25,853 nucleotides of DNA, taken from positions 1 to 25,853 of the IMG/VR virus record IMGVR_UViG_3300027788_001139; one strand, given 5' to 3'. Below, in pieces: positions 1 to 25,853 of the stretch (the first letter of the stretch is position 1; each line of letters begins with the position of its first letter). Origin of the DNA: a virus. The translations under genes were made by a program, and so were the position numbers. The notes under the pieces were generated by a model. It was not told the DNA's origin. It saw only the letters and a program-made list of their open reading frames with translations, and searched no databases.

Positions 1-92
1 GTAGTCATAGCACAATTTGTTGTGTTAGACCAATCTGGTGTAAACGAGTTACCTGGAACAGGATCGATACGTTTTACTGATATATAATCCAT
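1..92 (-). CDS. Partial CDS, N-terminus of an unrecognised protein
   Basis: An open frame starts with ATG at 92 and runs off the left edge of the window after 30 codons, beginning MDYISVKRIDPVPG. The start is well supported: a GAGGGA ribosome binding site sits 8 bases upstream, and the ATG lies one base after the TAA of the preceding small gene, the same tight packing used across the window. I do not recognise the protein from this fragment, and no domain can be assigned. It is probably the second gene transcribed from the promoter at 314-342. Confidence 0.6.
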   Translation of the reverse strand, partial: MDYISVKRIDPVPGNSFTPDWSNTTNCAMT

Positions 93-93
93 C

Positions 94-279
94 TTATGCG
101 TCCCTCGCTGCCGCTGCGTCCCAGCCAGGGAACATCGCGGGTTGGGTGTACACATGTTCTGCTTTCTTCTGCTGCTGCGCTCTGCGCGCATCGCCTGCTT
201 TGCGTGCTGTGCGGAACTCCGCAATGGCTTCGGCGGCTGTGAGTTGCCGCTTGGGGGTGGTGATTGTTATTTCTCTCAT
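94..279 (-). CDS. GC-rich 61 aa protein, Ala/Arg-rich, unknown
   Basis: The 61-residue protein starts MREITITTPKRQ and is rich in Ala, Arg and Gln, with a predicted helical central part (TAAEAIAEF to AQQQKKAEH). The start is supported by GGAAAGG seven bases upstream and by an early promoter whose predicted transcription start is 28 bases before the ATG. By hand count it is 111 G+C of 186 bases, about 60 percent, far above the AT-rich neighbours. Codon use is accordingly rich in GCG, GCC and CGC. That suggests recent acquisition from a GC-rich source, or a gene under different selection. Early expression suggests a host-takeover or accessory role, but I recognise no family. Confidence 0.6.
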   Translation of the reverse strand: MREITITTPKRQLTAAEAIAEFRTARKAGDARRAQQQKKAEHVYTQPAMFPGWDAAAARDA

Positions 280-313
280 ATTCAGCCTTTCCGTATCAGT
301 TAAGTAAGTGTAT

Positions 314-342
314 ATTATACTACGTTTGCTAGGCAGTGTACA
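314..342 (-). promoter_or_regulatory. Early sigma70-type promoter (-35 TGTACA, 17 bp, -10 TATAAT)
   Basis: Read on the minus strand, TGTACA (337-342) is followed by a 17-base spacer and TATAAT (314-319), continuing as ATAC. The predicted transcription start is near 307, giving a 28-base leader with a good ribosome binding site before the small gene that starts at 279. It matches four other promoters in the window in spacing and in the extended TATAATATA core, so it is probably read by host sigma70 polymerase early in infection. Confidence 0.8.
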
Positions 343-353
343 ATACTATTTAG

Positions 354-2213
354 TTATAGTGCGGATAACTTTGGTGAATATATGGTTATAAGCTCATCCT
401 TTCCTTTCACTTTGATATTTCCTATCTCATCGCACTTATATCCATCTGGAAGTTGATCTCGAGTAAATGACGATATGATAGTCTTATACTCTATATACTC
501 GTGTCGAGCTGCTGTAGCTTCCAGTCTTGCAGCGAGGTTAACAGCATCTCCAATAACGGAGTAATCAAATCTGGATTCACTGCCCATATTACCAACAATA
601 CAATCTCCAGTATTGACACCAGTGCCAACATTAATGTCAGGTAAGCCGCGTTTCTTGTAAACGTCTTTAAGTTCATTTGTTTTAGCCTCTATTTCTATTG
701 CTGATTTGACTGCCATTTCAGCATGATTTTCGCACGGTAATGGCGCATTCCAGAATGCCATTATACAGTCACCCATGTATTTGTCAATAGTTCCACCATT
801 TGCTAATATGATCTTTGTCATAGCATCAAGAAATTCATTGACCAATTCTACTAATCCTTCAGGATCATCATTGTTTTTATAGTGCTCTGATATAGGAGTA
901 AACCCACATATGTCCATGAACAAGAATGTCATTTCTTTTCTATCGCCACCTAGCTTCATAAGTGACGGATCTTTGATTAACATATTAACCATGTCAGGAG
1001 ATAGATATGTACCAAACTGTCCTTTGATTTGTTGTCTTAGTTTAAACTGAATCCAAAAGTTATTAAAGCTGGCTTGAGCAAAGATTATTATATATAAACA
1101 TATAGCAAAAGTCCAATCAAGGAGATACATTGAATTCGTCCACTGGTAAGATGAGAAAGCAACAACAGATGAGGCAACAGTCGCGGCGACGCCTAGTCCG
1201 ACTACAGCAGAGAAATGATAGGCCGCTAACAGAATCAAAAGAGAACCAATCAGGATTACCACTAATTCCACCAGATCACTCCAATACGGCCTTATAATAG
1301 AATCACCAGAAAGAATCGTTGATAGCGCAGATGCTTGAATCTCGTGTGGAAATTTCAATCCTAACGGAGTTAGTATCTCCGGAACAATACCAAGAGCCGA
1401 CACTCCAATTATAACAGTCTTACCAGTTAGATCTGGTAGGGTATCAACACCTGCCTCATACCTATCATGTTCTATAGAAAAGTTAATGTATCCGGTGCCA
1501 TCTGAATTTGTTTTTGTATGTAGCTTTGGTGGAATAAATAGATCAACTACCCCTAAGTCTGGATCCGTATTAATAGTATATCCCTTTGTTTGCTTTTCAG
1601 CTCGAATGATCTCTACTGACAATGATGGGTATCTTTGATTATTGACCTGTACAACTAATGGAAACTTACGTACTAATCCGTCTACCTCAGGCGAAACATT
1701 AGATATACCTACACCCCACGCATAGTGTTCTATCACTTCTACGTTAGTAAGGATCTTATTGTATTCTTGTAAGAAATCCATAGGATCTCCAGAACCTTTC
1801 ATTGCTGTGCCTACAAATGGAGCAACATCAGTTCTTCCTCTTGGATCGGCCTTTTGTGATAAGACTACGCCAGAATCTTTTATCCATGATTCGAACGCAG
1901 CGTCTCCACCGAATCTATCGGCCTCAGGAAATGTTATTGTGAATGCTTTAATCTCAGCGTTTGCTGTAATGAGATCGGATATTATTTGAGCATAGTATTG
2001 TCTGGGTAATGGAAATTGGCCCCACTTTTCAAGGGTGCCTTCTCCTATTTCATATATTACTACATCTTTAGACTTTTGTATTGGAATTGATTTAATCTTT
2101 GAATCGAATCCCATGAGTTTGATCTGTTCTACCCATGATATGTCCGAAACTCTAAGAAACAGGCCTAATCCAATAACTATTAAAACTAACCACTTACTTG
2201 TTAAATATTTCAT
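354..2213 (-). CDS. CHASE2-domain membrane class III adenylate cyclase
   Basis: Predicted membrane enzyme that makes cAMP from ATP, with an outside-facing sensor. Residues below count from the GTG at 2231. An N-terminal membrane helix (about 14-28) is followed by a periplasmic CHASE2 domain (about 40-315), with the hallmark stretches DGLVRKFPL, YPSLSVEI and GKTVIIGVSA. Three membrane helices follow (about 318-387), then a cyclase domain (about 430-617). Catalytic residues are present: metal-binding D440 (FMDICGF) and D488 (MGDCIMAF), base-selecting K484 with S558 (the class IIIb pattern, pointing to ATP), and transition-state N565 and R569 (NLAARLEA). I chose the ATG at 2213 because AAGGG lies seven bases upstream; the GTG six codons earlier has no better site. 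It follows the curlin-FecR operon after a 154-base gap. In bacteria, FecR-domain genes often neighbour CHASE2 cyclases. A guanylate cyclase cannot be fully excluded. Confidence 0.93.
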   Translation of the reverse strand: MKYLTSKWLVLIVIGLGLFLRVSDISWVEQIKLMGFDSKIKSIPIQKSKDVVIYEIGEGTLEKWGQFPLPRQYYAQIISDLITANAEIKAFTITFPEADRFGGDAAFESWIKDSGVVLSQKADPRGRTDVAPFVGTAMKGSGDPMDFLQEYNKILTNVEVIEHYAWGVGISNVSPEVDGLVRKFPLVVQVNNQRYPSLSVEIIRAEKQTKGYTINTDPDLGVVDLFIPPKLHTKTNSDGTGYINFSIEHDRYEAGVDTLPDLTGKTVIIGVSALGIVPEILTPLGLKFPHEIQASALSTILSGDSIIRPYWSDLVELVVILIGSLLILLAAYHFSAVVGLGVAATVASSVVAFSSYQWTNSMYLLDWTFAICLYIIIFAQASFNNFWIQFKLRQQIKGQFGTYLSPDMVNMLIKDPSLMKLGGDRKEMTFLFMDICGFTPISEHYKNNDDPEGLVELVNEFLDAMTKIILANGGTIDKYMGDCIMAFWNAPLPCENHAEMAVKSAIEIEAKTNELKDVYKKRGLPDINVGTGVNTGDCIVGNMGSESRFDYSVIGDAVNLAARLEATAARHEYIEYKTIISSFTRDQLPDGYKCDEIGNIKVKGKDELITIYSPKLSAL

Positions 2214-2367
2214 ATATATGCCCTTACCCACCCTGAATGATGTGTGTGTACACCTAGCCCGTTTGAAACCACGTACGTACAGTCACCTTAAACATACACA
2301 TCTATGATCATTCCTTTAAGATAACTAGGAAAACCATACTTGTATCGTATAAATCTCCGATAACTGT
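2214..2367. other. Intergenic spacer before the cyclase gene
   Basis: This 154-base spacer is the longest gene-free stretch in the window. It contains the palindrome ACGTACGT and ends at the cyclase ribosome binding site. I find no TATAATATA-type early promoter, no TATAAATA late promoter and no hairpin followed by a U-run. The cyclase is therefore either read through from the curlin operon or has a promoter I cannot recognise. Its length in an otherwise tightly packed region suggests a regulatory role. Confidence 0.4.
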
Positions 2368-3093
2368 TCATTGACCTTGTATAACACTCACACTACAGCC
2401 ACCTGTCGTTAGGCAATTTTGAATCAAAGTATATGATTGATCTATTCCGCCTCTCTGAAATAAAGTTAAATCAGTTGGATATGTACCTCTTAAATCGATA
2501 CTGGCTGCGTGATTGGCGTTATTGCCCTTTTGTCTAACATCTAAAGTATTGCCATCATTACGTGTTGTTATGTTTAGTGTCTTTGTACCATCACCCTGTT
2601 GTCGTAACCACATAGTATTATTATCACTCCAGATTAAAGAGTTAAACACATGTCCTGAGTTACTTCCACCACCATTTTGTTGAAATCCTGATATTGAATT
2701 GTTGTTGCCGTGGATATCAATACGAGCATAATGTCCACCTGATTCTTGGCCGTCATATGAGAACGTAGTATCGGATGAATTAGTTAATGCTGCGCCTTGA
2801 CCCCATCTGATAGAATTGTTGTTTCCATCTAAGTGCCAGATTTGAATTTTATTCTCTGAGCCTGCGTTGTTCCATTGCTCAAAGTGTAATGAAACATTAG
2901 AACCATCTATATCGCACGAATTTACGTTATAACAATCAATAGTATTATCATTACCTGCTTGAGTAATGCTTAAATTAAAGTTATCTCCGGTCTGGACATT
3001 TTCCAGGATTATCTTGTTATCACCCGCTTTGGTTAATGATGATAACGACAGACTGGCCATCACCAACAGTAATAACGTTACGTTTGCCTTCAT
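2368..3093 (-). CDS. Curlin-like secreted amyloid protein B
   Basis: Predicted exported amyloid subunit of 241 residues. A signal peptide (about 1-23, ending LSSLTKA) is followed by Asn/Gln/Gly-rich strands of curlin type, for example SITQAGNDNTI (42-52), IDIHGNNNSI (125-134), DVRQKGNNAN (185-194) and the terminal SVSVIQGQ. Spacing of N, Q and G resembles CsgA/CsgB repeats, though less regular. Four cysteines form two close pairs (C54/C60 and C227/C233) flanking the repeat core, unlike E. coli CsgA. Its mature start, DNKIILENVQTGDNFNLSI, closely parallels that of the other curlin-like protein, also 241 residues. GGAG lies seven bases before the ATG, which sits 74 bases inside the end of the FecR gene, implying coupled translation. 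Whether it is nucleator or main subunit cannot be told. Confidence 0.8.
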   Translation of the reverse strand: MKANVTLLLLVMASLSLSSLTKAGDNKIILENVQTGDNFNLSITQAGNDNTIDCYNVNSCDIDGSNVSLHFEQWNNAGSENKIQIWHLDGNNNSIRWGQGAALTNSSDTTFSYDGQESGGHYARIDIHGNNNSISGFQQNGGGSNSGHVFNSLIWSDNNTMWLRQQGDGTKTLNITTRNDGNTLDVRQKGNNANHAASIDLRGTYPTDLTLFQRGGIDQSYTLIQNCLTTGGCSVSVIQGQ

Positions 3094-4180
3094 TTGTACT
3101 CTCCAATGTAGTGTTTGAGCCTATAGGTATTCTAGCAGAAATGACACCATTGACATCTCTGTAAAACCATATTTGTCCTGCACCTTGATCTATAATACTA
3201 TTGTATTGTGTTTCTTTATCAAATCCTAAGCTTGTACCGGTAAATTCATTATTACCTTGTGCTGACCTAGTTCCTCGTTTTAAAATATCTACTTCTTCAA
3301 TAGCTACCAACACGTCTTGTAAGAAATCAACGTCAAGCAGATCCATATCTAGTTCTGTAAATTCTAGATCATCATCTGCTAAATAGTCTCCTTCTAAATA
3401 GTCCGTATCAAGCTCATTAAAATCAAGGATACCACCAGCATCGTTACTTCTAGCTTGTGACTGCTCTTCTTTCTGTTCATTTATCTCTCTTGGTGGATTA
3501 ACAATAAACATATTATCAATCATATTTAAATTAATGTTATCAAGTCGAACGGGTTGAGCTGGTCTTTGGTCGTAGCTCGACACCATAGTTGCTTGATAAG
3601 CTTCTGTCAATGTAACTGTTCCTCCGGCATTGATTACTGTAATCTCGCCTGAAGGTGAACAATCACCATCAATAGTACATTCTGTTTCTGGTAGAAGTAT
3701 TACTAAACTCCTTCCAAGTTCATCAATTGATGTTGTAAAATCGGTCCCACGAACTTGTACAGTTGCGGTGGGAGTATCAATAACGATGTTTTCCTTAGGT
3801 ATCAAACCTAAGCGTCCGGTAGTGAAACGCGCAGTTCCACTTACCATCTTCATTTTCAAACCACCATCGTTAGTAGCTTTATCATAGTAATAGTCATATA
3901 TGGTTATTTCAGTATTTTCAGTTAACCTGACCTCCGACGTATCTAAAAAATCGATTTTTAATCGACCATTAGCCGTTTCGACATGATCCATCGGTTGAAT
4001 AGAAACATCAAGAGCAGTTAGCACTACTTCACCATTCTGGCGAGTAATTCCACCGCTGCCCTTGTGTTCGCTTATTCCGCCAACTTTATCAGCAAAAACT
4101 AATGATGGAACTAGTAAACTAGTCGCCAGTATCAGTTTGCTTAATGTTAACAACTGCATTTTCCGAATCAAAGTCTGCAT
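3020..4180 (-). CDS. Secreted FecR-domain protein with acidic tandem repeat
   Basis: The 386-residue protein has a signal peptide (1-30, ending LVPSLVFA) and a FecR-like domain at about 67-150 (NGRLKIDFLDTSEVRLTE, then SGTARFTTGR and TPTATVQVRGTDF). A cysteine pair C168/C174 follows. Residues 254-287 hold a 20-residue-period acidic repeat (FNELDTDYLEGDYL, then FTELDMDLLDVDFL). The C-terminal 60 residues are Asn/Gly/Ile-rich and end IIINQSG, faintly curlin-like. FecR domains classically sense or transmit signals in the periplasm; in bacteria, FecR proteins also accompany CHASE2 cyclases, as here. The gene overlaps its upstream neighbour by 62 bases and its downstream neighbour by 74. A start at codon 8 (4159) is possible; the ATG at 4180 has a weak GGA eight bases upstream. 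Confidence 0.85.
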   Translation of the reverse strand: MQTLIRKMQLLTLSKLILATSLLVPSLVFADKVGGISEHKGSGGITRQNGEVVLTALDVSIQPMDHVETANGRLKIDFLDTSEVRLTENTEITIYDYYYDKATNDGGLKMKMVSGTARFTTGRLGLIPKENIVIDTPTATVQVRGTDFTTSIDELGRSLVILLPETECTIDGDCSPSGEITVINAGGTVTLTEAYQATMVSSYDQRPAQPVRLDNINLNMIDNMFIVNPPREINEQKEEQSQARSNDAGGILDFNELDTDYLEGDYLADDDLEFTELDMDLLDVDFLQDVLVAIEEVDILKRGTRSAQGNNEFTGTSLGFDKETQYNSIIDQGAGQIWFYRDVNGVISARIPIGSNTTLESTNEGKRNVITVGDGQSVVIIINQSG

Positions 4181-4844
4181 CTATTATTCCGTAACAACTA
4201 GCGATGCTTCCACCACATGTTCCTGAGGTTTGCAATACGTCTATATCACCTGAACTACCAATCCACTCCATAGTGATTGATTGATACGCGCCATCAGACT
4301 GAGTAGTAGCAAAGTTATTCGAACTTCCTATTACATCAATGTCCCATGTTACATCGTCAGAGTCAATATTAATATCCCATACGTTGCTTCCACCAGTGAT
4401 ATCGAGATCTAAGTTCAACCTTTCGGCTGAAGCTGCATATCCCCAATCAATATCAAAAGTGTTGCTGCTACCGCCAATGGCAACATCTACAACAGATGAA
4501 TCAGCACTACCGCCATATCCTACGTTCCAATCCCATATGTTTGACGAGCCTGTTATAGCTAAATCTACATCAGTAGAGTCAAAAAGGGTTGGACCAAAGA
4601 TTTGGTTTAAGTTACCAATCATATCAATATCCATAGTTACGTTGTTACCGGTTAATATCCAATCAGATGCGCAATCACCGCCAGTAATAGAACCACATAA
4701 TTTATTACCATAACCGATTTGGTCAATAGTTAAATTAAGTGTATCACCAGATTGATCAAGCAAAATCTTGTTATCATTGGCTCCTGCGAACACAACCGCC
4801 GGACTTAATAAAAGCAAGAATAATATATAATTAAAATTTTTCAT
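4119..4844 (-). CDS. Curlin-like secreted amyloid protein A (Asp/Trp-rich repeats)
   Basis: Predicted exported amyloid-type subunit of 241 residues. A signal peptide (1-20, ending SPAVVFA) precedes DNKILLDQSGDTLNLTIDQ, which parallels curlin-like protein B. The core holds at least five repeats of the form (D/V)(L/V)-x-I-x-G-(S/G)-S-N-x-(W/F), e.g. DLAITGSSNIWDWN, DVAIGGSSNTFDID, DLDITGGSNVWDIN, DIDVIGSSNNF. They resemble curlin strand-turn units in which Gln is largely replaced by Asp and aromatics are added. Cysteine pairs C50/C58 and C210/C217 flank the core. The chosen ATG at 4844 is five bases after the csgG-like stop and has AAAGGA eight bases upstream; longer in-frame starts would lack a signal peptide at the N-terminus. 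The 3' end overlaps the FecR gene. Confidence 0.78.
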   Translation of the reverse strand: MKNFNYILFLLLLSPAVVFAGANDNKILLDQSGDTLNLTIDQIGYGNKLCGSITGGDCASDWILTGNNVTMDIDMIGNLNQIFGPTLFDSTDVDLAITGSSNIWDWNVGYGGSADSSVVDVAIGGSSNTFDIDWGYAASAERLNLDLDITGGSNVWDINIDSDDVTWDIDVIGSSNNFATTQSDGAYQSITMEWIGSSGDIDVLQTSGTCGGSIASCYGIIDADFDSENAVVNIKQTDTGD

Positions 4845-4848
4845 CCTC

Positions 4849-5721
4849 TTATTCCTTTGTTTGATGAAGATCGTTTCTTCCATGAGATCCATGGGGGTGG
4901 CGATGTCCATCTTTTATTACCCAATAGCCTTTATCGTGGCCTTGGTATATTAGTTCTAACACAGCGAGCTCAATAGTAGCTCTAAGCGACCGTGTCACTG
5001 ATTCATTTTCTGTCATACCATCTTCTATTTCTACAAGCTTGGTTGACAAATCAATGAACTTAAAAACATCATAGCCATCCGCAATACTGAGGATAGTTTT
5101 TGACGCTTGTACATTTAATAGGATTTCTCCAGTTAAAGTACTCACCGCGCGTAAGGAAATAGTTACAACATCTCGGCGATATGCTTGTTGCACACCAATT
5201 CCAAGATATCGTGCACCACGACCTCCCGTCTCGACGTTAGTATCAAATCCTATGACACCTCCCTCAAGAATAATTCCAGCGAATAATAATGGTGCTAGAC
5301 CACTATCATCTTCTTCGCCATATTGCTCTCTAGTTGTTCGAACGATTTGACGTTCTCGAGTTAAGGAATCTAACCCCACTCTTTCTACAACTCTAAACCA
5401 TGAACCATTACCTGCTGTTTTCAATGCGTCGATTAACATCGTCGCTGAACCTTGAGTAACGGCTGTGGAGAACATCGCAACGTCTCCTTTTTGTTTTCTT
5501 TGACCAGTTAAATCATTAAAGCTATATACAGCAACAACTGGCATTTTTGCCGGGGCCGGTAAATCGTAAAGTTCCTGATATGTAGGAATCTTATTAATCG
5601 TTGGTTGATCTACACATACTAAACCTTTTATGCAACCTGTTGCATCGAGGCCTTCAATTGGCACCATTTGTGCGCAACTAGATAAAAGCAATATGAAGAT
5701 ACTAGTTACAATGTATTTCAT
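4849..5721 (-). CDS. csgG: CsgG-like outer-membrane curli secretion channel lipoprotein
   Basis: CsgG forms a nonameric outer-membrane pore that exports curlin subunits. This 290-residue protein (E. coli CsgG is 277) has a lipoprotein signal with lipobox LSSC (C16). Much of the family pattern is present: LPAP (54-57), LTGQ, FSTAV-Q-SATML (84-95), SWF-VVER-GL-L-ER, GGRGARYLGIG (166-175), TGEIL and SKTILS (207-212). The constriction loop differs: Phe is kept at F84, but the Tyr and Asn of the E. coli pore ring appear replaced. Extras are a cysteine pair C30/C36 and a His-rich tail after residue 272. TAATG joins it to the csgF-like gene upstream. CsgE and CsgC homologues are not visible in the window. 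Confidence 0.95.
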   Translation of the reverse strand: MKYIVTSIFILLLSSCAQMVPIEGLDATGCIKGLVCVDQPTINKIPTYQELYDLPAPAKMPVVAVYSFNDLTGQRKQKGDVAMFSTAVTQGSATMLIDALKTAGNGSWFRVVERVGLDSLTRERQIVRTTREQYGEEDDSGLAPLLFAGIILEGGVIGFDTNVETGGRGARYLGIGVQQAYRRDVVTISLRAVSTLTGEILLNVQASKTILSIADGYDVFKFIDLSTKLVEIEDGMTENESVTRSLRATIELAVLELIYQGHDKGYWVIKDGHRHPHGSHGRNDLHQTKE

Positions 5722-6290
5722 TATCCTGTTCCAGCTCCCACAGGAATAACGATTGTAGTCTCTGAACCGTCTTCAGCAACAATTGTCATAACTATAACTT
5801 CTTCACCTTGAGTACAGGTCCATATAGAAGCATCGCATGAGGTTCTTTGATATGTAATCACATTACCTTCTAAAACAAAACTACCAAACGAAGATTCAGA
5901 GCATGTTCCTGCTGCTGCACCTTCTGCACTACATGTCGAAAACAGGCTATCTACTAACTGCTTTGATAACTGTGCATAAATCCTAGATTCTAAATTTCGC
6001 ATGAATTTAGCCATTGTAGTATTTTCTGCGTCTCTTTTAGCAGCTAATATAGCCGCTTCTATATCATCGGCAATAGCCTTTCTACGAGAAAACTCTTGGT
6101 TCTCGATTGTAAGGTAATGCGACGAAGTGCCTATGCCACTAAAAGAAGGACTCTTGAACTTATGTACAAGTTCATCTCCTTCAACTATTTGGCTGAATAA
6201 CATAAACAATATGAATATTGGCCAAAATGCGATTGAAAACCACACTAATGTCTTAATGCTCAATTCGTTTATTTTATCTAATATGTTCAT
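5721..6290 (-). CDS. csgF: CsgF-like curli assembly factor
   Basis: CsgF caps the CsgG pore and couples secretion to nucleation. This 189-residue protein has one N-terminal hydrophobic segment (about 16-33), which could be a signal peptide or an uncleaved anchor. Next comes HKFKSPSFSGIG (43-54), matching the F-x-F-x-N-P-x-F-G-G entry motif by which mature CsgF inserts into CsgG, then a helical region (63-117). The C-terminal part ends VIPVGAGTG, similar in style to the CsgF beta domain. Two cysteine pairs (C120/C130, C152/C159) are unusual for CsgF. I chose the ATG at 6290, with AAGGA seven bases upstream, over the ATG five codons earlier. It overlaps the preceding membrane-protein gene by 17 bases and the csgG-like gene by one. 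Confidence 0.85.
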   Translation of the reverse strand: MNILDKINELSIKTLVWFSIAFWPIFILFMLFSQIVEGDELVHKFKSPSFSGIGTSSHYLTIENQEFSRRKAIADDIEAAILAAKRDAENTTMAKFMRNLESRIYAQLSKQLVDSLFSTCSAEGAAAGTCSESSFGSFVLEGNVITYQRTSCDASIWTCTQGEEVIVMTIVAEDGSETTIVIPVGAGTG

Positions 6291-6558
6291 CTTTTTTTCC
6301 TTCATTATTTAAATAGGTTTGTCTCTCTCTATATTCCAACACAACCTTAATTTTTTCTTGCAACCTAATCATATCCTGATCAAGCATTCTAACCTGGTCT
6401 ATTAACCTTATAAGTCCCATATGCATTTCTTCTAGCTTGGGATCTAAATCATCATTAATAAACTTCCAAACATAATATACGAAATATGCTAAACCTACAA
6501 TAGCAACTGTAGTAAAACCGTATTCAGCTATTAAAATAGCCGGATTTAAAGCATCCAT
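6274..6558 (-). CDS. Small inner-membrane protein with coiled coil, holin-like candidate
   Basis: A 94-residue protein with one strong membrane helix (about 13-33, GFTTVAIVGLAYFVYYVWKF), then a polar helical tail rich in Leu, Asp, Arg and Glu that probably forms a coiled coil (about 41-80). It starts two bases after the stop of a second membrane-plus-helix protein. Both lie between the lysozyme and csgF-like genes. As I recall, such a pair is conserved in marine T4-like phages without known function. The position next to lysozyme makes a holin or antiholin role possible, but a membrane partner for the CsgF/CsgG-like proteins is equally open. Confidence 0.75.
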   Translation of the reverse strand: MDALNPAILIAEYGFTTVAIVGLAYFVYYVWKFINDDLDPKLEEMHMGLIRLIDQVRMLDQDMIRLQEKIKVVLEYRERQTYLNNEGKKDEHIR

Positions 6559-6559
6559 A

Positions 6560-6856
6560 TCAATCTCTTCTGACGTCTATCTTACCGTCTTCCACAAAGT
6601 TTTCGGACCTAGCTATCCTGTCAATAGGCGGTGTTAAGTCCAGCGCGCTAGAAACTAACATATCAATCTTGATAATTTCGTTGTTCATAGTCCGCGCTCT
6701 ATTTTCTAAACTCTTAGTAAACATATTAAGAGTGTTTATTTGCTCTACAACTCCAGATAACATTTGTTTTATTATAGTAAATATAAAAAAACCGGATGCT
6801 AAAGCACCAGCAATGGGTAATCCTACATCACTTATAAGACCAAAGATATCTGTCAT
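6560..6856 (-). CDS. Small membrane protein with helical tail, holin-like candidate
   Basis: A 98-residue protein. The N-terminal hydrophobic region (about 8-30, VGLPIAGALASGFFIFTI) forms one or two short membrane helices. A long amphipathic helix follows (about 35-70), then a charged end with PPIDRIAR and KIDVRRD. It begins three bases after the stop of the small virion-type gene and is followed directly by a similar membrane-plus-helix protein. It resembles conserved hypotheticals of marine T4-like phages from memory. A lysis-timing role is plausible from position only. Confidence 0.75.
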   Translation of the reverse strand: MTDIFGLISDVGLPIAGALASGFFIFTIIKQMLSGVVEQINTLNMFTKSLENRARTMNNEIIKIDMLVSSALDLTPPIDRIARSENFVEDGKIDVRRD

Positions 6857-6859
6857 ATA

Positions 6860-7105
6860 TTAGCTAGACTTTGCTATACTAACAGCTTTAAGTCCTGCTC
6901 CGCCTTCAAGTGTATCAGATGGCATCTTGCTTATAAGCTCGATAGCTTTAGATGGAATTGTCATTGTTCCAATAACTGTTGATCCAGTTTTTTGTGTCAT
7001 GACTAAGTCACCTGCAGTACTGTTATACACTCTTACTAAAGTAGCGTTATTTAATGCAGTTGCAGAAGTCAGATCTCCTTGAGCTGCCATTAATTTAATT
7101 TTCAT
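6860..7105 (-). CDS. Small virion-associated protein candidate
   Basis: An 81-residue protein beginning MKIKLMAAQGDLTSATALNN, with alternating polar and hydrophobic residues through MTQKTGSTVIGTMTIPSK, so it is probably a small beta-sandwich. There is no signal peptide or membrane helix. AGGAG precedes the ATG. Similar short proteins occur among late genes of marine T4-like phages, where they are usually taken as virion or decoration proteins. That is my inference; no catalytic motif is visible. Confidence 0.72.
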   Translation of the reverse strand: MKIKLMAAQGDLTSATALNNATLVRVYNSTAGDLVMTQKTGSTVIGTMTIPSKAIELISKMPSDTLEGGAGLKAVSIAKSS

Positions 7106-7118
7106 TGTTTATCTCCTA

Positions 7119-7586
7119 TTAGATATTTTCTAAGCGCGACATAAGTCTTTCCGCTCGGTTAGTTACTTGCTTATGCCATCTAGAATCTCTTCCTTCAACA
7201 GCAGCTTTTTTCCAATCACCACTATGCAAAGCTGCATTGTGATTTTTAAATTGTGATAATCTTGTTCTACCCATATTAAACATCATATTGGCTACAACCT
7301 GTTTTACTTCTTGAGGATATCCCTCCCAACCTTGATGTAAGATTCTACAATCGCTGAGTACTGATTGGACGTCTTGTTCAAAACATTCGATTGTTCTTTC
7401 TTCGGAAACTGCTGTTCCGACAACTTGCCCATACTCCGGATCTGTCTTAAGGACCAAGTGTCCAATTCCGAAAGTTGGGTAGCCCAAATGGTCTGTATAA
7501 ATTTCATTAATCTGACCCTCATCGATTATTAATGTTGCTCTTAATTGATCTACGTCAATATTTTCTATTTCTCTTCCCATAAACAT
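7119..7586 (-). CDS. e: T4-type lysozyme (endolysin, GH24)
   Basis: Cleaves the N-acetylmuramic acid to N-acetylglucosamine bond of peptidoglycan at lysis. The 155-residue length is close to T4 lysozyme (164). The catalytic triad is visible in IDEG (E23), YTDHLGYPTFGIGH (D32 and T38), with the same 9- and 6-residue spacings as E11, D20 and T26 in T4. NMMFNMG and WHKQVTNRAERL in the second half also match the family. No signal peptide is visible, so release would need a holin, possibly one of the two small membrane proteins downstream. A TATAAATA late promoter lies 19 bases upstream and GGAG precedes the start. A start at codon 3 (7580) is possible. Confidence 0.95.
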   Translation of the reverse strand: MFMGREIENIDVDQLRATLIIDEGQINEIYTDHLGYPTFGIGHLVLKTDPEYGQVVGTAVSEERTIECFEQDVQSVLSDCRILHQGWEGYPQEVKQVVANMMFNMGRTRLSQFKNHNAALHSGDWKKAAVEGRDSRWHKQVTNRAERLMSRLENI

Positions 7587-7604
7587 AATTTACTCTCCGT
7601 TATT

Positions 7605-7612
7605 TATTTATA
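7605..7612 (-). promoter_or_regulatory. T4-type late promoter (TATAAATA)
   Basis: TATAAATA is read on the minus strand 19 bases before the lysozyme ATG, followed by GGAG. It matches the T4 late consensus that needs the gp55-type sigma factor. No further promoter or terminator is evident between here and about 2368, so lysozyme, the two membrane proteins and the curli-like operon may form one late transcript. That last step is inference. Confidence 0.7.
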
Positions 7613-7614
7613 TA

Positions 7615-8589
7615 TTATCCAAAGCCTTTTTCGCTTCTTATTGTTCCTGCTGATATTTGATTGATTGAAAGTGAGGAATCAGTAGTTAATCCATTCAACC
7701 AGTTAGTAGCTGTTCCAGGGAGCATTCCAATGTTCTCTGTTCCAGGTCGCGAGTTTTGTTCGAACCAGTATACTTCATTAGTATCTGTTATAGCTCCTCC
7801 GATAGTTCCTTCATAAGAACCTCCAAGAGTTTTCGCGTAGTCTAGCCAAGCCTCACACTTTGATAAAAACGCAGTGCTTTGATCGCTTGTTAAATCTACT
7901 AAAGTAATTCCAGTTCTCCAACTGTTACCTAGGTTGCTTAGTAATTTTTCATTTCCGTAACCTGTGCATCCTAATGTTCTAATGATAGAATACTCACCAT
8001 CTCGCATTGTAAAGAAGCACCACGCTTCAACCGCATAGTCAACGCCAAGCTCCACAAAACAATTATAGTCAGGCCCTATTTCAGGCCAGACTTCTTTGTC
8101 CATGTCTGAATTTGCAGGAATTTTAATAGTTCCGGTGACATTAGTGTTATCTGTCGGTTTTATATAAGTAGTAGCACTATTTGGTACAACTTGACTTAAA
8201 GTGATGTCACTTTGAGCCAGTGTAGGCAGTAACCAGCCTAGTGTTCCGGCCTTTGTTCTTGCCGCCCATTTGTGAGTTTCGAGTTGTGCACTGGCCTCTG
8301 TATTACCTAGATATGTATAATCAGAAGATGACGGGAGGAATAGATTAGTAATTGCATTTACAACTACGTCAGGTTCAAAAGTTCCTATAATTCCTGTCAC
8401 ATAGTTAATTTCTGCAGAAGTGCCTCTTGGTAAATATCCACAGGCAGCAACTTGATAATCGCTTCCTTCGTTATCGGTGAGTGTAACCTCTTCATTCCCA
8501 GTTATAAGTTGCACTGTGTGTCCTTCGTCAGTAAGTAAAGGAACTAAATAATCTAGTGTTGTAGGTAAAGCTATTAATAATATTTTCAT
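7615..8589 (-). CDS. ATP-grasp protein resembling phosphoribosylamine-glycine ligase (PurD)
   Basis: A 324-residue protein whose layout resembles PurD and related ATP-grasp ligases, which use ATP to join a carboxylate to an amine. The N-terminal Rossmann-like part is MKILLIALPTTLDYLVPLL. YLGNTEASAQLETHKWAA (about 93-110) aligns with the PurD stretch FGPSKAAAQLEGSKAFA. A possible ATP-binding lysine is in TTYIKPTD. Near the C-terminus, GTIGGAI and WFEQNSRPGTEN give the E-x-N-x-R metal and ATP pattern. PurD itself is about 430 residues, so this is a shortened relative and its substrate is unknown. It sits among late genes, not purine genes, so it may modify a virion or cell-surface component. 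AGGA lies nine bases before the ATG. Confidence 0.7.
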   Translation of the reverse strand: MKILLIALPTTLDYLVPLLTDEGHTVQLITGNEEVTLTDNEGSDYQVAACGYLPRGTSAEINYVTGIIGTFEPDVVVNAITNLFLPSSSDYTYLGNTEASAQLETHKWAARTKAGTLGWLLPTLAQSDITLSQVVPNSATTYIKPTDNTNVTGTIKIPANSDMDKEVWPEIGPDYNCFVELGVDYAVEAWCFFTMRDGEYSIIRTLGCTGYGNEKLLSNLGNSWRTGITLVDLTSDQSTAFLSKCEAWLDYAKTLGGSYEGTIGGAITDTNEVYWFEQNSRPGTENIGMLPGTATNWLNGLTTDSSLSINQISAGTIRSEKGFG

Positions 8590-8599
8590 TTTAATTTTC

Positions 8600-9151
8600 C
8601 TATGAGAAAGTACATGTATGTGCGCCCGCTCCTAAATTTGAGCCTGTGCCCTCATTAGGCCATTCGAGATAAATAAACCCGTCGGCATAAGTTGAGCCTA
8701 GAAGCGTGCTGCGTTCTAAAGTAATGCTTCCTACCATATACCTACTTAAGACAAGCTTAGTCCACCATGTAGTATTAGAAGCAACGCCTGACGCATGAGT
8801 AGCCCGAAATATGTAGGTACTTGAGATACCCCTAAACTTCATATCTGTTATAGTCAGAGTCTTGTTCCAGTCAGTGGATCCCGATGCCATTGTAGCTACA
8901 GTCGGAGAACTATTATGTACTCCATAGAGCGTAGTACTCTTAACCCCTGAGTGTGTCTGGCCCGTGAAAGTAAAGACTCTATCGGTAGCAGAAGCACCAT
9001 ACCATTCGTTAAAAGCCATAGAACTATTGGCACTTTTCCCAATCAATCCGCGGATGTCTGCATCGTTTAAAGCAGCAGCTGAAGCACTAGTTCCACCTGC
9101 TTCAACGTGAATATCGTTTAGTGATATTTGACCTGAAGTTTGTAATGGCAT
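8600..9151 (-). CDS. Phage structural protein, tail-fibre or appendage-type N-terminus
   Basis: A 183-residue protein opening with MPLQTSGQISLNDIHVEAGG and continuing ALNDADIRGLIGKS and MAFNEWYGAS. As I recall, this N-terminal module recurs in virion appendage proteins of marine phages. The rest (about 57-183) is Ser/Thr/Gly-rich with aromatic strands (VFTFTGQTH, KLVLSRYMV, GFIYLEW) and ends in THTCTFS-like sequence, consistent with an all-beta domain. The start is fixed by the TAA of a 17-codon open frame that directly abuts the ATG and contains the AGGAG site. A tail or neck location is inferred. Confidence 0.75.
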   Translation of the reverse strand: MPLQTSGQISLNDIHVEAGGTSASAAALNDADIRGLIGKSANSSMAFNEWYGASATDRVFTFTGQTHSGVKSTTLYGVHNSSPTVATMASGSTDWNKTLTITDMKFRGISSTYIFRATHASGVASNTTWWTKLVLSRYMVGSITLERSTLLGSTYADGFIYLEWPNEGTGSNLGAGAHTCTFS

Positions 9152-9205
9152 TTAGTAATCTCCTAGTAGTTCTGCTTGTGCAGCAGTGGTTTCTTCTCTA
9201 TTCAT
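9152..9205 (-). CDS. 17-codon mini-ORF filling the gap between two late genes
   Basis: ATG at 9205 opens MNREETTAAQAELLGDY and stops with TAA at 9152-9154. The ATG overlaps the TGA of the preceding gene as ATGA, and the TAA is directly followed by the ATG of the next gene, so the frame exactly fills the gap. It also contains the AGGAG site of the downstream gene. It may be a real micropeptide or a translated spacer that couples the two neighbours. Confidence 0.45.
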   Translation of the reverse strand: MNREETTAAQAELLGDY

Positions 9206-9465
9206 TTGATAATCTCCGTAATTATGTCTTCAAATTGTTCTATCTTGGCAACTCTATTTGGCCAAAGGATATATTCCTTTTCAGGATTTTTCTTTAAATT
9301 TGTTAAGAGAGGTAGTATAGAATTATAAAGCTTATTTAGCTTATCTTCTAATTCATGAGCAGTTGCTGAAGCGTCGGATGCTTCTGTTTTAACTGATTGT
9401 ACAGCTTCAAGTTCGTTTTCATCGACGGCAGTAAAGCCGAAATCAAAGTCTAATAGGTCACTCAT
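9202..9465 (-). CDS. Conserved phage hypothetical, 87 aa, acidic N-terminus and helical body
   Basis: An 87-residue protein with an acidic, aromatic start (MSDLLDFDFGFTAVDENEL), a helical region with heptad-like Leu and Ile (ATAHELEDKLNKLYNSILPL) and a conserved-looking end containing EYILWPNRVAKIEQF. I recall close relatives as conserved hypotheticals in marine T4-like phages; their role is not known to me. A TATAAATA late promoter lies 20 bases upstream and AAAGGAGAG is a strong ribosome binding site. Late expression favours a virion or assembly function. Confidence 0.85.
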   Translation of the reverse strand: MSDLLDFDFGFTAVDENELEAVQSVKTEASDASATAHELEDKLNKLYNSILPLLTNLKKNPEKEYILWPNRVAKIEQFEDIITEIIK

Positions 9466-9485
9466 ATAATTCTCTCCTTTACTGT

Positions 9486-9493
9486 TATTTATA
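9486..9493 (-). promoter_or_regulatory. T4-type late promoter (TATAAATA)
   Basis: An exact TATAAATA on the minus strand in the 53-base gap between the SET-domain gene and the 87-residue protein gene, which starts at 9465. The predicted start site falls just before AAAGGAGAG. It probably begins a late transcript covering the structural and ATP-grasp genes. Confidence 0.75.
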
Positions 9494-9518
9494 CAAGTAA
9501 AGAAGCTAAACTGAGATT

Positions 9519-9848
9519 TTAGGACGCTGAGTGGTACTCAGGCATTTGATAGGAAAGAGTTAATTCTTCACCAGGTGTTAGATCTCGCAATGTTTCAATT
9601 GTAAAGAATCTGTCACCATGATCGTTAATTCCTTCGTGATTAACACAACTTGGTGTGTCACTATGATTGGGGAATCCCCCTAATGGAGTTCTTATCCAAG
9701 AATCATGATATAAAATTCTTATGATTCCTAAATCTGTTCCTGCAGGGATATTGGTCTTTGCAAATAAGCCTAGTCCGTCGATGTCGCTTTCTTTAACGGT
9801 AACTGTAGGTGGCAATGGCCTCCAAGTGTTTCCAAAATTAATCGTCAT
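9519..9848 (-). CDS. SET-domain protein (putative lysine methyltransferase)
   Basis: SET domains transfer methyl groups from S-adenosylmethionine to protein lysines. This 109-residue protein is a minimal SET fold: GLGLFA (25-30), a cofactor-contacting NHS motif (61-63) in NHSDTPSCVNHE, and a C-terminal GEELTLSY with the expected catalytic Tyr at 100. I chose the ATG at 9848 because AAAGGG lies eight bases upstream; the GTG three codons earlier overlaps that site. It overlaps a 37-residue gene by 11 bases. It is shorter than cellular SET enzymes, lacking pre- and post-SET parts, as in other phage and bacterial versions. The target is unknown. Confidence 0.8.
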   Translation of the reverse strand: MTINFGNTWRPLPPTVTVKESDIDGLGLFAKTNIPAGTDLGIIRILYHDSWIRTPLGGFPNHSDTPSCVNHEGINDHGDRFFTIETLRDLTPGEELTLSYQMPEYHSAS

Positions 9849-9951
9849 CTTTTTCACCCTTTATTTGTTTTAGTATTTCTATTAAATCTTCAATTGTTTC
9901 TACATCTGTTTGATTTTCTGTGTCTATTTCGACATTTATATTTATTTTCAT
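9838..9951 (-). CDS. 37 aa acidic protein
   Basis: ATG at 9951 opens a 37-residue frame, MKININVEIDTENQTDVET, continuing as IEDLIEILKQIKGEKDDD. An N-terminal beta strand followed by an amphipathic helix looks protein-like. The frame fills the gap between the Fe-S carrier gene and the SET gene and overlaps the SET start by 11 bases, matching local packing. No good ribosome binding site is seen (the upstream bases are AAATAAATAAAT), so confidence is moderate. Its function is unknown. Confidence 0.5.
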   Translation of the reverse strand: MKININVEIDTENQTDVETIEDLIEILKQIKGEKDDD

Positions 9952-9953
9952 AT

Positions 9954-10283
9954 TTATTTATTTACATAAAAGCTTTCGCCACAACCACATTCATCACTTA
10001 CATTGGGGTTTACAAACTCAAAGCCTTCATTTAATCCTTTTTTTACGTATTCTAATCTTGTACCGGTCAAGTGTATCATACTCTTGACGTCGACAAATAT
10101 TGATACGGTATCATCACAGCAAAGAACAACATTATCGTCGTCATTTGCCTTATAACAAAATTCTAATACATATGCCAATCCGCTGCACCCGCTTGAGCGA
10201 ACACCCATTCTGACACCAACGGTTTTCTCAGGAAATACTACTGATCTTAATCGAAGTTCTGCTGACTCGGATACTGTGATCAT
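9954..10283 (-). CDS. A-type iron-sulfur cluster carrier (IscA/ErpA/SufA family)
   Basis: A-type carriers bind and hand on Fe-S clusters or iron to target enzymes. This 109-residue protein has the family layout: MITVSESAELRLRS, then SSGCSGLAYVLEF with C33, FVDVKSMIHLTGTRLEYV, and the paired ligands in ECGCGESF (C99 and C101). The N-x-N before them is also typical (FVNPNVSDECGCG). The chosen ATG at 10283 overlaps the upstream TGA as ATGA; the longer form would start inside the previous gene. Which of IscA, SufA or ErpA it most resembles cannot be decided here. Extra cysteines at 43, 55 and 56 are noted. Confidence 0.93.
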   Translation of the reverse strand: MITVSESAELRLRSVVFPEKTVGVRMGVRSSGCSGLAYVLEFCYKANDDDNVVLCCDDTVSIFVDVKSMIHLTGTRLEYVKKGLNEGFEFVNPNVSDECGCGESFYVNK

Positions 10284-10459
10284 AGGCCAAATAAGCCCCA
10301 ACCATGATTTGCTATAGCGTTAAGTATAATTGCAATACAAGTTGTCATGTGAGTAAACCACCATACGGTTCTAATTCCCGCAATTGTATTTGCTTGTTTA
10401 TCCGTCTCACCAACTTTTTCACCCAGACTCTTGGCCCAGATTCTCCACCATTTCTTCAT
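10280..10459 (-). CDS. Small single-span membrane protein (first of a related pair)
   Basis: A 59-residue protein beginning MKKWWRIWAKSLGEKVGETD, followed by IRTVWWFTH and a membrane helix (about 37-52, MTTCIAIILNAIA). It shares W-x-IW-x-x-(S/A)LG and an I-x-x-IRT segment with the gene just upstream, so the two look like diverged duplicates. The ATG at 10459 overlaps the previous stop as ATGA, which decides the start over the ATG at 10468. I recall it as a conserved hypothetical of marine T4-like phages. Its role is unknown. Confidence 0.75.
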   Translation of the reverse strand: MKKWWRIWAKSLGEKVGETDKQANTIAGIRTVWWFTHMTTCIAIILNAIANHGWGLFGL

Positions 10460-10629
10460 TGTATCCATCCTATTATTATGTTAAACATTATAAGATAAAC
10501 ACATAACAAATTTGACATAACTATAAATGTTCTTATCGCTGATATTCTGTTTTCATTTTGTACGTCATAACCATCCTCTTCGTCAAAAGATCCTAGTGCG
10601 TGTTTCCAGATGGTCCAGAGCTTATTCAC
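10456..10629 (-). CDS. Small single-span membrane protein (second of a related pair)
   Basis: A 57-residue protein read from GTG at 10629: NKLWTIWKHALGSFDEEDG, then NENRISAIRTFIVMSN, and a C-terminal membrane helix (LLCVYLIMFNIIIGW). The GTG lies one base after the preceding TAA. A TTG nine codons earlier would overlap the upstream gene and is less attractive. Its similarity to the next gene (W-x-IW, ALG or SLG, IRT, one membrane span) points to tandem duplication. Its function is unknown. Confidence 0.65.
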   Translation of the reverse strand: MNKLWTIWKHALGSFDEEDGYDVQNENRISAIRTFIVMSNLLCVYLIMFNIIIGWIQ

Positions 10630-10630
10630 T

Positions 10631-10819
10631 TTAGATCGTCTGACCTCTACGAACAAATTCGTTACGGATTTTCTGTTTTAACTTAGGTGTAGTACCGCCT
10701 GACTCATACATCTTTCTCATTTCGTCAATTGATGTACTCTTAGCATACGTATGAGTTACGGTTTTTTTGTTTGTCTTTCTGTCTACTATTGTAGCAGAAG
10801 GTTTTAATTTTGTGGGCAT
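10631..10819 (-). CDS. Conserved basic phage protein, 62 aa
   Basis: A 62-residue basic protein, MPTKLKPSATIVDRKTNKKT, ending TPKLKQKIRNEFVRRGQTI. The central part (IDEMRKMYESGG) is probably helical. I chose the ATG at 10819 because GGAG lies ten bases upstream and because similar phage proteins, as I recall, start MPTKLKPS. A longer in-frame version would run back into the HAD-phosphatase gene. A TATAAATA late-promoter match lies 20 bases upstream. Its basic charge suggests nucleic-acid contact, but that is only a guess. Confidence 0.8.
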   Translation of the reverse strand: MPTKLKPSATIVDRKTNKKTVTHTYAKSTSIDEMRKMYESGGTTPKLKQKIRNEFVRRGQTI

Positions 10820-10820
10820 T

Positions 10821-11402
10821 TTAAAATTCTCCAGTGATATATTTATATATATCTTTCCACTTCCAATATCTTGGAATATCTCCATCATAATATGCATTAT
10901 GATCATGAGCGACTAATATTGAATCTAACCCTAAAGCTTTTCCAACCTCTGCATTTTCCGGCTTATCTTCTACCCAGAAACATCCTGTTCCTTTGTATTC
11001 GCTCAAAGCTTTGTCTTTATCAGCTCCGCATGGTAAGTATACGAAATCATCCCATACTTCTTTACCGAACAATAATTCAAGGTTTTGGGTTCTTAATCTT
11101 TGTGCATATTTATTTTCGCTTAAAGACGTTATGCAATGGAATTTATATCCATGTAACATATTAAGTCTTTTCATGTAATAAACTGCATCTCTCAAAGGTG
11201 GCAAAAATGCAATCACCGCTGATTCATTAAATTCTGCAACCATTGAACTGCCTAGTTCTTTCGAAATAGCAAATCTTTGGCCAACATTATATTGCATGGC
11301 ATCTTCTGTAGGATACCCTCTGTGGTTCATCCACTGTGTAAATGAGTATTCCCAATCACACAAAACTCCATCACAATCTACTAAAATTATGTTCTCTTTC
11401 AT
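10821..11402 (-). CDS. HAD-superfamily phosphatase (5'-nucleotidase-like)
   Basis: HAD phosphatases use an aspartyl-phosphate intermediate. This 193-residue protein has motif I as VDCDGVLCDW (nucleophile Asp about residue 8, acid Asp at 10), a motif II Thr or Ser in FHCITSLSE, and a late acidic motif in FWVEDKPENAEVG. It resembles deoxyribonucleotidase-type phosphatases, which would fit nucleotide recycling beside ribonucleotide reductase, but the substrate cannot be read from sequence. I chose the ATG at 11402 over a TTG four codons earlier that overlaps the upstream stop. It is the second gene after the early promoter at 11655-11683. Confidence 0.82.
   Translation of the reverse strand: MKENIILVDCDGVLCDWEYSFTQWMNHRGYPTEDAMQYNVGQRFAISKELGSSMVAEFNESAVIAFLPPLRDAVYYMKRLNMLHGYKFHCITSLSENKYAQRLRTQNLELLFGKEVWDDFVYLPCGADKDKALSEYKGTGCFWVEDKPENAEVGKALGLDSILVAHDHNAYYDGDIPRYWKWKDIYKYITGEF
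10840..10847 (-). promoter_or_regulatory. Possible late promoter (TATAAATA) inside the HAD gene
   Basis: An exact TATAAATA on the minus strand lies within the 3' end of the HAD-phosphatase gene, 20 bases before the ATG of the basic 62-residue protein and upstream of its GGAG site. Distance and orientation fit a T4-type late promoter. The coding context and AT-richness make chance possible. Confidence 0.45.
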
Positions 11403-11410
11403 ATTATCTC

Positions 11411-11632
11411 TCAATGAAACACTCTTTCCTTTCCGTCAATCACTAACTGGTCGACGTGAATATTACCTCTCAAGTCTATGAATCCTTGGCTAATAATCAA
11501 CTCACAAAGTTGATCCCAAGCTCCATCTTCTTTAGAGACCGCTAAATCTACCATCTTTTCAGTGTACAATGGCACTTCGACTAGTACATCTTCATTGACG
11601 ACAAGTCTTCCTTTTATAATATTTTTACTCAT
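11411..11632 (-). CDS. Early-expressed 73 aa hypothetical protein
   Basis: A 73-residue protein from ATG at 11632: MSKNIIKGRLVVNEDVLVEV, then helical KEDGAWDQLCELIISQGF and a final strand region (LRGNIHVDQLVIDGKERVFH). AGGA five to six bases before this ATG favours it over one four codons earlier. It is the first gene after an early promoter, with a leader of about 16 bases. I do not recognise a family; no membrane helix or catalytic motif is seen. Confidence 0.7.
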   Translation of the reverse strand: MSKNIIKGRLVVNEDVLVEVPLYTEKMVDLAVSKEDGAWDQLCELIISQGFIDLRGNIHVDQLVIDGKERVFH

Positions 11633-11654
11633 TTCTTTCCTCATTTATAAGTAT

Positions 11655-11683
11655 ATTATACCATACTTTGCGAGGAATGTACA
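11655..11683 (-). promoter_or_regulatory. Early sigma70-type promoter (TGTACA, 17 bp, TATAAT)
   Basis: On the minus strand TGTACA (11678-11683), a 17-base spacer and TATAAT (11655-11660) continuing as ATACT. The predicted start near 11648 gives a short leader to the 73-residue gene. It belongs to the same promoter set as those at 314, 14564, 16475 and 21030. Confidence 0.82.
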
Positions 11684-11697
11684 CACTTATTTTCACT

Positions 11698-11907
11698 TTA
11701 TTTAAAATATTTTATTAACATTTCAAGCTTATCGTGATATTCTGCCATATGTTGAAGCTCTTTTTCCAATGTTTCCATTTGATCAGAGTGTTCACCCACT
11801 GAGACGTGGTTGCTCAATATAATATCAGCATTCAACTTATGCTTTTCAGCCTGAGCTTCCATATACTTCATTGATACTTCTATCATTCTATCTCTTAAAT
11901 TTTTCAT
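11698..11907 (-). CDS. Conserved phage hypothetical, 69 aa, helical
   Basis: A 69-residue protein, MKNLRDRMIEVSMKYMEAQA, continuing AEKHKLNADIILSNHVSVGEH and a charged helix ETLEKELQHMAEYHDKLEML. It is probably two long helices. The ATG at 11907 overlaps the peroxiredoxin stop as ATGA, with GAGGAG nine bases upstream, so the longer frame is rejected. The VGEHSD centre is a motif I recall from conserved marine T4-like hypotheticals. Its function is unknown. It is the last gene before the next early promoter. Confidence 0.82.
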   Translation of the reverse strand: MKNLRDRMIEVSMKYMEAQAEKHKLNADIILSNHVSVGEHSDQMETLEKELQHMAEYHDKLEMLIKYFK

Positions 11908-12425
11908 GCTACGAACTCCTCTCCTGGATTCCATTGACAACCAGTAAGACCACCAGCTTGTAATGCCTGCAATGTTCTTAACACTTCATTAGCATTTCTA
12001 CCAGTATCTAATGCATTAATTGATGCATGTTGAATTACTCTATTTTTATCAATGATAAATGTTGCTCTATAGCAAACTCCGTTTTCGTCATCGACAATGC
12101 CTAGCTCGTGAGATAATCCTAATCCGCAGTCAGCCGCTAAAGAATGTCTGATATTACCAATCATCTCATTATCTTTTTTCCAAGCCAACTTACAGAATTC
12201 ATTATCACCACTAATACCAATCACATTAGCTTCATCTACTAGCATATCCATACCAGCAATTTCCGTTGGACATATGAATGTAAAATCTTTTGGATAAAAG
12301 TAAATCACACTCCAGTCTTTTTTTAATGGCATGTAAGGTTCATCAACACTTACTTGCACAAATTCATTTTCTTCGTTTACACCATTTAAAACAAATGGCG
12401 GAAACTGTTCTCCTACACTTAACAT
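11904..12425 (-). CDS. Peroxiredoxin (AhpC/TSA family, typical 2-Cys)
   Basis: Reduces peroxides with a reactive cysteine. The 173-residue protein has the family active site P-x-x-x-T-x-x-C in YPKDFTFICPTE (P45, T49, peroxidatic C52) and the supporting Arg in CYRATFIIDKN (R120). A resolving-type cysteine is in LTGCQWNPGEE (C163), like the C-terminal CPAxW of AhpC-type enzymes. Several extra cysteines occur (78, 100, 118). The gene sits between a nuclease and a small conserved gene. With the glutaredoxin, ribonucleotide reductase and Fe-S carrier it suggests the phage manages redox state in the infected cell. The electron donor is unknown. Confidence 0.93.
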   Translation of the reverse strand: MLSVGEQFPPFVLNGVNEENEFVQVSVDEPYMPLKKDWSVIYFYPKDFTFICPTEIAGMDMLVDEANVIGISGDNEFCKLAWKKDNEMIGNIRHSLAADCGLGLSHELGIVDDENGVCYRATFIIDKNRVIQHASINALDTGRNANEVLRTLQALQAGGLTGCQWNPGEEFVA

Positions 12426-12428
12426 ATA

Positions 12429-13106
12429 TTATCTCCCAAATAATTTTCTTCGTTTATATTCAGCTATAGTACTTAATAGCTTTTCAGTCCAGTTATCACG
12501 ATGCTCAATAAAAACTTGAGCTCCCTGATCTCCTGCGATTAAGGTTACCAATTGTGTAATAGGCATACCTGTTCTTTCTTCCCACATAATCGCGTATGCA
12601 GTTTCTTGTGTAAAATACCCTTCGCAATACGATTTCTTTTTAGGTTTCGCTGAGGTTTTGTAATCTATAATAGAATTTTTGCCATTCCATACACCAACAC
12701 AATCTACTCGACCGGCAACACCTAAGTGCTCTGAATAAAGCGGTGCTTCTTGAGCATACACTTTAGAAAGGTTATAATCAATTATATCTTTTACTTCCAT
12801 AAAATTAGATTTAACAACTAGATTTGCGTCTAGAAAATAATCCTCTTCGTTATCGACATATCTTTCTAATACTTCGTGAACTGCCGTACCCCGCGTTGAT
12901 GCTCTATGCGATATTCGGTTGGCTTCTTCATCACCAACTCTTGCTCGCCATCTTTGAATTGCTTCTTCGCTTAGGATCGAAAGTACTGTTGTAATAGAAG
13001 GATACCTAACACCATTAGGGGCGGCATATTTTCTGCCAGTACTAGTAGTGTTTGCCACCATGTCAGTATAACCGAGGTCAATTGGTTCATGTTTAAAGTT
13101 TCCCAT
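12429..13106 (-). CDS. PD-(D/E)XK nuclease, RecB/Cas4-like
   Basis: A 225-residue predicted exonuclease. Core residues appear in order: an N-terminal His in GTAVHEVLE (H77), metal-binding Asp in GRVDCVGVW (D135), then IIDYKTS with D148 and K150, and the Q-x-x-x-Y motif in QETAYAIM (Q167, Y171). This is the RecB-like order shared with Cas4 and phage exonucleases. No iron-sulfur cysteine set is evident, so Cas4 proper is unlikely. It overlaps the phoH gene by 14 bases and is followed by the peroxiredoxin. A role in recombination or host DNA breakdown is likely. I kept the ATG at 13106. Confidence 0.85.
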   Translation of the reverse strand: MGNFKHEPIDLGYTDMVANTTSTGRKYAAPNGVRYPSITTVLSILSEEAIQRWRARVGDEEANRISHRASTRGTAVHEVLERYVDNEEDYFLDANLVVKSNFMEVKDIIDYNLSKVYAQEAPLYSEHLGVAGRVDCVGVWNGKNSIIDYKTSAKPKKKSYCEGYFTQETAYAIMWEERTGMPITQLVTLIAGDQGAQVFIEHRDNWTEKLLSTIAEYKRRKLFGR

Positions 13107-13776
13107 TTTCGTATAATTCCTTCGTCATAATAAAATCTCTCACAAAACCACTTCGAACAATGTCTTCCCATTTAAATTCGATGTGCTCAAAATATTTCAT
13201 GTGTTTAATAATTTGTATAAAATCTTTAATGCCGTCTTTATCTCCGGCGCGTGTAAAGTCTGATTGGTAATAATCACCAGACATAATAAATCTACAATCT
13301 TCACCTAACCTTGTTATAACAGAGCAAAGCTCGTGATAGTTACAGTTCTGTGATTCATCAACTATAACAACTGCGTTCTTAATAGTCAATCCTCTAATAA
13401 AAGAAGTAGTAAGAAATTCAATTTGCCTTGATGAAACCATCTTACTCCATCCATCTGTATCAGCAAATAGATCATTAACGATTGCTTTATATGGAGCAGT
13501 GTAAGCGTCTTCTTTTTCTTCTTGAGTGCCAGGAAGAAATCCCATATCTCTAGTAGGAACTGCAGAACGTACAATAATAACTTTTTCATATTCTTTCTTT
13601 AACACAGCTTCTAAAGCTAGATATAAAGATATGAAGGTTTTACCAGTACCTGCAGAACCATCTAGGCACATGTGACTGCCATTAGCAAATGCAGTAAATG
13701 CAAGGTTTTGATTTTGCGTAAGAGGTTCTAATTTATTTAGGTGCTCTAGTCTCAAGCGTGATGGTTTCTTATTCAT
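13093..13776 (-). CDS. phoH: PhoH-like ATPase
   Basis: A P-loop ATPase of the PhoH family, very common in marine phages; related to the RNA-helicase-like half of cellular PhoH. The 227-residue protein has Walker A GSAGTGKT (40-47), Walker B VVIVDESQN (D140, E141), a sensor-type SGDYYQSD and a late Arg in DIVRSGFVRDF. AYTAPYKAIVNDL and RSAVPTRDMGFLPG are typical stretches. It starts by ATGA overlap with the preceding gene. The true role in phage infection is unresolved; no phosphate-responsive site is seen nearby. Confidence 0.93.
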   Translation of the reverse strand: MNKKPSRLRLEHLNKLEPLTQNQNLAFTAFANGSHMCLDGSAGTGKTFISLYLALEAVLKKEYEKVIIVRSAVPTRDMGFLPGTQEEKEDAYTAPYKAIVNDLFADTDGWSKMVSSRQIEFLTTSFIRGLTIKNAVVIVDESQNCNYHELCSVITRLGEDCRFIMSGDYYQSDFTRAGDKDGIKDFIQIIKHMKYFEHIEFKWEDIVRSGFVRDFIMTKELYENGKL

Positions 13777-14015
13777 TTTATATCAATATTCCCTTTTAGT
13801 GCTGGTGGTAAACCACTTTTAATTCTTGATTGTACTTCTTTCCATCCGTCTCCAGCTTTGCGGCCGACAGATCCGGATATTTCTCCAATAACCATAGGCG
13901 CAGAAATAACTTGCTGAATATTTTTGTCTTTAACATATTCTTCCATATCAGCTATGGACATCATCTTAGTATATACTTCGCCAGAAGTAAGATCTTTAAA
14001 ATCATATAAGGGCAT
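13773..14015 (-). CDS. FmdB-like small protein lacking the zinc-ribbon cysteines
   Basis: An 80-residue protein beginning MPLYDFKDLTSGEVYTKMMS and containing NIQQVISAPMVIG. FmdB-type proteins start MPxYxxxC and carry two CxxC pairs before a (V/I)RRxISAP-like segment. Here the frame and length match but no cysteine is present at all. The C-terminal part GWKEVQSRIKSGLPP resembles phage members of that type. CGGAG seven bases upstream fixes the ATG at 14015, 14 bases inside the preceding gene. Its function is unknown; it may have kept a fold without metal. Confidence 0.7.
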   Translation of the reverse strand: MPLYDFKDLTSGEVYTKMMSIADMEEYVKDKNIQQVISAPMVIGEISGSVGRKAGDGWKEVQSRIKSGLPPALKGNIDIK

Positions 14016-14556
14016 AAAACCACTCCGGTTGTTGTCTTTTGGTCCAAACCATTTTGAACCTCTCTTGTTTTGTGCGATAGAAAGCTCTGTAAGACTTAAC
14101 AGCATCTTCGAATATACATTCTGGATTTGAACTCATTGCTAATTTAAATGGAGTTTTATTATCGGTACGCGTAATTCCGTGTGGAGGATTGCGTAGAATG
14201 CTACGTAGCTTTAAATCAGTTGCATGTGTCTTTCCATATCTGTATGTGTATTCTTCACATAGTGCTACGAAATGACGATAATGCCAGTCATAGTTTTTAC
14301 AACATTCACGGGTCCATACTGTAGAAGGATGATTATAGTGACATGCCTTATAAAGAATGTCTTCTCGATCATCGTCTAGCTTAAAATACTGTAACATAGA
14401 TCCTGATTTAGAAGGTCTACGTTCCATAATACCATCAACCATTCTATGAACAGTAGATAGCATTTGAGCAGATTCTACAATCATTTTTACGACATGTTTG
14501 TCGCATTGTAATTGAGCTGCTTGTATCGGGTCATTGTCTAAAATAAATATATTCAT
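14002..14556 (-). CDS. Conserved phage hypothetical, 184 aa, start at the predicted mRNA 5' end
   Basis: A 184-residue protein: MNIFILDNDPIQAAQLQCDK, then KHVVKMIVESAQML, NHPSTVWTRECCKNYDWHYR, YRYGKTHATD and TPFKLAMSSNPEC. I recall this as a widespread phage protein family with strongly conserved DKH, NHP, WxR and W residues; I cannot assign a reaction with confidence, though a nucleic-acid enzyme is plausible. The ATG is the base next to the transcription start predicted from the promoter at 14564-14592, so the mRNA would have essentially no leader and no ribosome binding site. MNIFxLD is the expected family N-terminus, so a later start is unlikely. Confidence 0.85.
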   Translation of the reverse strand: MNIFILDNDPIQAAQLQCDKHVVKMIVESAQMLSTVHRMVDGIMERRPSKSGSMLQYFKLDDDREDILYKACHYNHPSTVWTRECCKNYDWHYRHFVALCEEYTYRYGKTHATDLKLRSILRNPPHGITRTDNKTPFKLAMSSNPECIFEDAVKSYRAFYRTKQERFKMVWTKRQQPEWFYALI

Positions 14557-14563
14557 AATGTAT

Positions 14564-14592
14564 ATTATAACACAATTCCAATCAAATGTAAA
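14564..14592 (-). promoter_or_regulatory. Early sigma70-type promoter (TTTACA, 17 bp, TATAAT), leaderless gene
   Basis: On the minus strand TTTACA (14587-14592), a 17-base spacer and TATAAT (14564-14569). The usual start position would be about 14557, one base before the ATG at 14556. The -35 box overlaps the end of the terminator-like hairpin by two bases. Confidence 0.85.
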
Positions 14593-14624
14593 CCCCTCAA
14601 TGAAGTTTTTTTCACTGAGGGGTT
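14591..14624 (-). terminator. Hairpin between two transcription units, probable terminator
   Basis: AACCCCTCAGTGAA and its near-perfect complement (14591-14604 with 14611-14624, one G-T pair) flank a 6-base loop. It lies 4 bases after the stop of the 56-residue gene and directly before the promoter of the next unit. On the minus strand the tail is TTACATTT, a weak U-run, so termination may be partial. Confidence 0.65.
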
Positions 14625-14628
14625 ACTT

Positions 14629-14799
14629 TTATTGTGCCTTGCTTATTGCCTCCATATCATCCAGGAAATGATTTAAATGCGCGATCTTTTTTTCCATCTT
14701 GTACGCTAACACATCTTTTCCTTTCTTAATTAATTTTCGTTGATAGTATAGTGCCTCATTTCTGTCACGTTTGAGGCGTTCAATTTGAATATAACTCAT
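14629..14799 (-). CDS. Small basic helical protein, 56 aa
   Basis: A 56-residue, Lys/Arg-rich protein, MSYIQIERLKRDRNEALYYQ, continuing RKLIKKGKDVLAYKMEKK to the end at ISKAQ. It is almost certainly one or two long charged helices. GGAG eight bases before the ATG at 14799 supports this start; the longer frame beginning at 14838 lacks a ribosome binding site. It is the last gene before the hairpin at 14591-14624. Its function is unknown. Confidence 0.7.
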   Translation of the reverse strand: MSYIQIERLKRDRNEALYYQRKLIKKGKDVLAYKMEKKIAHLNHFLDDMEAISKAQ

Positions 14800-14865
14800 A
14801 AGCAATCTCCAGGTTAAAGTTAATTGAAAAACTATCATGATATAGATTGTATCGTTATATGTCTC

Positions 14866-15291
14866 CTATTTCTGTATTAAATTTGGAAATGCGTCTTTGA
14901 TTAATGTCTTAGTAATATATTTGTATTTAAGATTTTTATCTTTGGCATCACAAAAAAGTTGTGCATCATCCGGGTGAATTGATTCGAGCAACTCTACGAA
15001 TTTCGTTTCTCTTTTAAATTGGTTTAGATTTGGCGAAGCTGCTTTAACAAAGTTTCTGAATTTTGGATATTCAAACCTAAGTTCTCGAGCCTTTGATTTG
15101 CCTTCAACGTTAAACTTTTTAAAAGGAGGATCTCCTTCCGGTAAAGATAGTTGAATTACTTCATCAAATCCTATACGTAATATGTCTTTAAGAGCAGTAC
15201 AATCGTGCTCCTGCAAATAAGCGACCCTTTTTCCTTTGGATCCTAGTTTGTTAGCTGCTGCTAATATTTCTGATATTAATGGTTTATCCAT
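14866..15291 (-). CDS. Conserved marine T4-like phage hypothetical, 141 aa
   Basis: A 141-residue protein, MDKPLISEILAAANKLGSKG, with LQEHDCTALKDILRIGFD, LPEGDPPFKK, a FVELLESIHPDDA segment and DKNLKYKYITKTLIKDAFP near the end. I recall this order of motifs from a protein family found in marine T4-like phages, with no assigned function. The ATG at 15291 has AGGA eight bases upstream and overlaps the end of the RNase H gene by 8 bases. Translation linked to RNase H suggests a replication-associated role, but this is inference. Confidence 0.85.
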   Translation of the reverse strand: MDKPLISEILAAANKLGSKGKRVAYLQEHDCTALKDILRIGFDEVIQLSLPEGDPPFKKFNVEGKSKARELRFEYPKFRNFVKAASPNLNQFKRETKFVELLESIHPDDAQLFCDAKDKNLKYKYITKTLIKDAFPNLIQK

Positions 15292-16138
15292 TATAAAATT
15301 CCTCCACACTTTCAATCAATAGATTGCATCTTTTTTTAATTAAATAGTTTAATACTTTCATTTTCATTGGGACTTTTTGTCCGTTAAAAGTATTTATAAC
15401 ATTTTCCTGAATAGTTTCTGGGATTTTAGCTAGATCAATCAGAGTAGTATTTCTTTGATAGTTTCTATATTCATCGTGCGTCATAACATCTTTTAGATTA
15501 TCAGAGTTTTCAGCCCAGTATTGTATTTTTTTCTTAGTCATTGGAGTCTGACGTATCTCGTCCATGATAGCATTGTCTGGAGATAATACGTTCGGTATAC
15601 CATCACCTTTATCACCACGACATATATGTTCAAAGCAATACGTTCTAGGATTGCTGTCAGTGACCATTTTCTTTTGAATAGGTGAATATTGTTTTACGTT
15701 GTTGTATTTGTGGAGTTGGATAAAATCTTTATCCGAAGATATGATCATGACTGGTTCGTGCTGACCAAATTCTTGAGTTTGCATTGCGAGTGTGCCAATC
15801 ACGTCGTCGGCTTCACAACCTTCTAAATGAATAACTTTGTACGGTAGGTTTTGGCTAATCTCTTCTCTAATCAAATTTAAAATCCTAAAGATCTCGTTCC
15901 AGTCTTGGCCCGATTCAGCTCTATTCTTTTTACGATGTGCTTTGTATAATGGGAAATACTCTTTTCTCCAAGTATTCATTCCATCAACACATATTACCAT
16001 CTGTCCATATTCGTTACGATACTTTTTATTGTACATGCGTATACTATTAAGTATCATGTGACGTATCATATTTTCATCATTTAGTTTTTGCACTATGATA
16101 TTCGATAGTGCGATCTGGCTATAATCAAGTAAAATCAT
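15284..16138 (-). CDS. rnh: T4-type RNase H / 5'-3' exonuclease (FEN family)
   Basis: Removes RNA primers and 5' flaps at the replication fork. The 284-residue protein (T4 RNase H is 305) shows the ordered acidic residues of the family: D5 in LLDYSQ, D52 in VICVDGMNTWR, then YKAHRKKNR. E106, E109, D111 and D112 follow in LEGCEADDVIG, D136 and D138 in SSDKDFIQL, and D176 and D179 in RGDKGDGIPN. The helical bridge Lys/Arg set is also present. The start overlaps the previous stop as ATGA. With ribonucleotide reductase and PhoH it belongs to the early nucleotide and replication group. Confidence 0.93.
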   Translation of the reverse strand: MILLDYSQIALSNIIVQKLNDENMIRHMILNSIRMYNKKYRNEYGQMVICVDGMNTWRKEYFPLYKAHRKKNRAESGQDWNEIFRILNLIREEISQNLPYKVIHLEGCEADDVIGTLAMQTQEFGQHEPVMIISSDKDFIQLHKYNNVKQYSPIQKKMVTDSNPRTYCFEHICRGDKGDGIPNVLSPDNAIMDEIRQTPMTKKKIQYWAENSDNLKDVMTHDEYRNYQRNTTLIDLAKIPETIQENVINTFNGQKVPMKMKVLNYLIKKRCNLLIESVEEFYNG

Positions 16139-16467
16139 TCTTTAGTTTCCATTATTTGTTCATGTATAACGTCAAAGTAATCATGTAGAAAATGACTAAC
16201 TCCTCCGTATCTCATTAGCATCGACGATATTAGATTTATAATCACAAACATATCCTTTGCTTCAGGAAAGTTGTTATCTCTAAAATCTATATCATCGAAG
16301 TGACTGCTTTCATTAAGCAGTAATTCTTCAATCATTAAATATACCAATTGTGCGGTATCACGACATTCATCAGTGAATTCTTCGTACTCACTTAAAATAT
16401 CATCTTCCTCATCAGCAATCTGTCGCTGACGTTCCTTAATTGGAAATTGTATAATATTGTCTTTCAT
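16135..16467 (-). CDS. Conserved phage hypothetical, 110 aa, acidic, start at predicted mRNA 5' end
   Basis: A 110-residue acidic protein, MKDNIIQFPIKERQRQIADE, followed by CRDTAQLVYLMIEELL, DFRDNNFPEAKDMFVIINL and LMRYGGVSHFLHD. I recall the NIIQFP start and the DMFVxxNLL-R-GxxHFL end as conserved in marine T4-like phages; the function is not known to me. The ATG is one base from the transcription start predicted for the promoter at 16475-16503, so a leaderless mRNA is expected. It is coupled by ATGA to the RNase H gene. Confidence 0.85.
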   Translation of the reverse strand: MKDNIIQFPIKERQRQIADEEDDILSEYEEFTDECRDTAQLVYLMIEELLLNESSHFDDIDFRDNNFPEAKDMFVIINLISSMLMRYGGVSHFLHDYFDVIHEQIMETKE

Positions 16468-16474
16468 AGTGTAT

Positions 16475-16503
16475 ATTATAACACGCTTCTAATGCAATGT
16501 ACA
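16475..16503 (-). promoter_or_regulatory. Early sigma70-type promoter (TGTACA, 17 bp, TATAAT), leaderless gene
   Basis: On the minus strand TGTACA (16498-16503), a 17-base spacer and TATAAT (16475-16480) continuing ATACAC. The predicted start is about 16468, next to the ATG at 16467. It lies three bases after the stop of the GIY-YIG-like gene. Confidence 0.85.
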
Positions 16504-16506
16504 CAC

Positions 16507-16932
16507 TTATTTTGAAAAGTTTTTAACTGCATTCCCACCAATTCTGCAATTGATAATACCATTATAATAATCATCTGTTAATAATACCTCTCTATCAAAC
16601 TGTTCTTTAGTTTCCATATAAGCACATTCAGATTTAGTTTTACACAAATAAAGAATTTCTCTATAAAAACATTCTTCCCCCATAGTGTTCACATCTTCTA
16701 CTAAATGTTTATTGGAACCCCAATAGTCTTTCCAATCAGATTCTACTAATAACTTTTTACGACGCTTTCTCGTCTTTGTTACCGGTAATGTTTTTTGGCT
16801 CCAAAAAAATTTCTTGCCAACGTATTTCTTTCCTGAGCCACGGTTGGTTATCATATAGACAAAACCGTACACGTCTTCTGGAAGAAATTGTTCTGGCGGT
16901 TGCCATGCGATGCCTTGATAATGCCATGTCAT
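16507..16932 (-). CDS. GIY-YIG-like endonuclease-fold protein
   Basis: A 141-residue protein with a GIY-YIG-like core: YGFVYMITN (22-30) and KKYVGKKFF (35-43) take the places of the GIY and YIG elements, and a possible metal-binding Glu lies in AYMETKEQF (E107). A basic insert (TKTRKRRKKLL) and DYWGSNKHL follow. It ends NGIINCRIGGNAV. As a stand-alone protein it could be a homing or host-DNA endonuclease; no separate DNA-binding module is obvious, and no intron or interrupted gene is seen next to it. It begins one base after the stop of the zinc-ribbon gene. Confidence 0.72.
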   Translation of the reverse strand: MTWHYQGIAWQPPEQFLPEDVYGFVYMITNRGSGKKYVGKKFFWSQKTLPVTKTRKRRKKLLVESDWKDYWGSNKHLVEDVNTMGEECFYREILYLCKTKSECAYMETKEQFDREVLLTDDYYNGIINCRIGGNAVKNFSK

Positions 16933-16933
16933 A

Positions 16934-17074
16934 TTACTCGTTAAAGTCTAGTTCTTCTAGAGCTTCATCCTGTTCTTCACCGCAATGTGGACAGAATAAA
17001 ACGAGCTCGTCTTCGTCATGACCTATTATAGTTCTGTTATGACAATATTCGCAATTTACTATTGATCGTTTCAT
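16934..17074 (-). CDS. 46 aa zinc-ribbon protein
   Basis: A short frame, easily missed: MKRSIVNCEYCHNRTIIGHD, then LVLFCPHCGEEQDEALEEL and an acidic end. Two CxxC pairs (C8/C11 and C28/C31) make a rubredoxin-type zinc ribbon. The ATG overlaps the glutaredoxin TGA as ATGA and the stop lies one base before the GIY-YIG start. I recall similar tiny zinc-ribbon proteins in marine T4-like phages. It may regulate transcription or serve as a protein adaptor; this is not shown by sequence. Confidence 0.82.
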   Translation of the reverse strand: MKRSIVNCEYCHNRTIIGHDEDELVLFCPHCGEEQDEALEELDFNE

Positions 17075-17298
17075 ATGTGTTCCATCATTGATTTTAGTTT
17101 ATCGTATCCACCAATTTTTACTCCGTCAACAGTAACTTGTGGAAACGTCCGTGCTTGTGGAAAAGTTTCTAGCATCTGATCTCTATTAAAATCGATTCCA
17201 AGCTGTCTATATGTGTATCTTAATTCTCTGTGTTCAACTAATTGCTTTGCCATGTCACAGTATGGACATTGCGGCTTTCCCCAAATTTCTATTTTCAA
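17071..17298 (-). CDS. Glutaredoxin
   Basis: A small dithiol oxidoreductase that can supply electrons to ribonucleotide reductase. The 75-residue protein has the CPYC active site (C11, C14) in IWGKPQCPYCDMAK, the cis-Pro region FPQARTFPQVTVDG and the glutathione-binding GGYDKL. I chose a TTG start at 17298: GGAG lies seven bases upstream and the protein then begins MKIEIWG. A longer frame would run far into the membrane-protein gene and put 25 unlikely residues before the fold. It lies two genes downstream of nrdB. Confidence 0.92.
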   Translation of the reverse strand: MKIEIWGKPQCPYCDMAKQLVEHRELRYTYRQLGIDFNRDQMLETFPQARTFPQVTVDGVKIGGYDKLKSMMEHI

Positions 17299-17462
17299 TT
17301 CACTACTCCATTGATTGCCCAAAATGCTAAAAGCATAAATCCAAATACTGATACTTGAACTATAGATGCCCAAAATATCTGTCGCATTGGGTGTATTTCT
17401 GTTAATTTTTCTATTAAATCTTCGCTAGGTGACAAGTTTACTACTTGTAATACTTTCTTCAT
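17295..17462 (-). CDS. 55 aa single-span membrane protein between nrdB and glutaredoxin
   Basis: A short frame from ATG at 17462: MKKVLQVVNLSPSEDLIEKL, TEIHPMRQI, then a membrane helix FWASIVQVSVFGFMLLAFWA and a short tail. The ATG overlaps the nrdB stop as ATGA, and its TGA overlaps the TTG of the glutaredoxin, so translation of the three genes is probably linked. The helix could tether a partner at the membrane. No family is recognised. Confidence 0.72.
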   Translation of the reverse strand: MKKVLQVVNLSPSEDLIEKLTEIHPMRQIFWASIVQVSVFGFMLLAFWAINGVVN

Positions 17463-18532
17463 AAACTTAATCCGGATAATGCATCTCCATCAATATCCTG
17501 CTTTACTCCACCTGTTACATACGAAGTAATTTCTGTTTCTTGGGGTGCAACTTGGACATCACCACCACCGATCCATTTTTGAGTCCATGGTAATGGATTT
17601 GCTTGTGGAACCACATAAGGACATGGTAATCCAATCGCTCTCATTCTTTTACAACCGATCCATTCAATATAATCTGCTAATATCTTTTCATTGAGTCCAA
17701 TCATTGAACCATTTTTAAATAGGTATTTTGCCCAGGATTTTTCTTGATCAATAACTTCTTCATAAAGCTTAATGCAGTCGCCTTCCATCTCTTTGGCAAT
17801 TTTAGCAAAGTCTTTATCTTCTTTCTTAAGAAGCTTTAGCATAACTGTAGTAGAAGCTAGGTGAAGGTTTTCATCACGTGCGATGAGTTTAATAATCTTT
17901 GCGTTACCTTCCATCTTTTTTAATTCGGCAAAAGCCCAGGAACAAGCAAATGATACATAGAACCTAACACCTTCAAGAGCATTGGCACTCATCATTGCCA
18001 TCCATATAGCTCTTTTGTGATCCATTGTATTTGTAGGTCCAGCGTTACACGTAATTAAATCGTCGTAATACTTTGCGATTGATTTACCACAGTCCATGAT
18101 TTGTTTTTGATTTAGTAAGTCATCAAATACCATAGATGGATCCGGATACACATTGCGAATGATATGCGTGTATGATCTACTATGGATTGTTTCTGAGAAC
18201 GACCAGGTTTCAATCCAGTTTTCAACTTCAGGTAATGACACAATAGGTAAGAATGCCAGGTTCGGTGCTCGGCCTTGAACACTATCAAGTACTATTTGTC
18301 TTTTTAAATTGCTCGTGAAAATATGTTGCTCGTTTTCAGTAAGAGCGTTGAAATCTTTTTTGTCTTTAGATACGTCGATTTCTTCAGGTCTCCAAAAGAA
18401 ACCTAATTGCTTATCGGTAATTTTGTCTATCTGTGGATATTTTACTTCATCATATCTTTGAATATCAACCGCCTCGTCAAGGAACATTTTTTTTGTTAAG
18501 TGAGACTTTTTATTCTTCTTCAATACTGCCAT
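17459..18532 (-). CDS. nrdB: Ribonucleotide reductase class Ia, beta subunit
   Basis: The radical-generating subunit, which works with NrdA to make dNTPs. Of 357 residues (E. coli 376), all key positions are present: iron ligands D83 (VLDSVQGR), E114 and H117 (SETIHSRSYTHI), E187 (ALEGVRFYVSF), E221 and H224 (RDENLHLAST), and the radical Tyr at Y121. The C-terminus, needed for binding NrdA, ends DALSGLSL. AGGA lies nine bases before the ATG. The gene follows nrdA with a small basic gene between. Confidence 0.97.
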   Translation of the reverse strand: MAVLKKNKKSHLTKKMFLDEAVDIQRYDEVKYPQIDKITDKQLGFFWRPEEIDVSKDKKDFNALTENEQHIFTSNLKRQIVLDSVQGRAPNLAFLPIVSLPEVENWIETWSFSETIHSRSYTHIIRNVYPDPSMVFDDLLNQKQIMDCGKSIAKYYDDLITCNAGPTNTMDHKRAIWMAMMSANALEGVRFYVSFACSWAFAELKKMEGNAKIIKLIARDENLHLASTTVMLKLLKKEDKDFAKIAKEMEGDCIKLYEEVIDQEKSWAKYLFKNGSMIGLNEKILADYIEWIGCKRMRAIGLPCPYVVPQANPLPWTQKWIGGGDVQVAPQETEITSYVTGGVKQDIDGDALSGLSL

Positions 18533-18686
18533 TATCTATCTTTCCTTTTTTTCTAAATCGTTTGTTGTAGCCCTGCTTTATACTCTTGGTAACTCCAGGA
18601 CTAGTTAAATACTTATACCATTTACGAGCAGGTGTTAGAGCATCATACTCTGACCCGCCTTTTAGAGGTATACGTTCCTTTTTCAA
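18510..18686 (-). CDS. 58 aa basic protein between nrdA and nrdB, TTG start
   Basis: A frame from TTG at 18686 fills the 150 bases between nrdA and nrdB: KKERIPLKGGSEYDALTPAR, KWYKYLTSPGVTKSIKQGY, then NKRFRKKGKIDNGSIEEE. The TTG overlaps the nrdA stop as TTGA and the frame overlaps the start of nrdB by 23 bases. The YDALTPARKWY-YL-PGV pattern seems familiar from small marine phage proteins, and the strong Lys/Arg excess suggests nucleic-acid binding. The non-ATG start and weak ribosome binding site keep confidence moderate. Confidence 0.6.
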   Translation of the reverse strand: MKKERIPLKGGSEYDALTPARKWYKYLTSPGVTKSIKQGYNKRFRKKGKIDNGSIEEE

Positions 18687-21001
18687 ATCTTACAGCTTTC
18701 GCAGTCTTCATCATCTTCGTATGGAGTTTCAGCTTCTCCGTCATACGCATGATGTGTCTCGCCGTCAGTCATTTCGCCAGCACCATCAAAAGTGTTGAAG
18801 TAATAAAGCTGCTTTAACCCGTATTTGTACGCTGTTACTAAATCAGTTAACATAACTGACATTGGGATCTTATGATCTTCAAAATGCTCTGGATTATAGG
18901 AGGTATTTACACTAATACCTTGATCTATATATTTTTGAAGTATAGCACAGATCTTAAGATAACCATCAGGAGACTTTTGATCCCACAATAAGTCATACTT
19001 ATTTTTGAGATGGTGGTAACCAGGAACTACCTGGGCCATGACTCCATCCTTACTCTGTTTGTAACTAACTAATGCACGGGGTGGTTCAATACCATTCGTA
19101 CTATTAGATATTTGAGCGCTTGTTTCAGCTGGCATAAGTGCCATTAGAGTAGAGTTGCGAGGTCCCGTTTCTTTGAGCTTTTCTCTAAGCTCGTTCCACG
19201 GTAGTCTTTCTTTATGCTCTATTAAATTATCTAGCTCTCTTTTATATGTATCAATTGGGAGAACTCCACCGGCATATTTTGTGTGATTTTTTAACTTTAT
19301 TTCACCTTTTTCTTCAGCTAATTGTTGAGATGCCTTAATTAGATAATATGACCATGCTTCCGCGTATTCATCTACGGTTTCAAATGCACCTTCATCGTAT
19401 TTAAGTCCACGTTTTGCCAAGAAGTATGCTAGGTTGATAATACCAATACCTAGCGGTCTACGATTCATAGTTCCTTTTTCTGCTGCTAATACTGGATATG
19501 ATTGATAATCAAGTAACTCGTCAAGAGCTCGGACTGCAAGATCACAATACTTTTCGAACTCATTGGGATGATTGATAAGGCCCCAATTGATTGCTGATAA
19601 AGTACATAGCGAAATCTCTCCATCTTCTGGATTATCTGATAGTGGACTTGTAGGTAAATCTATTTCGCAACACAGGTTACTCATACGAATAGGAGCAAGT
19701 TTAGGATCAAATGATCCATGCTCATTTGCATGATCTACATTCATTATATAGATTCTACCGGTATCTTTTCTTTGCTGTATTAATGTTGAAAATACTTCAG
19801 TTGCAGGCAATGTCTTTTTACGAACAGAACGAGCTTTTTCATATTTCTCATATAGTTCTTTAAACTTTGCTTGATCGTCAAAGAATGCTTCGTATAAACC
19901 AGGAACATCATTTGGATCAAAGAAGGTTATGTTGCCACCACTAAGTAATCTTTCATACATCAGTTTGTTAACTTGGAATGCATAATCCATATGCCTTACA
20001 CGATTTTCTTCGATACCTTTATTGTTTTTAAGTACTACAAGATCTTCGAATTCGTAATGCCACATAGGTAGATAAACAGTAGCGGCTCCTCCACGAACAC
20101 CACCCTGACTACAAGATTTTACTGCAGCCTGGAAGTATTTAAGGAATGGAATAAGTCCAGTATGAACTACTGAACCATCACCGACTTTAGAACCTTCGGC
20201 TCTTATAGAGCCTGCGCCAATACCAATACCAGCTTTCTTAGATATATATTTTACTATTGAAGTGGCAGTAGCATTAATAGAATCGAGACTATCGCCAGAT
20301 TCGATAAGCACACAACTTGAAAACTGACGGGTTGGTGTGCGCACACCAGCCATGATTGGCGTAGGTAGCGATATATAGAATTGCGAGATAGCATCATAAT
20401 AATCTTTGACATATTTCATCCTAATTTTTTCAGAGTATTTAGCAAACAATGTAGCTGAAATCATCATATACAATATTTGCGGGGTTTCGTAATGCTGTTT
20501 GGTTCTTCGGTCTTGAACCAAATATTTACCCCTGAACTGTTCCATACCTGCATAAGTAAATGAATCGTCTCTTTCATGCTTAATATAAGCATCGAGCTCT
20601 AATAATTCTTCGCGGGTGTAATCTTGCATAATAGCCGGATCATACACGTCGCGATCTATATTATCGATAACAACTTCAACTAATGAATGTGGGGTATATT
20701 GACCATAGACTTCTTTACGAAGCTTATAGGATACTAATCTAGCCGCAACGAATTGATAATTCGGAGTATGATCTGAGATCAACTCAGCAGCAGATTTTAT
20801 AAGTAGCTCATGAATATCATAAGCGGGGATTTTGTCGTACAGTTGGATATTCGCTTTTATTTCTATTTCAGAAATAGAAACACCGGAAATATTTTCCGTG
20901 GCCCATTCTAAAACCTTGTGTACTTTTTCTAAGTCAAAGTCTTGTGATGTACCATTGCGTTTGGTTACGTGCATCGTCATAAGTGGTTGTCCGTCATTCA
21001 T
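18683..21001 (-). CDS. nrdA: Ribonucleotide reductase class Ia, alpha subunit
   Basis: The catalytic subunit reducing ribonucleoside diphosphates. The 772-residue protein has an N-terminal ATP-cone (VTKRNGTSQDFDLEKVHKVL), then active-site C230 (FSSCVLIESGD), N442, C444 and E446 in SNLCCEIDLP, C466 (ISLCTLSAIN), the radical-transfer pair Y733/Y734 (QLYYFNTFDG), and the C-terminal C767/C770 (CESC) that is reduced by glutaredoxin or thioredoxin. Transcription starts about 21023 from the early promoter. No ribosome binding site precedes the ATG at 21001; ATG at 20980 (MTMHVTKRNG) has a weak GGA nine bases upstream and may be the real start. Confidence 0.97.
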   Translation of the reverse strand: MNDGQPLMTMHVTKRNGTSQDFDLEKVHKVLEWATENISGVSISEIEIKANIQLYDKIPAYDIHELLIKSAAELISDHTPNYQFVAARLVSYKLRKEVYGQYTPHSLVEVVIDNIDRDVYDPAIMQDYTREELLELDAYIKHERDDSFTYAGMEQFRGKYLVQDRRTKQHYETPQILYMMISATLFAKYSEKIRMKYVKDYYDAISQFYISLPTPIMAGVRTPTRQFSSCVLIESGDSLDSINATATSIVKYISKKAGIGIGAGSIRAEGSKVGDGSVVHTGLIPFLKYFQAAVKSCSQGGVRGGAATVYLPMWHYEFEDLVVLKNNKGIEENRVRHMDYAFQVNKLMYERLLSGGNITFFDPNDVPGLYEAFFDDQAKFKELYEKYEKARSVRKKTLPATEVFSTLIQQRKDTGRIYIMNVDHANEHGSFDPKLAPIRMSNLCCEIDLPTSPLSDNPEDGEISLCTLSAINWGLINHPNEFEKYCDLAVRALDELLDYQSYPVLAAEKGTMNRRPLGIGIINLAYFLAKRGLKYDEGAFETVDEYAEAWSYYLIKASQQLAEEKGEIKLKNHTKYAGGVLPIDTYKRELDNLIEHKERLPWNELREKLKETGPRNSTLMALMPAETSAQISNSTNGIEPPRALVSYKQSKDGVMAQVVPGYHHLKNKYDLLWDQKSPDGYLKICAILQKYIDQGISVNTSYNPEHFEDHKIPMSVMLTDLVTAYKYGLKQLYYFNTFDGAGEMTDGETHHAYDGEAETPYEDDEDCESCKI

Positions 21002-21029
21002 AGTCAGTTAATTAATTAATAATGTATAT

Positions 21030-21058
21030 ATTATAACACAAAACTCAAGGTTTGTAAA
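21030..21058 (-). promoter_or_regulatory. Early sigma70-type promoter (TTTACA, 17 bp, TATAAT) of the nrd operon
   Basis: On the minus strand TTTACA (21053-21058), a 17-base spacer and TATAAT (21030-21035) continuing ATATAC. The predicted start near 21023 leaves a 22-base AT-rich leader without a clear ribosome binding site before the first nrdA ATG. I see no ATP-cone repressor (NrdR) box pair beside it. Confidence 0.85.
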
Positions 21059-21071
21059 CGTTTATTTTAGC

Positions 21072-21443
21072 TTATTTCGTTTTGCTTAAGTGTTTTGCAA
21101 TTTGTCGTGCATGGACTTCGAATAGAGTATTTACATCTTCTTCCATAGCATCTATTCTATCTATAAGATCTTCATATCCATCAAAGCCTTCTAATCCACA
21201 CTTATTATGTGCCATGCTTTCTAGTATATCAATTCTTTCGGCAACAATAGGATATTGCTTTCTAAATTTAGCATCTTTTTTGGCTAACTCTAAATCGTAC
21301 TTTACAGCAAGATATTGCATAAACGTATCTACTTTCTTTTGAAACCAGATACCCACAGTAGTACCTTCAAACCATTTGTAGAATGAACTACCAATGATCG
21401 AAGATAAAATCGATTTAAGCGCGAGGATTATTAGCCAATTCAC
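21072..21443 (-). CDS. Membrane-anchored helical protein, 123 aa
   Basis: The protein starts MNWLIILALKSILSSIIGSS with an N-terminal hydrophobic helix (about 3-19), perhaps a membrane anchor, then FYKWFEGTTVGIWFQKKVD. It continues as charged helices, including IVAERIDILESMAHN and YEDLIDRIDAMEEDVNTLF, likely to form a coiled coil. The start is one base after the stop of the lipase gene. I do not recognise the family. Its place at the end of the envelope group (spanin-like proteins and lipase) suggests action at the membrane. Confidence 0.75.
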   Translation of the reverse strand: MNWLIILALKSILSSIIGSSFYKWFEGTTVGIWFQKKVDTFMQYLAVKYDLELAKKDAKFRKQYPIVAERIDILESMAHNKCGLEGFDGYEDLIDRIDAMEEDVNTLFEVHARQIAKHLSKTK

Positions 21444-21444
21444 A

Positions 21445-22203
21445 TTACTTCTCCTTAGATAGGGTCTTTAACGCTTGAACATAATTTGGCATACCGTGAT
21501 CTACAACTCCATCAAAGAATTTAAATCTTTTCCATGAGTTAACGATACCATAAAATGTATCAGCCCATGTAGGCTTAAGTGCCTTTAAACCAAATCTGTC
21601 AAAGTAAATCATAGTACCGTGATGTCTAAATCCTAACCAAGCTGGTGGGATTCTACATACGATATCATTGTTATTCATAAATCTGTAGTGATCGCATTTG
21701 ATATTTTTGATGAAGTGTTTTCCACCAACTCTTGGAGATCCAAATGTGAAGAGCTCAGTAGGCGGATATCGCGTGGCACTAATTGTAGCCATCGCAGCAC
21801 CGAGACTATGCCCAGTGAAATATACATCTTTGCGAACCTTTAGTTGGTCATTATGTTCTAGTTCTTTTACAATGTCCATCCAGACATCATCTACTTCTTG
21901 TTGGAAACCGCCGTGGACTTTACCACCTGCTTTGGCTGTATTTTTAACAACCTTTAAATCTGCAAGTACGTCATTCAGCTTGGAAGGTTCGGTTCCTCTA
22001 AAAGCAAACCATAGATCATTTCTATCTTTTGCAATGAGTACTTCTGCACCATCCCTACTAATAATTTTACCTGAAGCAAACCCTAGTTTTTTACATGCGG
22101 TATCTGCTGGTTTTGGATTCATATATGCGATAGCCGAAAGTTTGGCAGCTACTTGTGCCCTCTCCCATACAGTCATTGTTTCTTTCATTCTACTTGTCGC
22201 CAT
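21445..22203 (-). CDS. Class 3 lipase-like alpha/beta hydrolase
   Basis: The 252-residue protein is of lipase class 3 type. It has WFAFRGTEPSKL (oxyanion-hole region, 65-76), nucleophile S133 in VYFTGHSLGAAMAT, then LFTFGSPRVGG, catalytic Asp D180 in NNNDIVCRIPP and His H195 in FRHHGTMIYF. Family members cleave acyl esters of lipids. No signal peptide is visible, so the enzyme would act on the inner membrane from inside or after lysis. AGG lies nine bases before the ATG at 22203, and the start overlaps the lipoprotein gene by 14 bases. With that neighbour, a role in membrane breakdown or lipid remodelling during infection is plausible. Confidence 0.9.
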   Translation of the reverse strand: MATSRMKETMTVWERAQVAAKLSAIAYMNPKPADTACKKLGFASGKIISRDGAEVLIAKDRNDLWFAFRGTEPSKLNDVLADLKVVKNTAKAGGKVHGGFQQEVDDVWMDIVKELEHNDQLKVRKDVYFTGHSLGAAMATISATRYPPTELFTFGSPRVGGKHFIKNIKCDHYRFMNNNDIVCRIPPAWLGFRHHGTMIYFDRFGLKALKPTWADTFYGIVNSWKRFKFFDGVVDHGMPNYVQALKTLSKEK

Positions 22204-22741
22204 CTTTTTTCACCTCAATTGCTGCACCTACTGCAGGCTTATCTTTTATTGTTACATTTCTATAGTATATTACTACTTCTCCTAATTGCTTGATATACCT
22301 TTTTAGTTCTTGCATATCTTCTGCCATTACTTTATAATCACCTATAGTTGTGGCAACGAAAACAATCTCTCCGTTATTTTGTTCTTTCATCTCATCCATG
22401 AACCTATCTAAATAGGTATAACCAATAGGCCATTCAGGATTCTCTGTATCTTCTTTAGCGCATGCTTTAGGTCTAAATGTCTCATGAGTGCCATCGTCTT
22501 TTACAATGTGTTCACCCTTCTCATTTAGTTTCATCTGCTTTGCGCAAGGGTTAGCAATCTTTGCTTCGGATACAACATACCAATTAGGAGCAGTTAAGTC
22601 CACAGGCCTTGGAAGATCTGGTTGCATAATTTCTATTTCAACCGGCTTAGAGATAATCTCTATTTCCTTAGTTCCTAGTAAAGAACAACCACTAGTTAGT
22701 GCTAGTAGTATCGGTAATACTGTATAATTTCTTAGTATCAT
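22190..22741 (-). CDS. Lipoprotein, candidate outer-membrane spanin
   Basis: The 183-residue protein has a lipoprotein signal, MILRNYTVLPILLALTSGC, with lipobox cysteine C19. The mature part is Pro-rich at first (KPVEIEIMQPDLPRPVDL) and later mixed alpha/beta (GEIVFVATTIGDYKVMAEDM). A strong GAGGGA seven bases before the ATG lies inside the upstream coiled-coil gene, which it overlaps by 50 bases in another frame. That arrangement, inner-membrane coiled coil then overlapping lipoprotein, is typical of Rz/Rz1 spanin pairs that fuse the two membranes at lysis. It is longer than most outer spanins, so the spanin call is tentative. Confidence 0.8.
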   Translation of the reverse strand: MILRNYTVLPILLALTSGCSLLGTKEIEIISKPVEIEIMQPDLPRPVDLTAPNWYVVSEAKIANPCAKQMKLNEKGEHIVKDDGTHETFRPKACAKEDTENPEWPIGYTYLDRFMDEMKEQNNGEIVFVATTIGDYKVMAEDMQELKRYIKQLGEVVIYYRNVTIKDKPAVGAAIEVKKDGDK

Positions 22742-23075
22742 CTTCTAATCCCTCCATCACGTCTTGACTGCCTTTATTAAATCTACTTTCCATCAGTCCT
22801 GGCTTTTTAATTGCCAGCATATCTAAATTGTGTCTTGCGAATATCGATAAATATTCCGCCTTTTCAGCTTCAATCGCTGCGTTTACTCTACCCATATTAA
22901 GTAAAGCCTGTCCTTGTTTTTCAAAGGATTCTTTCATCGCCTCGAAAGCAGCTTGTTGTTCAGCTACCGCACTTTCAAGTGCTGCATTATTAGATACTAG
23001 TGTTTGGTTTTCCTGGTGTAACCAGTAACCACCTAGGCCTAGTATCAATATTATTCCTATCAATAATTGATTCAT
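22692..23075 (-). CDS. Membrane-anchored coiled-coil protein, candidate inner-membrane spanin
   Basis: The 127-residue protein has an N-terminal membrane helix (about 4-19, LLIGIILILGLGGYWL) and a long Ala/Glu/Gln-rich coiled coil (about 22-75). FARHNLDMLAIKKPGLMESRFNKG follows, a segment I recall from phage Rz-like proteins. Topology and length match an inner-membrane spanin. The end of the gene overlaps the start of a lipoprotein gene, as in Rz/Rz1 pairs. It is joined to the preceding gene by TAATG. Confidence 0.8.
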   Translation of the reverse strand: MNQLLIGIILILGLGGYWLHQENQTLVSNNAALESAVAEQQAAFEAMKESFEKQGQALLNMGRVNAAIEAEKAEYLSIFARHNLDMLAIKKPGLMESRFNKGSQDVMEGLEDDTKKLYSITDTTSTN

Positions 23076-23341
23076 TAATCTTGTTCCTCTATCTTATAGT
23101 TCAATCCATCCGCGCCCGCGAACTTCACTCTTCGGCCTTCTTCATCTATGAAGACTAAAATTTTCTCTTTCTCAGTTATTATTTTTGGGACGTTTTTAAA
23201 GACTTGGTCGTCTCCGTCGCCATATACAGCATTATAAGATACCGTAACTGTATGGAAGGTTTGAAACCATGATTTAATCCATATCCAAAATCTGCGTAAT
23301 GCATTTTTTATGCCAATCAATAGTTTCTTCACTTTATTCAT
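23075..23341 (-). CDS. Conserved phage hypothetical, 88 aa
   Basis: The 88-residue protein has a basic, Trp-rich amphipathic start (MNKVKKLLIGIKNALRRFWI, WIKSWFQ) that may lie on the membrane, then a small beta domain: HTVTVSYNAVYGDGDDQVF, KEKILVFIDEEGRRVKF and AGADGLNYKIEE. The latter half resembles small proteins I recall from marine T4-like phages. Its TAA overlaps the spanin-like ATG. Its function is unknown. Confidence 0.78.
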   Translation of the reverse strand: MNKVKKLLIGIKNALRRFWIWIKSWFQTFHTVTVSYNAVYGDGDDQVFKNVPKIITEKEKILVFIDEEGRRVKFAGADGLNYKIEEQD

Positions 23342-23342
23342 A

Positions 23343-23825
23343 TTAGTATGCTAGTCTGTTTTCTAATTGACTCATTGCGTAATTAAAATCAGCGTATGCC
23401 TTTTGTACTTTTTTAAGATCTTTAGATAGTTCGCCAGCTCCTTCGCCTTTCTTATCAAGCTTTTCTAGGTTAGCCAGATGTCCTTTAAGACTTGCTGCTT
23501 TTTTAAGTATTTGATCTACGTTTTTGTCTTTAGACTTATCAAACGAATCAGCTTCTTTTAATGGTGTAGTTCCTTCTTTTAAAACAGATATAAGGTTGTC
23601 AATAAACCTCTTGTCGTCTTTGTCACTACCGCGAAGATCCGCCCATATGAGAATTTCATCTTCAACCTTTAAAGGGAGTTTTTTGCCCTTGCGGACAGCA
23701 TCAAATGCTCGCTTGTGTTTTTTTACTATTTTTACCCATTCAGGATCATCGTCGTGTAACCTCATGATGTCGCGATAGTCTTCTTTAACTTCTTTTGATG
23801 GTCTAAAATCTTTAAAATCTTTCAT
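23343..23825 (-). CDS. Lys/Asp-rich helical protein with MKDF start, 160 aa
   Basis: A 160-residue, very charged helical protein, MKDFKDFRPSKEVKEDYRDI, with KVEDEILIWADLRGSDKDD and a long C-terminal helix region ending QLENRLAY. The MKDFKDF start resembles those of the two genes upstream and T4 internal head proteins (MKTYQEF). It has no membrane helix and no cysteine. A packaged internal head protein or scaffold component is one reading; sequence alone does not prove it. Confidence 0.72.
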   Translation of the reverse strand: MKDFKDFRPSKEVKEDYRDIMRLHDDDPEWVKIVKKHKRAFDAVRKGKKLPLKVEDEILIWADLRGSDKDDKRFIDNLISVLKEGTTPLKEADSFDKSKDKNVDQILKKAASLKGHLANLEKLDKKGEGAGELSKDLKKVQKAYADFNYAMSQLENRLAY

Positions 23826-23835
23826 GGTGTTTCCC

Positions 23836-24105
23836 TTATAGTTTATCGACGTCGATTCCTAATACTTTTTTGATAGCCGCTTTGAGTTTCTTCTCGTCTG
23901 TTCCCCAATGCTTGCTCATATTATTAAACTTTACTGTGGTTCCTGACACATTAACATCACGGCCTGATACATCGTATCCAGCTTTTTTAAATGCAGCTTC
24001 TACGTCACGTCCGTATGCTCGGTTTTTAAGCTCGAGTTCAGTTCCTCTCCAGTATCTAAAATCATACTTAGACAGTTCTTCTTTTAATTGCTCGAATGTT
24101 TTCAT
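23836..24105 (-). CDS. Small basic protein with capsid-targeting-like start, 89 aa
   Basis: The 89-residue protein opens MKTFEQLKEELSKYDFRYWR, then ELKNRAYGRDVEAAFKKAGY and VSGTTVKFNNMSKHWG, ending in a Lys-rich helix. MKTFEQLKEE is close to the T4 capsid-targeting peptide MKTYQEFIAE, and LKE fits the prohead protease pattern (L/I)-x-E. I therefore suggest a packaged head protein. It is compact with a mixed fold in the remainder. It lies two bases after another gene with the same kind of start. Confidence 0.72.
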   Translation of the reverse strand: MKTFEQLKEELSKYDFRYWRGTELELKNRAYGRDVEAAFKKAGYDVSGRDVNVSGTTVKFNNMSKHWGTDEKKLKAAIKKVLGIDVDKL

Positions 24106-24107
24106 GT

Positions 24108-24521
24108 CTAATCCTTTATCTTATACTTTTTAATAAGTATTTCTTTAGCTTGATGCATCGCCATATTTGCAGCATCTACATTTTTTATTTTATCAAAGAC
24201 GATATCGCCGCCACCGTAATCAAAGAACCTTTCAATATCTCTTAGACTTTTAGGTCTGTCTTTCTTAAGAGCTTTTTCAAGAGAAGGCATAATCTTTTTT
24301 ACATCAGAGTTTACATTTTCTTTAACTTCTTTTTTGGACTCAGCAGCTTTTCTTCTAGTTAAAATCCTTTCGACAAATCTACGGCCGGCTTTGGTTCGGC
24401 CGTCATAAATATCTTTCTTTTTCTTTTTCTTGTCGTGAACTGCGTCTGATGGCATGTTTACACCACCGCCCCCAACAGAGTTGGCTGCTGCGTCTTCCCA
24501 TACGTCTCTAAATGTTTTCAT
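24108..24521 (-). CDS. Basic phage protein with capsid-targeting-like start, 137 aa
   Basis: The 137-residue protein opens MKTFRDVWEDAAANSVGGGG, a start of the type MKTF-x5-E-AAANS that I recall as recurrent in marine T4-like phages. It continues with a Lys run and IYDGRTKAGRRFVERILTRR, and a C-terminal helical domain ending LIKKYKIKD. The start resembles the T4 capsid-targeting peptide. It overlaps the preceding gene by four bases. The strong positive charge suits a DNA-associated or internal head protein. Confidence 0.75.
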   Translation of the reverse strand: MKTFRDVWEDAAANSVGGGGVNMPSDAVHDKKKKKKDIYDGRTKAGRRFVERILTRRKAAESKKEVKENVNSDVKKIMPSLEKALKKDRPKSLRDIERFFDYGGGDIVFDKIKNVDAANMAMHQAKEILIKKYKIKD

Positions 24522-25114
24522 CTTTTTATATCCGCACTCGTAATGAGTATTTGTTGTTTAGTTAAAACGTGTTCAACCTGATAGACGTTTAAACCAAAAA
24601 TAGAACCAGTAGGTTCTGTAAATTCTGAAACGTTTACCTTTGTATTTATATTTGCTATTATTTCAGCGGTGTTTGGTGAGGCAATTTCTTGTACTAATAT
24701 GTATTCACCAGGAGCAAGTTGGTTATTTTTATCAAACCAAGATGCACTTTCTGATATATCAATGGATCCATCAAAGTCTCCAAATATATCGTTTAAAACT
24801 TTTTGTAACTGATCATCGTCTAGACCAGTTTCTTCTTTTACCAGGAACAATGCAGAAGCATATGTTGCTAGTTTGGTTCCAAGTGATCCTGGAACTTTAT
24901 TAAGTAATCTTTTAATGTTAAATACTAATCTGTGAAAAATAGTATACGCTGACTTTTCTTGAGGCGTTTTTCTGTCTGCTTTTTTCTTAAGTATTTTACC
25001 GTTATTATCGATAATACCTAATCTATAAGCTTCCATATTTTCCCATGATGTAACTAATAACTTTAGAAACCTAAAGGCATAGAATAAGTCACCAGTTCTT
25101 GAGATTATCCCCAT
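24518..25114 (-). CDS. Conserved marine T4-like phage protein, 198 aa
   Basis: The 198-residue protein opens MGIISRTGDLFYAFRFLKLL, continues with EAYRLGIIDNNGK and FHRLVFNIKRLLNKVPG, then an Ala-rich helix YASALFLVKEETG and a C-terminal beta part. I recall proteins with this GDLFYAFRFL-RLVFNxKRLLNK pattern in marine T4-like phages, where they are unassigned. The hydrophobic N-terminus may be amphipathic rather than transmembrane. It shares overlaps of 1 and 4 bases with its neighbours. Confidence 0.82.
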   Translation of the reverse strand: MGIISRTGDLFYAFRFLKLLVTSWENMEAYRLGIIDNNGKILKKKADRKTPQEKSAYTIFHRLVFNIKRLLNKVPGSLGTKLATYASALFLVKEETGLDDDQLQKVLNDIFGDFDGSIDISESASWFDKNNQLAPGEYILVQEIASPNTAEIIANINTKVNVSEFTEPTGSIFGLNVYQVEHVLTKQQILITSADIKR

Positions 25115-25485
25115 TAAAATTTCCTTAATCTTTCGATTACGTTTTTGTCTAAAGGTATTTCTACCTTATAGTCTTCTTCTATATAATTTAAGAACACTAA
25201 AAATGTTTTCAGTACCGAGTAATGCTCTGGTTCAACTTTAAACCACATCATTTTATCGGCGGCAGAAATACCAAACACATTATATAATACTATAATGTGA
25301 TTTAGTATAAGCCTTTCCTGTAAATCACCAGATTGTTCATAACGTCTAAGTAATCTTTTAAGATACTTAAACCTAGTTAAATCTTCTTTAAACTCTTCGA
25401 CCTCAATACATTCCGGATTATTGTAATGGTGTGAGGCGAAGAGCTCAAAGTTCCTACTTGTCAGTTTATCAAATATTTTCATCAT
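25114..25485 (-). CDS. Conserved marine T4-like phage protein, 123 aa
   Basis: The 123-residue helical protein starts MMKIFDKLTSRNFELFASHH, followed by NNPECIEVEEFKEDLTRFKY and RLILNHIIVLYNVFGISAAD. The NFELFAxHHYxNPxCI and RLILNHxIVxxNVFGI stretches are familiar to me from marine T4-like genomes without a known role. The second codon is also ATG, so the start could be 25482. Its stop overlaps the next ATG by one base (TAATG). Confidence 0.83.
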   Translation of the reverse strand: MMKIFDKLTSRNFELFASHHYNNPECIEVEEFKEDLTRFKYLKRLLRRYEQSGDLQERLILNHIIVLYNVFGISAADKMMWFKVEPEHYSVLKTFLVFLNYIEEDYKVEIPLDKNVIERLRKF

Positions 25486-25507
25486 ATAATATCTATACTA
25501 GATAATT

Positions 25508-25853
25508 TTAGCTATATTCTTTTTGCAGCTCTTTAAAAGTTTTACCTTCAAATCCCATAAAGTCTTGGAAATACTTAACTAGGTTCTTTTCATCACCAGT
25601 AAATATACCAGCATCTGAACCCATCATACCATCGCCTTTACCTTTTTTAAACGAGATTTTAATCTTCAGCTTCTTAGCAGCTTTGTCACCACCAACATTT
25701 TTCATTTCGTCCGATTCAAAAGATGTTCTGATTTGAGCTTCTGCAATAGTACCTTCATCAAAAGAAACACCACCAAAGTATGGCCCAAGGCTACCTTTTG
25801 ATAAAAGTGTTTTAACTTCAGCTTTTGTCATACTTGGATCATCAAGCAAAAAC
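25508..25853 (-). CDS. Partial CDS, C-terminal part of an unrecognised phage protein
   Basis: The frame is open to the right edge of the window, so the N-terminus is missing. The visible part reads FLLDDPSMTKAEVKTLLSKG, GSLGPYFGGVSFDEGTIAEA, a Lys-rich stretch KAAKKLKIKISFKKGKGDG and a helical end FQDFMGFEGKTFKELQKEYS. I cannot identify it. It is probably upstream in the same transcription unit as the conserved genes at 25114 and 24518. Confidence 0.75.
   Translation of the reverse strand, partial: FLLDDPSMTKAEVKTLLSKGSLGPYFGGVSFDEGTIAEAQIRTSFESDEMKNVGGDKAAKKLKIKISFKKGKGDGMMGSDAGIFTGDEKNLVKYFQDFMGFEGKTFKELQKEYS

Follow-up and report, generated by a model that had tools for sequence, protein, structure and literature searches.

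What is a curli-type secretion operon doing in a virus, side by side with a FecR-domain protein and a CHASE2-containing adenylate cyclase, and do these genes form a genuine unit? The question is raised by the window, a stretch of 25,853 nucleotides covering positions 1 to 25,853 of IMG/VR record IMGVR_UViG_3300027788_001139. Between positions 354 and 6305, its minus strand encodes CsgF, CsgG, a curlin-like protein (curlin A), an exported FecR protein, a second curlin-like protein (curlin B), and a CHASE2 class III cyclase, preceded by further genes and a promoter box:

7605..7612, minus strand: T4-type late promoter box TATAAATA, 18 bases 5′ of the lysozyme ATG
7119..7586, minus strand: phage lysozyme, endolysin or baseplate type (Pfam PF00959, 7.8e-8; phrog_13211, 1.3e-19)
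6860..7105, minus strand: small protein of 81 aa between lysozyme and cassette (phrog_19805, 3.2e-11; 29 of 62 loci)
6560..6856, minus strand: tmA, 98 aa, with a single membrane segment at the N terminus and a coiled-coil (phrog_18771; alignment)
6274..6558, minus strand: tmB, 94 aa, tmA paralogue (phrog_18771), overlapping csgF by 32 bases
5721..6305, minus strand: CsgF (Pfam CsgF, 1.3e-7, over the cut-off)
4849..5721, minus strand: CsgG, outer-membrane secretion pore lipoprotein (Pfam CsgG, 5.5e-50)
4119..4910, minus strand: curlin-like A, longest ORF, likely start about 4844 (repeats, predicted beta-solenoid, weak NCBIfam CsgA match)
3020..4180, minus strand: exported FecR-domain protein (Pfam FecR, 2.9e-12)
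2368..3093, minus strand: curlin-like B, curlin A paralogue (hhalign against curlin A)
354..2231, minus strand: CHASE2 sensor and class III adenylate cyclase in one protein (Pfam CHASE2, 2.6e-30; Guanylate_cyc, 2.5e-19)

The sequence data establish how the genes are ordered and what they are related to, the presence of a late promoter, the action of purifying selection, and the conservation of both the catalytic residues and the FecR tail motif. The reading favored here, which has an even chance of being right, is that a captured curli operon is run late in infection and that FecR couples the state of the fibre or of secretion to the CHASE2 cyclase.

The Cassette and Its Conservation

The six consecutive curli, FecR, and CHASE2-cyclase genes of the original prediction are confirmed. 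Each is an intact open reading frame on the minus strand at the coordinates listed above, with Pfam matches for four and curlin evidence for curlins A and B. Taking the longest frames, the junctions from csgF to curlin B overlap by 1, 62, 62, and 74 bases in turn, and 136 bases separate curlin B from the cyclase. Placing the start of curlin A at its signal peptide (about 4844) would leave csgG and curlin A separated by a few bases, which fits the 5-base gap originally described. All eight genes, tmA and tmB included, are under purifying selection (median dN/dS 0.10–0.27).

Two phages in culture, HTVC008M and Melnitz, share this gene order with more than 100 viral contigs, which rules out an assembly artefact and disposes of the concern that the cassette might be confined to this contig by an assembly junction between 6290 and 7119. 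All four downstream genes are present in each of the 23 viral loci with at least 7.5 kb beyond csgG, and the anticipated co-occurrence of curlin, FecR, and CHASE2-cyclase genes with CsgG on T4-like phage genomes is borne out. Scans that start from the tm genes find the cassette linked in 76 of 78 cases and, in a second scan, in 52 of 54; three of the four exceptions are cut off by the contig end, and the remaining one has undergone rearrangement. Curlin B is missing from one viral lineage (L277-L291), in which FecR directly adjoins the CHASE2 cyclase. A search with nrdA gave no informative host match.

The cassette itself is not new, being known from viruses of SAR11 bacteria. Following the first report of csgGF (Zaragoza-Solas et al., 2020; PMC7029224), the full order of csgF, csgG, csgA/B, FecR, csgA/B, and adenylate cyclase was described in pelagiphages (Wittmers et al., 2022; PMC9599517). 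The original view that the csgGF pair alone is known from marine myophages is thus outdated, and HTVC008M already had the full order.

What is new is that two paralogues of about 95 aa with membrane and coiled-coil segments, encoded just upstream of csgF, belong to the cassette, because tmA and tmB are present in 116 of 116 loci; tmA is the first constant cassette gene. No kinase domain is found in either by Pfam, PHROGs, or NCBIfam. The holin-like genes that were originally placed beside the cassette are indeed a paralogous pair of small membrane proteins (phrog_18771), though neither matches a Pfam holin family and topology alone is compatible with a holin. The adjoining lysozyme is real, but it neighbors the cassette only in some lineages (35 of 82 loci); it is the first gene of the putative late transcript in this lineage and not a constant cassette member.

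Secretion Components

The CsgG lipobox cysteine (Cys16) is invariant in the alignment. In CsgF, an N-terminal FxxPxF(S)G segment, with F50, P53, F55, and G57 invariant across 12 sequences, aligns with the stretch of E. coli CsgF that is bound in the CsgG pore (a weak colinear match to 6l7a, E 0.31). CsgF retains this predicted CsgG-binding segment.

Curlins A and B are homologous to each other (hhalign probability 99%, E 3.4e-19, on a shared profile), and GenBank labels their homologues curlin-associated. Neither has a Pfam curlin match. Curlin A has a weak NCBIfam CsgA match (E 0.015) and N-x-I...Q-x-G repeats, and AlphaFold2 predicts a beta-solenoid with strand pairs every ~26 residues (pLDDT 78.5, pTM 0.72). 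Its sequence has no match among PDB sequences, and Foldseek returns no confident PDB match for the predicted fold, the best hits (E 0.035) being beta-solenoid-like folds only.

Late Transcription, Lysis, and Exclusion

The box TATAAATA stands 5′ of tmA in 74 of 123 loci, compared with 2.0 in shuffled sequences and 3 on the opposite strand; it does not stand 5′ of tmB, CsgG, or FecR in these loci. A largely different set has it in 20 of 47 loci. Relatives carry the box directly 5′ of tmA; here it lies 5′ of the lysozyme, and the copy at 7605..7612 probably drives the lysozyme, small protein, tmA, tmB, csgF, and onward genes in this lineage. Judged by its promoter, the cassette is a T4-type late operon, which adds to earlier descriptions. 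Expression late in infection suits a surface role, or one at the time of lysis, better than it suits early exclusion of superinfecting phages.

One such role, considered unlikely, is that of a lysis or envelope-perforation module, with holin-like tmA/tmB and a CsgG outer-membrane pore (with CsgF) timing or completing lysis, and curlins and FecR regulating or plugging the pore. A pinholin-like role for CsgG has been proposed (Buchholz et al., 2022; PMC9004378), and the late promoter, the lysozyme in the same transcript, and the small membrane and coiled-coil proteins heading the operon all agree with it. Yet the phage already has a lysozyme of the endolysin type and its own pair of Rz-like spanins, the lysozyme neighborhood is not conserved, and tmA/tmB lack a Pfam holin match, while two curlins under purifying selection and the conserved pore-binding segment of CsgF point to secretion. 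Control of lysis timing, one of the purposes originally suggested, is therefore possible but not favored.

In phage T4, the exclusion genes imm and sp are early. A superinfection barrier, in which the fibre coat or the CsgG pore would shut out competing phages, is quite improbable, as a late promoter would bring protection after the usual time of exclusion systems. In its favor are the proposal that surface fibres can block phage access (PMC9599517), the wide distribution of the cassette, and purifying selection.

The CHASE2 Cyclase and Its Lack of a Known Receptor

The residue set of class III adenylate cyclases is, by alignment, complete, comprising the two metal-binding aspartates, the adenine lysine, and the transition-state asparagine and arginine: D440, K484, D488, N565, and R569 are all present. 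Four of them (D440, K484, D488, and R569) are kept in 98 of 98 homologues and N565 in 82 of 98. A cyclic nucleotide (cNMP)-binding domain is found neither in the window nor in HTVC008M, Melnitz, or two 130-kb relatives (these four cassette phages measure 130–147 kb), and within the Pelagibacter order just 10 of 147 genomes have one. The domain being absent from the phages searched and nearly absent from SAR11, the cAMP step lacks a known receptor, and the original picture of a self-contained system signalling through cAMP is not supported as it was put.

The same numbers bear on the idea that the curli part is sensor input only and that the cyclase itself affects the cell late in infection, whether by producing cAMP or by depleting ATP. 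The conserved catalytic residues would suit such a role, as would the constitutive cAMP produced by S. meliloti CyaD1 once its CHASE2 domain is deleted (PMC5498481), but it is difficult to account for a signal that has no reader, and this alternative is very unlikely.

The FecR Protein and Its Proposed CHASE2 Partner

The viral FecR protein consists of a signal peptide, a FecR domain (residues 30–224), a disordered acidic linker (226–310), and, in the predicted model, a C-terminal six-strand domain that closes with a curlin-like strand, IxIxQxG. This tail motif occurs in 100 of 101 viral FecR proteins against a background of 1 in 468. The relaxed form was picked after the tails had been viewed, hence the background controls; a first, stricter version (6 of 26) had missed divergent lineages. 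Homology of the FecR C-terminus to curlins was considered and rejected, as profile comparison by hhalign finds none, and only a short motif is claimed. The tail and the late timing appear to be new clues to cassette function.

In the predicted model, the FecR domain resembles the PupR signalling domain (6ovk, Z 15.5) and a ‘cell surface anchoring domain’ (5ix9, Z 11.4, rmsd 1.1). No anti-sigma part is found in the protein and no sigma factor gene in the cassette. The viral protein is not, on these features, a FecI-FecR anti-sigma regulator; FecR and CHASE2 together are a general bacterial sensor pair and not an iron regulator. In about 11 of 23 bacterial loci without curli, FecR and CHASE2 lie at most 3 kb apart, and a complete 1.21-Mb Pelagibacter-order genome pairs FecR with a CHASE2-phosphatase. 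The pairing is also described in a Campylobacterota cAMP cluster (PMC9239204) and in the Burkholderia biofilm operon BiofilmReg (PMC5192318). The least probable alternative, an uptake pore in which CsgG-F admits vitamins or siderophore-bound iron to the periplasm and FecR senses iron, was suggested earlier (PMC7029224; PMC9599517) and agrees with the absence of a CsgE gate, but the signal peptide, the missing anti-sigma or sigma partner, and the pairing with CHASE2 in many curli-free bacteria oppose it, and two conserved curlins are left unexplained.

Origin and Proposed Mechanism

A marine alphaproteobacterial contig, L070, carries csgF, csgG, curlin, fecR, and cyclase in that order, with a composition like that of its flanks and with FecR directly adjoining the CHASE2 cyclase. 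Because this bacterial contig carries all five genes, FecR and the cyclase were probably captured together with curli. Among the curli loci fetched from other bacteria, including Methylobacterium, Erythrobacter, and Rhizobium, most have no FecR or cyclase detectable with phage profiles in the fetched flanks, so operons of the L070 type are rare; 299 genomes from the taxonomic order of L070 yielded no second cyclase as close.

In the favored reading of a late-run, captured curli operon, a type VIII (curli) secretion operon would have been taken from a marine alphaproteobacterium-like donor, with tmA/tmB as putative phage-added inner-membrane factors. After crossing the inner membrane by Sec and exiting via CsgG-CsgF, curlins A and B would assemble into amyloid-type fibres on the infected cell as infection draws to a close. 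FecR would remain periplasmic, its folded domain serving as the CHASE2 sensor partner and its flexible acidic linker with the curlin-like end contacting curlin, the secretion pore, or the fibre root, such that fibre or secretion state changes CHASE2 and the cyclase. The cyclase would then signal that assembly is in progress. The most likely benefit would be a late surface coat holding neighboring cells, debris, and virions together. The lack of clumping by cytometry or TEM in Melnitz (PMC9004378) counts against a fibre coat.

A more specific version, tentative and rather doubtful, casts FecR as a tethered fibre-reader: its FecR domain would dock on CHASE2 in the periplasm, its linker and curlin-like strand would engage curlin as it emerges, within the CsgG pore or at its mouth, and the phage would thus carry an outside-in sensor turning fibre assembly or tension into cyclic-nucleotide output late in infection. 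Within this version, the likeness to 5ix9 would also turn the FecR domain into a periplasmic plug.

Should the cassette prove functional, some of the sea's most abundant bacteria would receive from their viruses an extracellular amyloid system that they lack, timed to the end of infection, and aggregation, virion spread, and carbon export could change. From the FecR tail, together with the FecR-CHASE2 pairs of bacteria, comes a testable idea of how curli secretion might be sensed by cells; with cNMP-binding domains nearly absent from SAR11, the cAMP step becomes a question that lends itself to direct testing.

Comparison With Known Systems

The closest counterpart is the pelagiphage type VIII secretion system (T8SS; PMC9599517), which has the same genes in the same order in marine phages, including T4-like ones. 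There, a ‘histidine kinase’ precedes csgF in podoviruses, whereas the present locus has two paralogues of ~95 aa without a kinase domain. On position and shortness alone, the podovirus kinase may correspond to tmA/tmB. The myovirus form of the pelagiphage module is not defined by a histidine kinase. The cyclase and FecR were described as absent from bacterial T8SS operons, to which L070 is a bacterial counter-example, and no statement on a late operon or the FecR tail motif was found in that work.

Methylophage Melnitz (Buchholz et al., 2022; PMC9004378) shares the order, including tmA/tmB homologues. Its CsgA/B are treated as missing in that study, although the Melnitz record annotates two curlin-repeat proteins; CsgF was thought perhaps no longer to bind CsgG, whereas here the N-terminal motif is kept across relatives.

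Like E. coli curli (CsgA-G), the cassette encodes CsgG, CsgF, and putative curlin-type substrates; unlike it, no CsgC, CsgD, or CsgE is found, and the phage adds FecR, the CHASE2-cyclase, and tmA/tmB. As in Campylobacterota (PMC9239204) and Burkholderia BiofilmReg (PMC5192318), the FecR gene adjoins a CHASE2 sensor gene, but those operons contain PDE/TPR or response regulator genes and no curli, and the curlin-like FecR tail belongs to the phage. Finally, FecI-FecR ferric citrate signalling has in common with the cassette a FecR domain with a fold like the PupR periplasmic signalling domain; the phage FecR, in contrast, has a signal peptide in place of the cytoplasmic anti-sigma part, and neither a sigma factor nor an iron receptor accompanies it.

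Organization of the cassette

The predicted six-gene cassette, combining curli, FecR, and CHASE2-cyclase proteins, was borne out in the window, where all six open reading frames are intact on the minus strand and the claimed domains are present.

Cassette genes in the window
5721-6305, minus strand: CsgF, intact, domain match
4849-5721, minus strand: CsgG, intact, domain match
4119-4910, minus strand: curlin A, intact, no Pfam curlin match
3020-4180, minus strand: FecR, intact, domain match
2368-3093, minus strand: curlin B, intact, no Pfam curlin match
354-2231, minus strand: CHASE2-cyclase, intact, domain match

Successive reading frames overlap by 1, 62, 62, and 74 bases, and a 136-base gap precedes the CHASE2-cyclase gene. 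The two curlins, neither of which is matched by the Pfam curlin models, are homologous to each other and share signal-peptide-like N-termini and N-x-I...Q-x-G repeats; structure prediction renders curlin A as a beta-solenoid. The remainder of the window, a virus record of 25,853 bases, is T4-like, encoding a T4 RNase H-like exonuclease, PhoH, and ribonucleotide reductase. Host-type genes for a SET-domain protein (9519-9857) and an IscA-like Fe-S carrier protein (9954-10301) are also found there.

Conservation among viral loci

A CsgG scan of IMG/VR yielded 59 loci, and with the loci found first through tmA/tmB and viral contigs from bacterial bins the set comprised 126 distinct CsgG loci. The paralogous membrane/coiled-coil genes tmA and tmB, together with csgF, are present in all 116 loci having at least 2.5 kb upstream. 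Both curlins, FecR, and the cyclase accompany CsgG in 23/23 loci with at least 7.5 kb downstream. In locus L201 the cyclase is absent within about 7 kb. As these loci were picked by similarity to the window cassette, a converse search started from tmA/tmB. It recovered csgF/csgG at 76 of 78 new loci (the remaining two end beside the tm genes) and a linked cassette at 52 of 54 more distant ones; of the two unlinked, one ends beside the tm genes and the other, L280, carries cassette genes on the opposite strand. By both linkage counts, therefore, tmA and tmB, originally described as holin-like, belong to the cassette. One exception is the phage-like contig L079, which has csgF and lacks the tm pair upstream. 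Median dN/dS values of 0.10-0.27 indicate purifying selection on each of the eight genes.

Phage cassettes with tmA/tmB also occur in contigs binned into MAGs (L063-L069, L071, L073, L077, and L091) named as Sphingobacteriales, Synechococcus, Flavobacteriales, Planctomycetaceae, and others. Such misbinning is a contamination trap for curli surveys.

Late promoter and lysis genes

In the 150 bases upstream of tmA, 74/123 distinct loci carry the T4 late promoter box TATAAATA (chance level 2.0 in dinucleotide shuffles, 3 on the opposite strand). It was not found before tmB, curlin A, or FecR, and precedes CsgG in 1/153 cases. In a further locus set it stands before tmA in 20/47, and also ahead of 9/32 cyclase and 5/40 csgF genes. 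The window has its box at 7605-7612, 18 bases ahead of the lysozyme start, so that a single late transcript probably spans lysozyme, a small protein, and the cassette. Lysozyme is encoded within 5 kb upstream of the cassette in only 35/82 loci. An overlapping Rz-like spanin pair (22190-23075; phrog_812, 6.5e-8; phrog_739, 1.4e-13) means that canonical lysis genes exist apart from the cassette. A class 3 lipase gene (21445-22203; Pfam, 1.6e-21) adjoins the spanin genes.

FecR and the CHASE2-cyclase

The reading favoured for FecR here is that of a periplasmic CHASE2 partner rather than an iron regulator, because the FecR-CHASE2 pairing recurs in bacterial genomes and in the literature. CHASE2 occurs in 114/240 genomes from the class of the bacterial contig L070, and in our tabulation of selected genomes about 11 of 23 non-curli loci have FecR no more than 3 kb from CHASE2; with a few FecR genes per multi-megabase genome, we estimate about 0.1 by chance. 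A complete 1.21-Mb genome from the Pelagibacter order encodes a CHASE2 protein, an outer-membrane-like protein, and FecR together (L222, 9549-14419), showing that a FecR-CHASE2 system exists in a streamlined bacterium; the output domain of this CHASE2 protein reads as a SpoIIE-type phosphatase. Published work describes the pairing in Campylobacterota (PMC9239204) as well as in a biofilm operon of Burkholderia (PMC5192318), and deletion of CHASE2 from Sinorhizobium meliloti CyaD1 leads to constitutive cAMP (PMC5498481).

In the AlphaFold2 model of the FecR protein, a signal helix and the FecR domain are followed by an acidic linker modelled as disordered (pLDDT below 50) and by a C-terminal domain of six strands. 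The PupR periplasmic signalling domain is matched by residues 62-224 (Z 15.5). Residues 30-109 align with 5ix9, a structure whose title is "Cell surface anchoring domain" (Z 11.4, rmsd 1.1, 68 residues). The motif [ILVFT]x[ILV]xQ occurs in the last ten residues of 100/101 distinct viral FecR tails (shuffle 3.9) and in 60/124 and 137/207 curlin tails. CsgG, cyclase, and tm all lack it, and 1/468 background ORFs has it; a stricter form is absent from non-curli bacterial FecR tails. Since the motif was loosened after data inspection and hhalign finds no homology between the FecR C-terminus and the curlins, a link between the FecR tail and curlin is putative.

The catalytic residues of the CHASE2-cyclase are retained. 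The transition-state residue N565 is replaced by Ser in 16/98 cyclases (L003 8326-10377 and 15 other loci, Melnitz included), a sublineage in which, judging from this substitution, activity may be reduced. The window, the cultured phages HTVC008M and Melnitz, and two 130-kb relatives yielded no cNMP-binding domain, and among 147 genomes from the order to which the Pelagibacter MAG G004 belongs only 10 have one.

Probable bacterial origin

The 705-kb contig L070, named Hyphomonas sp. TMED17, encodes csgF, csgG, a 504-aa curlin, FecR, and CHASE2-cyclase in that order, flanked by cellular genes on both sides and resembling its own flanks in composition. This operon has no tm genes. It suggests that FecR and cyclase arrived along with curli, tmA/tmB being an addition made in phages. 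A phage lineage (L277-L291) likewise has a single curlin and FecR immediately ahead of the cyclase. FecR and cyclase were not found near ordinary alphaproteobacterial curli loci. Most likely, the cassette is a captured curli operon that is expressed late and includes a FecR-CHASE2 sensor; its fibre formation, sensing, and benefit are putative.

Comparison with described phage cassettes

The cassette is real and conserved, and its outline is already published. The original prediction took the csgGF pair alone as reported, in some marine myophages. Zaragoza-Solas et al. (2020; PMC7029224) report csgF and csgG plus unknown genes. The original prediction falls short here: Wittmers et al. (2022; PMC9599517) describe csgF, csgG, csgA/B, FecR, csgA/B, and adenylate cyclase in pelagi-podo- and myoviruses, report expression of the cassette in the ocean, and discuss roles in superinfection, sibling capture, and uptake. 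Lysis control has been proposed by Buchholz et al. (2022; PMC9004378), who saw no clumping. A 1.5-kb "Salmonella phage" record (OR851715.1) also encodes CsgG and is probably host DNA. By tblastn, cyclase and CsgG are matched in Pelagibacter phage HTVC008M and the Melnitz methylophages, whose records have the identical six-gene order; given these records and the published descriptions, the window cassette is a further example of an already described type.
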